Assembly (NCBI GenBank): GCA_958296385.1
Contig: OY282494.1
Coordinates: forward strand, 1,223,416-1,287,415
DNA: 64,000 nt
From: an uncultured Dehalococcoidia bacterium
GTDB lineage: Bacteria > Chloroflexota > Dehalococcoidia > Lucifugimonadales > UBA3495
Direction: 5' to 3'
Part shown: in pieces, positions 1 to 64,000 of the stretch
Position numbering within the stretch: the stretch's first letter is position 1
Layout of the letters: the number at the start of each line of letters is the position of its first letter
Made by a program: the position numbers and the translations under genes
Notes under the pieces: generated by a model
What the model saw: only the letters and a program-made list of their open reading frames with translations
Databases searched by the model: none
Told to the model about the DNA's origin: nothing

Positions 1-99
1 TTGGCCAGTTGCTCAACGGTTACCAACTAAAGCCTCCTGCCGCAGGATGGATTGATTGCCTGCGCGATGGGGTTAGAGATGGGGTTGCGGTGCGTAGCA

Positions 100-720
100 T
101 CAGCGGACGCGGGGCGCAGCGATGGCGGGCGCGTCCGGGTCAAATGATGGCCCGCCGGCCAGCGCCACAAAGTAGCGATGCACCCGGGCGTCGGCGGTCA
201 GTTCGGGATGAAACGACGTCGCCAGCAACTTGCCCTGCTGCACGGCAACCGGCCGGCCATCAGGCAAAGCGGCCAGCACGTCCACGCCGGCGCCAACCCG
301 GATGATAACCGGCGCGCGGATAAAGATGCCGTGGTATTCGTCGTCTCCAAAACCCCGGATGGCCAGCGCCTGCTCAAAGGAATCAACCTGCCGGCCAAAA
401 GCGTTGCGCTGCACGCCAACGTCCATCAGTTGCAGAGGAACCGGGTCAGCCTCGGTAATCTCGTTAGCCAGCATAATCATACCGGCGCAAGTCCCCCAGA
501 CGGCTTTGCCGGATGACGCCATCCGGGCCACCGGCTCCCGCAGCCCGTAAAGGGACATGAGCCGGCTGAGCGTAGTGCTTTCACCGCCGGGAATAATCAG
601 CCCATCCAGCCCCGCCAGATGGTCGGGCAGACGCACCTCAATTGCGGTGGCGCCGATTGTGCGGAGCACGTGGCAGTGTTCCGCAAAATCCCCCTGTACA
701 GCCAAAACGCCGATGTTCAA
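100..720 (-). CDS. pdxT: Pyridoxal 5'-phosphate synthase glutaminase subunit PdxT
   Basis: Class I glutamine amidotransferase subunit that hydrolyses glutamine and passes ammonia to PdxS in the DXP-independent vitamin B6 pathway. The 206-aa protein has the family's normal length. The catalytic triad is visible: Cys78 in GTCAGM, His171 and Glu173 in SFHPEL; the PGGEST motif lies near residues 44-49. The start is TTG directly after a TAG stop, with no upstream ATG and only a weak ribosome-binding site. It lies 86 bp downstream of pdxS on the same strand and is probably co-transcribed with it. Confidence 0.95.
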   Translation of the reverse strand: MNIGVLAVQGDFAEHCHVLRTIGATAIEVRLPDHLAGLDGLIIPGGESTTLSRLMSLYGLREPVARMASSGKAVWGTCAGMIMLANEITEADPVPLQLMDVGVQRNAFGRQVDSFEQALAIRGFGDDEYHGIFIRAPVIIRVGAGVDVLAALPDGRPVAVQQGKLLATSFHPELTADARVHRYFVALAGGPSFDPDAPAIAAPRVR

Positions 721-806
721 CTAAACGACCAGCCGATGTCCTTGTCGATAAACGGTCTGCCGGCAAACGCCGGGCGATGCTATGCCGCGCGTGGGCGCCT
801 CCGATA

Positions 807-1700
807 TTAGACGCTGCGCGTGGCCAGCAGTTGTTCGGCGGGAATGGAGCGGGCCGATATGCCCACCATCGCCTCGCCCAAATTTTTGGAAACGTCCGCC
901 AGGATGTGCGGGTCCTGGTAGTGCGTAACCGCCTGCACGATGGCATGGGCCCGCCGGGCCGGGTCACCCGACTTAAAGATGCCGGAACCCACGAACACGC
1001 CGTCGGCGCCCAGCTGCATCATCAGGGCGGCGTCGGCCGGAGTTGCCACGCCGCCGGCGGCAAAGTTGACGACGGGCAGCCGTCCCTCCTCGCGGGTTTG
1101 CTGGAGCAGGTCAAGGCTCACGCGCAAATCCCGCGCCTCCACCACCATCTCGTCATCGGGCAGGGTGCGCAGCTTGCGGATGGCGCCCTGCACGGCCCGC
1201 ATATGGCGCACGGCCTCAACCACGTCGCCGGTGCCGGCCTCGCCCTTGGTTCGAATCATCGCCGCGCCCTCGGAGATGCGGCGCAAAGCCTCGCCCAAGT
1301 CGCGGCAGCCGCACACGAAAGGCACGGCAAAATCGTGCTTCCAAACGTGGTGCGCCTCGTCAGCGGGGGTCAGCACTTCGGACTCGTCCACGTAATCTAC
1401 GCCCATGGCCTGGAGGATTTGGGCCTCTACGAAATGCCCAATGCGGCACTTGGCCATCACCGGAATGGACACGGCGTCAATGATTTGGGAAATCATCGTA
1501 GGGTCGCTCATGCGGGCCACGCCGCCGTCGGCCCGGATGTCGGCCGGTACGCGTTCCAGCGCCATAACCGCCACGGCGCCCGATTCCTGAGCGATGCGGG
1601 CCTGGTCCGGCGTAACCACGTCCATAATGACCCCGCCCTTGAGCATCTGGGCGTGGCCGGATTTTACGGTGAAAGTGCCGGTAAGGACGTCAACAACCAT
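807..1700 (-). CDS. pdxS: Pyridoxal 5'-phosphate synthase lyase subunit PdxS
   Basis: Synthase subunit that condenses ribose 5-phosphate, glyceraldehyde 3-phosphate and PdxT-derived ammonia into PLP. The 297-aa TIM-barrel protein keeps the catalytic lysines: Lys84 in [10 protein letters not shown] and Lys152 in RTKGEAGTG. It also keeps the IMDV aspartate near residue 27. The open frame extends 25 codons further upstream, but ATG at 1700 is preceded by GGAGG at good spacing and gives the canonical N-terminus, so it is chosen. A good promoter lies just upstream (1735-1763). It heads the pdxS-pdxT pair. Confidence 0.96.
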
Positions 1701-1734
1701 CAATGAACCTCCTGTCCACAGGTATCCTGCCCGC

Positions 1735-1763
1735 ATTATAGCCCCGGACGGTACGCTAATCAA
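1735..1763 (-). promoter_or_regulatory. Sigma70-type promoter of pdxST
   Basis: On the minus strand, TTGATT (1758-1763) and a perfect TATAAT (1735-1740) are separated by 17 bp. The predicted transcript begins near 1728 and gives a leader of about 28 nt carrying GGAGG before the pdxS ATG. The promoter supports the 1700 start. Confidence 0.7.
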
Positions 1764-1845
1764 ATCGGGCCGCACACAGCAGCAACGGCGCGGAGCGAGG
1801 GCTCACGCCTCCCAATCCACGCCGTCCGCGCAGTTGTCCATTTTG

Positions 1846-1922
1846 TGGTGGGCCTGGATGGACTCGAACCAACGACCTCAGTCTTATCAGGACTGCGCTC
1901 TAACCGCCTGAGCTACAGGCCC
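1846..1922 (-). tRNA. tRNA-Ile (GAT anticodon)
   Basis: The reverse complement folds as a standard cloverleaf: acceptor GGGCCTG, D-arm with GCTCAG, anticodon loop CTGATAA with anticodon GAT, T-arm GGTTCGAGTCC, and an encoded CCA end (1846-1848). It lies between queG and pdxS on the same strand. The GAT species is usually inside rRNA operons; here no rRNA is in the window. Confidence 0.95.
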
Positions 1923-1944
1923 AAGGATAGACAGCATAACAAAC

Positions 1945-3135
1945 TTATCCCGACGGCGCAACTCCAAATCCCGTATGCCCGCCCGCCTCATCAAGGCCCA
2001 TCCCTATCTCCGCCAGCACGCCGGCGTCGGTTTCGCTGCCGGCGGCCCGGCGCAGTGCTTTGCGGGCGTCGTCTCCGCCGATGCGGCCCAAGGCCCAGGC
2101 GGCGTGCGCGCGTACCAGCGGCGATGCGTCGTTGAGCGCGCGGGCCAGCAGCGGCGCAGCGGCCGGGTTGCCGCTGTTGCCCAGGGCTACGCAGGCATTG
2201 CGGCGCATCCCCACCCACTTGGCCCGCATCACCGGCGTTCCGGCAAACCGGCTGCGGAACTCCGGCTCGGTCATTTCCAGCAGCTCAATCAGGTCTAAAT
2301 CGGATACATCCTTCCGCCCAAAATTGGGGTCGCTGCTGGAAACGGCTTTCCGATTGACCGGGCAGACGTCCTGGCAAATATCGCATCCAAACACCCAGTT
2401 GCCGATGGACGCCCGCAGCGGCCGGGGGATAGTCCCTTTATTCTCGATGGTCTGGTAGCTGATGCAGCGGCGGTTGTCCACCACGTAGGGCGCAACGATG
2501 GCGTCGGTGGGGCAGGCCGGTATGCAGCGCGCGCAGCTGCCGCAGGTTTTCGCCAGCGGAGCGTCCGGCGCCAGCGGCAAGTCGGTAATTATCTGCCCCA
2601 GCAATACCCACGAGCCGAGCTGCGGCGTGAGGATGTTGCCGTTCTTGCCAAACCAGCCCAGGCCCGACCGGGCCGCCGCCGCGCGGTCCAGCATCGGCCC
2701 GTCGTCCACGTACCAGCGCGCGCCAAACTCCCGGCCCACCTGCTCCGACAGCAGCAGCGTCAACCGCCGCATCCGGCGTTTCATCACCCGGTGGTAATCC
2801 CGCCCCCGTGCGTAGCGGGCAACTTTGCCGTATCCGACAGCATCCCCAGCAGTATCGTCCGCTGCATCATCCACGTAGTAGTTAAGCCCCAGGCAGATAA
2901 TCGACTTTGCACCCGGCAGCAGCCGCTCCGGATTAGACCCGCGGCCCACCCGCTCCGGCGTGAACCAGGGCAGGCCGTCCATCAGGCCGGATGCGATGCG
3001 GGACAGAGCAGCATCCCGGTCACCGGCAAAGTCGGCGGCATCGGCAATCGCCACCAAGTCAAACCCGACATCCCGCGCCAGCCGTTCTACGATTGCGCGC
3101 AAGTCAACGGCGGCGGCGTCATCGATGGCCGTCAC
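1945..3135 (-). CDS. queG: Epoxyqueuosine reductase QueG
   Basis: Cobalamin- and Fe-S-dependent enzyme for the last step of queuosine formation in tRNA: reduction of epoxyqueuosine. Two 4Fe-4S motifs are visible, CGSCARCIPACP and CDICQDVCP, together with the conserved DDGPMLDRAAAARSGLGWFGKN region. The C-terminus carries HEAT-like repeats (ALGNSGNPAAAPLLARAL and following). The open frame continues upstream through the neighbouring gene, so that part is discarded. GTG at 3135 overlaps the TGA of the dUTPase-like gene by 4 bp, which suggests translational coupling. Predicted length is 396 aa, slightly long for the family. Confidence 0.92.
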   Translation of the reverse strand: MTAIDDAAAVDLRAIVERLARDVGFDLVAIADAADFAGDRDAALSRIASGLMDGLPWFTPERVGRGSNPERLLPGAKSIICLGLNYYVDDAADDTAGDAVGYGKVARYARGRDYHRVMKRRMRRLTLLLSEQVGREFGARWYVDDGPMLDRAAAARSGLGWFGKNGNILTPQLGSWVLLGQIITDLPLAPDAPLAKTCGSCARCIPACPTDAIVAPYVVDNRRCISYQTIENKGTIPRPLRASIGNWVFGCDICQDVCPVNRKAVSSSDPNFGRKDVSDLDLIELLEMTEPEFRSRFAGTPVMRAKWVGMRRNACVALGNSGNPAAAPLLARALNDASPLVRAHAAWALGRIGGDDARKALRRAAGSETDAGVLAEIGMGLDEAGGHTGFGVAPSG

Positions 3136-3677
3136 AAGTTTTCCATCTGGTAGCGGCCGGCGTAGCCAACGGCATCGGCCTTTGCCAGCGGGATGAACAC
3201 CATTTGGGCAACCCTGGCGTTCTGCTGCAACCGGAACCCTTGCGGATGATGCACGTTCAAGAGGGCTTGCGACCGCCCGGCATAGCCCGCGTCCCACACG
3301 GCGGTATGAATCGCAACGCCGGAGCGCAGCAGGCTGGAGCGCGGGCGCACCAGCGCCATCAGCCACTTGGGTAGGCTTACTATTTCGTTGAGCGTAATCA
3401 GGTACGGCCCCGCTTCCAGCGTCCACCAGCCACCACCATCAACCGGCAACTCCGCAGTTTCGCTCAGCCGGCGGTCGGCGTCGGAGATGCCCATTTGACC
3501 CGGCGGGCCGGCGTCCGCAAACCTGGCAACCGTCCGCACCGTAAGGTCAAACCCGTTGGGTTGCAGCTGTTGACTCAGATTGACGTACTCGGACAGCAGC
3601 GGCGGCGCCCCGTCAATAAGCCGGCGAATTGTGCTGCGGTCAAGCACGCCGGAGCTGTTGGTTGCTGAATCAGCCAT
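3132..3677 (-). CDS. dUTPase / dCTP deaminase family protein
   Basis: Trimeric all-beta dUTPase-fold enzyme that removes dUTP or deaminates dCTP. Family motifs are LQPNGFDLT near the N-terminus, RPRSSLLRSGV, and WDAGYAGRSQALLNV followed by an NARVAQMVF segment. The third motif (D-x-G-Y-x-G ... N) looks more like a dUTPase than classical Dcd, so substrate choice is open. ATG at 3677 (about 181 aa) is taken; an ATG at 3707 adds ten residues and neither has a strong ribosome-binding site. The stop overlaps queG. Confidence 0.82.
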   Translation of the reverse strand: MADSATNSSGVLDRSTIRRLIDGAPPLLSEYVNLSQQLQPNGFDLTVRTVARFADAGPPGQMGISDADRRLSETAELPVDGGGWWTLEAGPYLITLNEIVSLPKWLMALVRPRSSLLRSGVAIHTAVWDAGYAGRSQALLNVHHPQGFRLQQNARVAQMVFIPLAKADAVGYAGRYQMENL

Positions 3678-3752
3678 GCGGTGTTGATAACAAACAGCCC
3701 GTCGCATTCCGCAAAAAGAGAAGCGACGGGCCCCTGGATTCGTGAGCGAACC

Positions 3753-5378
3753 CTAGTCGTGCATAAAGTCCTGGATGTCGGCGGGCAGCGGTTCGTACTT
3801 GGGAATCTCGGTGACCACCGCCTGCGTGGTGAGCAGCATCCCCGCCACCGAGCCGGCGTTTTCCAGCGCCGAGCGGGTGACTTTGGCCGGGTCGATGATG
3901 CCGGCGGCTATCAGATTGGTGTACTCGCCCTTGTCGGCGTCAAAGCCGTAATCGCCCTCAGCGGTGCGCACTTTTTCCACGATGACGGCGCCCTTGTACC
4001 CCGCGTTATCCGCGATGGTGCTGAGGGGGGCCTCCATCGCCTCCCGCACCAGCCGCATCCCCACGGCAACGTCCCCGGACGAACCCGCGATGAGATTGTC
4101 CAGCGCCGACTGCGCCCGCAGCAGGGTTACGCCGCCGCCGGGGATAATGCCCTCCTCCACCGCGGCCCGCGTGGACGCCAGGGCATCCTCGGTGCGGCTC
4201 TTGCGCTCGTTCAGCTCCGGTTCCGTAGCCGCCCCCACGCGAATCACCGCTACGCCGCCGGCCAGATTCGCCAGCCGTTCCTGCAACTTCTCCCGGTCGT
4301 AATCCGAGGTACTGTCCTCAATCTGCACCCGCAGCTCGGCAACCCGGCCGGCGATGTCGTCCTCGTGGCCCCGGCCTTCCACTATAGTAGTGTCGTCTTT
4401 GGTCGCCAGCACGCGCCGGGCCGAACCCAGATTTTCCAGCGCCACGGCGTCCAGCCGCATCCCGGTGTCGCTGGTAATCACCGTGCCGCCGGTCATTATG
4501 GCCAAATCCTCCAGCAGCGCCTTGCGCCGGTCGCCAAATCCGGGCGCTTTGACGGCCAGGCTGCTGACGGTGCCGCGCAACTTGTTGACCACCAGAGTCG
4601 CCAGCGCCTCGCCCTCAATGTCCTCGGCGATGATGATGAGCGGACGCCGGCCCGCCTGCGCTACCGCCTCCAGCGTCGGCACCACGTCGGCGGCCGATGA
4701 CAACTTCTGGTCGGTGAGCAGGAACAGCGGTTCATCCAGCGCCGCCTCCATCCGGTCGGTGTCAGTGACGAAATGTGGCGACAGATACCCCCGGTCCAGG
4801 CGCATCCCCTCAACGACGTCAAGCTCGTCGGTCAGGCTGCGGCTTTCCTCAATGGTGATAATGCCCTCCCGGCCCACCTTGTCCATCGCGTCGGCAATCA
4901 GCCTGGCGATTGCCTCCTCGTGAGCGGACAGCGCCGCCACCCGGGCCACCTGCTCGCTGCTTTCCACGGCCACGGCCTGCGCGCTAATCTCGTCCCGCAC
5001 GGCGGCCACCGCCTGGTCGATGCCCGATTTCAGAGCCAGCGGGTTGGCCCCGGCGGCCACGTTCCGGAAACCGTCGCGTATCATGGAGCGGGCCAGCACT
5101 ACCGACGTAGTCGTGCCATCGCCCACCACGTCATTAGTTTTGGACGCCGCCTCTTTCACCACCTGCGCGCCCATGTTCTCGTAAGGGTCGGGCAGCTGCA
5201 CCTCTTTGGCAATGGTAACGCCGTCGCTGCAAACTACCGGCAAAGTCCAAACCCGCCCCAGTATAACGTTGCGCCCGCTGGGGCCCAGCGTAAGGGCAAC
5301 CACCCGGCCCAACTTGTCAACTCCATTCATCAAGCTCCGTCGCGCCGTATCGTCAAAAATCAACTGTTTCTCAGGCAT
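3753..5378 (-). CDS. groEL: Chaperonin GroEL (no groES beside it)
   Basis: 60-kDa chaperonin, 541 aa. Family signatures are present: GDGTTT in the ATP site, [18 protein letters not shown], the catalytic Asp in [16 protein letters not shown], and IPGGG. ATG at 5378 follows GGAGGA at good spacing. Two features depart from the typical protein. The usual GPKGRNV reads GPSGRNV, followed by [14 protein letters not shown] where most GroELs have a SFGAPTIT-like stretch, and the C-terminus ends in FMHD without a Gly-Gly-Met tail. No groES lies within several kilobases, and no CIRCE operator was found upstream. It may be a second, specialised GroEL. Confidence 0.93.
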
Positions 5379-5479
5379 TGCGGATTCCTCCGAGCGTAGG
5401 GATTGATAGACATGATTCAAGGAATAACCCTGCGCAATCCCCCGGCGGCAAAAGCCGGGCGCCGACTATTCCAACGGAT

Positions 5480-5509
5480 ATTGTCCGGCAAACACCGCCA
5501 AACTGTCAA
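5480..5509 (-). promoter_or_regulatory. Probable groEL promoter
   Basis: Minus-strand TTGACA (5504-5509) and GACAAT (5480-5485), 18-bp spacer, about 100 nt upstream of the groEL ATG. A CCCGGC/GCCGGG hairpin lies in the leader around 5441-5462. No CIRCE inverted repeat is present. Confidence 0.5.
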
Positions 5510-5574
5510 CCGGAACCTGTCATCACCGCCTCAGACGGTTCAACCAGCCCCACTGCCCATTAGCCATTCCCAAC

Positions 5575-5788
5575 GCCATCCTGAGCCCAGCAAACCCCAA
5601 CACCGCAGCAGCGCCCTTGCCTCCAAAGATACACCGAGGGGGTCTGGGGGAAATGATTTCCCCCAGCGTCCCCTCCTTTCAACCAAACCCACCGCCCGAT
5701 ACCACACCCGCCCGATACCAGCCAACCGCAACCCACTCCCAAAGGATAACCCATCATGACTTGACCAAACCACCTCAAACGAAACGCC
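5575..5788 (+). repeat. Modular intergenic repeat, copy A (short form)
   Basis: The groEL-folK gap (5421-5802) contains no credible gene. From 5575 it matches the longer copy B at 43348-43966. It begins with a GCCATCCTGAGC-like end, then an AACCCCAACaCCGCAGC stretch and the 23-bp palindrome at 5644-5666. It then jumps to the CCCGATACCAGCCAACCGCAA segment and ends in GACTTGACCAAACCACCT plus AAACGAAACGCC. The roughly 400-bp middle of copy B, including the core with terminal inverted repeats, is missing. It looks like an internally deleted derivative. Confidence 0.8.
5644..5666. repeat. 23-bp palindrome in copy A
   Basis: Perfect inverted repeat with 11-bp arms (CTGGGGGAAAT / ATTTCCCCCAG) around one centre base, here G. 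The same palindrome, with centre base C, occurs at 43420-43442 with near-identical flanks (GAGGGGGT before it). Confidence 0.85.
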
Positions 5789-5802
5789 GGCGCCGCCGGC
5801 GG

Positions 5803-6318
5803 TCAGGGCAAGTCAATTTGCCCCCAATACTGCACCCCGGCCCGGCCATCCACCTGCGCCAGGACTGCCTCCACCGTCGCTCCGTCCGGCGGTATTGGCA
5901 CCGGCCCGGCGATTTCGCCCAGCGGCACCAGCGCAAAAGCGCGTTCGCGCAGCCGGAAGTGGGGAATCTGCAAGTCGGGCAAAGGCATCGCTATTTCCAG
6001 CCCCCCGTACAGCAGGATGTCCACGTCAATTAGCCGTGGCCCCCACTGATAGCTCGGTGTGCGCCCCACCAGCGACTCCGTGCGCTGGCACGCGGACAGC
6101 AGCTCCAAAGGCGCCAGCCTGGTCTCAAACCGGGCTGCCAGATTCAGAAACGCCGGCTGCTCAACAAGCCCCCACGGCTCAGTTTCGTACACCGACGATG
6201 CCGCCAGCAGGCATAGCCCCTCCGTTGCGTCCAGCAGCCGCAGGGCCTCGTACAGCGCCGCCCGGCGGTCGCCCAAATTGCCGCCCAGCCCCAGGTAAGC
6301 ATCTACCCCATCACCCAT
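5803..6318 (-). CDS. folK: 2-amino-4-hydroxy-6-hydroxymethyldihydropteridine diphosphokinase FolK
   Basis: HPPK transfers pyrophosphate from ATP to the pterin, producing the substrate of FolP in folate synthesis. The N-terminal LGLGGNLGDR, the SSVYETEPWG segment and the signature WGPRLIDVDILLYG are all present. ATG at 6318 (171 aa) overlaps the end of folP by 16 bp; another ATG at 6333 is possible. The folP-folK overlap points to one transcript. Confidence 0.94.
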   Translation of the reverse strand: MGDGVDAYLGLGGNLGDRRAALYEALRLLDATEGLCLLAASSVYETEPWGLVEQPAFLNLAARFETRLAPLELLSACQRTESLVGRTPSYQWGPRLIDVDILLYGGLEIAMPLPDLQIPHFRLRERAFALVPLGEIAGPVPIPPDGATVEAVLAQVDGRAGVQYWGQIDLP

Positions 6319-7181
6319 CCGTCCGGCCTCCAATCCCGCACAATCGCATCGGTCATCCGCGCCACCCGCGCCATCGCGCCCACGTCGTGCACCCGCACAA
6401 TGTCGGCGCCCCCGGCAATGCTCATCGCCACCGCCGCCGCCGTACCCTCCAGCCGCTCCGATTCCGGCAGGTCTAAAATCCGGCCGATAGTGGACTTGCG
6501 CGACACCCCCAAAAGCATCGGGTAGCCCAGCGCCTTGAACTCCGGCAATCGCCGCAGCAATTCCAGATTATGGTCGGCCGTTTTCCCGAACCCGATGCCC
6601 GGATCTATGATGATGTTATCGGCGCGAACCCCGGCGGCGGCGGCTATGGACGCGCTGCGCCGCAAGCCGGCGCTAACCTCGAGAACCAGATTGCGATACG
6701 TTGTGCCGGCCTGATTGTGCATTACGATTATCGGCACGCCGGCGTCGGCGGCCACTTGGCCCATACCGGCGTCCGCCCGCAAACCCCAAACGTCATTAAT
6801 CACCGCAGCGCCCATACCGACGGCCCGCCGGGCCACCTGCGCCTTGTAAGTATCCACGCTCACCGGCACACGCACCACCGAACACACCGCGCCCAGCGCC
6901 GGCAGCAGCCGGCGCATCTCCTCATCCGCAGTAAGCGTCCGGCTGCCCGGCCGGGTTGATTCGCCGCCCACGTCAATTATGTCAGCCCCGTCAGCCTGCA
7001 TCCGGAGGGCCAGGTCAACGGCAGCGTCCACGTTCCCCCGCAAACCGTCCCCGGAGAACGAGTCCGGCGTCAAGTTAATGATGCCCATAACGTAGGTGCG
7101 CTGGCCCCAGGGCCAAGCCTTTCCTTTGATATAGGTAGTCGCCGGAGCGGATGTTGGATGCTGTTTGCCGGACTCTGCCAT
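6303..7181 (-). CDS. folP: Dihydropteroate synthase FolP
   Basis: Condenses the pterin pyrophosphate with p-aminobenzoate to give dihydropteroate. Both signatures are visible: GIINLTPDSFSGDG near residues 33-46 and GADIIDVGGESTRPGS further on. The late DPGIGFGKT and SRKSTIG motifs are also there. Length is 292 aa from ATG at 7181. The open frame runs much further upstream, but that part lies antisense to the carboxyltransferase gene, and a minus-strand TATAAT at 7240-7245 argues for the downstream start. folK follows with overlap. Confidence 0.94.
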   Translation of the reverse strand: MAESGKQHPTSAPATTYIKGKAWPWGQRTYVMGIINLTPDSFSGDGLRGNVDAAVDLALRMQADGADIIDVGGESTRPGSRTLTADEEMRRLLPALGAVCSVVRVPVSVDTYKAQVARRAVGMGAAVINDVWGLRADAGMGQVAADAGVPIIVMHNQAGTTYRNLVLEVSAGLRRSASIAAAAGVRADNIIIDPGIGFGKTADHNLELLRRLPEFKALGYPMLLGVSRKSTIGRILDLPESERLEGTAAAVAMSIAGGADIVRVHDVGAMARVARMTDAIVRDWRPDGWVMG

Positions 7182-7239
7182 TGCCGCAATGCCCCGGTTG
7201 TCCCCCGCCGATTCTCCCCCGGTTAACGTTCCGCAAGCC

Positions 7240-7247
7240 ATTATAAA
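7240..7247. promoter_or_regulatory. Divergent -10 region between folP and the carboxyltransferase gene
   Basis: The 138-bp gap between the divergent starts contains ATTATAAA. It reads TATAAT on the minus strand (7240-7245) and TATAAA on the plus strand (7242-7247). No convincing -35 was found for either direction. Confidence 0.35.
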
Positions 7248-7319
7248 TGACCGGAGGCGATGACGGCGCCAAGTTGCCGGCACGCCGGGCGTTTGATAGC
7301 ATTGCCGCCGGAGGGCGCC

Positions 7320-8903
7320 GTGGCAATTACAAATGACGATTTCACCAATGATGATTTGACCAACGAGAAACTCAGTGAGCTGCTCCGGCTGGGCGAGCAG
7401 GCCCGGCTGGGCGGCGGACAGCGACGCGTTGACCAGCAGCATCAGCGGGGCAAACTGACGGCCCGCGAGCGGCTGGCCCTGCTGATGGACGCGGGCACGT
7501 TCCGGGAGATTGACCGCTTCGTTACCCACCGCACCACGGATTTCGGCCTGGCCGGCCGGACTGTCCTGGGCGATGCGGTAGTCACCGGCTACGGCAACGT
7601 TGACGGCCGGCAGGTGTTCGCCTACGCCCAGGACTTTACCGTCTTTGGCGGTTCGCTGTCCGAAGTGGTCGGCCAGAAAATCTGCAAGGTGATGGACCTC
7701 GCAGCCAAAACCGGCTGTCCGATGATTGGCATTTGCGACTCCGGCGGCGCACGCATCCAGGAAGGCGCGCTGAGCCTGGCCGCCTACGGCGATATATTCC
7801 TGCGCAACACCATGTACTCCGGCGTCGTTCCCCAAATCTCGGTCATTATGGGGCCATCCGCCGGCGGCGCCGTGTACTCCCCGGCCATCACCGATTTTGT
7901 ATTCATGGTGCGCGGCACCGGCCAAATGTACATCACCGGCCCGGACGTAGTGCGCGCCGTTACGGGCGAGGACGTTACCCACGAGGAACTGGGCGGCGCC
8001 GACGCCCACGGCGCGCGCAGCGGCGTGGCCCACTTCGTCCATGATTCAGAGGAGGACTGCCTCGCCGAAGTCCGCCGCCTCATCAGCTTTCTCCCCCTCA
8101 ACAACCTGGACGACCCTCCGGCCTATCGCTCCGGCGACCCGGCAGCGCGCACCGACGATACCCTCCGCTCCATCGTGCCACCGGAACCAAACCGCCCCTA
8201 CGACATCCGCGAGATTATCTACCGCCTCGTCGATGACGAGGAATTCATGGAAGTGCAGCCCGCCTACGCCCCCAACGTGGTAGTGGGCTTTGGCCGCATG
8301 GACGGGCGCACGGTGGGGCTGGTGGGCAATCAGCCGGCGTTCATGGCCGGCGTGCTGGACAGCAACGCCTCGGCCAAAGCGTCCCGCTTCGTGCGGTTTT
8401 GCGACTGCTTCAACGTGCCGCTGGTTACGCTGGTGGACGTCCCCGGCTTTATGCCCGGCACCGAGCAGGAATACGGCGGCATCATCAGGCACGGCGCCAA
8501 GCTCATCTACGCCTACGCCGAGGCCACCGTCCCAAAGGTGGCCGTCATCACCCGCAAAGCCTACGGCGGCGCCTACATCGTAATGAGCAGCAAACATCTC
8601 CGTTCCGACGTCAATCTGGCTTGGCCCTCTGCCGAGATTGCCGTGATGGGGCCGGACGGCGCCGTGAACATCATCTATCGCGAGGAAATTGCCGGCGCCG
8701 ACAACCCGGACGACCGCCGCGCCGCGCTCATCGCCGACTACCAGGAACGTTTCACCAACCCCTACGTAGCCGCCAACCGGGGCTACCTCGACGACGTAAT
8801 CGACCCGGCCGAATCCCGCGCCACCATCATCCGCGCGCTGGATATGTTGCAGAGCAAGCGCGACACCATGCCCGCCAAGAAACACGGCAACATACCGCTA
8901 TGA
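7320..8903 (+). CDS. Acyl-CoA (propionyl/methylmalonyl-type) carboxylase carboxyltransferase subunit
   Basis: Beta subunit that moves the carboxyl group from biotin to an acyl-CoA, most likely propionyl-CoA. The 527-aa protein has two crotonase-fold halves. The N-half contains [31 protein letters not shown] and [13 protein letters not shown]; the C-half contains [37 protein letters not shown] at 7320, five bases after GGAGGG, is chosen over ATG at 7260, which has GGAGG only two bases away. No biotin carboxylase or carrier gene is nearby, so those subunits must be encoded elsewhere. Confidence 0.92.
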
Positions 8904-8939
8904 TGAGCAGCCGGATATAATGTTAGATGAGCAGCCGGA
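8902..8939 (+). repeat. 14-bp direct repeat across a gene junction
   Basis: GATGAGCAGCCGGA occurs at 8902-8915, overlapping the carboxyltransferase stop codon, and again at 8926-8939 inside the first codons of the next gene. Ten bases lie between them. Confidence 0.9.
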
Positions 8940-9372
8940 ACAAAACCCAACGCTGTGGATTGGAATACCCAGCATCCCCGCCCGCCGGGTGGGCCAGGCG
9001 CTGGTAGTATTCCTGTTCGCACTCACCGCAGCCATCGTCATCGACGCGCTGCTAATCACACACAACCAGGAACCGGAAACCTGGCAGCTAACCGCCGAAG
9101 CCATCTTTGACGACGGCGGTTCCATAGTAGCCTGGGCCATAGCAGCAACCTGGCCAATCATGGAGGTACTCAGAATGGTACTGGCAAGCATCTGGGAAAA
9201 CCGCATCCGCCGCCGCGCCATCGAGCAAGGCTTGGAGCAAGGCTTGGAGAAAGGGCGCGCGGAGAATCAGCGGCTCTGGCTGGCGTGGAATCGCCGCCGC
9301 CAGGATGCCGAGGAGCGCGGCGTCCCTTTCACCGAACCCCCGCCTAGCCTCGAAAGCCGCGATACCGCATAG
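8920..9372 (+). CDS. Small membrane protein with charged C-terminal tail, unknown function
   Basis: 150 aa with two hydrophobic segments: about residues 26-45 (ALVVFLFALTAAIVIDALL) and 66-88 (GGSIVAWAIAATWPIMEVLRMV). A charged tail follows: IWENRIRRRAIEQGLEQGLEKG, then WNRRRQDAEERGVPFTEPPPSLES. The tail is repeated in the next gene, so the two are paralogous from about residue 86 onward. The xQGLxxGL pattern suggests a helical, possibly oligomerising stem. The family was not recognised and no enzyme motif is visible. It starts 16 bp after the carboxyltransferase stop. Confidence 0.72.
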   Translation: MLDEQPEQNPTLWIGIPSIPARRVGQALVVFLFALTAAIVIDALLITHNQEPETWQLTAEAIFDDGGSIVAWAIAATWPIMEVLRMVLASIWENRIRRRAIEQGLEQGLEKGRAENQRLWLAWNRRRQDAEERGVPFTEPPPSLESRDTA

Positions 9373-9405
9373 ACTACCGAACCAACCAGATGGGAGTAGC
9401 ACACC

Positions 9406-9651
9406 ATGGTATTAGCAATCATCTGGGAAAACCGCATCCGCGACCGGGCCATTGAACAAGGCTTTAAGCAGGGCTTTAAACAGGGCTTTGCGCAAGGATT
9501 CAAACAGGGCTTTAAGGAGGGGCGTCAGGAAGCGCTCGCGGAGCACCAGCAGCTTTGGATGGCGTGGTACCGCCGGCTCCAGGATGCCGAGGAGCGGGGC
9601 GTGCCTTTCACCGAACCTCACCCCACCCTTGAAAGCATCAATACCGCATAG
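9406..9651 (+). CDS. Short paralog of the preceding gene with QGFK repeats
   Basis: 81 aa, equivalent to the tail of the preceding protein without its membrane part. It begins MVLAIIWENRIRDRAIEQ, continues with five QGF(K/A) tetrapeptide repeats (about residues 18-37), and ends with WYRRLQDAEERGVPFTEPHPTLES. The repeat is encoded by a near-perfect 12-bp tandem array. The start is preceded by TGGGAGTAGCACACC. Almost the same leader, TGGGAGTAGCACA, precedes the following LLM gene, so duplication covered the regulatory region too. Function unknown. Confidence 0.7.
   Translation: MVLAIIWENRIRDRAIEQGFKQGFKQGFAQGFKQGFKEGRQEALAEHQQLWMAWYRRLQDAEERGVPFTEPHPTLESINTA
9457..9516 (+). repeat. 12-bp coding tandem repeat (QGFK)
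   Basis: Five units close to CAGGGCTTTAAA encode QGFK-type tetrapeptides. Unit four uses synonymous codons (CAAGGATTC), which suggests selection at the protein level as well as slippage. Confidence 0.8.
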
Positions 9652-9677
9652 ACTGCCGCGCCGATTGGGAGTAGCAC

Positions 9678-10703
9678 ATGGAATTCGGAGTTTTCTATCA
9701 AGTCCCCTGCGGAGAGGAGCAAACTCCGGCGGCCCGCTACTCGGATGTTATGTCGCAGGTGCGGCTGGCCGATGAGCTTGGGTTTGACATGGCTTGGCTG
9801 GCCGAGCTGCATTTCGCCCGCCGTTTCTCCGTGATGCCCGCGCCGCTGCTGATGGCATCGGCCCTTTCCCAAACTACCCAGCGCATCATGCTGGGTACGG
9901 CGGTCAACCTGCTGCCCCTGCACCATCCGCTGCGCATCGCCGAGGAGGTGGCCACTCTGGACGTGCTGTCCGGCGGGCGGGCCGTATTCGGGATTGGGCG
10001 CGGTTCCAACCCCAACCACTATCGCGGCTACGGCATCCCCCTGGAGGAACGCAACGCCCGGTTCATCGAGGGGCTGGACATGGCCCTGCGGGCCTGGACT
10101 CACGATCAGCTGGACTATCAAGGCCAATTCTACCAGGCGGACGGCATCCGGCTGGAGCCAAAGCCCATCCAGCAGCCCCATCCGCCGGTGTACGTCGCCT
10201 CCAACGGCGCCGACACTTTCCCGCTGGTGGGCAGCCTCGGCCACAACATTCTGGTTACGCCCATGATTATCACGGTGGAGGGCGTCAGCAATGGCCTTGC
10301 CGTGTATCGCGAAACCCTTGCGGAACACGGACACGACCCGTCGGCCGTCAAAGTCGTGGTGAACGTGCCGGTACACGTGGGCGAAACGCCCGAATCCGCT
10401 AAGGCAAACTTCGCTCCCACCGTCAACAACTACCTCGGCACGCTGCGCAGTATGCAGAACAACTCCCGGGGCTCGTCGCGGGCCAGCCAGCTCACCTACG
10501 ATGATATTTACGGCGAATTGGGCGCGGTAGGCACCCCCGCGCAGGTTATTGAACGGCTGGAATCGTTCCACGAACGCTACAACGCCCAGGAATTCATGTG
10601 CTGGTTCAACATCGGCGGCATCCTCTCCAACGCGCAAGTAGCCCGCTCCATGCAGCTGTTCGCCGCCGAAGTCATCCCCCATTTCCGCAAGCGCGCCGGG
10701 TAG
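9678..10703 (+). CDS. LLM-class flavin-dependent oxidoreductase
   Basis: Bacterial-luciferase-like TIM-barrel monooxygenase or reductase using FMN or F420. The 341-aa sequence has the usual pattern: ADELGFDMAWLAELHF, MLGTAVNLLPLHHPLRIAEEVATLDVLSGGRAVFGIGRGSNP, and a late GTPAQVIERLESF segment that typically packs on the flavin site. ATG at 9678 follows GGGAG at good spacing. Substrate cannot be deduced. A second, different LLM enzyme lies at 53799-54665. Confidence 0.88.
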   Translation: MEFGVFYQVPCGEEQTPAARYSDVMSQVRLADELGFDMAWLAELHFARRFSVMPAPLLMASALSQTTQRIMLGTAVNLLPLHHPLRIAEEVATLDVLSGGRAVFGIGRGSNPNHYRGYGIPLEERNARFIEGLDMALRAWTHDQLDYQGQFYQADGIRLEPKPIQQPHPPVYVASNGADTFPLVGSLGHNILVTPMIITVEGVSNGLAVYRETLAEHGHDPSAVKVVVNVPVHVGETPESAKANFAPTVNNYLGTLRSMQNNSRGSSRASQLTYDDIYGELGAVGTPAQVIERLESFHERYNAQEFMCWFNIGGILSNAQVARSMQLFAAEVIPHFRKRAG

Positions 10704-10757
10704 GGCGCTGCCCTCTGCCAACCCCCTCCAACCGGGCGGGAGGCTTTTGTACTAGCG

Positions 10758-12104
10758 ATGACCGCCCCGCGCAACGCCGGCTCATTGTTTGAGCACAACC
10801 GGCAGCAGCACGCCCTGGATATTGCGCCGCTGGCCGAGCGGATGCGGCCCGCGTCCTTTGATGAATTCGTCGGCCAGGAACACATCCTGGGCGCGGGCAA
10901 AGTGCTGCGCGGCGCTATCGTCAACGACCGGGTGCCGTCGCTGCTGCTCTGGGGGCCGCCCGGTTCGGGCAAAACTACGCTGGCCCGGCTGGTCGCTACA
11001 GTCACCCGCGCGCACTTCGAGCCGGTTAGCGCAGTATCCGCCGGCGTTGCCGACTTGCGCCGTTCGGTGGCCGCGGCGCAGGAACGACAGTCCCTTTACC
11101 AGCAGCCTACCATCCTGTTCGTTGACGAAATCCACCGTTTCAACAAGGCCCAGCAGGACGTCATCCTGCCCCACGTAGAGGATGGCACGGTAACGTTCAT
11201 CGGCGCCACCACCGAGAACCCGTCCTTTGAGGTCAACGCCCCGCTGCTCTCACGCTGCCGGGTGTTCACGCTCCACGCGCTGGCGCCGGAGCAGGTGGCG
11301 GAGATTGTCCGGCGGGCGCTGGCCGACGCGCGGCGCGGGGTCGGGCAGTACGCCGTTGACCTCAGCGACGATGCCCTGGCCCATCTGGTCAACATCGCCA
11401 ACGGTGATGCGCGCGTGGCGCTGAACGCTCTTGAAATGGCGATACTCGGTTCCGAACCCGGCAACGACGGCCGGCGTCACATTGACATCGACACCATATC
11501 CGACGCCCTCCAGCGGCGCACACCCCAATACGACCGGGCCGGCGACAGCCACTACGATACCATCTCGGCGTTCATCAAGTCGGTGCGTGGCTCGTCTCCC
11601 GATGGCGCCCTCTACTGGCTGGCCCGGATGCTGGAAGCCGGCGAGGACCCCCTCTTTATCGCCCGCCGCCTGGTGATTCTGGCTGCCGAGGACATCGGCC
11701 TGGCCAATCCGGGCGCGCTGCCGGTAGCGGTGGCGGCCCAGCAGGCCGTACACTTTATCGGGCTGCCCGAAGGCCGCATCCCCCTGGCCGAGGCCACCGT
11801 CTATCTCGCCACCTCGCCCAAAAGCAACGCCGCTTACCTGGCGTTGGAGCGCGCCTTTGACGACGTGCGCAAAGAACCCAACGAACCCGTGCCGCTGCAT
11901 CTCCGCAACGCCGTAACCGGGTTGATGCGCGGCATGGGCTATGGCGCCGGCTACAAGTACAGCCACGACTACGATGGGCATTTTGAGCCGCAGCAATACT
12001 TGCCCGATGGCTTGTCAGAACGTCGCTACTACCAGCCATCCGACCAGGGCTCCGAGGCCGCCATCGCCGAGCGTATGCGCCGCTGGTGGGGGCCGCAGCG
12101 CTAA
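10758..12104 (+). CDS. rarA: Replication-associated recombination protein RarA (MgsA)
   Basis: AAA+ ATPase of the RarA/Mgs1/WRNIP1 family acting at stalled replication forks. Walker A GPPGSGKTT lies at about residues 66-74, Walker B ILFVDEIHRF at about 119-128, sensor segment IGATTENPSFEVN after it, and the C-terminal tetramerisation half includes DALYWLARMLEAGEDPLFIARRLVILAAEDIGLANP-like sequence. At 448 aa it matches the family length. It starts 54 bp after the LLM gene and may share its transcript. Confidence 0.95.
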   Translation: MTAPRNAGSLFEHNRQQHALDIAPLAERMRPASFDEFVGQEHILGAGKVLRGAIVNDRVPSLLLWGPPGSGKTTLARLVATVTRAHFEPVSAVSAGVADLRRSVAAAQERQSLYQQPTILFVDEIHRFNKAQQDVILPHVEDGTVTFIGATTENPSFEVNAPLLSRCRVFTLHALAPEQVAEIVRRALADARRGVGQYAVDLSDDALAHLVNIANGDARVALNALEMAILGSEPGNDGRRHIDIDTISDALQRRTPQYDRAGDSHYDTISAFIKSVRGSSPDGALYWLARMLEAGEDPLFIARRLVILAAEDIGLANPGALPVAVAAQQAVHFIGLPEGRIPLAEATVYLATSPKSNAAYLALERAFDDVRKEPNEPVPLHLRNAVTGLMRGMGYGAGYKYSHDYDGHFEPQQYLPDGLSERRYYQPSDQGSEAAIAERMRRWWGPQR

Positions 12105-12113
12105 CCGGGCCGG

Positions 12114-13043
12114 CTATGGCGACGTATAGACCTGAATCAGCTGGGATATTTTCAGGTTGGGCCGCAGTCCCCGGGCCACAACCCCGCTTACCTGCCAGCC
12201 CACAAAGGTATGCTGCGCCAGCACGGACGGCATCAGCCGCTCCGGAACCCGCAGGCGGAAAGGCCATTGGCACGTTTCGCCCGCCGACAATGACGCCGGC
12301 CGTTGCAGCAGCTGCCGGGCCTCAATTACGCGGGCCTGCTTGTTGCCGCACCGTTCCCAGCGCGAAAGTTCAACCCGAATTTCCCGCGCGCCAAAAGACG
12401 CCTGAGGCTGCACCGTCAAGATGCCGGTTACGACGCCGCCGTTGGACACCAGGCCGGTATCAAGTTCCATTTGCAGGTGCGCCGGCCGGTATTCGCGGGT
12501 GACCTGCGGGCGTTCCGGGAGCATTTCGCCGCCGATTGCCGACGCGCTGGGGCGTGCGAATACTACCAGCTCTTGCGAATCCCGGCCCGCCCGCGTGTGG
12601 GCCAGCCCGCCCAGCAAACCCTCGTTGCCCGGCATCCAGTCCGCGCGCGTTTCCACGGACGCCGCCAGTTCCCAGGTGATGCGCGCGTGCTTGCCCTTGA
12701 CGGTGGGCGGCGCCGACAGCGGCACGCGGAACCGCATCGGGTAACGATACACGACGTCGGCCTCCAGCGTAGCTTGCTCGGCGAAAGTGTGGCTGATGCT
12801 CTCCGGCCCTTTGGGGTATGGCCGGGTGCGCCGCCGGGCCGTCATCGGCTGGGGAATGGCGTCCCTGGCCGAGTCCACCCGCAGCACCTCCGTTGACGTC
12901 AAACGCGCCACCCCTTCCGTCACCAGCAGCGCGCGATGGGGCGTTACCACCACCTCAACGTCAACGGCGTCGCCCGGATACAGGGGGCGGTTGCCGATTT
13001 CCACCGACACGTCGGCCCCGGCCGGTTCTGCACGCCGAAACAT
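12114..13043 (-). CDS. Arrestin-like beta-sandwich protein
   Basis: 309 aa, predicted all-beta. The pattern V-T-P-H-R-A-L-L-V-T-E-G-V near residues 33-46, the FRVPLSAPPTVKGKHARITWEL segment near 105-127 and a second sheet domain from about 175 (REYRPAHLQMELDTGLVSNGG) resemble the two-domain arrestin-like fold, including the Spo0M group. No signal peptide or membrane segment is visible, so it is probably cytoplasmic. Assignment rests on pattern resemblance only. It is convergent with rarA, nine bases away. Confidence 0.6.
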   Translation of the reverse strand: MFRRAEPAGADVSVEIGNRPLYPGDAVDVEVVVTPHRALLVTEGVARLTSTEVLRVDSARDAIPQPMTARRRTRPYPKGPESISHTFAEQATLEADVVYRYPMRFRVPLSAPPTVKGKHARITWELAASVETRADWMPGNEGLLGGLAHTRAGRDSQELVVFARPSASAIGGEMLPERPQVTREYRPAHLQMELDTGLVSNGGVVTGILTVQPQASFGAREIRVELSRWERCGNKQARVIEARQLLQRPASLSAGETCQWPFRLRVPERLMPSVLAQHTFVGWQVSGVVARGLRPNLKISQLIQVYTSP

Positions 13044-13100
13044 TGCACTTCGCGAAACGCCGGCCGTTGCGTAAGCCGGCGTCGTCCCCCACCGATAGAG

Positions 13101-13691
13101 CTAACCGGCCCGGATTGCCGCAATCGCCTCATCAGCGGTAACAATGTCAGCCTGTCGGCTCAATATGCGCTCGATGAGGAAATCGTGGACGTCGGGTTCG
13201 CTGTCGGCGCAGCAGTCGGCAACGATGTACAGCCGATAATCGCGGTCGGCGGCGTAGCGCGTGGTGGACAGCACAACCCCGCTGGTGGCGTAGCCCAGCA
13301 GGATGATGGTGTCAATGTTGCCGCCGGTCAGCGCCACGTCCAGCCCGGTGCCGAACAGGGCGTTGACCCGGTGCTTGCCAACCACCACTTCCCCATCCTG
13401 CGGGCGCACGTCCGGGTGTATCAGCGCCACCGGGTCAAACACCGCCGGCTGTCCGGATGCTTTGCGCGCGCTGAAAGTCTTGTTGCGTTCGCTAATCTCC
13501 GGGTAGCCGGGCCGGAACACCGTAGCGCAATAGCAGACCATCAAGCCGGCCGCCCGCGCCGCCGCCTGCAAACCGGCCGTCCGCCGCACCACGCCCCGCG
13601 CAACGGCGTGCGGCAAGTTGCCCATCGCATCGGCGTAAAAGTCGGCAATGAGCAGCGCGGTGGTACTGCGGTTGATGCTGAATTGGGCCAT
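13101..13691 (-). CDS. Isochorismatase-family hydrolase lacking the usual cysteine
   Basis: Cysteine-hydrolase/isochorismatase fold, 196 aa. Asp17 (LLIADFYAD) and Lys106 (VVGKHRVNAL) of the family triad are present. In the GYATSGVVLSTTR segment, the position normally occupied by nucleophilic Cys holds Val139. Members without this Cys (PhzD and EntB types) hydrolyse vinyl ethers rather than amides, so an amidase role is unlikely. ATG at 13691 has GGAGG eight bases upstream. It lies between the arrestin-like and threonine aldolase genes on the same strand. Confidence 0.85.
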   Translation of the reverse strand: MAQFSINRSTTALLIADFYADAMGNLPHAVARGVVRRTAGLQAAARAAGLMVCYCATVFRPGYPEISERNKTFSARKASGQPAVFDPVALIHPDVRPQDGEVVVGKHRVNALFGTGLDVALTGGNIDTIILLGYATSGVVLSTTRYAADRDYRLYIVADCCADSEPDVHDFLIERILSRQADIVTADEAIAAIRAG

Positions 13692-13745
13692 TGACGGCCT
13701 CCACGAGATAATCAGATGGCGTTCCGACTGGTCAAACCGCCGTCG

Positions 13746-14804
13746 TTAAGCCGCCGCCGCCAGCCGCCTGACCGTGCCGTTCACCCGCGACAACGCTTCG
13801 TCAACGTCCGCCGACGCAATGTGCCGGTGGGTTACCATCCGCAGGGCCTGGTCGCGGCTGTGGCTCACCAGCACGCCGTCCGCGCGCAGTGCGGCGATGA
13901 CGTCGCGGGCCTCGCCCACCTTGTCGCGGTCAACCTCAAAGATGACGATGTTGGTTTGTATCGCGTCCTGGTCAACGGTAAGGCCGTCGATGTTGGCCAG
14001 ACCCGCTGCCAGACGCCGGGCGTTGGCGTGGTCGTCGGCCAGACGCTCTACCATCCCGTCCAGTGCCACCAGCCCCGCTGCGGCCAGGACGCCGGCCTGA
14101 CGCATCCCGCCGCCCACCATCTTGCGCCACTTGCGCGCCCGCCCGATGAACTCCTCCGAGCCGCACAGCACCGAACCCACCGGACATGACAGCGCTTTGG
14201 ACAGGCAAAAACTCACGTCGTCAACGTCTTTGGTCAGCTCGGCGGCCGGCACTTCCAGAGCGACGGCGGCGTTAAAGATGCGCGCCCCGTCCAGATGCAC
14301 GGCGGCGCCGGCGGCGTGGGCCACCTCCACAACCTCCCGCGTATCCTGCGGCGTCATCACCCCGCCGCTGCAACGATTGTGCGTATTCTCCAGGCACACC
14401 AGCGTAGTGGCCGGCACGTGAATGTTGGAACGGTCCCGGATGGCGCCGGCCACCGACTCGGCAGAGATGCGCCCGTTGCCATCGTTAGGCACCAGACGGA
14501 TTTGCGCCCCGGCCAGCGCAGTAGGCCCGGCCGATTCGTTCCAGAACATATGGGCCTCCTGCCCCATAATCATCTCATCCCCCCGACTGCACCAGGCCAG
14601 CGCCGCGATGAGATTGCTCATAGTGCCGCTGGCAGTAAGCAACCCCGCCTCCTGCCCCATCAGCGCAGCCGCCCGTTCCTGCAAGGCGTTAATCGTAGGG
14701 TCCTCCCCAAACACATCGTCGCCAACCTCAGCCGCCGCCATCGCCCGCCGCATCTCGTCGGTAGGCTGAGTAACCGTATCGCTGCGCAAGTCAATCAAAT
14801 CCAT
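13746..14804 (-). CDS. Low-specificity L-threonine aldolase
   Basis: PLP-dependent fold-type I aldolase that splits threonine or allo-threonine into glycine and acetaldehyde. The N-terminal DLIDLRSDTVTQPT, the VCLENTHNRCSGGVMTP segment, HLDGARIFNAAVA, and the PLP lysine in SFCLSKALSCPVGSVL (near residue 200) are all characteristic. ATG at 14804 with GGAGG upstream gives 352 aa; the open frame extends 20 codons further. The C-terminal SHSRDQALRMVTHRHIA is typical of the family. Confidence 0.93.
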   Translation of the reverse strand: MDLIDLRSDTVTQPTDEMRRAMAAAEVGDDVFGEDPTINALQERAAALMGQEAGLLTASGTMSNLIAALAWCSRGDEMIMGQEAHMFWNESAGPTALAGAQIRLVPNDGNGRISAESVAGAIRDRSNIHVPATTLVCLENTHNRCSGGVMTPQDTREVVEVAHAAGAAVHLDGARIFNAAVALEVPAAELTKDVDDVSFCLSKALSCPVGSVLCGSEEFIGRARKWRKMVGGGMRQAGVLAAAGLVALDGMVERLADDHANARRLAAGLANIDGLTVDQDAIQTNIVIFEVDRDKVGEARDVIAALRADGVLVSHSRDQALRMVTHRHIASADVDEALSRVNGTVRRLAAAA

Positions 14805-14900
14805 AAGGGCCTCCGTGTCGTCGTATTGGAACGGCTGATTGAGTCTGGAAACGTAATTTCGCACAGCCGGCAGTACATTTTACTACAGCGAGCGCACTGC

Positions 14901-15566
14901 TTACTCAACATCAAACAATGGCAATGCGGATTGTCCAAATCCGCCGTCCAGGTATTGGGCGTATATGATGGACGACCAGGGGTCAAATTGCAGGCTGCCA
15001 AACGCCAAACGACCTTCCTTCAAACGGAATTTCGTATGGTCTGCCATGTTCAGAAATCGCCCGTTGTATTCGGAGCGAATCGAAAACTCTTCGCTGGACA
15101 AGGATTTCACATCGGTATTGACATCCACTTGGTAGATAAATCCGACGTGCCTTGACGCCATCAAAGACGAGGCGTCAACAACCATACCCACCAGACTAGG
15201 GGTATGGTCTAAAACAATGCCTACCTCTTCCCAAACTTCCCGCTTGACGGTTTCGGAAAGAACCTCTGGCAGCAGGCTGCTCTCGGCGCAACGGTCGACA
15301 TGGCCGCCTACGACGAGGCTTAAGCGCTGGCTCAAGTCCTTGCGCCGCTGCCTGATTTGGCGAAACACGCAGTATTTACCGCTGGCGTCGCGAAAAATTG
15401 CGCACGGTATCGGCTGCACCCACGCCTCCGAGGATTCAGCCTCCTCCCGGGGCATCCAATCAACGGCAGCAGATAGTGATTCAATCAGCTGCTTTGCTTC
15501 ATCCTGCTGAATGAACTCGCCTTTGTCATTGAGAAAGCTTCTTGGAAACACCAAAATCTCTTGCAT
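14901..15566 (-). CDS. Nudix-like hydrolase with extended Nudix box
   Basis: 221 aa. The box is GGHVDRCAES...LLPEVLSETVKREVWEEVGI. The REVWEEVGI part and the Glu seven residues before it fit the Nudix consensus, but the box glycine sits further away because of an insertion. Preceding IFRDASGKYCVFRQIRQR fits the Nudix beta strands. ATG at 15566 with GGAG six bases upstream is preferred; another ATG at 15578 directly abuts the upstream kinase stop. The substrate is unknown. The gene and its upstream partner are visibly poorer in GC than their neighbours. Confidence 0.72.
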   Translation of the reverse strand: MQEILVFPRSFLNDKGEFIQQDEAKQLIESLSAAVDWMPREEAESSEAWVQPIPCAIFRDASGKYCVFRQIRQRRKDLSQRLSLVVGGHVDRCAESSLLPEVLSETVKREVWEEVGIVLDHTPSLVGMVVDASSLMASRHVGFIYQVDVNTDVKSLSSEEFSIRSEYNGRFLNMADHTKFRLKEGRLAFGSLQFDPWSSIIYAQYLDGGFGQSALPLFDVE

Positions 15567-15579
15567 GATGTTCTCCATA

Positions 15580-16317
15580 CTAGGCTTCGGCTTGGAATAA
15601 GTCCAAGATATTCTCGGCCACGTCAATAGCAGTACTTTGGGGAGTAGAGTCTGATTCAGCGCCGGTATCAATGTCGAAAAACTCGAACTGATTCTGAAAT
15701 TTTTCACGAGTCGTCTGGTAAGCCTCGTTCAAACTAGCAATGAACGAAGGGTTCATTGCACGTCCCGGCGCATCGATTAGTTTCCCGTAATTCTCACGTT
15801 CCAGCGAAGTCGCCGGGTCGGCAGTAAAAAGGAACACGGCATCAACTTGGGAACGCCAATGGTCTATAAGCAGGAAATTATGCACCTTTTCCATATCGTT
15901 GCCGGTTATGAGGCTCTGGCTTTCCAGCACCTGAAACCAGGCCAGGGCGTCAAATATCCCTCGGTCAAGGATTGCCAAGTGATACTGATCGGAATGGTGA
16001 AGTGCCTCCAATATGTGGGTAAGGGCATACGAAGCCGACCAGGTGTTGAAAGCGACCAAGTTGTCTCGCAAAAACGCCGGTGTGCGGCGCGACGCTCCCT
16101 CAGATGGCGCCAAGACCTTGAACCCGATCCGGCGAAAGAAATGCGACACGATGTCTATGCAAGTGCTCTTGCCAGACTTGGGCGTCCCCGAAAATTCGAC
16201 GAACTTGGGGCGGTCTGGCGGATTTTGCTCCAAGTCGGCCAAGACCGACTGAGCCTTTGCTTGAAGGCTATCAAGCCTCGACTGAATGTCGTCGGAATCG
16301 TTCATCGTATCCATCAT
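15580..16317 (-). CDS. P-loop nucleotide kinase-like protein
   Basis: Around 245 aa with Walker A GTPKSGKST about 40 residues in. Further motifs are AILDRGIFDALAW (a dNMP-kinase-like DR motif), VFLFTADPATSLERE and a C-terminal acidic tail. The overall pattern resembles thymidylate/deoxynucleoside kinases, but the exact substrate cannot be set. The start is uncertain: ATGs at 16317, 16314 and 16305 and a GTG at 16353 are possible. A TATGATAAT element around 16360-16372 could be the -10. It is translationally close to the Nudix gene downstream, suggesting a two-step nucleotide pathway. Confidence 0.7.
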   Translation of the reverse strand: MMDTMNDSDDIQSRLDSLQAKAQSVLADLEQNPPDRPKFVEFSGTPKSGKSTCIDIVSHFFRRIGFKVLAPSEGASRRTPAFLRDNLVAFNTWSASYALTHILEALHHSDQYHLAILDRGIFDALAWFQVLESQSLITGNDMEKVHNFLLIDHWRSQVDAVFLFTADPATSLERENYGKLIDAPGRAMNPSFIASLNEAYQTTREKFQNQFEFFDIDTGAESDSTPQSTAIDVAENILDLFQAEA

Positions 16318-16500
16318 TACGCCGGCCGCCGCAACAGGCGTTTGCCCGCTCACAGGGGCATATTATCATATCCGGCGCCCGCTACATACCATCCCAAGTC
16401 ACCGATTGCCGTCACCCTTAGCTCCGTTTCGGCATTGCGAAACCTGCTATCATAGTTTGCGCTGGTTCGGCGTTAGCCGGGCCCACCGGAGGCAACCGTT

Positions 16501-17139
16501 ATGCGTCAGAGCGCCGTTAGTTTTACTGCGAAGGGTATGCAGTTTGAGGGGATTATTGCCCTGCCTGATGGCGAGGGGCCTTTTGCCGGGGTTGTTATGT
16601 GCCACCCGCACCCGCTGCACGGCGGCAGTATGGATAACAACGTGGTGGCCGCCGTTACTTTTGGCCTGGCTGCTGCCGGCATTGCGTCGCTGCGGTTCAA
16701 CTTTCGCGGCGTGGGCAACAGCGAGGGCGTGCACGCTCAGGGCGAGCAAGAGCATGAGGAGACGCTGGTTGCCATGGACTTTCTGGGCGCGCTGCCGGAC
16801 GTGATGGACGACCGCATCGGCCTGGGTGGTTATTCGTTCAGCACCCGCGTCATCTGCGCCCACCGGCAACTGTACAAGAAACCCCGCGCCATCGCGCTGG
16901 TTGCCCCCTCGCTGGAGGCCATCACCGACAGCCCGCTGCAAAAGGACGGCACCCCGCGCCTGATTGTCACCGGCGACCGCGACCGTCTGGCCAACGCCGA
17001 CGGCGTAGATGAGCAGCTGGCCCGGTTCAACCCGCCGGCCGACTACCACGTTATCCCCGGCGCCGACCATTTCTGGGTAGGGCAGGAGGGACAGATGGCC
17101 GAGTGCGTAGTGCAGTTTTTCCGCGCGCATCTGCTCTAA
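16501..17139 (+). CDS. Alpha/beta hydrolase (COG2945-like)
   Basis: 212-aa serine-hydrolase fold protein. Characteristic segments are VVMCHPHPLHGGSMDNNVV, LRFNFRGVGNSEG, the nucleophile elbow GGYSFS, and a late GADHFW histidine motif. This matches small cytosolic hydrolases of the dienelactone-hydrolase-related type. ATG at 16501 has GGAGGC upstream. A TATCAT -10-like element sits at 16448-16453 without a clear -35. Substrate unknown. Confidence 0.85.
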   Translation: MRQSAVSFTAKGMQFEGIIALPDGEGPFAGVVMCHPHPLHGGSMDNNVVAAVTFGLAAAGIASLRFNFRGVGNSEGVHAQGEQEHEETLVAMDFLGALPDVMDDRIGLGGYSFSTRVICAHRQLYKKPRAIALVAPSLEAITDSPLQKDGTPRLIVTGDRDRLANADGVDEQLARFNPPADYHVIPGADHFWVGQEGQMAECVVQFFRAHLL

Positions 17140-17171
17140 TCCGGCCCGCCCGCTGCCCTGCCCAACCCGCC

Positions 17172-17792
17172 GTGTCCCCCACCGCCAACCGACGCCGGCC
17201 GGTCTATCGCGACTGGAACCTGCTGCAACTGGCGGCGCTGGTGCTGGCGCTGGACCAGCTGACCAAGTTCGTCGTGCTGCAAACCCTGGCCCGGCATCAG
17301 TCCTGGCCCATTGACGGGTTTTTCCGGTTCACCCACGTGTACAACACCGGCAGCGCTTTCGGCCTGTTTCAAGACCAGAACCTGGTTTTGCTGGTAGTGT
17401 CCGTCATCGGAATCGTGGTGCTGGGATTCATCTACGGCAGCCAGGAGCAGCCCGGACGCCTGATGCGGGTGAGCATCGCCCTGATGCTGGGCGGCGCCGC
17501 CGGCAATCTGCTGGACCGGGCCATACTGGGCCACGTCACCGACTTTATAGATGTCGGCCCCTGGCCCGTGTTCAACCTGGCCGACTCCGCAATCGTCACC
17601 GGCCTGATTGCGCTGGCGTGGCTGCTGGCAATCCGTCGCGAGGGCAGCGGCCGCCGGACGGCGCCGGCCCTGAACCCGCTGTCCGTCTGCCCCCTTTGCG
17701 ACGGCCTGATGATTGACCTGCCCAACGGCGCCCGCTGCGCCGACTGCGGCGTGCGTGAGCGGATTATGTCTGCCGGGGAACCCCGCCAATGA
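17172..17792 (+). CDS. lspA: Lipoprotein signal peptidase LspA with C-terminal zinc ribbon
   Basis: Aspartic membrane peptidase that removes lipoprotein signal peptides. Four hydrophobic segments and the motifs NTGSAFG, GGAAGNLLDR, HVTDFID and FNLADSAI are visible; the last two carry the catalytic aspartates. GTG at 17172 is taken (206 aa) because the longer frame reads into the upstream hydrolase; no clear ribosome-binding site is seen. After the last membrane helix comes an unusual tail with CPLC (about residue 173) and CADC motifs, forming a likely zinc ribbon. Its stop overlaps the rluD-like start (ATGA). Confidence 0.9.
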   Translation: MSPTANRRRPVYRDWNLLQLAALVLALDQLTKFVVLQTLARHQSWPIDGFFRFTHVYNTGSAFGLFQDQNLVLLVVSVIGIVVLGFIYGSQEQPGRLMRVSIALMLGGAAGNLLDRAILGHVTDFIDVGPWPVFNLADSAIVTGLIALAWLLAIRREGSGRRTAPALNPLSVCPLCDGLMIDLPNGARCADCGVRERIMSAGEPRQ

Positions 17793-18736
17793 CCGCCCGT
17801 GCCGAGCTACTGCGCTATGAGCGCGTCGTAAGCGATGGCGCCCCGGCCCGCCTGGATTCGTGGCTGGCCGGCCAACCGGAACTGGCCGACTGCGGCTTGT
17901 CGCGCAGCCGTCTGCAAGCCCTCACCAATGAGGGACAAGTGACCGTCAACGGCCAGCAGGCCCGGCCCGCGCAGCGGGTTCGCCGGGGCGATGTCATCGT
18001 GGTCAACGTCCCCCCGGCCCGGCCGCCGGTCAACCTGATTCCGCAGGACATTGCCATCTCCATCGTTCACGAGGACGCCGATATAGCAGTGGTGGACAAA
18101 CCCGCCGGCCTGCCCGTGCATCCGGGGCCGGGGCATCCCGACAACACGCTGGTCAACGCGCTGCTGGCCCGCTGTCCGGACATTTGCGGCGTGGGCGGCG
18201 AACTGCGCCCCGGCATCGTGCATCGCCTTGACCTGGACACGTCGGGGCTGCTGGTGGTGGCCAAAAACCAACTGGCCCACCAACGCCTGACCGCGCAGAT
18301 GCAGAACCGGACGGCGCTGAAAGAATATACGGCGGTAGCAGTGGGCGCAGTCGCCCCGGAATCCGGCGCCATTGACGCCCCCATCGGGCGGCACCCCTAC
18401 CATCGCCAGCGCATGGCCGTCGTCGCCGACGGGCGGGCGGCGCGCACCCACTACCGCACCGTGGCATCGCCGTCCGGCCACTCCGTACTGGCGGTTACGC
18501 TGGAAACCGGGCGCACGCATCAAATTCGCGTCCATCTCGCCCACCGCCGTTGCCCCCTGCTGGGCGATAAGGTGTACGGACGGGCCAGCGATTTGCTGGA
18601 GCGGCAATTCCTGCACGCCGCCCGGCTGGGCTTCCACCATCCCGCCACCGGCCGCTGGAACGAATATCACGCGCCCCTCCCGCCGGAACTGGAACGGACG
18701 CTGGACGCCTTGCGCCAACTGCCCCGCAACGGCTGA
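17789..18736 (+). CDS. rluD: RluA/RluD-family 23S rRNA pseudouridine synthase
   Basis: 315 aa. An N-terminal S4-like RNA-binding domain (SRSRLQALTNEGQVTVNG) is followed by the catalytic domain with PGIVHRLDLDTSGLLVVAK. The HRLDxxTSG aspartate is the catalytic residue. Later VTLETGRTHQIRVHLAH is typical. ATG at 17789 overlaps lspA by four bases; lspA-rluD adjacency is widespread in bacteria. Assignment to RluD rather than another RluA member relies on the S4 domain and this context. Confidence 0.9.
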   Translation: MTARAELLRYERVVSDGAPARLDSWLAGQPELADCGLSRSRLQALTNEGQVTVNGQQARPAQRVRRGDVIVVNVPPARPPVNLIPQDIAISIVHEDADIAVVDKPAGLPVHPGPGHPDNTLVNALLARCPDICGVGGELRPGIVHRLDLDTSGLLVVAKNQLAHQRLTAQMQNRTALKEYTAVAVGAVAPESGAIDAPIGRHPYHRQRMAVVADGRAARTHYRTVASPSGHSVLAVTLETGRTHQIRVHLAHRRCPLLGDKVYGRASDLLERQFLHAARLGFHHPATGRWNEYHAPLPPELERTLDALRQLPRNG

Positions 18737-18761
18737 GCGGCGCATCCGGGCGGGTTCACGA

Positions 18762-18767
18762 TATAAT
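18762..18767 (+). promoter_or_regulatory. Probable -10 element of glnS
   Basis: A perfect TATAAT lies 42 bp upstream of the glnS ATG. No -35 matching TTGACA is seen at normal spacing. Confidence 0.45.
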
Positions 18768-18809
18768 TGGATACCCTTTACGAAACTAACGGACTGAGCA
18801 CGGAAAACT

Positions 18810-20522
18810 ATGACTGCCAATCAGACCCCCACCGACGGCGTTCCCGCCGATTTTATCCGCAGCATCATCGCCGACGACCTGGCCCGGGGCGCCTACGATG
18901 GGCGGGTGGTAACCCGATTCCCCCCCGAACCCAACGGCTACCTCCACATCGGACACGCCAAGTCAATCTGCCTGAACTTCGGCATCGGCGAGCAGTTCGC
19001 CGGCGCCCGCTGCCATATGCGCTTTGACGACACCAACCCCACCCGCGAGGACGTGGAGTACGTCGAGTCCATACTGGAGGATGTCCGCTGGCTGGGCTTT
19101 GACTGGGGGCCGCACTTGTACTATGCCTCCGACTACTTTGAGCCGCTGTACCAGTACGCCGAGCAGCTCATCATTGACGGCAACGCCTACGTGGACAGCC
19201 TGACTGCCGATGAAATCCGCGAATATCGCGGCACGCTGACCGACCCCGGACGGGAAAGCCCGCACCGCAACCGTTCGTCAGAGGAAAACCTGGACCTGTT
19301 CCGCCGGATGCGGGCCGGCGAGTTCCCCGACGGCGCCCACGTGCTGCGCGCCCGCATTGACATGGACTCGCCCAACATCAATATGCGGGACCCGGTTCTG
19401 TACCGCATCCGCCACGCCGAACACCACCGCACCGGCAGCGACTGGTGCATCTATCCGATGTACGACTACGCCCACTCCCTGTCCGATTCCATTGAGGGCA
19501 TCACCCATTCCCTGTGCACGCTGGAGTTTGAGGACCATCGCCCGCTGTACGACTGGTGCCAGGAAACCCTGGGCATCTACCGCAGCCGTCAAATCGAGTT
19601 CGCCCGTCTGAACCTGTCCCACACCGTAATGAGCAAGCGGATGCTGCGCCATCTGGTCGAGGAATCCCACGTCGCCGGCTGGAGCGACCCCCGGATGCCC
19701 ACCCTCAGCGCCCTGCGCCGCCGGGGGTACACGCCCGAATCCATCCGCGATATGTGCGAACGCGTCGGCGTGGCCCGGCGCGATACCGTCACCGAACTGG
19801 CCCTGCTGGAACACTGCCTGCGCGAAGACCTGAACCGCCGCGCCCCCCGCCGTATGGCCGTGCTGAACCCCCTCAAAGTGGTCATCACCAACTACCCGGA
19901 GGGGCAAACGGAGTTTTTCGACGCCATCAACAACCCCGAAGACGCCAGCGCCGGCGCCCGCCAAGTGCCGTTCAGCCGCGAGCTGTACGTAGAGCAGGAT
20001 GACTTTATGGAGAACCCGCCCCGGCGTTTCTACCGGCTGGCCCCCGGCCGCGAAGTGCGGCTGCGCTACGCCTGTCTGGTAACTTGCACCGGCGTAATAA
20101 AAGACGCCAACGGCAACGTCGTAGAGGTGCACTGCACCTACGACCCGGACAGCCGGGGCGGAAACGCCCCCGACGGCCGGCGCGTCCCGGGCACCATCCA
20201 TTGGGTATCGGCCGCCCACGCCGCCCCCCTGGAAGTGCGCCTCTACGACAACCTGTTCAACGACGCCGCCCCCGCCAGCGCCGCCGCCGACGCCCAGCGC
20301 GACTTCACCGAGTTCATCAGCCCAACGTCGCTATCCGTAGTAACCGCCCAGGCCGAACCGTCCCTAACCAACGCCCAACCCGGCGAACGCTACCAATTCG
20401 AACGACTAGGCTACTTCTGCGCCGACACCGCCGACACCCGCCCCCAAACCCCAATATTCAACCGCACCGTCACCCTCCGCGACAGCTGGGCCAGAATCAA
20501 CCGCCAGCAAGGGCAACAGTGA
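18810..20522 (+). CDS. glnS: Glutaminyl-tRNA synthetase GlnRS
   Basis: Class I synthetase charging tRNA-Gln directly. [13 protein letters not shown] holds the HIGH motif near residues 46-49, FDDTNP follows, and VMSKRML (near residue 274) is the KMSKS equivalent. The C-terminal part contains the GlnRS/eukaryotic-type anticodon-binding barrels (LVVRYP-like [11 protein letters not shown] and [10 protein letters not shown]). The 570-aa length fits. Direct GlnRS is less common in bacteria than the GatCAB route and is usually traced to horizontal acquisition. A tRNA-Gln(CTG) lies at 53506-53579. Confidence 0.96.
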
Positions 20523-20611
20523 AAGCCAAAGCGCCGCCCATCAAGACGCAAGGCATCAAGACTAAGCTTCGGGCCATATCAAATTGGTAATCGGGTTGGG
20601 GGATGAGTGCG

Positions 20612-21238
20612 TTAGCGTCGTGGTCGGTAATCCCGGGGGTCAAGGCAAACGTCATAGAAAGTTTGGTCCATCCTGAACCAATCGGTGTTGTTGATGCCCC
20701 GGCGTGTCCTTGCGCTAGGGCTTACTGGAAAGGCGGACACGATTTTCAACCAACGTCCTTCGGAACGGGAAATTTCCCGGATTTCCTGCGCTACTTCGGC
20801 CAAGTCCTGGTCCTGGCTGAAAATTACCGCCACATCCAGTTGGCCCAGGCGCGCCATTCTCACCACGTCTAATCCAATGCGGAGGTCAATGCCTTTCTCC
20901 TGTCGGACAACTACCTTTTCCCGATTAGTGCCATCCGGCAGTATCTCGTTCTCAATCTGGTAGCGTAACCGGCGCGCCGTTACCGTTATGCCGGAGCGTC
21001 GCATGGCAAGGAAACGTCTCTGCCAATATCCATACCACCAAGGATCTCTGGTGGCGTCTGGTATGCCCGTGTAAAAGCGCACACCGTAATTCTGCCAGCC
21101 GTTCTCCCGGCACACGGCGTCGCTAAGTTTTCTAGGGTCATAGTTCGGATGATAATGTCCAAATGCCGCCTGCGCGTTACGGAACAGGTTTTGACCGTCG
21201 TAGAACGATACGGCTCGTTTGACAGCGGGCTCGTCCAT
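20612..21238 (-). CDS. NYN/PIN-like domain ribonuclease
   Basis: About 208 aa. Acidic residues of the NYN fold are visible in SFYDGQNLF, in EKGIDLRIGLDVVRMA and in FSQDQDLAEVAQEI, the pattern expected for a metal-dependent nuclease. The open frame reaches 21304, but the promoter at 21307-21335 would start RNA at about 21300, so ATG at 21238 is taken. GC is clearly lower than in glnS and gltX, which flank it; this suggests recent acquisition. Target RNA is unknown. Confidence 0.78.
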   Translation of the reverse strand: MDEPAVKRAVSFYDGQNLFRNAQAAFGHYHPNYDPRKLSDAVCRENGWQNYGVRFYTGIPDATRDPWWYGYWQRRFLAMRRSGITVTARRLRYQIENEILPDGTNREKVVVRQEKGIDLRIGLDVVRMARLGQLDVAVIFSQDQDLAEVAQEIREISRSEGRWLKIVSAFPVSPSARTRRGINNTDWFRMDQTFYDVCLDPRDYRPRR

Positions 21239-21306
21239 CGTTTTGGGGCCAAAAAATAACCCCTTTGGGCCCTTTCGGGATGTCCGCCGGGGGGGAATTG
21301 CCATGT

Positions 21307-21335
21307 ATTATAATCAATGGCGGTGCCGGCGTCAA
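21307..21335 (-). promoter_or_regulatory. Strong sigma70-type promoter of the NYN gene
   Basis: Minus-strand TTGACG (21330-21335), 17-bp spacer, perfect TATAAT (21307-21312). Transcription would start near 21300, just inside the longest open frame, which decides against the 21304 start. Confidence 0.72.
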
Positions 21336-21407
21336 CGAACTGCCGCCGGCAACTGCATCGCCGCCCGCCGCTAAATGCCTGGTAATGCGCCCGAGGAGGG
21401 TTTCACT

Positions 21408-22877
21408 GTGTCCAACTCCGTCCGTGTTCGGTATGCTCCCAGCCCTACTGGTGACCCGCATATCGGCAATATCCGCACTGCTATGTTCAACTGGCTTTTT
21501 GCCCGCCGCAATGGTGGCCGGTTTATCGTGCGCGTTGAGGATACCGACCAGTCGCGGATTACCGCCGGCTCGGTGGAGAATATCCTCGATGGGCTGGAAT
21601 GGCTGGGCATTGATTGGGACGAAGGCCCCCGCGTTGGCGGCCCTTACGGCCCTTATTTCCAGTCGGAACGCCTCGCCCGCTACAACGCCGCTGCGGAGCG
21701 GCTGATTGCCTCCGGCGACGCTTATCGGTGCTACTGCTCTCCGGAGCGGGTGGCTGAGCTGCGCAAGGAGCAGGCCCGCAATAAGCAGCGCCAGGGCTAC
21801 GACGGCCATTGCCGTTTTCTATCCGACGCTGAACGCCAGACGCAGGAATCGTCCGGGGCCTCATGGGTGCTGCGTTTCGCTATGCCGCAGTCCGGTTCCA
21901 CCTCCGTTGATGACGCCATCCGCGGCCACGTTGAATGGCGCAACGACCTTACCGATGATTTCGTACTCGTCAAGTCCGATGGATTCCCCACCTACCACAT
22001 GGCCGTAGTAATTGACGACCACGATATGGACATCAGCCACGTGCTGCGCGCTGAGGAATGGCTGCCCAGCACGCCCCGGCACGTCCAGCTGTACCGGGCG
22101 CTGGCCCTGCCCATGCCGCAGTTCGGCCATCTGCCCATGATTCTCGGCTCCGACCGGGCCAAGCTGTCCAAGCGGCACGGCGCTACCTCGCTGATGGAAT
22201 ACCGGGATGCGGGGTACACGCCCGAAGCGCTGATTAACTTCATGGCCCTGCTGGGCTGGTCGCTGGACGGCGCAACCGAGGTGATGCCGGCGGACACAAT
22301 ACGCCAGCATTTCACGCTGGAGCGGGTGGGCAAGCCGGCGGCGATTTTTGACCTGGACAAGCTCCAGTGGATGAACGGCGTGTACATCCGCCAGCTGGCC
22401 CCGGACGGTTTGGCCGACCGTCTGCTGCCCTTTCTGGAACGGGAGTACCCCCCCGAACTGCTGCCCATCGACCCGGATTACCTGCTCCGGCTGGTTCCAC
22501 TGGTGCAGGAACGCCTCAAAACGCTGGCCGACGGCCCCGATATGCTGTCCTACTTCTTTGCGGATTCCCCGCAGTACGACGCCCAAATGCTGGTGCAGCG
22601 CAACATGGACGCCGATGGAACTCTGGCCGCCATCCAACGGGCCGCCGCCGTCCTGTCCGATGTTGACCCGCAACAGTTCACCGCCGAATATCTGGAGGAA
22701 CTGCTGCGCGCCGCCGGCAGTGAGTTGGGCCTGAACGGCCGCCAGTTCTTTGGCGCCCTGCGGGTGGCAATGTCCGGGCGCAACGCCACCCCGCCGCTGT
22801 TCGATATGATGCAGGCGATGGGGCCGGAACGCGTGCTGCACCGCCTGTCGCTGGCCGAGGCCCGTCTGGCCGGCTAA
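21408..22877 (+). CDS. gltX: Glutamyl-tRNA synthetase GltX
   Basis: Class I synthetase, 489 aa. YAPSPTGDPHIGN contains the HIGH-type motif, CYCSPE is the cysteine pair of the insertion domain, and KLSKRHG (near residue 252) is the KMSKS equivalent. GTG at 21408, preceded by GGAGGG, is chosen; an ATG at 21375 adds eleven residues. Because glnS is also present, this enzyme may be a discriminating GluRS. A 14-bp tandem duplication spans its stop codon. Confidence 0.95.
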   Translation: MSNSVRVRYAPSPTGDPHIGNIRTAMFNWLFARRNGGRFIVRVEDTDQSRITAGSVENILDGLEWLGIDWDEGPRVGGPYGPYFQSERLARYNAAAERLIASGDAYRCYCSPERVAELRKEQARNKQRQGYDGHCRFLSDAERQTQESSGASWVLRFAMPQSGSTSVDDAIRGHVEWRNDLTDDFVLVKSDGFPTYHMAVVIDDHDMDISHVLRAEEWLPSTPRHVQLYRALALPMPQFGHLPMILGSDRAKLSKRHGATSLMEYRDAGYTPEALINFMALLGWSLDGATEVMPADTIRQHFTLERVGKPAAIFDLDKLQWMNGVYIRQLAPDGLADRLLPFLEREYPPELLPIDPDYLLRLVPLVQERLKTLADGPDMLSYFFADSPQYDAQMLVQRNMDADGTLAAIQRAAAVLSDVDPQQFTAEYLEELLRAAGSELGLNGRQFFGALRVAMSGRNATPPLFDMMQAMGPERVLHRLSLAEARLAG

Positions 22878-22896
22878 TCCCGGCCGGCTAATCCCG
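22869..22896 (+). repeat. 14-bp tandem duplication across the gltX stop
   Basis: GCCGGCTAATCCCG occurs twice head to tail (22869-22882 and 22883-22896). The first copy contains the gltX TAA; the second copy overlaps the 3' end of the convergent channel gene. Confidence 0.9.
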
Positions 22897-23808
22897 GTCG
22901 GCGTTGCGGGCCGTGCTGTCAGCGAACATCGGCTGCCCGCAGTGGGGGCAAGGCGTTGCGTCGCTTTGGGACGCCCGCCGGTCGTTCTCCCGTTCGTCCA
23001 CGTCGGCCTCCACCAGGCCGGCGCTGAGGATGCCGGCCGGCAGCGCGAACAGCCCGATGCCCAGCACGCCAATCACCGCCGCCAGCAGCCGGCCCAGGGA
23101 CGTTACCGGCACCGTGTCGCCGTAGCCGACGGTGGTCAGCGTGATTACGCTCCACCACATAGCGGCCGGGATGCTGGGGAACGCGTCCGGCTGCGCGCCG
23201 GACTCGGCGAAGTACATCAGGAAAGCCGCAATCACCATCACGAACAGCAATCCGGCCACGATGCTTAGCAGCTGCGCCGCCTTGAGCCGGAACGCCGTCA
23301 ACAGCCGTCGTCCCCCCGGCACGTAGCGGAACAGCTTGGCCGAGCGGGTCAGCAGCCGGGCCGCCAGCAGGAAGGACAGGTTGACGCCATCGCCGGACAC
23401 CAGCAGCGCCAGCGCCGCCGCCAGTGACGGCGCCAGGGCCGCCGCGTCAACCAGCGCGGCCGGCGTTGCCAGGTAGCGCAGCCGCTGCCGCCACTCGCCC
23501 ACGTCCGGCCGGGCCTCCGGCGCAATCCAGCAACGCAGCCCGTATTCCGCCAGCAGCGCCGCTACGGTGGCGTACTCAATCGCCGCAAACCACAGGCCGT
23601 AGGCGGCGTTCAGCTCCGGCACCGTCCACAAAATCAGCGCGGTGGAATTGGCCAGGATGACGCCAATCAGGAACGCCTCCACCACGTAGGCCGACCGGGG
23701 AACGGGAACGTTCCCGGCGCGGATGCCGATGGGCGCGTCCAGCGAACGATGCACCCGCCGGCGCAGGCGCAAAAGCCGGGATGAGCGTCGCCATTCCGTC
23801 AGATTCAT
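22888..23808 (-). CDS. Voltage-gated-type potassium channel protein
   Basis: 306 aa. Six predicted membrane segments precede or surround the pore, with selectivity filter TTVGYGDTVP near residue 229. The S4-like segment AARLLTRSAKLFRYV has spaced positive residues, suggesting a voltage-sensor type. The inner helix GVLGIGLFALPAGILSAGL follows the pore. A short cytoplasmic tail ends with CPHCGQPMFAD, a single zinc-knuckle-like CxxC. ATG at 23808 has only weak AGG upstream. Convergent with gltX. Confidence 0.9.
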   Translation of the reverse strand: MNLTEWRRSSRLLRLRRRVHRSLDAPIGIRAGNVPVPRSAYVVEAFLIGVILANSTALILWTVPELNAAYGLWFAAIEYATVAALLAEYGLRCWIAPEARPDVGEWRQRLRYLATPAALVDAAALAPSLAAALALLVSGDGVNLSFLLAARLLTRSAKLFRYVPGGRRLLTAFRLKAAQLLSIVAGLLFVMVIAAFLMYFAESGAQPDAFPSIPAAMWWSVITLTTVGYGDTVPVTSLGRLLAAVIGVLGIGLFALPAGILSAGLVEADVDERENDRRASQSDATPCPHCGQPMFADSTARNADRD

Positions 23809-23880
23809 CCTGCAATCCGTCCCTGGCTCACTTCAACTGGCAGCGTAATGGCCTCCGCTGGCGGCGATTTGCAAAGAATC

Positions 23881-23908
23881 AAAAAATCGCAAAACTAGGC
23901 GATTTTTT
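23881..23908. other. AT-rich inverted repeat upstream of the MBL gene
   Basis: Within the 307-bp gap between the divergent channel and MBL genes (23809-24115), AAAAAATCGC (23881-23890) and GCGATTTTTT (23899-23908) form a 10-bp stem with an 8-nt loop. It sits immediately upstream of a TTGACA, so it could be an operator or a weak bidirectional terminator. Nothing else gene-like is seen in the gap. Confidence 0.55.
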
Positions 23909-23911
23909 ATA

Positions 23912-23940
23912 TTGACACCAAAAGATGGGGGGGTTGTAAA
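23912..23940 (+). promoter_or_regulatory. Probable promoter of the MBL-fold gene
   Basis: TTGACA (23912-23917) and TGTAAA (23935-23940) with a 17-bp spacer containing a run of seven G. The leader to the ATG at 24116 would be about 170 nt. Confidence 0.5.
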
Positions 23941-24115
23941 GTTCTCAACGGACAATTCCATTTCCCTATCCTGCAAATGCCCGCCGGCGGCACACCCTCA
24001 CCGGGCAACCATAATCACGCTGCCGCATCCGGCCACCCATCATAAAAATTCGGTGGCCGCTGCTGCTAGTAGCCGCCCGACGGATTCCCCCGATTTACGA
24101 CAAGGAGATACGGCG

Positions 24116-24946
24116 ATGCTTGCTACCGGAGCCACCGTGTTAAGCGACGGCGTTTTCAAGGTTGACGGAGGCGCCGTGTTCGGCAGCGTCCCCAAGATGA
24201 TGTGGGAGAACCTGGTGCCCACCGACCGCAAGAACCGGGTCACCATGGGCCTCAACTGTATGCTGCTGCAATGCAGCGGACGGAACATCCTCATTGACAC
24301 CGGCGTTGGCCCCAAGGACAATTTCCGCGACAAGGAAATCTACGGCCTCGTTCCCTCCCGCCTGATGCGCAGCCTGAAAGGCATCGGCATGGGCCCCCGC
24401 GACATCGACGCCGTCATACTGTCCCATCTCCATTTCAGCCACGCCGGCGGCGCCACCCGGATGGACCGGGCCGGCGATATGGTGCCGTCTTTCCCCAACG
24501 CCACCTACTACGTGCAGCGCGCCAGCTGGGAGGACGCCCTCAATCCGTCCGACCGCCATACCGACGTGTTCCGGGTTGACGACTTCGCGCCCATCGCCGA
24601 GCGCAACCGGCTGGAACTGCTGGACGGCGACGTTGAGCTGTTTCCGGGCCTGAACCTCCTCGTTACCGACGGGCATTGCCCCGGCCATCAGATGGCGGTA
24701 TTCAGCCACGGCGGAGAGCGCATCGTCTATCTCGGCGACCTCGTGCCAACCCCGCACCATCTGGGCCTCACCGTCATATCATCGTTTGACTACGAACCCG
24801 AAGCCACCCTGGACCAGAAGCGGGACGTGCTGGACGATGCCGAAAAGATGGGCTGGCTGCTGATATTCTCCCACGGCCACGAAACCAGAGCCGGCTACCT
24901 GGAACGCCGGGGCGACATGAGCTACCTGCGCCCGGTAGAGTTTTAA
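24116..24946 (+). CDS. MBL-fold metallo-hydrolase with altered HxHxDH motif
   Basis: 276-aa metallo-beta-lactamase-fold hydrolase similar to lactonase/glyoxalase II types. Metal-site segments are LSHLHFSHAGG, DGHCPGHQM, YLGDLVPTPHHL and FSHGHE. The first normally reads HxHxDH; here the aspartate is serine (HLHFSH), so the second metal site may be altered. ATG at 24116 follows AAGGAG at good spacing; the open frame extends 68 codons further but reads through non-coding sequence. Substrate unknown. Confidence 0.85.
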   Translation: MLATGATVLSDGVFKVDGGAVFGSVPKMMWENLVPTDRKNRVTMGLNCMLLQCSGRNILIDTGVGPKDNFRDKEIYGLVPSRLMRSLKGIGMGPRDIDAVILSHLHFSHAGGATRMDRAGDMVPSFPNATYYVQRASWEDALNPSDRHTDVFRVDDFAPIAERNRLELLDGDVELFPGLNLLVTDGHCPGHQMAVFSHGGERIVYLGDLVPTPHHLGLTVISSFDYEPEATLDQKRDVLDDAEKMGWLLIFSHGHETRAGYLERRGDMSYLRPVEF

Positions 24947-24986
24947 CCCTGATTGGCCGGCGCCGGTTTCGCCGGCCCGGATTCAA

Positions 24987-26297
24987 TCAGAGTTCGGCAA
25001 TCAGCGCCCGGCCGTCCCACCCCGTCAGCCGCGCCGGTGTGATTTGGTTCGCCAATTCAGCATCGCTGGCCAGCTCAACCCGCGCGTAGTTGTCGGTGAG
25101 ACCCCGCCAGCGCCGGTTGCCGCCGTCGTCGGAACGCGCCGTTTCCCACAACACCGGCCGGACGTGTCCCAACAATCCTTGTCGGAATTCGGCGAACGCG
25201 GCCTTGCCGGCCGCCGCCAGCTCACCGGCCCGCCGGCGCTTATCCGATGCTGGCACCTGGCCGGCAAAGTAATGCGCGCTGGTGCCCGGACGCTGCGAGT
25301 AGGGGAATACGTGCATATCGGCAAAGCCCATCCGGGCGGCGAACTCGCGGCTTTCCGCGTGGTCTGATTCCGTTTCGCCCGGAAACCCGGCAATCACGTC
25401 GGTAGTGATGCCCGCGTCGGGAACGGCGTTACGAATCCGCTGCAACGCCTGCTCAAACGTGGCGGTGTCGTAGCGCCGCCGCATCGCCCGCAGCGTCCGG
25501 TCGCACCCGCTTTGGAGCGGCACGTGGAAATGCGGGCAAAGCCGCCGGTCTTGCCAGCGGGCCAGCAGCTCAGCGCTTATCTCGTGGGCTTGCAGCGACG
25601 AAACCCGCAGCCGGGCAACGCCGGTTTCGTTCAGGATGCGGTCAATTAATCCGGGCAAACCGGCGTCCGGCAGGTCAAACCCATAAGTGCCCAACTGCGT
25701 TCCCGTAAGCACAACCTCTTGATACCCGGCGGCAACCCGGCGGCCGATTGTGTCCACCAACTCGTCCGGCGGGATGCTGCGCTCGCGCCCGCGCACTTTG
25801 GGGACGATACAGTAAGCGCAAACCTGATCGCAGCCCTCCTGAATCTTGACCATCGCCCGGCTGCGGTGGGGTGCCCCGCCATCGGCAAAGCCGGTGGACG
25901 TCGCCGGCGGTACATCGTCCCGGCGTTCCGGCCGATTGGAAAGCTCGGCCAACGCCAGCGACACCAGCGCCGGCTTGTCGTCGTTGCCCACCACCAGCGT
26001 AACTTCGGGCAGGCGGCGCAGCTCGGCGGCGGCCCGCTGCGGGTAGCAGCCGGCGGCAATCAGCACCGCCGTCGGGTTGGCGCGGCGGGCGGCGCGCAAC
26101 GCCTGGCGCGCTTTCGTGTCGGCCATTGCGGTTACCGTGCAGGTGTTCACCACGATGATGTCGGCGTCCGCGCCGGAGGCTACCAACCGGCAGCCCGCCT
26201 GCGCAAACTCGCCGGCCAGCACCGCGCTGTCCGCCTGATTGAGCTTGCAGCCGTGGGTTTCAATGGCCACCGTCCCTACCATGTTTGCCGACATCAT
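24987..26297 (-). CDS. mtaB: tRNA t6A37 methylthiotransferase MtaB
   Basis: Radical-SAM methylthiotransferase converting t6A37 to ms2t6A37 in ANN-decoding tRNAs. The N-terminal UPF0004 domain has ETHGCKLNQ, NTCTVT and AAGCYPQ cysteines; the radical-SAM motif is EGCDQVCAYCIVP near residue 155; the C-terminal segment fits a TRAM domain. The ETHGCKLNQADS start and VRGRERS indicate MtaB rather than MiaB or RimO. At 436 aa it is of normal length. ATG at 26297 overlaps the upstream PaREP1-like stop (ATGA). Confidence 0.93.
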   Translation of the reverse strand: MMSANMVGTVAIETHGCKLNQADSAVLAGEFAQAGCRLVASGADADIIVVNTCTVTAMADTKARQALRAARRANPTAVLIAAGCYPQRAAAELRRLPEVTLVVGNDDKPALVSLALAELSNRPERRDDVPPATSTGFADGGAPHRSRAMVKIQEGCDQVCAYCIVPKVRGRERSIPPDELVDTIGRRVAAGYQEVVLTGTQLGTYGFDLPDAGLPGLIDRILNETGVARLRVSSLQAHEISAELLARWQDRRLCPHFHVPLQSGCDRTLRAMRRRYDTATFEQALQRIRNAVPDAGITTDVIAGFPGETESDHAESREFAARMGFADMHVFPYSQRPGTSAHYFAGQVPASDKRRRAGELAAAGKAAFAEFRQGLLGHVRPVLWETARSDDGGNRRWRGLTDNYARVELASDAELANQITPARLTGWDGRALIAEL

Positions 26298-26752
26298 TCA
26301 CCACCCGAACCCGGTATGTGCGCCACCAGCCGCTCCACGGCCTCGGTAAGGTCGTCCATCGCCAGGAAAAGATAATCAACCCGGCTCCGTCGTTCCCGCA
26401 CCCGTTCCGCCGCCTCCGCAAACGCGGAGAGATGGTCAAAAGCATCCCGGATGTAGCGGTCGCGTTCCGATTCGCCCAACTGCTGCACGAATTCCCGCAG
26501 GCCGGCGTCGTCCGATAACGGGTGTCCGTGCCACAGCGCAACGCCCCGTCCGGCGGCAACCAGGCTGCCCCAAAGCAGCTCCTCAGATTGACTCCACTGC
26601 CCCCGCCGCATCGCAGTCTGCGCCGCACCCAGCAACCGCAGCGCCTGCCCCCGGTAACGGGCCAGACGGGTCTCCAAAGACGGAGCGGCGGCAGAGCGGT
26701 GAGATGTCATTGCGGCAGGGCCAGTTGGACGGTCAGGGCCAGTTGGACGCAT
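26294..26752 (-). CDS. PaREP1/HEPN-like small helical protein
   Basis: 152 aa, almost entirely helical by composition. RGQWSQSEELLWGSLVAAGRGVALWHG near residues 50-76 matches the PaREP1-like pattern also seen in the gene at 63401-63766 (ELACEVLWGASAHAIKAVAQRKG). Members of this group resemble HEPN domains, often nucleotide- or RNA-binding or toxin-like, but the link is inference here. The start is uncertain: ATG at 26752 or at 26710. The first 14 codons come from an 18-bp tandem duplication. Coupled to mtaB by a four-base overlap. Confidence 0.65.
   Translation of the reverse strand: MRPTGPDRPTGPAAMTSHRSAAAPSLETRLARYRGQALRLLGAAQTAMRRGQWSQSEELLWGSLVAAGRGVALWHGHPLSDDAGLREFVQQLGESERDRYIRDAFDHLSAFAEAAERVRERRSRVDYLFLAMDDLTEAVERLVAHIPGSGGE
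26713..26748 (-). repeat. 18-bp tandem duplication at the start of the PaREP1-like gene
   Basis: Two head-to-tail units differing at two positions, sharing CAGGGCCAGTTGGAC (26713-26730 and 26731-26748). On the coding strand they encode RPTGP repeated. Confidence 0.85.
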
Positions 26753-26791
26753 CGGTTGACTTGACGCATCAAGTCTAGCACAGCCAACTGG

Positions 26792-27310
26792 CGGCGTTCC
26801 GTTTCAAGGTCGTTTGCTCAAGTCATAATCGGTCATCCTTTGCGATAGGGTTTGCGGTTGTCGGTATCGGGCTATCGTATCGGGCGGTTGGTTCGGTTTG
26901 GTTTGATTGGTGCTTGCCGGAGATTCAAGTCGTTGTCAGCCCTACGGCCGGAGGTGGTTACGCAACTATTTTGGACCTTCATTTTACGTGTCCTACCTTT
27001 TTAGGGGCTGCACGCGGGCTGAAGCTCGATACCCAGCGGAGGCAGCCCACGCCGTGGAAGCGGGGATGGGACTACCCTTGCCGATTGCGATTTTGCTGAC
27101 TGGCCGTTTTGACTTGAATCTCCGACGATGGTGCTAGCGGTGTCCCCGATTCATCAGGTGCGCCCTCTATATGAGAAACGGCTGGGAATGGGGTTGATTG
27201 ATTTGCCCGATAGATTTATCCTACACGAACGGGTGTGCGGTTGCAAGTAGGGGGGTGTCATTGATTTTTTTTGGATTTGGCGGGGGATTTTGACGGGGGC
27301 ATCCTTTGGG
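26792..27310 (-). repeat. Modular intergenic repeat, copy C (opposite orientation)
   Basis: The gap 26753-27402 holds no credible gene. Read on the minus strand, it matches copy B base for base over long stretches: GACTTGA next to AACGGAACGCC at one end, CCCGATA repeats, the 207-bp core, GTGCTAGCGGTGT after it, and the GGGGGGTGTCATTGATTTTTT and GGATTTGGCGG blocks. It ends near 27310, without the palindrome module and the GTCATTCTGA end seen in copy B. A short ORF inside is not kept in frame between copies and is not called. Confidence 0.85.
26918..27124. mobile_element. MITE-like core with 14-bp terminal inverted repeats (copy C)
   Basis: 207 bp bounded by perfect inverted repeats, CGGAGATTCAAGTC (26918-26931) and GACTTGAATCTCCG (27111-27124). 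Inside, GTCAGC/GCTGAC extend the pairing after small loops. The core is about 90 percent identical by eye to 43642-43850 in reverse orientation. No transposase is encoded, so it would be non-autonomous. No clear target-site duplication was found, because similarity continues into both flanks. Confidence 0.75.
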
Positions 27311-27402
27311 GACAATGGCATTGGCGCCGCTGGTATCGCCGGCGCATCAGCGGTACACTGGCGTCATCCCCCCGGCTTTGCGCCGTTGACAGGATTTTGC
27401 CC

Positions 27403-28605
27403 ATGTCTGCCGCTGCTCCCTTTCGTCATACCGCCTATCCGGTGCGCGTCCACGCCGGCGATGACGCCCTGGCCAACATCGGCCCGGAAGTCCGGCGCGC
27501 CGGGGGCAAACGCCCTTTTATCGTGTGCGGGCAGTCCGTAGCGACGAAAACCGACTTGCTCGACCGGGTGGCCGCCGCTCTGCCGGATGCGCCGGTGGGC
27601 GTGTTTGACGGCGTGCAAACCGGCTCTCCCGTGCCATCGGTGCTGACCGGCGCCCGGATGGCCCGGGACGCCGGCGCCGACTTGATTATCGCCATCGGCG
27701 GCGGCAGCGCAGTCGTGACGGCCCGGGCCATCATCATAATGCTGGCCGAGGGGGGAACGCCCGCCGACCACGCCACGAAGTACCCGCCCGGCCAGCCGCC
27801 GGTAAGCCCGCGCTTGATGGCGCCCAAACTGCCCAACATCCTCATTCTGACCACCCCCACTACCGCAGCCACGCGGGCCGGCACCGCCGTCATCGACTCC
27901 GAAACCGGCCACCGGCTGGAAATGTTCGACCCCAAAACCCGGCCGGCCGCCGTAATCTGGGACACCGACGCGCTGTTGACGGCGCCGGCCGATTTGTGCG
28001 TCAGCGCCGCCAGCTCCCTGTTCAGCGGCGTGGCCAGCGCGCTGCAAGCCCCCCGGCTCAATCCGATGGCCGCCGCCGACTTGACCGGCGCGCTGAATCT
28101 GCTGCTGGACAACTTGCCGCTGATTGCCTCCCGCCCCGACGACGGCGCCGCGCGGGTGCGGCTGTGCGTTGCGTCCTTTATGTACAACCGGGCGTGGGAC
28201 ACCGGCGCCAGCGGCGCTGCCCTGGGCGTGGTAACCGCCCTCGCCCACAGCCTGGACACCCGCTACCCCGCCTGCACCCACGGCGCCGCCTATTCCATCA
28301 CCACCGCGCCGGGGATGCGGTTCAACCGCGATTACAACCTGGCCGGGCAAGTCCGCCTGGCCCGCGCTTTGGGCATCGCAGCGGACGCACGGAGCGACGC
28401 AGATGCCGCCGACGCCGCCGCTCAGTCCATATCCGAATTCTTTGCCGGACTGGACTTGCCAACCCGCCTGCGTGACGTGGGCGTGCCGGCCGACGGCATC
28501 CCGGCAATCGCCGCCGACGCCCTTACCGACTTCGGATTGCACCGCAACGTGCGGCCCGTGCCAGGCGTTGACGAGCTGATTACAGTCCTGCAATCGGCCT
28601 GGTAG
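27403..28605 (+). CDS. Iron-containing alcohol dehydrogenase family protein
   Basis: Group III (Fe-type) dehydrogenase, 400 aa, usually NAD(P)-dependent. AIGGGSAVVTARAI is the nucleotide-binding motif, with Val where Asp is usual (GGGSxxDxAK). Metal-site regions are NPMAAADLTGAL and LAHSLDTRYPACTHGAAYSI. ATG at 27403 has AGGA eight bases before it; the frame extends into repeat copy C but that part is not counted. Its first residues MSAAAPFRH are plausible. Substrate could be maleylacetate or an alcohol/aldehyde; unresolved. Confidence 0.88.
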   Translation: MSAAAPFRHTAYPVRVHAGDDALANIGPEVRRAGGKRPFIVCGQSVATKTDLLDRVAAALPDAPVGVFDGVQTGSPVPSVLTGARMARDAGADLIIAIGGGSAVVTARAIIIMLAEGGTPADHATKYPPGQPPVSPRLMAPKLPNILILTTPTTAATRAGTAVIDSETGHRLEMFDPKTRPAAVIWDTDALLTAPADLCVSAASSLFSGVASALQAPRLNPMAAADLTGALNLLLDNLPLIASRPDDGAARVRLCVASFMYNRAWDTGASGAALGVVTALAHSLDTRYPACTHGAAYSITTAPGMRFNRDYNLAGQVRLARALGIAADARSDADAADAAAQSISEFFAGLDLPTRLRDVGVPADGIPAIAADALTDFGLHRNVRPVPGVDELITVLQSAW

Positions 28606-28633
28606 ATACGACTGCCGTTCCGACAACGACCGT

Positions 28634-29614
28634 TCAGCCGTGGCCGCGTCCCCGTCCGATAATATCGGCAACGCTGCGCACTTCCCATTGCAGCAGCAGC
28701 TGTTCCAGCTCGGCCAGAATTCGGAACGGCGCGTTCAGGTCGGCCAGGTTGGCGCTGCCGACTTGCACCGCCGTTGCGCCGGCCATCAGGTACTCGGCGG
28801 CGTGGCGCCCGTCCATCACCCCGCCCACGCCGATTATCGGCGCATCCACCGCTTGGGCAGCACGCTGCACCAGCGCCATTGTGATGGGACGCAACGCCGG
28901 CCCGGAAAGCCCGCCCGCCCCGGCGCCCAGCGTTGGCGCGCCCGTGTCAATGTCAATGTGCAGCGCCGGTATCGTGTTGCTGATGGTCAGGGCATCGGCG
29001 CCGGCGCCCACGGCGGCGCACGCAATGTCGGCGATGTCCGGCACGTTGGGCGACAGCTTGGCCCAGATGGGCAAGTCGGTTTGCCGCCGCACGCCGGCCA
29101 CCGCCGCCTCGGTCAGGCGCGGGTGGTGGCTGAACATCGCCCCGTCGTCCACGTTGGGGCAGCTCAGGTTCAGCTCAATGGCGGCGAACCCGGCCACGCC
29201 CCGCGTGAACGACGCCATCTCCTCCCATTGCTCCGGGCTTTCGGCGGCCATACTCATCACGATGTTGGCCTCGGATGCCTGCCACTGCGGGGCCAGTTCC
29301 GACATAGCCGCCTTGATGCCCGGATTAGTCAATCCGATTGAGTTCAGCAGGGTAGTTTCGCCGGCGGCCAGCCCCTCCCGGAACGACGCCGGGAACCAGC
29401 GCGGTTCGGGGTTGCCCTCTCTGGCGTGACGGGTGATGGTCTTGGGCAGCACCGCGCCCAGTTCGCCCAACGGAGCACCTGGGGCGATACCCATACCCCG
29501 GCCATAGCCGTCGTACCCGAAAGTGCCCGATGCAATCATTACCGGGTTGCGCAAGCGGAGGCCGCCGGGCCGCTCCGGAGCCAAATCTACGGACAGCTCA
29601 ATCGGAACAGCCAT
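28634..29614 (-). CDS. pyrD: Dihydroorotate dehydrogenase, class 1-like
   Basis: FMN-dependent enzyme of pyrimidine synthesis, 326 aa. Motifs are NPVMIASGTFGYDGYGR, NSIGLTNPGI, ELNLSCPNVDDG (active-site cysteine of class 1 enzymes), WAKLSPNVPDIADIA and GVGGVMDGRHAAEYLMAGATAVQVGSA. The Cys base points to class 1 (probably 1B) rather than class 2. No PyrK electron-transfer subunit is adjacent. ATG at 29614 follows GAGG. It starts 49 bp after rpoC on the same strand and may be expressed by read-through from rpoBC. Confidence 0.9.
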   Translation of the reverse strand: MAVPIELSVDLAPERPGGLRLRNPVMIASGTFGYDGYGRGMGIAPGAPLGELGAVLPKTITRHAREGNPEPRWFPASFREGLAAGETTLLNSIGLTNPGIKAAMSELAPQWQASEANIVMSMAAESPEQWEEMASFTRGVAGFAAIELNLSCPNVDDGAMFSHHPRLTEAAVAGVRRQTDLPIWAKLSPNVPDIADIACAAVGAGADALTISNTIPALHIDIDTGAPTLGAGAGGLSGPALRPITMALVQRAAQAVDAPIIGVGGVMDGRHAAEYLMAGATAVQVGSANLADLNAPFRILAELEQLLLQWEVRSVADIIGRGRGHG

Positions 29615-29663
29615 TGGCGACCTCTACCAGTACCTGATGGACAAGCGGCTTCACCCCGTCGCT

Positions 29664-34886
<5,223 letters not shown>

Positions 34887-34889
34887 ATT

Positions 34890-37800
34890 CTAGTTGACCT
34901 CCATGGAGTAGAGGTAGTCATCGTCGCTGGGCAAGCCCAGGCTGGGGTCATCCTGCTCGCCTTCTTCCTCCAACTGCACGTTGAGGCCCAGGCTCTGCAA
35001 TTCCTTCAACAGCACGTTGAAAGATTCCGGAACACCGGGTTGGCTGATGGGATGGCCCTTTACGATGGATTCGTAGGTATTGACCCGTCCGGTAACGTCG
35101 TCGGACTTGATTGTGAGGACTTCTTGCAGGTTGTGCGCGGCGGAGTAGGCTTCCAGCGCCCACACTTCCATTTCGCCAAAACGCTGCCCGCCGAACTGCG
35201 CCTTGCCGCCCAACGGCTGCTGCGTAATCATGGAGTACGGCCCGGTGGAACGGGCGTGGATTTTGTCCTCCACCAGGTGAATGAGCTTCAGCATATAGAT
35301 GCTGCCCACCGCCACCGGCTGGTCGAACGGCTCGCCGGAGCGCCCGTCGTGGAGCTGGAACTTGGCGAAAGTCGGCGGGGCAATCAGCCGGGTGCGGTGC
35401 ACTTCCAATGCCAGGTCGTGCATCTCGGCCAGCGTCAGCCCGTCCGGGTTTTCACCCGCCACCTCGCGCAGCCACAGGGACAGGCAAACTTCCCGCGCCA
35501 GCCCCCGCTCGCTCTCGTCGTACAGCAATTCCGGGTCGAACCCCTTTTCCCGCAGCCACTCGTACACCCGGCCAACGTCCACCGCGCCGTCATTCTCGGC
35601 ATCCGATGCGCCGGCCTGTTCCGCAAACCACCAGCGGGCCAGCGAATCTTCGATGTTGTCATCGTCGGCGCCCTCAAACACCGGCGTCAGCGCCTGGAAG
35701 TTCAGGCCCCGCGCCGCCCAGCCCAGATGACTTTCCAGCACCTGGCCCAAGTTCATCCGCGACGGCACGCCGATGGGGTTCAGGATGATGTCCACCGGCG
35801 TTCCGTCGGTCAGGAACGGCATATCCTCTTCGGGCAGGATGCGGGAGACCACGCCCTTGTTGCCGTGGCGGCCCGCCATCTTGTCGCCCACCGAGATTTT
35901 GCGCGTCTGGGCAACCCAAACCCGGATGGCCTCGTTCACGTCCGGCGGCAAATCGTCCTTATTTTCCCGGCTCAGCGCTTTGACGGCAATCACTTTGCCC
36001 CGCTGTCCGTGCGGCACCCGCAGCGACGTATCGCGCACGTCCTTTGACTTTTCGCCAAAGATGGCCCGCAGCAGCCGTTCCTCCGCCGTCATTTCCGTCT
36101 CGCCTTTGGGCGTAACCTTGCCGACCAGAATATCCCCGGGGCCTACGTCCGCGCCGATGCGGATGATGCCCCGTTCGTCCAAATCCCGCAGGTTGCCTTC
36201 GCCCACGTTGGGAATGTCGCGGGTGATTTCCTCATCGCCCAGCTTGGTCGAGCGGCTTTCCACTTCGTACTTTTCAATGTGCACCGACGTGAACTGGTCA
36301 TCCTTCACCAGCCGTTCGCTGATGATGATGGCGTCCTCGTAGTTGTAGCCCTCCCACGACATAAACGCGACCAGCACGTTCTGCCCCAGCGCCAGTTCGC
36401 CGCCGTCGGTGGACGAGCTGTCGGCCAGCGTATCGCCCGCGCTCACCCGGTCACCCTTCTTGACCACGGCCCGCTGATTGAGGCAGGTGCCCTGATTGGT
36501 GCGGGCAAACTTGATAAGGCGGTGGGGATGCTTTTCGCCGTCGTCGTCAACAACCATGACTTCCCGCCCGTCAACGGATTCCACCGAACCGGCCACCTTT
36601 GCCAGCAGCACCTGCCCGCTGTCCCGGGCCACCCGGCTCTCAATGCCGGTGCCGACGATGGGCGCCTGCGGTTGCAGCAGCGGCACCGCCTGGCGCTGCA
36701 TATTGCAGCCCATCAGCGCGCGGTTGGCGTCATCGTGCTCCAGGAACGGTATCAGCGCCGCCGACACGCTCATAATCTGGAGCGGCGAAACGTCGGCGTA
36801 CTCCACCGAGCCCGGCGAGGCCAGCCGGTAGTTATCGCCTTCCCGCACCTCCACCAGCTCCTCGGTGAACTGGTTCAGTTCGTCAAAGGCCGAGTTCGCC
36901 TGGGCAATCCGGTACTGCTCCTCCATATCCGCAGTGAGAAACTGCACGCTCTGCGGGCGCGTGTCCACAAAGGGCGCCACTTCAATAACGGTGTCCCCGG
37001 ACAGCCGCCGCAGCCGGCGAATGTGCTCATCAGAGATGACCTCGCCGGCGGCGACGATTACTTCACCCTTGCGCGTCGTTACGTCGGCGGCCACCGTGTG
37101 ACCCAGCAGGTCGTAATGCCCCGGATAGCCGGGGTTGCGGCAGTCGCCCAGCCACAGCTGCTTGATAACCGGCCAGTACGGAGTTTCGATGAACCCCAGC
37201 CGGTCGATGCGGGCGTAGGCGGCCAGGCTGCTGAGCAGCCCGATGTTTGCCCCCTCCGGCGTTTCAATCGGGCAGATGCGCCCGTAGTGCGAGGCGTGCA
37301 CGTCCCGGACGTCAAAGCCGGCGCGTTCCCGCGTCAACCCGCCCCGCCCCAGCGCGGACAGCCGGCGCTTGTGCGTCAGCTCCGCCAGCGGGTTGGTCTG
37401 GTCCATAAACTGCGACAGCTTGTCGCCGCCAAAGAACTCGCGGATGGCGCCGGTCACCGGCCGCACGTTCACCAGCTTGGCCGGCACCGCGTCCTCCGGT
37501 TTCTCCAACCGGCCCACCCGGTCCTGAAACATCCGGTGCATCCGCAGCAGGCCGATACGCACCTGGTCCCGCATCAGTTCGCCGGCCACCCGCACCCGGC
37601 GGTTGCCCAGGTGGTCAATGTTGTCCCGCGGCTCCAGGTTCTCGGTATGGTGCCGGATTAGCTCCCGCAGCGTGTCAATAATGTCGTTCAAGTCCAGCAC
37701 CCGGCGCTCCGGCAGCTCAATCCCCGGCAGGTTGAACCGCACCTTGTGCATATTGCCGTTGGCCCCAACGTTCACTTCGGTTACGACGCCCACAATCCGG

Positions 37801-39446
37801 GACGCCCGCGCCCGCACCGGAGTCAGCCGCCAGGATTGCCAGGGCCCCTGGCTCACCCGTTCGGCGTAGATGAACTGCCCGGCTTCGATGATGCTGGCTT
37901 CGGCCAGAAAGCGGTTTTTCATCACCGCCACTTCGCCGCCGTTGATGGCATCCGACGATTCCGCGCCGGCCAGCATCGGCTGCACCGCGATGGCCACCGG
38001 CACGCCCAAAGCGTCAGTAACCTGGCACTGCGTGTTGACGGATGGCGTAGCATCGTCCGTTTCGTCGTCCCCCTCAACATCAACCGCCGCCAGCAAAGTG
38101 CCCCCGTTGGCCGCGTCAATGGGGCGCACCGTCATCGTCTGCTCCGACTCGTCGGCAACCCCGTCAAAAAGGTCAACCGGCGCAATGCTGCGGTCGAGGC
38201 GGCGGATGAGATAGCCGTAGTTGACGAGCGCGTCCAAATCCCGTTCCGCCATGATGCGCTGCTCGTGGCCCGACGCCTCAAATATCTCGGTGGCCGTGGT
38301 TCCGCCGTCCGAAACGGCGTACCGTTCCCGGACGAATTCCAGCATCACCTTCTGCGCGTCCGTAAGAATCTGGGATTCGGAACGCCCCAAACGCTGGTCA
38401 ACCTTGATGCGGCCCACCTCGCCCAGGTCAAAGCGGCGCCCGTCAAAAAAGTGGTTCATCACGAAAGTGCAGGCGCCGTCCACCTGCACGGCGGGTTCGC
38501 CGGGGCGCAGCCACTTGTAGATGTTGCGCTGGGCCAGCCCGATGCGGTGCGCCTGCGTAAAGTCAAACTGCCGGTCGGGATGAATCCGCTCCCACAGCGA
38601 CCGCAGCTCCTCTTCCTTGGGGTTGTAATCCCGGTCTTCGGCGGGGGCGACGCCGGCGACAAAAGGCCGGCAGCCCATCGGTTCCAAATCGGCAAAGAGG
38701 GCGCGCATTTCCTCCGCGCTCACAATGCCCATCGCGTGCAGAAACGTTGAAACGCTCATCCGGCGCTTGCGGTCAACGCTCACCGTAATGGCCTCCGGCT
38801 GGTTGCGCCGGCGGGTGTAGTAATGCGTCCAGGTGGACAGCTCAATCCGCGCCCCCCGGCTGGCCGAGATGCGCCCCTTGTAGTACCAGTTCTCCACCAG
38901 CCCGCAATCCGGGCAGGGCGGGTCCTGCGAGGGTTCCCGCTCGTAATACACGCTGGGCGCGCGCTGCAACTGGCTCACCAGCACCCGCTCCGCCCCGTTA
39001 ATAATGAACGTACCCGTCTCCGTCATCATCGGCACGTCGCCAAAGAATATGTCCGACTCCGATATTTCGCCGTCGCCCTCCCGGTCCACCAGCCGGGCCC
39101 GCACGTACAACGGCTGCGAGTAGGTGATTTCCCGCTCCCGGCATTCCTCCGGGCTGAACTGTGGCGGGTCAAACCAGTGATTGAGGAAGTACAGCTCAAA
39201 GCGGTCAGTGCGCCGCGACGCCTCCCCGCTGGCAAAACGCCGCGTTACCCCGGCCACGATGGGCGAGCAATCCTTGAAAGTCTCGGCCAGCCCTTTCGTC
39301 GTGAACCAGTCAAAGGATTCAACCTGGCTGCGGATGAGGTTCGGCACCTCCAGCACGTTGGCGATGCCGGATTCGGAGTAGGTTTTCACGTCCCGGGCCG
39401 TCAGACCGCGGTCGTTGCGCCGCTGGCGTTTTCGGGTCAATACCAT
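34890..39446 (-). CDS. rpoB: RNA polymerase beta subunit RpoB, enlarged
   Basis: About 1518 aa versus 1150-1350 in most bacteria. The rifampicin-region reads LSQFMDQTNPLAELTHKRRL near residues 677-696, followed by GRGGLTRERAGF and HYGRICPIETPEGANIGLL. GDKMAGRHGNKG and the C-terminal GGKAQFGGQRFGEMEVWALEAYSA are canonical. Extra sequence is present around residues 350-600 before DNIDHLGNRR, including an acidic stretch GDDETDDATP. ATG at 39446 with AGGAG ten bases upstream is preferred over the in-frame GTG at 39455, which is only one base from AGGAG. Confidence 0.97.
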   Translation of the reverse strand: MVLTRKRQRRNDRGLTARDVKTYSESGIANVLEVPNLIRSQVESFDWFTTKGLAETFKDCSPIVAGVTRRFASGEASRRTDRFELYFLNHWFDPPQFSPEECREREITYSQPLYVRARLVDREGDGEISESDIFFGDVPMMTETGTFIINGAERVLVSQLQRAPSVYYEREPSQDPPCPDCGLVENWYYKGRISASRGARIELSTWTHYYTRRRNQPEAITVSVDRKRRMSVSTFLHAMGIVSAEEMRALFADLEPMGCRPFVAGVAPAEDRDYNPKEEELRSLWERIHPDRQFDFTQAHRIGLAQRNIYKWLRPGEPAVQVDGACTFVMNHFFDGRRFDLGEVGRIKVDQRLGRSESQILTDAQKVMLEFVRERYAVSDGGTTATEIFEASGHEQRIMAERDLDALVNYGYLIRRLDRSIAPVDLFDGVADESEQTMTVRPIDAANGGTLLAAVDVEGDDETDDATPSVNTQCQVTDALGVPVAIAVQPMLAGAESSDAINGGEVAVMKNRFLAEASIIEAGQFIYAERVSQGPWQSWRLTPVRARASRIVGVVTEVNVGANGNMHKVRFNLPGIELPERRVLDLNDIIDTLRELIRHHTENLEPRDNIDHLGNRRVRVAGELMRDQVRIGLLRMHRMFQDRVGRLEKPEDAVPAKLVNVRPVTGAIREFFGGDKLSQFMDQTNPLAELTHKRRLSALGRGGLTRERAGFDVRDVHASHYGRICPIETPEGANIGLLSSLAAYARIDRLGFIETPYWPVIKQLWLGDCRNPGYPGHYDLLGHTVAADVTTRKGEVIVAAGEVISDEHIRRLRRLSGDTVIEVAPFVDTRPQSVQFLTADMEEQYRIAQANSAFDELNQFTEELVEVREGDNYRLASPGSVEYADVSPLQIMSVSAALIPFLEHDDANRALMGCNMQRQAVPLLQPQAPIVGTGIESRVARDSGQVLLAKVAGSVESVDGREVMVVDDDGEKHPHRLIKFARTNQGTCLNQRAVVKKGDRVSAGDTLADSSSTDGGELALGQNVLVAFMSWEGYNYEDAIIISERLVKDDQFTSVHIEKYEVESRSTKLGDEEITRDIPNVGEGNLRDLDERGIIRIGADVGPGDILVGKVTPKGETEMTAEERLLRAIFGEKSKDVRDTSLRVPHGQRGKVIAVKALSRENKDDLPPDVNEAIRVWVAQTRKISVGDKMAGRHGNKGVVSRILPEEDMPFLTDGTPVDIILNPIGVPSRMNLGQVLESHLGWAARGLNFQALTPVFEGADDDNIEDSLARWWFAEQAGASDAENDGAVDVGRVYEWLREKGFDPELLYDESERGLAREVCLSLWLREVAGENPDGLTLAEMHDLALEVHRTRLIAPPTFAKFQLHDGRSGEPFDQPVAVGSIYMLKLIHLVEDKIHARSTGPYSMITQQPLGGKAQFGGQRFGEMEVWALEAYSAAHNLQEVLTIKSDDVTGRVNTYESIVKGHPISQPGVPESFNVLLKELQSLGLNVQLEEEGEQDDPSLGLPSDDDYLYSMEVN

Positions 39447-39644
39447 AGATGCCACACTCCTGACACGATGCGGGATAGGTGGTTAGCAACGCGAAAGCCC
39501 GACCTCCGGCGCACAACATACGGACACGGCGAAACGCCGGCCATAAGCGACAAGCCGCAAAGCCAGGCTAGTTAGTAGGGGGGGTGCAGGCGATAATTGG
39601 AAGCAATCGCTATACGCTGCAAGCAAAGCACAGTTGATGCACGC

Positions 39645-39674
39645 ATTGTAGGCCAACCCCCCTCCCTTTGTCAA
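39645..39674 (-). promoter_or_regulatory. rpoBC promoter
   Basis: Minus-strand TTGACA (39669-39674) and TACAAT (39645-39650) with an 18-bp spacer. RNA would start near 39638, giving a leader of about 190 nt before rpoB. It lies between the fumC stop (39704) and rpoB, so rpoBC is not tied to a ribosomal-protein operon here. Confidence 0.75.
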
Positions 39675-39703
39675 TAAAACCACCAACGGGAAAATCGCAA
39701 AAT

Positions 39704-41119
39704 CTACCCGCCGCCGCCCCGCACTTCCAGGCTGGGCTTGGTCATCTCCTCCGGGTTCAGCAGTTCGTTCAGCTGCGCCTCGCTCAGCGCCGTATCCAAC
39801 CGGGCCACGTCCCGGATAGTCTGCCCCGTTTCCGCCGCTTTCTTGGCGATGCCGGCCGCCGCATCGTACCCGATGGACGGCGCCAGGGCCGTGCCCAGCA
39901 TCAACCCTTTCTCCACCATCGCCGGGCCGGTTTCGGTGGCCGTGATGCCGGCTACGCACTGCTCCGCAAAGTTGCCGGCCGACGCCGCCAGCAGCGACAC
40001 CGACTGGAGCAGGTTGTACGCCGCTACCGGCATCATCGTGTTCAGCTCAAAGTACCCCCCCGCCCCGGCCAGCGCAACGGCGGCGTCATTCCCCACCACC
40101 TGCGCCGCTACCTGAATCACCGACTCCGATATGACCGGATTCACCTTGCCCGGCATTATACTGCTGCCCGGCTGCACTTCCGGGATGTTGATTTCGCCCA
40201 GGCCGGCCCGCGGGCCGCACCCCAAAAAGCGGATGTCGTTGGCGATTTTGTGCAGGCTGATGGCTACCGTTTTCAGCTGCCCGCTGGCCTCCACGATGCC
40301 GTCCAGCGCCGCCTGCGCCTGAAAGTGGTTGCCCGTCTCCCGGATTGCCACCCCGGTAAGCTCGCTGAGCCGGGCGCAGGTGCGGGCGGAGAACTCCGGG
40401 TGCGTGTTGACGCCCGTACCCACGGCGGTGCCGCCCAACGCAACCTCCGCCAGCGCATCCTGCGCGCGCTTGACCCGCGTAATGCTGTACCCGGCCTGCC
40501 CCGCATACCCGCTGAACTCCTGCCCCAGCCGCACCGGGGTAGCATCCTGCAAGTGCGTGCGCCCCGTCTTGATGACGGGCCAGAACTCGTCCGCCTTGTC
40601 CTGCAAAGCATCCCGCAGCCGCTCCAGTCCCGGCAGCAAATCCTCCTGCATACCCAGCAGCGCCGCCAGATGGATGGCCGTCGGAATCACGTCGTTGGAC
40701 GACTGCCCCAGGTTCACGTTGTCGTTGGGATGCACCAGCCGCGAACCCAAATCGCCGCCCCTGATCTGCGACGCCCGGTTGGCAATAACCTCGTTGGCGT
40801 TGGTGTTGGTGGACGTGCCGGAACCCGTCTGAAAGATGTCCAGCACAAAATGGCCGTCGTGCTGGCCGTCAATCACTTCCTGCGCCGCCGCTACGATAGC
40901 GTTGCCGATGGCGACGTCCAAAACCCCCAAATCCATATTGGTTTGCGCCGCCGCCTGCTTGATCAGACCCAAGGCCCGGATAAACTGGCGGGGAAACCGC
41001 AGGTCGCTGATTGGAAAGTTCAGCACCGCCCGCATCGTCGACGCGCCGTACAGCGCATCGGCCGGCACCTGCATCTCGCCCATGGAATCTCGCTCAATTC
41101 GCGTGCTGTTGGTAGTCAT
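39704..41119 (-). CDS. fumC: Fumarate hydratase class II FumC
   Basis: Tetrameric fumarase of the TCA cycle, 471 aa. The family signature GSSIMPGKVNP is near residue 318. TGSGTSTNTNANEVIANRA, HPNDNVNLGQSSNDVIPTA and KTGRTHLQDATPVRLGQEFSGY are also present. ATG at 41119 gives the conventional N-terminus; the open frame upstream overlaps the intergenic region and is not counted. It precedes rpoB on the same strand but the latter has its own promoter. Confidence 0.95.
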   Translation of the reverse strand: MTTNSTRIERDSMGEMQVPADALYGASTMRAVLNFPISDLRFPRQFIRALGLIKQAAAQTNMDLGVLDVAIGNAIVAAAQEVIDGQHDGHFVLDIFQTGSGTSTNTNANEVIANRASQIRGGDLGSRLVHPNDNVNLGQSSNDVIPTAIHLAALLGMQEDLLPGLERLRDALQDKADEFWPVIKTGRTHLQDATPVRLGQEFSGYAGQAGYSITRVKRAQDALAEVALGGTAVGTGVNTHPEFSARTCARLSELTGVAIRETGNHFQAQAALDGIVEASGQLKTVAISLHKIANDIRFLGCGPRAGLGEINIPEVQPGSSIMPGKVNPVISESVIQVAAQVVGNDAAVALAGAGGYFELNTMMPVAAYNLLQSVSLLAASAGNFAEQCVAGITATETGPAMVEKGLMLGTALAPSIGYDAAAGIAKKAAETGQTIRDVARLDTALSEAQLNELLNPEEMTKPSLEVRGGGG

Positions 41120-41192
41120 ATCTGATGCTGTCCTCGATAGCGGTTGACGATGGTAATGATTGGCAGTTTGGTTGGCGGATTCGGTGGCCCGG

Positions 41193-42743
41193 CTATTTCC
41201 CTTCCTTAATAAAGTCCGCCGCTTTCTCCGCAATCATAATGGTGGTGGCGTTGGTGTTGGCCCGGATGACGTCGGGCATCACCGAGGCGTCAACGACCCG
41301 CAGGTTTTGCAGGCCATAGACTTTGCAGTACTGGTCAACCACCGCGTCCAGGTCCGAACCCGGCCCCATTTTGCAAGTGCCGGAGGAATGATGCTGCGTG
41401 TAGGCGTTGCGCAGCAGCCACTGGTCCAGCGCGGCGTTGGACGCCAGGTCGTCGTCGGTAGGCGCTATGCGCTCCGCCACAAACTCCCGGAATCCGGGCT
41501 GCTCCGCAATTTGCAGTCCCAGCCGCACCGCCGCCCGCATCCGCTGCCGGTCAACCGGGTCTGACAAGTAATCGTAGAACAAATCGGGCTGGACGTGCGG
41601 GTCGGTGGACGCCAGCCGCAGGCGTCCGGCGGTGGTAGCGTTCTGCAACGCCGCGCTGAACCCGAAGTGGAAATCGTCGGAATCAATCTGCACGCTGGCC
41701 GGCCGGTGTTCGCTGGTCATCAGGATGGGCGCCAGCTGGATGTCCCCCCGCGTGCCGGTGCCCTCCGGACTGTACCGCAGCCCAACCTGTATGCTCGGCG
41801 CGTCCAGATCCGGCGGTTCGCCAACGCCCCGGAACAGGCTGAACACCGCCGGATGGTCGCGCAGGTTCTCGCCCACCCCCGGCGATTCGTGCACCAGCGG
41901 TATGCCCATCTCCCGCAGGTGGTCAACCGGCCCCACGCCGGACAGCAGCAGGATTTGCGGCGAGGCGATGGCGCCGCCGCTGAGAATTATCTGCTCTCCA
42001 AACACGCTAAAAACGTCCCCGCCGCTCTCCGCCTCCACGCCCACCGCCTTTTTGCCCTCAAACAGGATGCGCCGGGCCACCACGCCGCCCCGCACCGTCA
42101 GGTTGAGCCGGTGGCGGGCCATGGAAAGGTACGTCAGCGACGTGCTCATCCGGACGCCGTCGATGTTGTTCAGCGGGCGCGCCGCCACGCCGCCGGAGTC
42201 CGGGTGATTCTGGTCGGCGTCCTCCGGGAACCCCATGTCCCGGCAGGCATCGTAGAACGCCGCCGCTACCGGCAGCCATTCCTCCCGCTTGTAGCGGCGC
42301 ACCGGAATCGGGCCGCTGTTGCCGTGAAAGTCGTCGCCGCCAAAGTCCAGGTCGTTCTCCAGCCGCCGGAAATAGGGCAGCACTTTGGTGAACGACCACT
42401 CGTCGTTGCCCCAAACCGCCCAGTTGTCGTAATCCTCCGGCACCCCCCGGAACAGCACCTGCCCGTTGATGCTGCTGGAACCGCCCATCGCCTTGCCCCG
42501 CGGAATGATAATCTCCTCGCTTTGCTCCGGCGTGCCCCGGGCCGCATACCCCCAGCTGTGCGGCCCGTAGGCCGACCGCCAGACGTTGTTGCCGTTTTTC
42601 AGGTCAACGGGCAGATGCTCGTATTCCGGATAATCCGGCCCGGCCTCCAGCAGCAGCACGGACACGCTGGCATCCTCAGTCAATCGCGAGGCCAGCGTGC
42701 ACCCGGCGGAACCGCCACCTACGATGATGTAGTCGTAATTCAA
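41193..42743 (-). CDS. GMC-family FAD oxidoreductase (choline/alcohol dehydrogenase-like)
   Basis: 516 aa. YIIVGGGSAGCTLASRL binds FAD; IPRGKAMGGSSSINGQVLFRG and LSGGAIASPQILLLSGVGP are the two GMC signatures; HHSSGTCKMG with the catalytic His lies near the C-terminus, and the NTNATTIMIAEKAAD end is typical. The start is TTG at 42743 with GAGG just upstream; no in-frame ATG fits the conserved first strand. Possible substrates include choline, glucose or alcohols. The small downstream neighbour on the strand is fumC. Confidence 0.92.
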   Translation of the reverse strand: MNYDYIIVGGGSAGCTLASRLTEDASVSVLLLEAGPDYPEYEHLPVDLKNGNNVWRSAYGPHSWGYAARGTPEQSEEIIIPRGKAMGGSSSINGQVLFRGVPEDYDNWAVWGNDEWSFTKVLPYFRRLENDLDFGGDDFHGNSGPIPVRRYKREEWLPVAAAFYDACRDMGFPEDADQNHPDSGGVAARPLNNIDGVRMSTSLTYLSMARHRLNLTVRGGVVARRILFEGKKAVGVEAESGGDVFSVFGEQIILSGGAIASPQILLLSGVGPVDHLREMGIPLVHESPGVGENLRDHPAVFSLFRGVGEPPDLDAPSIQVGLRYSPEGTGTRGDIQLAPILMTSEHRPASVQIDSDDFHFGFSAALQNATTAGRLRLASTDPHVQPDLFYDYLSDPVDRQRMRAAVRLGLQIAEQPGFREFVAERIAPTDDDLASNAALDQWLLRNAYTQHHSSGTCKMGPGSDLDAVVDQYCKVYGLQNLRVVDASVMPDVIRANTNATTIMIAEKAADFIKEGK

Positions 42744-42812
42744 CCTCTCATCTCCTCAATGTTCAATCACGGCACTGCCCAATCAAAGCAACGCCCAGTT
42801 ACAGACGCCCCG

Positions 42813-43199
42813 TCACAGCTCGCAGCTGTCCAGCACGCAGTTGTAAAAGTTCAGGTCGTCCATCCCGTCCAGCGTAACGTCGTGAGTTTCCGCCAGATGT
42901 TTCATGATGCGCGGCGTGTTCATCGGCACCAGCAATGCGGTAGCGTTGATGCTCACGATGCCGATCATCGGATATGCCTGGAACCGGCCAAACGCCTGGT
43001 CCTGCTGCTCGCACTGCAAACAGCGCACCGTAATCTCCTCGTCGCGCGCATCGTAAATCAGCTGCACCAATGGCGCCCCGTTGTACTGCGTATGGTACAC
43101 CAGCCCGTTGCCGAAACGGTCCGTCCCCATCGATTCCGCCGTCAATGAATTAGTCCAGCCCTCCGGAGGGAACACGATACGATTGCTTGACTTAGGCAT
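42813..43199 (-). CDS. Hypothetical protein of 128 residues
   Basis: Family not recognised. ATG at 43199 is preceded by GAGGTGG at good spacing, and codon use looks like neighbouring genes, so the gene is probably real. No signal peptide or membrane segment is seen. One CLQCEQQ (CxxC) and two further Cys near the end (NCVLDSCEL) are visible. It lies 69 bp upstream of the GMC oxidoreductase on the same strand and may be its partner. Confidence 0.6.
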   Translation of the reverse strand: MPKSSNRIVFPPEGWTNSLTAESMGTDRFGNGLVYHTQYNGAPLVQLIYDARDEEITVRCLQCEQQDQAFGRFQAYPMIGIVSINATALLVPMNTPRIMKHLAETHDVTLDGMDDLNFYNCVLDSCEL

Positions 43200-43419
43200 A
43201 CTGCCCACCTCAACGAAGTCGTCAGGATAATGTCCTCTTTAAATGCCGTAAATGCCGTCGGTAAATCAGGAAACCGCCCAATGGCCCCGCTGATTTTACC
43301 CCATCCCCGCCCCCAGCAAAACCACGCCGCGTCACTAATCCGCCCCCGTCATTCTGAACGCCGCGCAAAACCCCAACGCCGCAGCCGCCCCCTTGCCCCC
43401 AAAAACACAACGAGGGGGT

Positions 43420-43442
43420 CTGGGGGAAATCATTTCCCCCAG
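43420..43442. repeat. 23-bp palindrome in copy B
   Basis: Same 11-bp arms as at 5644-5666 but with C as the centre base. The surroundings are conserved in the same orientation, so only the palindrome centre appears flipped. Confidence 0.85.
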
Positions 43443-43641
43443 CGGCGCCCCCAAAGAATTGCGCCGCCGCCATCAAAATCCACCGCCAAATCCAAAAAAT
43501 CAGTGACACCCCCCTCTTGCAAATCCGAATGTTCGTTCGCCATAATACACACATCGGGCAAATCAAGCAACCCCCAATTCAGCCCGCTCTCCGGAGAGCG
43601 ACCGCTGGAAACCGGGGCCATCACACCGCTAGCACAACCGC

Positions 43642-43850
43642 CGGAGATTCAAGTCAAAAACGGCCAGTCAGCAAAATCGCAATCGGCAAGGGTAGTCCCG
43701 ACCCCGCTTTCACGGCGCGGGCTGCCTCCGCAGGGTATCGAGCTTCAGCCCGCGTGCTGCCTCTCATTAGGGCAGGACACGTAAAATGAAGGTCCAAAAT
43801 AGTTGCGTACCCACCTCCGGCCGTAGGGCTGACAACGACTTGAATCTCCG
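43642..43850. mobile_element. MITE-like core with 14-bp terminal inverted repeats (copy B)
   Basis: 209 bp between perfect inverted repeats CGGAGATTCAAGTC (43642-43655) and GACTTGAATCTCCG (43837-43850). It is the inverted relative of 26918-27124. Two small indels shift reading frames between copies, arguing against a conserved protein. Encodes no transposase. Confidence 0.75.
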
Positions 43851-44070
43851 ACAACCACCAAATCAACACCGCCCGATAAACGCCCGATACCAGCCAACCG
43901 CAAACTCTCTCCCATAGGATGAACGATTATGACTTGACCCAAAACCGCCTGAACCGGCACGCTGCCGCCCCGGTTGCCGTACCGCCTGCGGTGTGGCAAC
44001 ATTAGCCAACCCCGACGCATCACCCTGACGCCGGGTATGCGGGCCTGTCGCACCACTAAGGAGCCGAGAT

Positions 44071-44865
44071 ATGAGCCTGGACATTTTTGACGTTTCCGGT
44101 CAAAAGGTGCTGCTGGTTGGCGCCGGCCGGGGTATTGGCAAGGGCATTGCCCTCGCCTTTGCCCAGGCCGGCGCCGACGTTGCCGTTACCGGCCTCACCC
44201 CCACCGGCGTGGACGCGGTGGCGGCCGAAATCCGCGGCATGGGCGGCGCCTGCCTGCCCCTCACCGGCGATGCCACCAAAGCCGAACCCATGGCTGCCAT
44301 CGTCGCCCAAACCATCGCCGAGTTCGGCCGGATTGACACGCTGGTCAACTGCGTAGGCGATGCCATCCGCAAGCCGGTGGCCAAGCTGCCCGACGACGAC
44401 ACGCCCGGCATGACCGAAGCCGAATGGCACAGCATCGTTGACATCAACTTAACCGAAGCGTTTCAAGGCTGCCGGGCCGTCGGCCCGCACCTGCTGGAGC
44501 GCCGGGCCGGCTCCGTCATCAACATCAGCGGCTGGGCCTCCTTTCGCGGGCGCCCCATGTCGGCGGCCTACGACGCCAGTAAAGCCGGCCTGATGCGTTT
44601 CACCGAGTGCGTGGCCCAGGAATGGGCGCCCTACGGCATCCGCTGCAACGCCATCGCCCCCGGTACGTTCCCCGACCCGGCCCAAATGTCCGACGCCGAC
44701 TTTGCCGCCCGCGACGCCTCCGCCGCCGGCGCCATCCCCTTGGCCCGGGTTGGCCGGCTGATTGAAGTAGGCTACCTGGCGGTGTACCTCGCCTCACCCG
44801 CCGCCGCCTACGTAACCGGCCAAACGTGGGCCATCGACGGCGGCGTCAGCATCAAACACCCCTAG
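44071..44865 (+). CDS. Short-chain dehydrogenase/reductase
   Basis: 264-aa classical SDR. The cofactor motif GAGRGIG lies at residues 17-23, the NCVG strand follows, then catalytic Ser in INISGWASF and Tyr167/Lys171 in AAYDASKAG. The lack of an acidic residue after the second strand in VTGLTPTG would allow NADP. The end VTGQTWAIDGG is typical. ATG at 44071 has AAGGAG upstream. It is followed by an acyl-CoA ligase on the same strand, so a fatty-acid or ketone role is plausible. Confidence 0.9.
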   Translation: MSLDIFDVSGQKVLLVGAGRGIGKGIALAFAQAGADVAVTGLTPTGVDAVAAEIRGMGGACLPLTGDATKAEPMAAIVAQTIAEFGRIDTLVNCVGDAIRKPVAKLPDDDTPGMTEAEWHSIVDINLTEAFQGCRAVGPHLLERRAGSVINISGWASFRGRPMSAAYDASKAGLMRFTECVAQEWAPYGIRCNAIAPGTFPDPAQMSDADFAARDASAAGAIPLARVGRLIEVGYLAVYLASPAAAYVTGQTWAIDGGVSIKHP

Positions 44866-44904
44866 CGCCGGCAACCCCGCCAACCGTCGTTGCGCCCCCT
44901 CCAA

Positions 44905-44934
44905 CTGGACACTATCCGACTGAACACTATCCGA
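44905..44934 (+). repeat. 15-bp tandem duplication
   Basis: Two units, CTGGACACTATCCGA and CTGAACACTATCCGA, in the SDR-acyl-CoA ligase gap. Confidence 0.85.
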
Positions 44935-44948
44935 TTCAACGCTCCCCG

Positions 44949-44993
44949 GATGACGGCAGGATAGATGACGGCAAGACAATTGACGGCAGCATA
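44949..44993 (+). repeat. 15-bp tandem triplication
   Basis: Three diverged units sharing TGACGGCA (44949-44963, 44964-44978, 44979-44993), just before the ribosome-binding site of the acyl-CoA ligase gene. Confidence 0.8.
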
Positions 44994-45010
44994 ATCGCAG
45001 GAGTTTTACG

Positions 45011-46633
45011 ATGACGATGCAGTACGAATTGCTGGCGCACCGCATCCTGGAGCGCGCCGCCGCGCAGTTCCCCGGAAAGCAAATTATCACCCGCGTTGGC
45101 GACGGCGTCCATCGCTACACTTACGCCGACCTTTTCCGGCGCACCGCCCGCCTCGGCAACGCCTTGCGCGCGCTGGGCATCGGGCGCGGCGACCGGGTCG
45201 GCACTTTTGCGTGGAACACCTACCGCCATCTGGAGGCGTACTTTGCCCCGCCCACCATCGGCGCCGTCGTCCACACCATCAACACCCGCCTCGCCCCCGA
45301 CGACATGGCCTACATCATCAACCACGCCGGCGATCAAGTGCTGCTGATTGACCCCGACCTGGCCCCGGCCATCGCCGCCATCGCCCATCGTCTGGATACC
45401 GTCCGGCAGTACGTAATCCTCGGCGAACCGTCGGAAGTGCCCGACTCGCTGCCCGGCGCAGTATCCTACGAATCGCTGCTGGCCGCCGCATCTCCCGAAT
45501 ACAACCCGGCCCACGTCAGCGAATACGACATCATGGGCCTGTGCTACACCTCGGCCACCACCGGCCTGCCCAAAGGCGTGGCCTACTCCCACCGCGCCAT
45601 CTACCTGCACTCGCTAACCTCCGCCGCCGTAGATGTGCTGGCCATGTCCGAGCGCGACCGGGTAATGCCCGTCGTGCCCATGTTCCACGCCAACTGCTGG
45701 GGCCTGCCCTACACCGCCACCCTGGTCGGCGCCGACCAGATATTCCCCGGCGCGCGCCCCGGCCCGCCGGAAATCTGCGCGCTAATCCAGTCTGAGGCCG
45801 TAACTTTCACCGCCGGCGTGCCCACTATCTGGATTGGCGTGCTGGACTACCTGCAACGTTCCGGGGTGGAGTACGACCTGTCCTCCCTGCGCCAAATCAT
45901 CAGCGGCGGTTCGGCGCTGCCCCTGGCCGTCCTGCAAGCCTATCGGGAGCGGCTGGGCGTGGAGATGGTGCACGCCTACGGCATGACCGAGGCCGCCCCC
46001 CTAATCTCCGTGAACCGCCGCCGCACCTGGCTCGATTCCCTGTCCGACTCCGCACGCCTTGACCTGTGCGCCACGCAGGGCGTAATCGCCCCCGGCATCG
46101 ATATGAAACTGGTCGATGAGAACGGCAGCGCGGCCCCCTGGGACGGCATCCAGCGCGGCGAACTGTGGTTCCGCGGCCCCTGGGTTGCCGATGAATACGT
46201 CAACGACGAACGTTCCGCCGAAACTTTCGTGGACGGCTGGTATCACAGCGGCGACATCGCATCCATTGACGCCAACGGCTATATCCAAATCGTTGACCGG
46301 GTAAAGGACATGGTAAAAAGCGGCGGCGAGTGGATTTCCTCCGTTGACCTGGAATCCGCCATCATGGCCCACCCCGACGTGCTGGAAGCCGCAGTTATCG
46401 CCATCCCCCATCCCCAATGGCAGGAGCGCCCGCTGGCCTGCGTGGTGCCCCGCGCCGACGGCGCCGCCCCCCTCACCAAAGACGGCATAATGGAGTTCAT
46501 CACCCCCCGTTTCGCCCGCTGGTGGCTGCCCGACGACGTAGTATTTATCGACGAAATACCCAAGACCAGCGTAGGCAAGTTTGACAAAAAAGCCCTGCGC
46601 GACCGCTTTGCGAACCTCGGCAGCCGCGCCTGA
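45011..46633 (+). CDS. Long/medium-chain fatty-acid-CoA ligase
   Basis: Adenylate-forming ligase, 540 aa, activating carboxylic acids to acyl-CoA. The AMP-binding P-loop TSATTGLPKGVAYSHR is near residue 178. HAYGMTEAAPL, WYHSGDIASIDANGYIQIVDRVKDMVKSGGEW and the C-terminal catalytic lysine region PKTSVGKFDKKALR are all present. ATG at 45011 has AGGAG at good spacing. Chain-length preference cannot be read. It is followed by ccmA after 22 bp. Confidence 0.92.
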   Translation: MTMQYELLAHRILERAAAQFPGKQIITRVGDGVHRYTYADLFRRTARLGNALRALGIGRGDRVGTFAWNTYRHLEAYFAPPTIGAVVHTINTRLAPDDMAYIINHAGDQVLLIDPDLAPAIAAIAHRLDTVRQYVILGEPSEVPDSLPGAVSYESLLAAASPEYNPAHVSEYDIMGLCYTSATTGLPKGVAYSHRAIYLHSLTSAAVDVLAMSERDRVMPVVPMFHANCWGLPYTATLVGADQIFPGARPGPPEICALIQSEAVTFTAGVPTIWIGVLDYLQRSGVEYDLSSLRQIISGGSALPLAVLQAYRERLGVEMVHAYGMTEAAPLISVNRRRTWLDSLSDSARLDLCATQGVIAPGIDMKLVDENGSAAPWDGIQRGELWFRGPWVADEYVNDERSAETFVDGWYHSGDIASIDANGYIQIVDRVKDMVKSGGEWISSVDLESAIMAHPDVLEAAVIAIPHPQWQERPLACVVPRADGAAPLTKDGIMEFITPRFARWWLPDDVVFIDEIPKTSVGKFDKKALRDRFANLGSRA

Positions 46634-46655
46634 CCCGGCCGGCCGGCGGGTTGCG

Positions 46656-47333
46656 ATGACTGCCCCATCCGAGCCGACTGCCGCCATCGCGGTAGCCGGG
46701 CTGCGTAAAGATTTTGGCGATCGACGGGTGCTCCGCGATTTAACCCTGCAAGTCGGCTGGGGCGAAATCGCCGCCCTTTTCGGCTCCAACGGCGCCGGCA
46801 AAACCACCCTGCTCCGCATCCTGGCCGGCCTGGCCCGCCCCGACGCCGGCCAAATCAGCCTCGCCGGCCGCCGCATCCACCGCCGCAGCGACCACGCCCG
46901 CCGGCTAATCGGCTTTGCCGGCCACGATACCCTGCTCTACAACGACCTCACCTGCCGGGAGAACCTCGCTTTCTACGCCCAGCTTTACGGCATCCGCAAC
47001 CCCGCCGCACACATCGCCGCCGTACTCCGGCAAGTCAACCTGTCCGACCGGGCCGATCGGCGGGTACGCACGCTGTCCCACGGTATGCAGCAGCGCCTGT
47101 CGGTAGCCCGCGCCCTGCTCCACGAGCCGGTCATCCTGCTGCTGGACGAACCCGAATCGGGCCTCGACCAAACATCCATTGACACCCTGGGCCAGCTGCT
47201 CCACGACTGGGCCGCCGCCGGCAAAACCGCCCTCCTCACCACCCACAACGAGCAGATCGGGCTGGCCTGGGCCCACCGGGCGTTGGGCTTGAACAACGGC
47301 GGCTTGGCCTACGACAATAGGTTGAGCAGATAA
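46656..47333 (+). CDS. ccmA: Heme exporter ATP-binding protein CcmA
   Basis: ABC ATPase of the cytochrome c maturation heme-handling complex, 225 aa. Walker A GSNGAGKTT is near residue 43, the signature LSHGMQQRLSVARALL follows, and Walker B is ILLLDEPESGLD. ATG at 46656 is used; the longer frame begins inside the acyl-CoA ligase. It abuts ccmB with four bases between the stop and the next ATG. Confidence 0.9.
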   Translation: MTAPSEPTAAIAVAGLRKDFGDRRVLRDLTLQVGWGEIAALFGSNGAGKTTLLRILAGLARPDAGQISLAGRRIHRRSDHARRLIGFAGHDTLLYNDLTCRENLAFYAQLYGIRNPAAHIAAVLRQVNLSDRADRRVRTLSHGMQQRLSVARALLHEPVILLLDEPESGLDQTSIDTLGQLLHDWAAAGKTALLTTHNEQIGLAWAHRALGLNNGGLAYDNRLSR

Positions 47334-47337
47334 TCCA

Positions 47338-48012
47338 ATGAAACTGCTGCGCCCCACGCTGGCCATCGCCTGGAAAGACGTCCGTCTGGAGCTGCGTTCC
47401 CGCGATACCGTCATCTCCGCGCTGGTGTTCGGGCTAATCGTCGTAGTGGTATTCAACTTCGGCCTGAACCGCGCGCCCGGCAGCCTGGCCCCGGTTGCGC
47501 CGGGCCTGCTCTGGGTGGCCTATTCCTTTATCGGCGTGCTGGCGATGAACCGCACTTTTGCCAGAGAATTGGAACACGGCGGCCTCGACGGGCTGCTGAT
47601 TGCCCCGGTTAGCCGGGATGCCGTCTTTCTGGGCAAGGCGTTGGGCAGTCTGGTTTTTATGCTGGTGATTCAGGCCATCCTGCTGCCGGTGTTCGCCGTG
47701 ATGCTGGGTCTCCCGGCCTTATCGCCCGTCCTCGGGCTGATAATCCTGCTGGCCACGGTTGGCTTTGCCACCATCGGCACTTTCTTTGCCGGCATCGCCG
47801 TCCAAACCCGTTCGCGGGAAATTCTGCTGCCGGTGCTGTTCTTTCCCGTAGTCGTCCCCATCATCATCGCGGCGGTCGAGGCAACGGCGCTGGCCTTGCA
47901 GGGCGGCCCGGCCGGCCCCATCTGGAGCCGCTGGATACCGCTGCTGGTAGTTTTTGACGCCCTGTTTTTGGTAGTATGTTCGTGGATATTCGCTTTCGTG
48001 TTTGAGGGATAG
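47338..48012 (+). CDS. ccmB: Heme exporter membrane protein CcmB
   Basis: 224 aa with about six membrane segments, the permease partner of CcmA in releasing holo-CcmE. The N-terminal IAWKDVRLELRSRD followed by TVISALVFGLIVVVVFNFGL, and FARELEHGGLDGLLIAPVSR, are characteristic. The gene sits between ccmA and ccmC without gaps. Confidence 0.92.
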   Translation: MKLLRPTLAIAWKDVRLELRSRDTVISALVFGLIVVVVFNFGLNRAPGSLAPVAPGLLWVAYSFIGVLAMNRTFARELEHGGLDGLLIAPVSRDAVFLGKALGSLVFMLVIQAILLPVFAVMLGLPALSPVLGLIILLATVGFATIGTFFAGIAVQTRSREILLPVLFFPVVVPIIIAAVEATALALQGGPAGPIWSRWIPLLVVFDALFLVVCSWIFAFVFEG

Positions 48013-48018
48013 TTTATC

Positions 48019-48765
48019 GTGGCCTCTCCGGGCCGCCGGGCCGCCGGCGGCAACTCACTGCTCCGGGCAGCGCGGAGCGCATCGCTCTGGTTCCTGCTGC
48101 TCACCGCCGCGCTGCTGCTGGCCGACGGCTACCTCATCTTTATGGTAGCCCCCACCGACGCCGTTCTGGGCGACGTCCAGCGCATTTTCTACATCCACGT
48201 GCCGATTTCCATAATATCCTTCCTCGGCTTTTTCGTCTGCGCCGTCGCCGGCATCGCCTACCTGATCCGCCGCTCCGAGCGTTGGGACAGATTGGCCCAC
48301 GCCTCCGCCGAAGTCGGCGTGATTTTCGTAACCCTGGCCCTGGTAACCGGCGTCATCTGGGCCCGCCCGGTGTGGGGCGTCTGGTGGACATGGGAACCCC
48401 GCCTCACCACCACGCTAATCCTCTGGCTAATCTACGTCGCCTATCTGATGATACGCCACTACGCGCCCACCCCCCAGCAGGGGCGCTCCTGGTCAGCGGT
48501 AGTCGGCATCATCGGCTTCATCGACGTGCCCATCGTGTACTATTCCGTGCAGTGGTGGCGGTCCATCCACCCCGTACAAGTAATCGGCCCCGAGGCCGCC
48601 GACGACGCCCTGGAACCCATCATCAGCCGCATCCTGATCTTCTCCCTGATCGCCATCCTGATGCTGGCCTGCTACCTGGTAATGGAGCGAATGATGCTGC
48701 GCGCCGCCGAGGACAACATCACCGAACTGCGCCGCCAGCAGCAGGACGCATCCCCTGACTACTAA
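48019..48765 (+). CDS. ccmC: Heme transporter CcmC
   Basis: 248-aa membrane protein that loads heme onto CcmE. It has six predicted helices, and the tryptophan-rich heme-handling motif reads WGVWWTWEPRLTTT, with Glu where most CcmCs have Asp (WxWDxRLT). The external-loop histidines HVPISIISF and SIHPVQ are in place. Start is GTG at 48019. The last two codons and the stop lie inside the first unit of a seven-copy 14-bp repeat. Confidence 0.92.
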   Translation: MASPGRRAAGGNSLLRAARSASLWFLLLTAALLLADGYLIFMVAPTDAVLGDVQRIFYIHVPISIISFLGFFVCAVAGIAYLIRRSERWDRLAHASAEVGVIFVTLALVTGVIWARPVWGVWWTWEPRLTTTLILWLIYVAYLMIRHYAPTPQQGRSWSAVVGIIGFIDVPIVYYSVQWWRSIHPVQVIGPEAADDALEPIISRILIFSLIAILMLACYLVMERMMLRAAEDNITELRRQQQDASPDY

Positions 48766-48854
48766 CGACTGACTACTAACGATTGACTGCTAACGATTGA
48801 CTGCTAACGATTGACTGCTAACGATTGACTGCTAACGATTGACTGCTAACGATA
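48757..48854 (+). repeat. Seven-copy 14-bp tandem array between ccmC and ccmD
   Basis: Exactly 98 bp: seven units close to GACTGCTAACGATT. The first two read GACTACTAACGA(C/T)T and the last ends in A. Unit one contains the ccmC stop codon; each unit holds a TAA in one frame. The array ends 29 bp before ccmD. It is not CRISPR-like because there are no spacers. Confidence 0.95.
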
Positions 48855-48883
48855 CGGAACGCCCCGGAGGAATCGCTGCGTAA

Positions 48884-49066
48884 ATGGAACTCCCACCGCA
48901 AAACCTGCCCTTCCTGTTCGCCGCCTTCGCGGTGGCCTGGATCGTATTCTTCGCCTACGCCGGCTATATGTCCTGGAAACGCCAAACCGCCCAGCGCGAG
49001 CTGCGGGAACTGTCCGACGAATGGCAAACCCAGCGCAACACCCCACCCGAAAACGACGGCCCGTAG
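48884..49066 (+). CDS. ccmD: CcmD small heme-export protein
   Basis: 60 aa with one membrane helix (residues about 8-30) and a charged cytoplasmic tail WKRQTAQRELRELSDEW. This size and pattern, together with its place between ccmC and ccmE, identify it as CcmD, which helps release CcmE from CcmABC. GGAGG is 13 bases upstream. Confidence 0.85.
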   Translation: MELPPQNLPFLFAAFAVAWIVFFAYAGYMSWKRQTAQRELRELSDEWQTQRNTPPENDGP

Positions 49067-49084
49067 CCGGCGCAATCGTTTATA

Positions 49085-49690
49085 ATGGACAGCCGCCGCA
49101 ACCGCCCGACGCCATCTGACCGACGCCATTTGATTGAGCCCATGCAATCCAACAACACCATACCCCCAGCAGCGCCCGAACCGGCAATTCTACTCCCCCG
49201 CGATGACGCGGAAACCGCCTCGGCGTGGCGCAGTCATCGGGTGCGCCTCGGCATCCTCGCCGGCGTAGTCGCTTTGGCCGTAACCTACATGGTCTTTGCG
49301 GCTTTCCCCGGCAACGCCCAGTTCTTCGTAACGGTCAGCGAGTTCCGCAACGACGCCTCGTTGCAGGACGGGCAAACCCTGCGCGTCTCCGGCGCCCTTG
49401 TACCGGACACGTTCCAGCGGCAGAACGGCTCCACCCTGTCGCAATTCATCATGGGCGACAAAGAGCCGGACGTGCCGGGCGTTGCTGTGGACAGCCCCCA
49501 GCTCCGCGCCAGCTACGTCGGCGTGCTGCCCGACTTGTTCTTCAACCCCCACTCGGAAATCATCCTGGAGGGCAGCTACGACCCGCACAGCCAAACGTTC
49601 GTAACCGACAACATTCTGGTCAAGTGCCCCTCAAAATACCAATCCCTGCAAGCCGAATACCCGGACGCCATCCCCGGCGATAACAGCTAA
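49085..49690 (+). CDS. ccmE: Cytochrome c maturation protein CcmE, CxxxY type
   Basis: Heme chaperone with one N-terminal membrane anchor (VRLGILAGVVALAVTYMVF) and an OB-fold periplasmic domain. Where proteobacterial CcmE uses HxxxY, this protein has VKCPSKYQS: Cys181 and Tyr185 (long-start numbering). The Cys variant is known from archaea and some bacteria and goes with a modified System I. The start is ambiguous: ATG 49085 (TATAAT overlaps it) or ATG 49142. No ccmF, ccmG or ccmH is in the window. A strong hairpin follows. Confidence 0.9.
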   Translation: MDSRRNRPTPSDRRHLIEPMQSNNTIPPAAPEPAILLPRDDAETASAWRSHRVRLGILAGVVALAVTYMVFAAFPGNAQFFVTVSEFRNDASLQDGQTLRVSGALVPDTFQRQNGSTLSQFIMGDKEPDVPGVAVDSPQLRASYVGVLPDLFFNPHSEIILEGSYDPHSQTFVTDNILVKCPSKYQSLQAEYPDAIPGDNS

Positions 49691-49700
49691 CGCCAACCGC

Positions 49701-49735
49701 AAATCGCCCCGGCAGGCAACCCGCCGGGGCGATTT
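49701..49735. terminator. Bidirectional terminator hairpin between ccmE and korB
   Basis: 13-bp perfect stem, AAATCGCCCCGGC (49701-49713) with GCCGGGGCGATTT (49723-49735), and a 9-nt loop. It sits between two convergent genes; A/T ends on both arms allow it to work both ways. Confidence 0.75.
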
Positions 49736-49759
49736 CATCTGTTAGCGGCGCGACAGCGG

Positions 49760-50626
49760 CTAGAAAGTGTAGCCGTCCATCAGCTGCTCAATGCTGCGTT
49801 CCCGGGCCCGGGCGCGGATGTTTGCCATCTGGCCCTCCAGCGGCAAACGGGTTTCGTCCTTGAACAGCACGCCCACCGGCAAGCCGCCCTGCTGCACCAG
49901 GTTGTAGGCCGCCTGCTTGCTGCTGGGATCATGTTCCTCCGGTATATCCCACAGCGCCGGCGCAATCCCCTCTTTGGCGTTGCCCTTGATGAGCTGGTAG
50001 GTGTCGTTGTACGTGACGCACGGCGATTGCACGTGAATCATCGACATACCCTGATGCCGCATCCCCTGGCTAATCAGCTCAGCCAGCACCCGCGGCTGCC
50101 CGGAGAATCCCGATGCGATGAACGACACGCCCAGCGTGAGGTACAGCTCCAGCGGGTCCAGGTCTTGCTCAACCTTGCCAAAGGGGGTGCTGCTGGTGAC
50201 CGCGCCCATCTCGGTGGTGGGCGAACTCTGGCCTTTGGTCAGCCCGTACACCCCGTTGTCCATAATGACGGCGGTGATGTTCAGGTTGCGCGCGGCCTGG
50301 GGCGCGATGTGCTCCCCGCCGATGCTGAGGAAGTCGCCGTCGCCGGCCACCACCAAAACGTTCAGCTCCGGCCGCGCCATCTTGACGCCCATTGCCACCG
50401 GCAGCGTGCGTCCGTGGATGCCGTGAAAGCCGTAGGGCTGCTCACCCTCCAGCAGGTGCACCAGGTTGCCGCTGCAACCGATGCCGGCAACTACTACGTT
50501 GTTCTCAATCGGTTCGCCGACTTCCTCGAGCCGGTTAATCATCGCAAACTCCAGCGCGCGGCGCACGCCAAAGTCTCCGCAACCGGGACACCACTTGAAG
50601 TCGTACTCCGGGTTCTTCTTGCTCAT
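49760..50626 (-). CDS. korB: 2-oxoglutarate (2-oxoacid):ferredoxin oxidoreductase beta subunit
   Basis: 288-aa TPP-binding subunit. The cluster cysteines WCPGCGDFG (Cys13, Cys16), GIGCSGN (Cys51) and SPCVTYN (Cys203) and the TPP motif GDGDFLSIGGEH (from about residue 95) are visible. ATG at 50626 overlaps the korA stop by four bases and has GGAGG ten bases upstream. With KorA it forms a reversible, ferredoxin-linked enzyme for oxidative decarboxylation of 2-oxoglutarate or a related 2-oxoacid. Confidence 0.93.
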   Translation of the reverse strand: MSKKNPEYDFKWCPGCGDFGVRRALEFAMINRLEEVGEPIENNVVVAGIGCSGNLVHLLEGEQPYGFHGIHGRTLPVAMGVKMARPELNVLVVAGDGDFLSIGGEHIAPQAARNLNITAVIMDNGVYGLTKGQSSPTTEMGAVTSSTPFGKVEQDLDPLELYLTLGVSFIASGFSGQPRVLAELISQGMRHQGMSMIHVQSPCVTYNDTYQLIKGNAKEGIAPALWDIPEEHDPSSKQAAYNLVQQGGLPVGVLFKDETRLPLEGQMANIRARARERSIEQLMDGYTF

Positions 50627-52332
50627 ACCCGGGTTACCTCCTTGGCAGGGGATACAATGTCGTTGATTTCTGCTACCAGGTCGCTCACCTTGAACGGCAG
50701 GCCGGTGTACTGCGTAATCGCCTGCGCCTTGACGCCCCGGGAACGCAGAATGGACGCCCACTGTCCCTGATAGTTGAGCTCCGGCACAATGACCAGCTCC
50801 TTGGTTAGCAGCTCTTCCAATAGTTTCGGCGGCATCGGGTTGAGGAACATGGAGTAGTACCAGCCCACGTCCACGCCCTGCGCGCGCAGCTCGTCGTAAG
50901 CCTCCCGCACCGGCCCCTTGGAACCGCCCCAGGGCATCAGCACGATGCTGGCGGCGGTGTTCTCCGCTTCGTACTTGTCCTCTTGCAGCAGCTTCAGCTT
51001 GCTGAACCGCCGCTCCGTCATCTGGATATGACGGCTGGGCAGATGCGTCGTATCGCCCATCTCGTCGTGTTCGCTGCCGTTGGCCACGTAGGCCCCCGGA
51101 TTCCCCGGCAGCGGCATCGGCGACAGCTCGTAGCCGGAATAACGGTGATACCCGTTGCTGCCTTCGTAGGTCAAACGCTCTTCAACCGACACCTTGGTCA
51201 AGTCGGGCCGGGGGATATTCTGCACCCGTTCCGCCATTGACATCTCGCTCATCAGGATAACCGGCCCCTGGTAGCGCTCCGACCAGTTGACCGCGTGCAC
51301 TGCCCCGTAGAAACATTCTTCCACCGAGCCGGGCGCAATCACCGGCATACTAACGTCCCCGTGGGCCGGATACATACAGGCCATCAAGTCGGATTGCTCC
51401 GTCTTGGTCGGCAGCCCGGTAGCCGGGCCGCCGCGCTGCACGTCCACCACCACCAGCGGAATCTCCGCCATCCAGGCCAGGCCCAAACCCTCGCTCATCA
51501 GCGACACGCCCGGCCCGGCGGTAGCCGTCATTGATTTCTTGCCGGCGTAACCGGCGCCCATAATGGCGGTGATGGCCTCGATTTCCGACGACACCTGATA
51601 GGCGAACTTCCCCTCTCCAATCAGGTTGCGTTCCATCCACAGCAGGATAGTCGTCGCCGGCGAGATTGGGTAGCCGGCATAGAACTTCACGCCGGCGTGC
51701 GTCGCGCCCAGCGCGATGGCCTCGTTGCCCTTAAGCATCAGCTGCTTGTAGTCGGGCGGCGTCGGCGGCGCCAGGTCGCCCAGCACAAAGCCGCTTTCCG
51801 CCGCGTGCTGCCGCCCCAGGTTCATCGCCTCAATGTTGGACGCGATAATCGCGCTGTCGTTCTCCCGGCCCCGACGGAATCTGGCCTCTACGAAATCCTC
51901 AAGATACGTCTGCGGCATCCGCACCAGCTGGGCCAGCGCGCCGATGACGACCATGTTGGCCGCCCGGTTGTTGCCCGTAGAGCGGGCCAGCGTGTCCACC
52001 GCCAGCCCGAACGAACGCGGGTCGGTCATCGTGAACTCGTCGGCGTTATAGATGATAACGCCGCCGTCCCGCACCTCCTCCGCGTGGGTTTCGTAAGCCT
52101 CCTCGTTAAAAGCAACCAGCACGTCCACCTGGTCGCCGGAGCTGAGTATCGGCTCAATACAAATCCGCGCTTGCGTCCAGGTTGGCCCGCCCATAATCTG
52201 CGACGGAAAGGTCGCATAGGTCAGAGCGTGGTAGCCCACCTGCGTTGACGCCTGGGCCAGGCCCTCGGCCGATGTAACGACGCCCTGCCCGCCCTCACCG
52301 GCGAACCTGACGACGAAGTCGTTCATTTGCAT
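50623..52332 (-). CDS. korA: 2-oxoglutarate (2-oxoacid):ferredoxin oxidoreductase alpha (gamma-alpha fusion) subunit
   Basis: 569 aa. The gamma domain is at the N-terminus (VRFAGEGGQGVVTSAEGLAQA, residues about 8-180). The alpha part begins near residue 205 with GNEAIALGATHAGVKFYAGYPISPATTI, followed by ATAGPGVSLMSEGLGLAWMAEIPLVVVDVQRGGPATGLPT. ATG at 52332 follows GGAGG at nine bases. A clear promoter lies about 220 bp upstream. KorA and KorB are translationally coupled. The substrate (2-oxoglutarate versus another 2-oxoacid) is inferred from the fusion type. Confidence 0.93.
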   Translation of the reverse strand: MQMNDFVVRFAGEGGQGVVTSAEGLAQASTQVGYHALTYATFPSQIMGGPTWTQARICIEPILSSGDQVDVLVAFNEEAYETHAEEVRDGGVIIYNADEFTMTDPRSFGLAVDTLARSTGNNRAANMVVIGALAQLVRMPQTYLEDFVEARFRRGRENDSAIIASNIEAMNLGRQHAAESGFVLGDLAPPTPPDYKQLMLKGNEAIALGATHAGVKFYAGYPISPATTILLWMERNLIGEGKFAYQVSSEIEAITAIMGAGYAGKKSMTATAGPGVSLMSEGLGLAWMAEIPLVVVDVQRGGPATGLPTKTEQSDLMACMYPAHGDVSMPVIAPGSVEECFYGAVHAVNWSERYQGPVILMSEMSMAERVQNIPRPDLTKVSVEERLTYEGSNGYHRYSGYELSPMPLPGNPGAYVANGSEHDEMGDTTHLPSRHIQMTERRFSKLKLLQEDKYEAENTAASIVLMPWGGSKGPVREAYDELRAQGVDVGWYYSMFLNPMPPKLLEELLTKELVIVPELNYQGQWASILRSRGVKAQAITQYTGLPFKVSDLVAEINDIVSPAKEVTRV

Positions 52333-52556
52333 CTGGCAGTTCCTCCGAGCCTGCTTTCCCCCCGTGCGCCGGGCGTCAGCGGATGATAAGCGGGCGGCCC
52401 CGCGGCCGCGGCACCGTTAAAAATAACACCGTCCCCACCGGGCGGCGGGCATGGTGTTTCTGAGCGCCACAATGACTTTTCCAGGCAATTCCGGTAACCA
52501 TCCGCCCGCCGACAAAGCCGGCAAACCGGATGTTACAACAAGATAGGAGCGTACCG

Positions 52557-52586
52557 AATATAGCACCGCGCCCGTATCCTTGTCAA
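52557..52586 (-). promoter_or_regulatory. korAB promoter
   Basis: Minus-strand TTGACA (52581-52586), 18-bp spacer, TATATT (52557-52562). The leader to korA is about 220 nt. The divergent gap 52333-52707 otherwise holds only a 12-bp tandem duplication and the glycosyltransferase -10. Confidence 0.72.
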
Positions 52587-52630
52587 TTTATAAAAGACCG
52601 CCGCAAACCCCATTTTGCCGCCGGCCATTC

Positions 52631-52654
52631 CGGGTTGTTCAGCGGGTTGTTCAA
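52631..52654 (+). repeat. 12-bp tandem duplication
   Basis: CGGGTTGTTCAG followed directly by CGGGTTGTTCAA in the korA-glycosyltransferase gap. Confidence 0.85.
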
Positions 52655-52692
52655 AATGACCAACCGGCTGCGCCAGGCGCCGTTGCGTTTGC

Positions 52693-52698
52693 TATAAT
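52693..52698 (+). promoter_or_regulatory. Extended -10 promoter of the glycosyltransferase gene
   Basis: TGCTATAAT ends at 52698, only ten bases before the ATG. No -35 is seen. The transcript would be leaderless or nearly so. Confidence 0.5.
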
Positions 52699-52707
52699 TC
52701 CCGCCCT

Positions 52708-53460
52708 ATGCGCCTCTCAGTCAACGTTGTAATTCCGTGCCTCAACGAGGAAGTGGCCCTGCCCGGCAGCATCCGCCGCCTCCACGGGGTTATGTCAAAC
52801 GACCTGGCCCCCTACCAGTGGAGCATCACCGTCGCCGACAACGGCTCAACCGATGGCACTGCGGCGGCGGCGCTGGCCCTTTGTGATGAGCTCCCCGCAG
52901 TATGCTACCTCCGCCTGGAGCAGCGCGGGCGGGGGCGCGCCTTGCGCCGGGCCTGGACGGAAAGCCCCGCCGACATCCAAGCCTACATGGACGTTGACCT
53001 GTCCACCAACCTCGCGCATCTGCGGCCCATGATTGACGCCATCGCCAGCGGCGGCTACGACGTCGCCACCGGCTCCCGCCTGCTGCCCGATTCCCAAGTC
53101 GTCGGGCGCACGCTGAAACGGGAAATCACTTCACGGGGTTACAGCCTGCTGTTCCGCACCATGTTTTTCACGTCCTTTCGCGATGCCCAGTGCGGGTTCA
53201 AAGCAGTCAGCCGCCGCGCCGCCGACGACCTGGCGCCGCTGGTGCAGGACAACGGGTGGTTCTTTGACTCCGAGCTGCTAATCCTGGCCCAAAAATGCGG
53301 CTACCCCATCCGGGAGCTGCCCATCCACTGGACTGACGACCCCGATACCCGCGTCCGCATCCTGCGTACCGCCTGGGAGGACGTTAAAGGACTGCTGCGC
53401 CTCAAGTTCGGCGGCGTCGGCAAAGTTCGCCGCCAGCTGCGCGCCGCCGGCAAACTGTAA
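52708..53460 (+). CDS. Family 2 glycosyltransferase (dolichyl-phosphate-sugar synthase-like)
   Basis: 250-aa GT-A enzyme. VVIPCLNEEVALPGSIRRL, ADNGSTDGTA and the metal-site YMDVDLSTN (DxD-like) are present. Later GSRLLPDSQVVGRTLKREITSRGYSLLFRTMFFTSFRDAQCGFKA fits the DPM1/GtrB-like group that loads sugars onto polyprenyl phosphate. There is no C-terminal membrane helix. The ATG lies ten bases after TATAAT without a ribosome-binding site, so a leaderless mRNA is likely. Confidence 0.88.
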   Translation: MRLSVNVVIPCLNEEVALPGSIRRLHGVMSNDLAPYQWSITVADNGSTDGTAAAALALCDELPAVCYLRLEQRGRGRALRRAWTESPADIQAYMDVDLSTNLAHLRPMIDAIASGGYDVATGSRLLPDSQVVGRTLKREITSRGYSLLFRTMFFTSFRDAQCGFKAVSRRAADDLAPLVQDNGWFFDSELLILAQKCGYPIRELPIHWTDDPDTRVRILRTAWEDVKGLLRLKFGGVGKVRRQLRAAGKL

Positions 53461-53505
53461 TTGGCTAAACCGGGCCACGCATCGGCCCCGGCCAAGCATA
53501 AAAAA

Positions 53506-53579
53506 TGGCTGGGGATACAGGATTCGAACCTGTGATACCTAATCCAGAGTCAGGCGTCTTACCACTAGACTAATCCCCA
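53506..53579 (-). tRNA. tRNA-Gln (CTG anticodon)
   Basis: The reverse complement has acceptor TGGGGAT pairing with ATCCCCA, discriminator G, encoded CCA, anticodon loop CTCTGGA (anticodon CTG) and T-arm ACAGGTTCGAATCCTGT. The U1-A72 pair and G73 are usual tRNA-Gln identity elements. It fits the presence of glnS at 18810-20522. Confidence 0.93.
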
Positions 53580-53640
53580 GAGCAACTCAATTCTACCAAA
53601 CACCGCCAGCCCTATCAACCGTCCCACAAACCTCCTCCCT

Positions 53641-53746
53641 AATGTCATTCTGAGCGCAGCGAAGAATCTCGATGACGTAGGACGCACTTTGAGGGCAACG
53701 CCTTTGCTACGCTGTCGAGATTCTTCGCTGCGCTCAGAATGACATT
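53641..53746. repeat. Long inverted repeat with 32-bp arms
   Basis: Arms 53641-53672 and 53715-53746 are perfect inverted copies around a 42-nt loop, each containing GTCATTCTGAGCGCAGCG and AAGAATCTCGA. Transcribed, it would form a very stable hairpin upstream of the LLM gene. The arm sequence resembles the GTCATTCTGAAC end of repeat copy B. Confidence 0.9.
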
Positions 53747-53777
53747 GGGGAAACTAAACCACCTGAAACGGAACGCT
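53644..53777 (+). repeat. Modular intergenic repeat, copy D (minimal form)
   Basis: Starts with the GTCATTCTGAGC end and stops with AAACCACCTGAAACGGAACGC, both terminal modules of the family. All internal modules of copy B are missing; the interior is the long inverted repeat instead. It lies just before an LLM oxidoreductase gene. Confidence 0.6.
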
Positions 53778-53798
53778 ACCACAAAAGGAGACCGCATC

Positions 53799-54665
53799 AT
53801 GCAACTCGGAGCTATTTTCCCCCAGACCGAAATCGGCGCCGACCCGGCCGCCGTCAAGGATTTTGCCCAGGCTGCCGAGGCTTTGGGCTACGAGCATCTG
53901 CTGGTGTTCGACCACGTGCTGGGCGCCGACCATACGCAGCGCGCCGAATGGAACCGCCCTTACAACAAGGACGATATGTTCCACGAGCCGTTCGTTATGT
54001 TCGGCTATCTGGCCGCCGTCACCGAGAAAATCGAGATGTGCACCGGCATCATCATCCTGCCCCAGCGTCAAACCGCGCTGGTGGCCAAGCAAACCGCCGA
54101 GGTGGACGTGCTTACCGGCGGCCGCCTGCGTCTGGGCATCGGCGTCGGCTGGAACGAGGTTGAGTACGAGGCCCTGGGCGAATCCTGGGAGAATCGCGGC
54201 CGCCGCTCCGCCGAGCAAATTGAAGTCCTGCGCCTGCTCTGGACTCAGGAAGTGGTCAACTACGAGGGCCGCTACCACAAAATCACCCACGCCGGCATCA
54301 ATCCCCTGCCCGTCCAGCGGCCCATCCCGGTGTGGTTCGGCGGCGGCGCGCCCCAGGTCGTCCGGCGCATCGCCCGCATGGGCGACGGCTGGTTCCCGCA
54401 GTTTCAACCCGACGGCGCCGGACAGGAACGCATCGCCGAGATGCGCGCCCTGGCCCAAAGCTACGGGCGCAACCCCGCCGACGTCGGCATCGAGGGCCGC
54501 GTCGCCCTGATGGACAGCGCCAACCCCGACGACTGGAACCGCCTCGCCGCCGCCTGGGACGAAGCCGGCGCAACCCACCTTTCCATCAACACCATGCGCG
54601 CCGGACTCAAAGGCCCCGACCAGCACATTGACGCCATCCGCAAGTTCAAGGAAGCCGTTAGTTGA
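53799..54665 (+). CDS. LLM-class F420-dependent oxidoreductase
   Basis: 288-aa luciferase-like TIM barrel, closest by pattern to the F420-dependent (TIGR03619-like) group. Motifs are ALGYEHLLVFDHVLGAD, EMCTGIIILPQRQTALVAKQTAEVDVLTGGRLRLGIGVGWNEVEYEALG, and PIPVWFGGGAPQVVRRIARMGDGWFP. ATG at 53799 follows AAAGGAG at good spacing; upstream in-frame codons lie within repeat copy D. Its last codons form the first unit of an 18-bp tandem repeat. Confidence 0.9.
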   Translation: MQLGAIFPQTEIGADPAAVKDFAQAAEALGYEHLLVFDHVLGADHTQRAEWNRPYNKDDMFHEPFVMFGYLAAVTEKIEMCTGIIILPQRQTALVAKQTAEVDVLTGGRLRLGIGVGWNEVEYEALGESWENRGRRSAEQIEVLRLLWTQEVVNYEGRYHKITHAGINPLPVQRPIPVWFGGGAPQVVRRIARMGDGWFPQFQPDGAGQERIAEMRALAQSYGRNPADVGIEGRVALMDSANPDDWNRLAAAWDEAGATHLSINTMRAGLKGPDQHIDAIRKFKEAVS

Positions 54666-54704
54666 AATGAAGCCGTCAGTTGAAACGAAGCCGTCAGCTG
54701 AACC
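54651..54704 (+). repeat. Three-copy 18-bp tandem repeat across the LLM gene stop
   Basis: Units at 54651-54668, 54669-54686 and 54687-54704 share GAAGCCGT and GTTGAA/GCTGAA. The first contains the stop codon of the LLM gene. Confidence 0.9.
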
Positions 54705-54743
54705 GGCGGCTTTACCGGAATAAACGGCGCCGGGGGCAACGCG

Positions 54744-56804
54744 CTAGTTGCCCTCCAGCCGTTCCATATTCTCCAGCAGGTTGGCCAACGGGCGCGTGTT
54801 GGGGCCCAGGCGAATAACCTCGCTGACGTGCCGCCGGGCGTCGGGCAGGTACTGCGCGTCCCGGGCGGCGGCGTGCTGGTAGAACGTGGCCAGCGCAACG
54901 TGCAGGCGCCAGTTCTCCGGCTCCACCCGCAGCGCCTGCGGCCCAATCTCGGCTACCAGGTCAACCGCCTGCGCAAACTCCGCATCGGTCAGCATCTCTA
55001 CTTCGGTAGCCGTCCGCGTAATCATATCCCTTCGGATAAAGTTGCCCAGGAGGGGAAATGCGTCAACGGACTCTTGAAAGTGCGCCACGGCCTCGGGCCA
55101 GGAGTCGGCGGAAACCGACGCTTTCGCCGCCCGCGCCGCCGTGTAGCTTTGCGCGTTGTAGCTGAACACCAGCCACCCGGCCAGCCCGGCCAGCACTATG
55201 GTCAGCAAAACTACCCCCAGGGGGGCGTTGAGCAGCCGGGCGCCGCCGCCCCGCCCCGGCATCCCCGCCCAGGCCGTCCCGATCCGGTTGCCGATAGCAG
55301 TAGAGACGGCGCGGGCTTTGGCGATGGCAACTCCGGCGCTGGCGAATCTCCCCTGACCCGGCGCCGGGTCGGCCGCACTGCTCCGCAGCCAAACCTCCTC
55401 GGCCACCACAAAGGCCATCAGGATGGACAGTTGCATCACGGTGACCGGCGAGTCGAACAGGATGAGGTTTTGCACGAAAAAGGCGATCAGCGCGGCGCCC
55501 ACCGCCAGGACCAGCAGCCGGTCCTGGGGCAGCCGGCGCCTTGCCGAGCGCAGCAATACTGCGGCCAGGGCCAGCCAGATGAGCAGGTAGCTAATCAGCC
55601 CCACCGTGCCGGCCGTCACCAGTTCCTCAAAGACTTTGGAATGAGCCTGGTCAAACCACTCCGGAATATCGGACAGCACCACGTACCGTCCCCAGGGGAT
55701 GAGATAGTTCTCCGGCCCCCAGCCGAATACGGGCCTATCCTGATACCCTTGTATTCCCGCATCAAGCGACTCAAGTCGTCCGCGAATCGTGCGTTCCTCA
55801 AGGCCGGCCGTAGTCAGCCGCCGCAGCGTGAGATTGGACTCGACCAGCGGGTCCAGCGCCGGCGTGAACCGGGCGACCAGGACGAAGGCGATGGCGATGA
55901 TTCCAACGGCTATAATGGCGTAGGCGGCCAGCCGCGCCATCCGCAGCCGTCCGTAGATTACGCTGCCCAGGACGAAAACAACCGCCCCCACGCCCAGGCC
56001 GGCCATGGCCCCACGGGTGCCGGACAGCCACAGACACCACAGGCACAGCACGGCGGCCAGCAGCCAGAATACGCGCAGGTAAGGCAGATAGTTGAACTGC
56101 CGGTTGCCCCGCCGGGCCCGGCGTCGCCGGTCGGCGCGACTCATCCGGCCCGGCGGCCGGACTTGCTCCGGTACTTCCTCCCGGGGCCGGCCAAAGGACT
56201 GGATAATCAGACCCAAACCGATGAGGACGTTCACCATCGCGTAGGCCCCCATGTACGCCGGGTTGCCCAGGGTGGACGCTACCCGGTACAAATCCACCAG
56301 CAGCTGCGAGTCAATCGCCCCGTAGAATTGGCTCATCCCCAGGGCCGACACCAGCGCCGCTACTGCCAGATTCACCGTGAACAGCAGCCTCCAGTCCGGC
56401 AGGGTGCGAAAGACCGCCCCGGCCATCAGTATGAACGCGAACCAGTGCGCCCGGTCAATCACCCCCTGCATCCGCTCAAAGTTGGACCACAGGCTGCGGG
56501 TTGGGCTGACGCCGGTATAGCTGGCGATTAGCGCAACCAGCAGCCACAGCCCAAAAGCCGCCAGCACCCACGACCAGGCCGGGCGGTGCCGGGGGTAGTA
56601 GATAATCAATAGCAGCCAGACGGCAAAGGTAAGCTCAATTGCCGTGCGGATGGCCAGCGCCTTGCCCACCACGTAGGGGAACAGCGTTTCCGGCGTTATC
56701 AGCAGCGGCGTAACCAGCACCAGCAGTATGCCGGCCTTTACCGTCCACAGTAATAGATCGCCGATTCCATCCCGGCTGCTCGCATTGGCCGCCCGCGTGG
56801 TCAT
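54744..56804 (-). CDS. O-antigen ligase/polymerase-like membrane protein with TPR tail
   Basis: 686 aa with about 12 predicted membrane helices up to residue ~570. The Wzy_C/WaaL-type periplasmic loop motif RGRLESLDAGIQGYQDRPVFGWGPENY is near residue 340. The C-terminal 110 residues are soluble and helical, with a TPR-like repeat (WRLHVALATFYQHAAARDAQYLPDARRHVSEVIRLGPN). It likely joins or polymerises lipid-linked glycans. The start overlaps the stop of the sugar transferase gene (ATGA), so they form one operon. Confidence 0.87.
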   Translation of the reverse strand: MTTRAANASSRDGIGDLLLWTVKAGILLVLVTPLLITPETLFPYVVGKALAIRTAIELTFAVWLLLIIYYPRHRPAWSWVLAAFGLWLLVALIASYTGVSPTRSLWSNFERMQGVIDRAHWFAFILMAGAVFRTLPDWRLLFTVNLAVAALVSALGMSQFYGAIDSQLLVDLYRVASTLGNPAYMGAYAMVNVLIGLGLIIQSFGRPREEVPEQVRPPGRMSRADRRRRARRGNRQFNYLPYLRVFWLLAAVLCLWCLWLSGTRGAMAGLGVGAVVFVLGSVIYGRLRMARLAAYAIIAVGIIAIAFVLVARFTPALDPLVESNLTLRRLTTAGLEERTIRGRLESLDAGIQGYQDRPVFGWGPENYLIPWGRYVVLSDIPEWFDQAHSKVFEELVTAGTVGLISYLLIWLALAAVLLRSARRRLPQDRLLVLAVGAALIAFFVQNLILFDSPVTVMQLSILMAFVVAEEVWLRSSAADPAPGQGRFASAGVAIAKARAVSTAIGNRIGTAWAGMPGRGGGARLLNAPLGVVLLTIVLAGLAGWLVFSYNAQSYTAARAAKASVSADSWPEAVAHFQESVDAFPLLGNFIRRDMITRTATEVEMLTDAEFAQAVDLVAEIGPQALRVEPENWRLHVALATFYQHAAARDAQYLPDARRHVSEVIRLGPNTRPLANLLENMERLEGN

Positions 56805-57445
56805 TGCCCTTTCCAGCTCAGTTTCAGCATAAGGATAGCGGTAAGCGCCAGTATCTTGATGTCCAGCCAGGGGCTCATGTTGCTGATATAAAGGATGTCG
56901 TACCGGAGCTTATCGGCGGGATTGGTTGCGTAATGCCCCCGCAGCTGGGCCAGCCCCGCAATGCCCGGCCTGACCAGCAGGCGCCGGGAAAACCCGGGGA
57001 TGTAGCCGCTGAACTGCTCCGATAATACCGGACGCTCCGGCCGGGGGCCCACCAGGCTCATCTCGCCCCGCACAACGTTAATGACCTGCGGGATTTCGTC
57101 CAGATGAAACCGGCGCAGCAGCCGTCCCACCCCGGTCACCCGCGCATCGCGCTCGCTGGCCCAAACCGGCCCGGTCAGAGCCTCGGCGTTAGGCACCATC
57201 GTGCGAAACTTGATGACCCGGTAGCGCATCCCGTTCCGTCCCAATCGCTCCTGAGTATAGAACACCGGCCCCCGGTCTCCCAGCCAGATCGCCAGCGGAA
57301 TCACCAGCCACAGCAACCCCCAAACCGGGAGCAGCAGGCAGTGCGAGATGAACACCAGCGCAAGGTCAAAAACCCGCTTGTAGCCATCGCGCACGGCCAG
57401 CGTTTCGGCCGCCGCCGCATCCGGCTGGGCCACCGCCGGCGTCAT
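56801..57445 (-). CDS. Polyprenyl-phosphate glycosyl-1-phosphate transferase (WcaJ/PglC-like)
   Basis: Initiates exopolysaccharide or O-antigen synthesis by moving a sugar phosphate onto undecaprenyl phosphate. One N-terminal membrane segment (VFISHCLLLPVWGLLWLVIPLAIWL) precedes the catalytic domain with YRVIKFRTMVPNAE, RRFHLDEIPQVINVVRGEMSLVGPRPERP and KPGIAG-like RPGIAGLAQLRG. ATG at 57445 (214 aa) with GGAGGGAGAGGG upstream is preferred over a longer frame. Coupled to the O-antigen ligase-like gene. Confidence 0.92.
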   Translation of the reverse strand: MTPAVAQPDAAAAETLAVRDGYKRVFDLALVFISHCLLLPVWGLLWLVIPLAIWLGDRGPVFYTQERLGRNGMRYRVIKFRTMVPNAEALTGPVWASERDARVTGVGRLLRRFHLDEIPQVINVVRGEMSLVGPRPERPVLSEQFSGYIPGFSRRLLVRPGIAGLAQLRGHYATNPADKLRYDILYISNMSPWLDIKILALTAILMLKLSWKGQ

Positions 57446-57624
57446 CGTGGCACCCTCTCCCTCCGATGTGGTCTGATTATCAGGCACGGTAAATCCGCAT
57501 CTCAATGTAACGTTCCGGCGGGAAACATATCAGACGCTCCCGGAGAACGCGCTATGCAGTTCTGGCAATTAGCAGCACACCCTGCCGATGCCGGCGGCAA
57601 ATCGGCCCGATTGTTAACGCCGCA

Positions 57625-57633
57625 ATTATAGCA
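57625..57633 (-). promoter_or_regulatory. Extended -10 promoter of the sugar transferase operon
   Basis: TGCTATAAT on the minus strand, 180 bp before the sugar transferase ATG. No -35 is recognisable. The 307-bp divergent gap 57446-57752 holds only this and the plus-strand -10 at 57699. Confidence 0.45.
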
Positions 57634-57698
57634 CCCACCCGCGCCGAATATACCCGGCGCCGCGCCCGCTTTGCGGCAAAGCCGTCGCCGACGGATGC

Positions 57699-57704
57699 TA
57701 TAAT
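57699..57704 (+). promoter_or_regulatory. Extended -10 promoter of the M42 peptidase gene
   Basis: TGCTATAATCCCGGC, similar in sequence and context to the glycosyltransferase promoter at 52693. About 49 bp before the chosen ATG. Confidence 0.5.
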
Positions 57705-57752
57705 CCCGGCGCAGTGCGCTGGCAAGGCGCCGCACTATGGAGGACAGCCGCT

Positions 57753-58901
57753 ATGAGCGCAGACGGGTTGGACGCAGACAATCGGGCAGCGAACAACCGT
57801 GCATTAGATTACCTGGCCCGGCTTGGCGCACAGCCGGCGGTGGCCTTTCACGAGAACGGAGTAGCCACGGCGGTGCGCAGCGCGCTGACCGGCATCGGCG
57901 TTTCGTGGCGCACCGACGCCTTCGGCAACATCATCGCCCGCATCCCCGGCACGGGTTCTGATGCTGACTCTGCCGGCGTGCCGCCCATCGCGTTCATGGC
58001 CCACATGGACCATCCGGGATTCGAAGTAATCGGGCGGGACGGCGATTATCTGATTGGCCGCGCCTCCGGTGGAATACCCCCCGGCGCGTTTGAGCCGGGC
58101 GTGCCGCTGCGGATAGTATTGCCCGCCGGCCGCCAGCTGCCGGCCGAAACCGCCGGCAAACACGGCCCGGAATGCAACCGCGAGATGCTAATTCATCTGA
58201 TTGACGACGATGGCGACGCCGGCAACGTGCCCACGCCGGCGCCGGCCGTGTTTGACCTGCCCGATTTCAGCATCGAGGATGACTACCTGGTGATGCGCGC
58301 GGCCGACGACCTGGCCGGCTGCGGCTGCATCCTCACGGCGCTGGCCCAACTGAACGACGCGCCGCCGCCGGGCGACGTGTACGGCGTGTTCACCCGCGCC
58401 GAGGAAGTCGGATTTGTCGGCGCGCGGCTGCTGGCCGAGGCCCGCACCCTGCCGGCCGATACGCTGGTCGTCTCGCTGGAATCCTCCCGCACGCTGCCCG
58501 GCGCCGAAATCGGCAGCGGCCCGGTCATCCGCACCGGGGACGCCGGCAGCACTTTCAATCACGATGCGGAAGCCGCGCTAATCCGAGCCCGCGAGGTATT
58601 AACGGCGGCGGATGCAGCTTTCCCCTGCCAGCGCCAGCTGATGAGCGGCGGCGTGTGCGAGGCCAGCGCCTTTCTCGCCTACGGCTACCGCGCCACCGGC
58701 GTCGCCTTCCCCCTGGGCAACTACCACAACGGCGCCCCCGACGGCGCCATACAAGCCGAATACATCCACCGCAGCGACTACCGCAACGGAGCGGCGCTGA
58801 TTACCGAGGCGGCCCGGCAGGTTGGTATGCGCTGGGACACCGCTTTCAGCCGCCGCATCCGGCAGGTTCCCGACGCCATGCGGAGCCGCCTGGGCGGGTA
58901 A
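57753..58901 (+). CDS. M42/M20-like zinc aminopeptidase
   Basis: 382 aa. The di-zinc site is readable: MAHMDHPGFEV, MRAADDLAGCGC, FTRAEEVGFVGARLL and SLESSRTLPG. This is the pattern of M42 glutamyl aminopeptidase/endoglucanase-like peptidases. The late SGGVCEASAFLAYGY and LGNYHNG segments provide the last ligand. ATG at 57753 follows GGAGG at nine bases; the frame also contains a GTG at 57714. Cytosolic, with probable peptide-degrading role. Confidence 0.85.
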   Translation: MSADGLDADNRAANNRALDYLARLGAQPAVAFHENGVATAVRSALTGIGVSWRTDAFGNIIARIPGTGSDADSAGVPPIAFMAHMDHPGFEVIGRDGDYLIGRASGGIPPGAFEPGVPLRIVLPAGRQLPAETAGKHGPECNREMLIHLIDDDGDAGNVPTPAPAVFDLPDFSIEDDYLVMRAADDLAGCGCILTALAQLNDAPPPGDVYGVFTRAEEVGFVGARLLAEARTLPADTLVVSLESSRTLPGAEIGSGPVIRTGDAGSTFNHDAEAALIRAREVLTAADAAFPCQRQLMSGGVCEASAFLAYGYRATGVAFPLGNYHNGAPDGAIQAEYIHRSDYRNGAALITEAARQVGMRWDTAFSRRIRQVPDAMRSRLGG

Positions 58902-58919
58902 CTATCCAGCCGGTAGCAG

Positions 58920-59765
58920 TCAGGCCGGTATGTTCAGAGCGTGGCGCGCGTTGTCAATCAGCACCTTCGGGATGACGTGGTCGCGGATTTCCAGGCCGTT
59001 AAAATCGTGCAGCCAGCGGTCCGGCTGGATAAACGGATAGTCGGAGCCGAACATCACCTTGTCCTGCAAGCGCGTGTTGGTCTCGCGGATTAGCTGCTCC
59101 GGGATAAACCGGGGCATCCAGCCCGACAAGTCCAGATAGACGTTAGACTTGTGCAGGGCAACGGCAATCTGCTCCTCAATCCAGGGCCACGCCGGATGGG
59201 CCATGATGATGGTCAGATTGGGAAAGTCGGCGGCCACGTCGTCAAAGCAGGGAATGGGCTGGCTGTACTTCAGCTTGAGCCCGCTGCCCCCCGGCGTGCC
59301 CGAACCGGCGCCGGCGTAACCGGAGTGAAACAGCACCGGAATACCCAGCCCGTCCGCCACCTCGTACAGCGGATAGAACCGGGCATCGTTGGGAAAGAAA
59401 GCCTGGTGTATCGGATGCAGCTTCAGCCCCTTGAGCCCCAGCTCTTTGACGGCCCGCTCCAGCTCATAGCAAGCCGCCTTGCCCATCCACGGGTCAACAG
59501 TAGCAAACCCCATAAACTGCTCCGGATGCGCGTTGACGATACCGGCCACCCAATCGTTGCTGTCCGGCTTTTCGCCGGTGTTAGTAGTGGTATCCACCGA
59601 GAAAATAACGCCGAACAAGTCCAGCTCGCGAAACTTGGCGGCCATATCGGCCGGGTCAGCCGGCGGCGGCGGCGCGCGGAAATACCGCAGCAACTCCGCC
59701 TCAATCTCAATCTCCGGCAACCCCGGCTCCCGGGGAACGTGAACGTGCATATCGATAGCTTGCAT
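58920..59765 (-). CDS. Amidohydrolase family 2 (TIM-barrel) protein
   Basis: 281 aa, PF04909-like decarboxylase/hydrolase. The first metal motif DMHVHVP is at the N-terminus; GLKLHPIHQAFFPND, PVLFHSGYAGAG, IIMAHPAWPW and MFGSDYPFIQP are the following metal and acid sites. ATG at 59765 follows GGAGGA at good spacing. Related enzymes act on aromatic or unsaturated carboxylates; the substrate here is unknown. Convergent with the M42 gene. Confidence 0.88.
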   Translation of the reverse strand: MQAIDMHVHVPREPGLPEIEIEAELLRYFRAPPPPADPADMAAKFRELDLFGVIFSVDTTTNTGEKPDSNDWVAGIVNAHPEQFMGFATVDPWMGKAACYELERAVKELGLKGLKLHPIHQAFFPNDARFYPLYEVADGLGIPVLFHSGYAGAGSGTPGGSGLKLKYSQPIPCFDDVAADFPNLTIIMAHPAWPWIEEQIAVALHKSNVYLDLSGWMPRFIPEQLIRETNTRLQDKVMFGSDYPFIQPDRWLHDFNGLEIRDHVIPKVLIDNARHALNIPA

Positions 59766-59945
59766 GGTGATTCCTCCCTCATTTCAGGGTTTATTGCGTG
59801 CTGCTGATTGACTAATGCGGACGGGGCGGACGGGTGGGATGACAGGCGCCGATTGCCACAATTGGCAAGGCGATGATAGTATGGGCCGGACGGGTGGCGT
59901 CCTATCCAGTCACCGCCATCTTACCGCTAATGACGGTTGCAGCAT

Positions 59946-60353
59946 ATGCCGGGAACCAATTCTGAAATTTTGCAATTGCTGGGGATTTTCTCCGGCATCT
60001 GGTTCGGCGTGTTTTCTATTGCCGCCGGCTGGTACGTTTGGGATTCTAACCGACGGGACAAGGAAAATGACCGCCGGTTTCGGGAAGTCGAGACCAATAG
60101 TGACCGTCGGTTTCGGGAGGCGCAAGAATACACCGACCGCCGATTTCGGGAGGCGGAGGACAACAGCGAACGCCGCTTTCAGGAAGCGCAGCGCTACACC
60201 GAGCGCTTGTTTCAGCAAGCAGAGGACAACAGCGACCGCCGCCATCAGGAGCTGTTGCGCGCAATCGGTGTTCTCTATCAGCATGTCCACGCCGACGGCA
60301 GCCCGGCTATAATCCCTCTGCCCGACGCCGCACCTGTGCCGGCGGCTGATTGA
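59946..60353 (+). CDS. Membrane-anchored protein with six hendecad (11-residue) repeats
   Basis: About 135 aa. One N-terminal membrane helix (residues 9-31) is followed by six tandem 11-residue units starting at residue 42, consensus DRRFREAEDNS. Each unit puts Phe and Ala in matching positions, the pattern of a hendecad coiled coil. After about residue 107 comes a Pro/Ala-rich tail. A TTG at 59937 would add three residues. No known family was recognised; it could be a short scaffold or an oligomeric stalk. Confidence 0.72.
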   Translation: MPGTNSEILQLLGIFSGIWFGVFSIAAGWYVWDSNRRDKENDRRFREVETNSDRRFREAQEYTDRRFREAEDNSERRFQEAQRYTERLFQQAEDNSDRRHQELLRAIGVLYQHVHADGSPAIIPLPDAAPVPAAD

Positions 60354-60371
60354 CGATTGCCGCCGGCCGTC

Positions 60372-60713
60372 TTACTTGGGCGGCAGTGTGGCGGCAAAAT
60401 CCGCGCCCCGCGCCACCCACTGGGCCAAAACGGCATCCGACGCCAGGCCGGACAATTCTACCAACACCCACCCTTTCATCACCCGCCCCGTCAAGTCCAT
60501 CAGGCCGGCGTAAGGTTGGGCCAGCGCGTCCTCGTACCCGTCGGCGCCGACGCGCACCATCAGGCCCTGGTTGGTTACGCAGCAGCACATATTGCCGTCC
60601 AGCATAAAAGCCAGGCCGCCAAACATCTTTCTTTCCGCTACCGCCACCGCTGCGGCCGGCCGGTCTTGCAGTACCAACCGGATGCGCTGCGCCAGCGTTT
60701 CGTCGTAGGCCAT
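60372..60713 (-). CDS. TfoX N-terminal domain protein
   Basis: 113 aa. KMFGGLAFMLDGNMCCCV and LMVRVGADGYEDALAQP are the TfoX_N signature, and the C-terminal segment fits the domain end. Stand-alone TfoX_N proteins are widespread, and their role outside competence is unclear. It lies 17 bp downstream of the DinB-like gene on the same strand. Confidence 0.88.
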   Translation of the reverse strand: MAYDETLAQRIRLVLQDRPAAAVAVAERKMFGGLAFMLDGNMCCCVTNQGLMVRVGADGYEDALAQPYAGLMDLTGRVMKGWVLVELSGLASDAVLAQWVARGADFAATLPPK

Positions 60714-60730
60714 CGCAATCGCCGGCTACG

Positions 60731-61336
60731 CTACGGTTGGCGGCCCATGTAGGCAATCATCTGGTCTTGCCGGCTGGCGCCATCGGATACCGCAATAGCC
60801 GGGCCAATAAAGCCCATCGTCCGCCCCTGCTCGGCGAAACCTGATTGCAGCATTGGAAAGGCAAACTCCACCAGCTCGCTATCCAGAGTAGTATCCTGCC
60901 CGGTAGCCTTGGCCAAATCCCAACCGTGTACGAACTGGTCCAGCAGCGTGCCGACCAGAATCTGGCTAACGGGCATATCGCCAAAGGCGGGGGTGGCGAC
61001 GATTCGCTCCAGCGCGCCCGGTTCGCCGGCGCTCTGCACTATCCGGTCAACCAGGGCGCGATGAGCCTGCGCTAAAACGGCGATGTCGCGCTCCGCCAGG
61101 TAGCTGCTGTCCGCCTCGGTAAGCCGGATGTTCGCCGGCGGGTCGCCGGCGATGCTGCCCCCGGTGAACTCCAGCACGCCAATCATATGATTGACCAGGC
61201 CGTGAACGTCCCACTCCGAGCAGGGCGTAGCATCGTCAACCTGCGACTGCCGGACGCCGGCCAGCAATTCGCTGACGTGGTTAGCCGCCTTGCTGAACAG
61301 CGCCAGCGGGTTCGGCATTGCTGCTGTGTCGCTCAT
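60731..61336 (-). CDS. DinB-like metal-binding protein (TIGR03086 / maleylpyruvate isomerase N-terminal type)
   Basis: 201 aa, four-helix bundle. TPCSEWDVHGLVNHMIGV carries the first His ligand, and LLDQFVHGWDLAKATGQ the later His-x-x-Asp. This matches the mycothiol/bacillithiol-dependent DinB-like families. ATG at 61336 follows GGGAG at good spacing. It is followed by the TfoX_N gene; the aprA-like gene lies upstream. Confidence 0.85.
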   Translation of the reverse strand: MSDTAAMPNPLALFSKAANHVSELLAGVRQSQVDDATPCSEWDVHGLVNHMIGVLEFTGGSIAGDPPANIRLTEADSSYLAERDIAVLAQAHRALVDRIVQSAGEPGALERIVATPAFGDMPVSQILVGTLLDQFVHGWDLAKATGQDTTLDSELVEFAFPMLQSGFAEQGRTMGFIGPAIAVSDGASRQDQMIAYMGRQP

Positions 61337-61432
61337 AAGTCATCTCCCAACGCAGTCTTGCGTCAGGAATTGTACCGGCCCGGCGCAGCGTGCGTAAGCG
61401 GCAAGTGTCACTGCGCCGGACTAAAAGTTGCC

Positions 61433-63292
61433 CTAAAAAACCTGCGGGCAGGGGCGGGTGAATACGTCCCATTTGTCCTGTTCGGCGTCGTAGCGCGAGT
61501 TGACGAACACTTTCCAGTTGGCCTCGTCCATCTCCGGGTAGTCGCTGCGGTAGTAGAAGCCCGGCCAGCGGGTTTCCTTGCGATGCAGCATATGGCGCAG
61601 GTGGGCCTCGCCGACCCACGCCCGGTGAATCAGCTCGTGGCAGCGCAGCAGCTCGTGCCGGTTGCGCGCCCCCAGCTTTTGCAAGTCCTCCCGGAACATA
61701 CCCAGCAGCTCCAGACCGCGCAGCATGGTGGACTCGTTGGTGGTAAAGCCGGCCGACACGCCAGCCACGTATTCGTCCATCAGCTTTTGCAGACGGAACA
61801 GGCCCTGGCGGGGCAGCAGGTAGTTGGGGTTCACATCGGGGTTGGTGGAGGCGTACTGGTTATCCTCAAAAGTGGCCATCGGCGCCCAAACCTGCTGCCG
61901 CAGCCGGTCAATCTGCCGGTCGTCAACGCTGGGCATACCGGGATTGTCCAGAGCGTAGGCCACAGCAGACTTGCCGGCCAGCCGCCCCTCGGTGAATGAG
62001 CCGGACGAGAACTTGTGCGGGCAGGCGCCCACGCCGTCGCCGGCGGCAAACAGGCCGCTGACGGTAGTCATCTTGCTGTAACCCCAGTGGTAGCCGTCCG
62101 GCGCAACGTCCGACGGGCCGCTCACCCAGGCGCCGGCCTCCCCGCTATGGCTGCCCATAATGTACGGCTCCGCCAGCACCACCTCGGAGGGGCGTTCCTC
62201 CGGAGCGATGTTGTGGGCGGCCCAGAGGATGGCCTGCGAGATGGTCATATCCAGAAAGTCTTCCCACGCTTCGGCGATGATTTCGCGCTTGCGCCCCTCG
62301 TCGCCGGCGGCCAGGGCGTCAATCGCCTCGGGCGTTTTGAGCTGGATGGGGCCGTTGCCGGCCTGGATTTCCGTCCACAGCAAATGGTTGCGCAGCGGCG
62401 TCGGCGTCGGGAAAGCCGAGCCGTAGGGGTCGTACTTCTTGAGCTCCGGCAGGCGGTTGATAAAGTAGTTGTCCCCGGCGGCGTTGGTCAGGTCGGCCCG
62501 GAACAGCTGCGACCACGCCCCCACCGGGCCGTAGGAATCCTTGAAACGACTCGGCACAAAGCGGTGTTCCATCTGCGTCATCTCGCCGCCGATGGGGATG
62601 ATAAGGCCGTACACCGAGCCGGTGTCAAAGATGGAGTACCAGGTGCGCCCCATGCCCTCGCCCACGCTGCGGGGACGGAACAGGGCAGTTGCGCCGCCCG
62701 CCCCGCAAACGACGGCGTTGGCCTTGAACACGTAAGTAACGTCCTCCCGCACGCCGAACCCGACGGCGCCGGCGATGCGGTTGGGGTCGTCGGCGTCGGT
62801 GAACAGATGCGATATAAACACCCGCTCGTAGTGGTTGTCCGGGCCAATGGCCTTCTTGGTAGCCTCGGCGACGATGGGCTTGTAAGCCTCGCCGTGAATC
62901 ATCACCTGCCAGCGCCCCTCGCGGACGTACTGGCCGTTTTCGTCGTACCAGAAAGGCAGGCCCCATTCCTCAAACATATGCACGCTGCTGTCCACGTGGC
63001 GCGCCACATCGTACACCAGGTCTTCCCGGGAAATGCCCATCATATCGTTGCGGACGTACTCCACGTAATCCTCAGGCTGGTTCCAGCCGGAGCGCGTCCC
63101 CATGTACATATTGATGGCTGACAGCCCCTCGCCAACGGCGCCGCTGCGGTCGGTAGCCGCCTTGTCAACCATAACGATGCGGAGGTCATCGCCGCCCCAA
63201 TAGCGGGCTTCAATAGCGGCGCCGCAGCCGGACATACCGCCGCCAATAATCAGGACGTCGCTTTCAACGATGCGGGTAGTGGGTTCAGGCAT
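61433..63292 (-). CDS. AprA-like flavoprotein (APS reductase alpha subunit homolog)
   Basis: 619-aa FAD protein of the fumarate reductase/AprA superfamily. Sequence after sequence matches dissimilatory adenylylsulfate reductase alpha: VLIIGGGMSGCGAA, RSGAVGEGLSAINMY, MMGISREDLVYDVARHVDSSVHMFEEWGLPFW, FKDSYGPVGAW, GSHSGEAGAWVSGP, and TRWPGFYYRSDYPEMD. Residues at the known substrate sites are kept: Asn61, Trp218, Arg249 and His382 (equivalent to Asn74, Trp234, Arg265 and His398 of the Archaeoglobus enzyme, from memory). No aprB or qmo gene is adjacent. ATG at 63292 has GAGGAG upstream. Confidence 0.8.
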   Translation of the reverse strand: MPEPTTRIVESDVLIIGGGMSGCGAAIEARYWGGDDLRIVMVDKAATDRSGAVGEGLSAINMYMGTRSGWNQPEDYVEYVRNDMMGISREDLVYDVARHVDSSVHMFEEWGLPFWYDENGQYVREGRWQVMIHGEAYKPIVAEATKKAIGPDNHYERVFISHLFTDADDPNRIAGAVGFGVREDVTYVFKANAVVCGAGGATALFRPRSVGEGMGRTWYSIFDTGSVYGLIIPIGGEMTQMEHRFVPSRFKDSYGPVGAWSQLFRADLTNAAGDNYFINRLPELKKYDPYGSAFPTPTPLRNHLLWTEIQAGNGPIQLKTPEAIDALAAGDEGRKREIIAEAWEDFLDMTISQAILWAAHNIAPEERPSEVVLAEPYIMGSHSGEAGAWVSGPSDVAPDGYHWGYSKMTTVSGLFAAGDGVGACPHKFSSGSFTEGRLAGKSAVAYALDNPGMPSVDDRQIDRLRQQVWAPMATFEDNQYASTNPDVNPNYLLPRQGLFRLQKLMDEYVAGVSAGFTTNESTMLRGLELLGMFREDLQKLGARNRHELLRCHELIHRAWVGEAHLRHMLHRKETRWPGFYYRSDYPEMDEANWKVFVNSRYDAEQDKWDVFTRPCPQVF

Positions 63293-63352
63293 CTGAAGTT
63301 CTCCTCTGCAATTAGCTGGGCCACCGGCAACACACGCCGAAAGCCGCAAGGC

Positions 63353-63358
63353 AGTATA
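63353..63358 (-). promoter_or_regulatory. Probable -10 of the aprA-like gene
   Basis: TATACT on the minus strand, 60 bp before the ATG, in the 108-bp gap to the PaREP1-like gene. No -35 is evident. Confidence 0.4.
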
Positions 63359-63400
63359 GCAGATTGAAACAGCAGCCGGCGGCCCACGCGCCGGCCGGAT

Positions 63401-63766
63401 TCAAGGCAGGGCGGCCAGAGTTTGGACGAACTGAGCAATAAGCTCCCTGCTGGCGCGGATATTATCGGCGCTAAACACCCGGTCTCCATAAAAACCGACG
63501 TGGAAATCGGATGCTATCCTGTATTGGCCTATCAAATGTGGCGGCGCCCCTTCGTCTATCAAGCGGAGGACGCTGGCGAGCAACAGCTCGTGCGAACCGT
63601 GTGCCCATCCTTTCCTCTGGGCAACCGCTTTTATGGCGTGTGCCGAGGCGCCCCACAAAACTTCACAAGCGAGCTCCAACTCGCCCAAGTCAAGCATTGC
63701 GTCTATCAGGTTCAGAAAATGCTGGCTGCGTTCCCGGTAATACTCCGCAGGGCGTGGCGCAACCAT
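63401..63766 (-). CDS. PaREP1-like helical protein
   Basis: 121 aa. ELACEVLWGASAHAIKAVAQRKGW and SHELLLASVLRL, followed by ASDFHVGFYGDRVFSADNIRASREL, fit the PaREP1 (HEPN-like) pattern. It is a diverged relative of the gene at 26294-26752. Its ATG overlaps the stop codon of the upstream partial gene (TGATG), so the two are translationally coupled as in two-gene modules of the HEPN/MNT kind. Codons and GC differ slightly from neighbouring housekeeping genes. Confidence 0.75.
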   Translation of the reverse strand: MVAPRPAEYYRERSQHFLNLIDAMLDLGELELACEVLWGASAHAIKAVAQRKGWAHGSHELLLASVLRLIDEGAPPHLIGQYRIASDFHVGFYGDRVFSADNIRASRELIAQFVQTLAALP

Positions 63767-64000
63767 CAGTCCATACTCTCCAGAATCCGCAGTAGCTCAG
63801 CAACCGGCCCTTTGGCGTAGATAACTTCGTACTCGCTAAGAGGTATCTCCCACGCCCGGTCGATGCGGTCAAAACTGTGAGCGATAAGAAGGTTCGAGTT
63901 CAGGTCGATGGGGCCGTCCTCTTCCTTCATCAGCCGAATCACAACTTTCATCAAGTCGTTGACGGATGCGTTGGGCCAGCCCCGCCGCGCAGCAGCGGCC
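63766..64000 (-). CDS. Partial gene running off the window end, coupled to the PaREP1-like gene
   Basis: Seen from its C-terminus only: at least 78 codons ending RILESMD, with no stop back to the window edge (the frame reads GWPNASVNDLMKVVIRLMKEEDG further up). An internal ATG at 63954 gives 62 aa, but the frame stays open upstream, so the true start is outside. The AHSFDRIDRAWEIPLSEYEVIYAKGPVAEL stretch was not matched to a family. Its overlap with the PaREP1-like gene suggests that they function together. Confidence 0.55.
   Translation of the reverse strand, partial: AAAARRGWPNASVNDLMKVVIRLMKEEDGPIDLNSNLLIAHSFDRIDRAWEIPLSEYEVIYAKGPVAELLRILESMD

Follow-up and report, generated by a model that had tools for sequence, protein, structure and literature searches.

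A Cys-type CcmE in a probable two-locus System I with CcmH of a Dehalococcoidia bacterium

In classical System I, the heme chaperone CcmE carries its heme-binding residue, a His, in an HxxxY motif. The last gene of a ccmABCDE cluster in the 64,000-nucleotide stretch of Dehalococcoidia DNA analysed here (the window) encodes a CcmE with Cys at this place, which raises the question of the kind of cytochrome c maturation system to which it belongs and, in particular, of whether this system lacks CcmH.

A cysteine at the heme-binding position of CcmE

The ccmE gene (49085-49690, + strand) encodes a protein of 201 aa, with an in-frame ATG at 49142 as an alternative possible start. Its assignment draws on a Pfam match, on structure alignment and on its relatives. 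The protein belongs to the CcmE family as judged by PF03100 (E 4.7e-17; 62.6 bits against a cut-off of 24.6), and solved structures of relatives cover its fold. The matches to the NCBIfam CcmE models stay below cut-off, the best reaching 59.2 of the 126 bits required, and we therefore regard this CcmE as divergent. The translated reading frame contains ...NILVKCPSKYQSL..., and its C-terminal part reads ...ILVKCPSKYQSLQAEYPDAIPGDNS.

When aligned to solved structures by phmmer, KCPSKY of our CcmE falls on KHDENY of the E. coli-type CcmE chains 8ce8_E and 1sr3_A, and the Cys aligns with that of the KCP found in CcmE from Desulfovibrio vulgaris (2kct), where the subsequent LEH of the chain probably marks the beginning of a purification tag. 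According to these alignments, Cys181 (codon 49625-49627) occupies the position of the heme-binding residue and, together with Tyr185 (codon 49637-49639), forms CxxxY instead of the classical HxxxY. The replacement of the usual heme-binding His by Cys, as claimed in the initial annotation, is thereby borne out. The Cys is kept in 44 of 44 CcmE relatives from contigs titled SAR202, Dehalococcoidia or Chloroflexi (37-74% identity in the best segment), which excludes a sequencing or base-calling error. The genome is a single contig of 3,298,084 bases (99.95% complete, 4.77% contaminated), in which a profile search returned one CcmE. As this sole CcmE is of the Cys type and no second, HxxxY-type copy was found genome-wide, the proposed assignment to a modified System I with a CxxxY CcmE stands.

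Two distant loci for one set of ccm genes

The cluster of the window is arranged in the order ccmA, ccmB, ccmC, a CcmD-family ORF and ccmE, all on the + strand. The heme ABC exporter ATPase is encoded by ccmA (46581-47333; PF00005, E 1.9e-34; TIGR01189, 154.6 bits, cut-off 131.6), which starts with TTG, the first in-frame ATG lying further downstream. It is followed by ccmB (47338-48012; PF03379, E 2.6e-36, over cut-off; TIGR01190, 76 bits, under its cut-off of 156.2), ccmC (48019-48765; PF01578, E 4.7e-36, over cut-off; TIGR01191, 144.8 bits, under its cut-off of 186) and an ORF of 60 aa (48884-49066) that matches the CcmD_alt_fam model TIGR04391 (E 2.8e-6; 27.2 bits, cut-off 24). A tandem array of about seven copies of the 14-bp unit TGACTGCTAACGAT (48756-48853; 97% matches, score 175 in Tandem Repeats Finder) starts at the end of ccmC and stops shortly ahead of ccmD. 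Throughout the ccm set, the Pfam models pass their cut-offs. The NCBIfam models pass for CcmA and the CcmD family and fall below cut-off for CcmB, CcmC, CcmE and CcmF; as these narrower models mostly stay under cut-off, the set appears divergent from the classical one.

The initial annotation had noted that no ccmF, ccmG or ccmH accompanies ccmABCDE. This is correct for the window, which covers 1.223-1.287 Mb of the genome, while the ccmF and ccmH matches lie near 2.29 Mb. The absence of CcmH that had been suspected is not borne out, as a ccmH gene with a CPVC motif, ccmF and a CcmG-like gene are encoded about 1.0 Mb away; here the whole genome corrects a gene absence deduced from one window. 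The ccmH gene (L006:8898-9419; 173 aa) matches PF03918 with E 1.4e-27 and 96.2 bits. No other CcmH match of the genome passes the cut-off, a second one at E 4 being noise. The gene directly precedes ccmF (662 aa; CcmF_C, E 3.8e-60). CcmF_C likewise has a single match in the genome, near 2.29 Mb, and the two matches to Cytochrom_C_asm are the CcmC of the window and this CcmF. Two ORFs beyond ccmF, a thioredoxin-like protein with a WCGPC motif is encoded; it scores 94.6 bits with the dsbE-type model and thus stays below the cut-off of 123.15, for which reason we term it 'CcmG-like'.

The locus at 2.28-2.29 Mb spans our regions L243 and L006. It begins with a protein with five CXXCH motifs (L243:5354-6064), followed by molybdopterin and 4Fe-4S proteins, a 493-aa membrane protein, an NrfD protein, a 170-aa protein, a one-heme cytochrome c, two ORFs, ccmH and ccmF, and continues with a 201-aa ORF, a gene that we call x371 (L006:12345-13460) and the CcmG-like thioredoxin. 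We take the operon upstream of ccmH-ccmF to resemble that of alternative complex III. The model for class I cytochrome c, Cytochrome_CBB3, matches five times genome-wide and exceeds its cut-off in four of these cases. The two ORFs that separate ccmH from the cytochrome c gene overlap each other (L006:7407-8889); the first gave no match against NCBIfam and the second none against Pfam. They are perhaps inserted, as they are not found at the equivalent place in G098, a genome of the same order, which shows the succession cytochrome operon, ccmH, ccmF, x371 and thioredoxin without intervening ORFs (ccmH, ccmF and x371 identified by HMM, the upstream genes and the thioredoxin read from the ORF list). 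In G098, ccmE is located on a different contig from ccmH-ccmF. Given this same arrangement, the ccm cluster is split, not incomplete, in this lineage.

There is no sign of System II, as ResB (PF05140) had no match in the genome at E up to 0.001; five of 14 control genomes do match. A search for the reductant gave no DsbD_TM (PF02683) match even at E up to 10, and no DsbD_2 (PF13386) match at E up to 0.001, which led us to reject a hidden DsbD/CcdA in this genome. DsbD_TM is also without a match in G098, G170 and G194; among these three and the genome of the window (G000), a CcmH match is present in G000, G098 and G170. The CcmH matches of G098 and G170 each include one stop codon, which in G098 is the terminal stop of the ORF. 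In the survey described below, eight of 109 CcmH-bearing genomes have no DsbD_TM match (G000, G006, G014, G056, G098, G105, G170 and G185), four of which are less than 90% complete.

CcmE types, CcmC and x371 across the Chloroflexota

To place the locus in its phylum, we surveyed 201 evenly drawn Chloroflexota genomes with each profile at E up to 0.001. CcmE was matched in 140 genomes, CcmH in 109, CcmF_C in 142 and DsbD_TM in 184. The residue in the motif column could be typed in 139 of the 140 CcmE genomes (G037, with a fragment, was omitted) and was Cys or His in all of them; none of the 139 combined both types. Cys occurred together with CcmH in 71 genomes and without a CcmH match in 33, while His occurred with CcmH in 35 and without it in none. 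Restricting the count to genomes at least 90% complete gave 56, 32, 29 and 0, respectively. CcmH-bearing genomes outside this table are G037 and the two without a CcmE match, G006 and G062. Of the nine typed genomes in the class of the window, three of the Cys type and one of the His type have CcmH; the other five, from families f3, f5, f11 and f15, have no CcmH match and are all of the Cys type.

This asymmetry is striking but based on few evolutionary switches. A CcmE tree computed with FastTree without the motif columns (187 rows by 116 columns), in which 79 of the 184 inner forks are open, requires at least three type changes on its best topology, and its well-supported branches are compatible with a single one. 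We therefore do not claim many independent events linking His or Cys to CcmH, as the well-supported branches hold one independent pair. The asymmetry is consistent with, and does not prove, the idea that CcmH can be lost only alongside a Cys-type CcmE. The survey adds phylum-wide counts, and with their mix of Cys- and His-type CcmE the Chloroflexota offer a natural test bed for why CcmH is dispensable.

Some unusual loci were encountered in the survey. In G016 (L144) and G026 (L143), both of family f28, the His-type CcmE has a Cys directly after the His (HCATY, HCSTY). G002 and G015 (L009/L010) carry two adjacent ccmE copies, CPSKY paired with CPHSY or CPHRY. Cys-type genomes of families f60 and f26 in which CcmH is lacking encode, after ccmF, a protein with a DnaJ domain that also matches TPR models at about their cut-offs (L209:7652-8656 and L215:7755-8834).

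CcmC of the window reads WGVWWTWEPRL (48373-48405), and the WxWE in place of WxWD pointed out in the initial annotation is indeed present. An association with the Cys-type CcmE does not hold. In the aligned WWD column, E, D and T were found in 27, 50 and 2 of 79 rows with Cys-type CcmE, and E and D in 9 and 23 of 32 rows with His-type CcmE, a few genomes being counted twice because two loci cover them; we accordingly rejected the link. The aligned column was used because 46 Cys and 7 His entries had yielded no motif in a stricter search. Among 39 titled relatives with CcmC beside ccmE, 22 have E, 15 D and 2 T. WxWE is frequent among near relatives, independent of the CcmE type, and is a lineage trait.

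The x371 protein (L006:12345-13460, at about 2.292-2.293 Mb) belongs to no clear Pfam or NCBIfam family, its carboxypeptidase-regulatory-like matches staying below cut-off; further members are encoded at L224:6283-7086 and L237:10655-11587. Its predicted architecture is a beta-rich exported domain and a transmembrane helix. Many members continue after the transmembrane segment with a C-terminal helical stretch, which is absent in the copy of our genome. In hhalign, this stretch aligns over 44 columns with a loop of four plasmid-borne CcmI proteins (probability 88; E 3.1e-6, for a single pair), and the CcmI model TIGR03142 matches four of 21 x371 members below cut-off (best E 0.045). A Metabacillus plasmid with a CPSKY CcmE has a relative of x371 (HMM E 6.5e-19; hhalign probability 97.9) flanked by ccmH and ccmA. 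On the Metabacillus plasmid pB218, we also observed an annotated CcmH without CPxC, with N-terminal PPGCTDSMTADYC, adjoining a CPSKY CcmE (L237:9799-10299).

Among the Chloroflexota, x371 occurs with both CcmE types. In the regions first extracted, it was found in 44 of 104 Cys genomes and two of 35 His genomes, with the stretch beyond ccmH cut off in many His loci and the Cys count perhaps too low, as the later extension covered His-type loci. Twelve of 20 further, longer His-type stretches contain it, by which a role as a marker of Cys-type CcmE only is rejected; we rather regard x371 as an accessory component of loci with ccmF/ccmH, where it may substitute for a TPR-type CcmI. Eight ORFs that follow CcmH in His-type loci were selected for comparison. 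Clear TPR repeats are present in two of them, both of which match the CcmH/CycH TPR model below cut-off; the remaining six comprise four without a match, one DsbD_TM and one BNR-repeat protein. One or two CXXCH motifs are present in 13 of the 53 reading frames for x371, which in this respect resemble fusions with cytochrome c domains (L154, L160, L164, L165, L174, L176, L180, L182, L184, L187, L202, L204 and L211). We regard the family as a specific candidate for a novel factor in cytochrome c maturation.

Proposed pathway, alternatives and known systems

Taken together, our data indicate that the genome very probably encodes a full System I, divided between two loci, in which the heme chaperone is of the Cys type (System I*) and CcmH has been kept. 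In the pathway that we propose from these genes, motifs and positions, and from the one CcmE and one CcmF_C found, the heme chemistry, partners, clients and activity are predicted. CcmABCD would export heme and load CcmE, in which Cys181 instead of His would make the heme bond, with Tyr185 as the likely axial ligand. Holo-CcmE would then hand the heme to a synthetase of CcmF and CcmH, the genes of which lie about 1.0 Mb away. This synthetase would attach the heme to CXXCH cytochromes that the CcmG-like thioredoxin reduces; its main substrates are probably the cytochromes with five hemes and one heme from the operon before ccmH-ccmF. The ccmABCDE and ccmH-ccmF loci are linked by function only.

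Might the Cys-type CcmE work without CcmH and CcmG, heme attachment being left to CcmF alone, as is the case for archaea and Desulfovibrio? The 33 of 104 Cys-type Chloroflexota genomes without a CcmH match, five of the nine typed in the class of the window among them, would fit this view, as would archaeal and Desulfovibrio systems, which operate in this way according to PMC9084895 and PMC3601427. However, with CPVC-bearing CcmH adjoining ccmF, a CcmG-like gene, and the same in G098, it is refuted as regards gene content and overall very unlikely. The distance of about 1.0 Mb between the loci and the position of ccmH-ccmF behind a respiratory-type operon could also mean that CcmF/CcmH serves only this operon, and CcmE with CcmABCD another task, e.g. 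heme export or heme b delivery. We consider this most improbable, since the one CcmE and one CcmF_C found are each other's only evident partners, and both families are similarly frequent in the survey (140 and 142 of 201 genomes).

The role of the Cys itself allows for a further reading, by which it would ligate heme without a covalent bond or be incidental, making CcmE a non-covalent carrier. According to PMC3884852, D. vulgaris CcmE binds ferric heme non-covalently via the same Cys, whereas the covalent binding reported there for D. desulfuricans CcmE is also described in PMC3601427. Together with the restriction to Cys or His in all 139 typed Chloroflexota genomes, the latter renders a non-covalent carrier improbable, and we favor the covalent, CcmH-containing split-locus system. 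A bolder extension, which we put forward as speculative and on balance doubtful, is that the Cys-type System I of this lineage would use CcmH and the CcmG-like protein without any DsbD/CcdA, that x371 would replace CcmI in holding the apocytochrome, and that, phylum-wide, CcmH would be indispensable with a His-type and optional with a Cys-type CcmE.

The description of System I* is reportedly due to Allen 2006 and Goddard 2010. According to a 2011 review (Stevens 2011, PMC3601427), Cys-type CcmE was first noted in archaea and some bacteria, e.g. Desulfovibrio, without CcmH. Its carriers include delta-Proteobacteria as the largest group as well as Chloroflexi and Firmicutes; CPSKY is found in 25 of 36 bacterial genomes, and about one third of the bacteria with Cys-type CcmE contain CcmH, so that its absence is not considered characteristic of System I*. 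PMC9084895 shows that the Cys of archaeal CcmE is required for heme attachment, and concludes that Cys and His are not interchangeable. Among open-licence papers, we found nothing on ccm genes of SAR202 or Chloroflexota beyond PMC3601427. Our locus is of the described kind, and the combination of Cys-type CcmE and CcmH in Chloroflexi is already in print and ordinary for the phylum.

CcmABC and CcmF, the proteins expected of System I*, are all encoded, and so is CcmH, in contrast to the first description. Our system further differs from System I* by its two distant loci, with ccmH-ccmF and the CcmG-like gene behind a respiratory-type operon, and in that no DsbD/CcdA family member was found. Like the classical System I of E. 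coli (CcmABCDEFGH), it comprises A, B, C, D-like, E, F, G-like and H components; unlike it, it has Cys in CcmE, two loci, WxWE in CcmC and no DsbD match, and a TPR-type CcmI was not recognized in the regions inspected. It shares the CXXXY CcmE with the Ccm system of Methanosarcina acetivorans, in which CcmF is split and CcmD, CcmH and CcmI are missing (PMC9084895), whereas the system described here includes a CcmD-like ORF, CcmH and a CcmF encoded as one protein.
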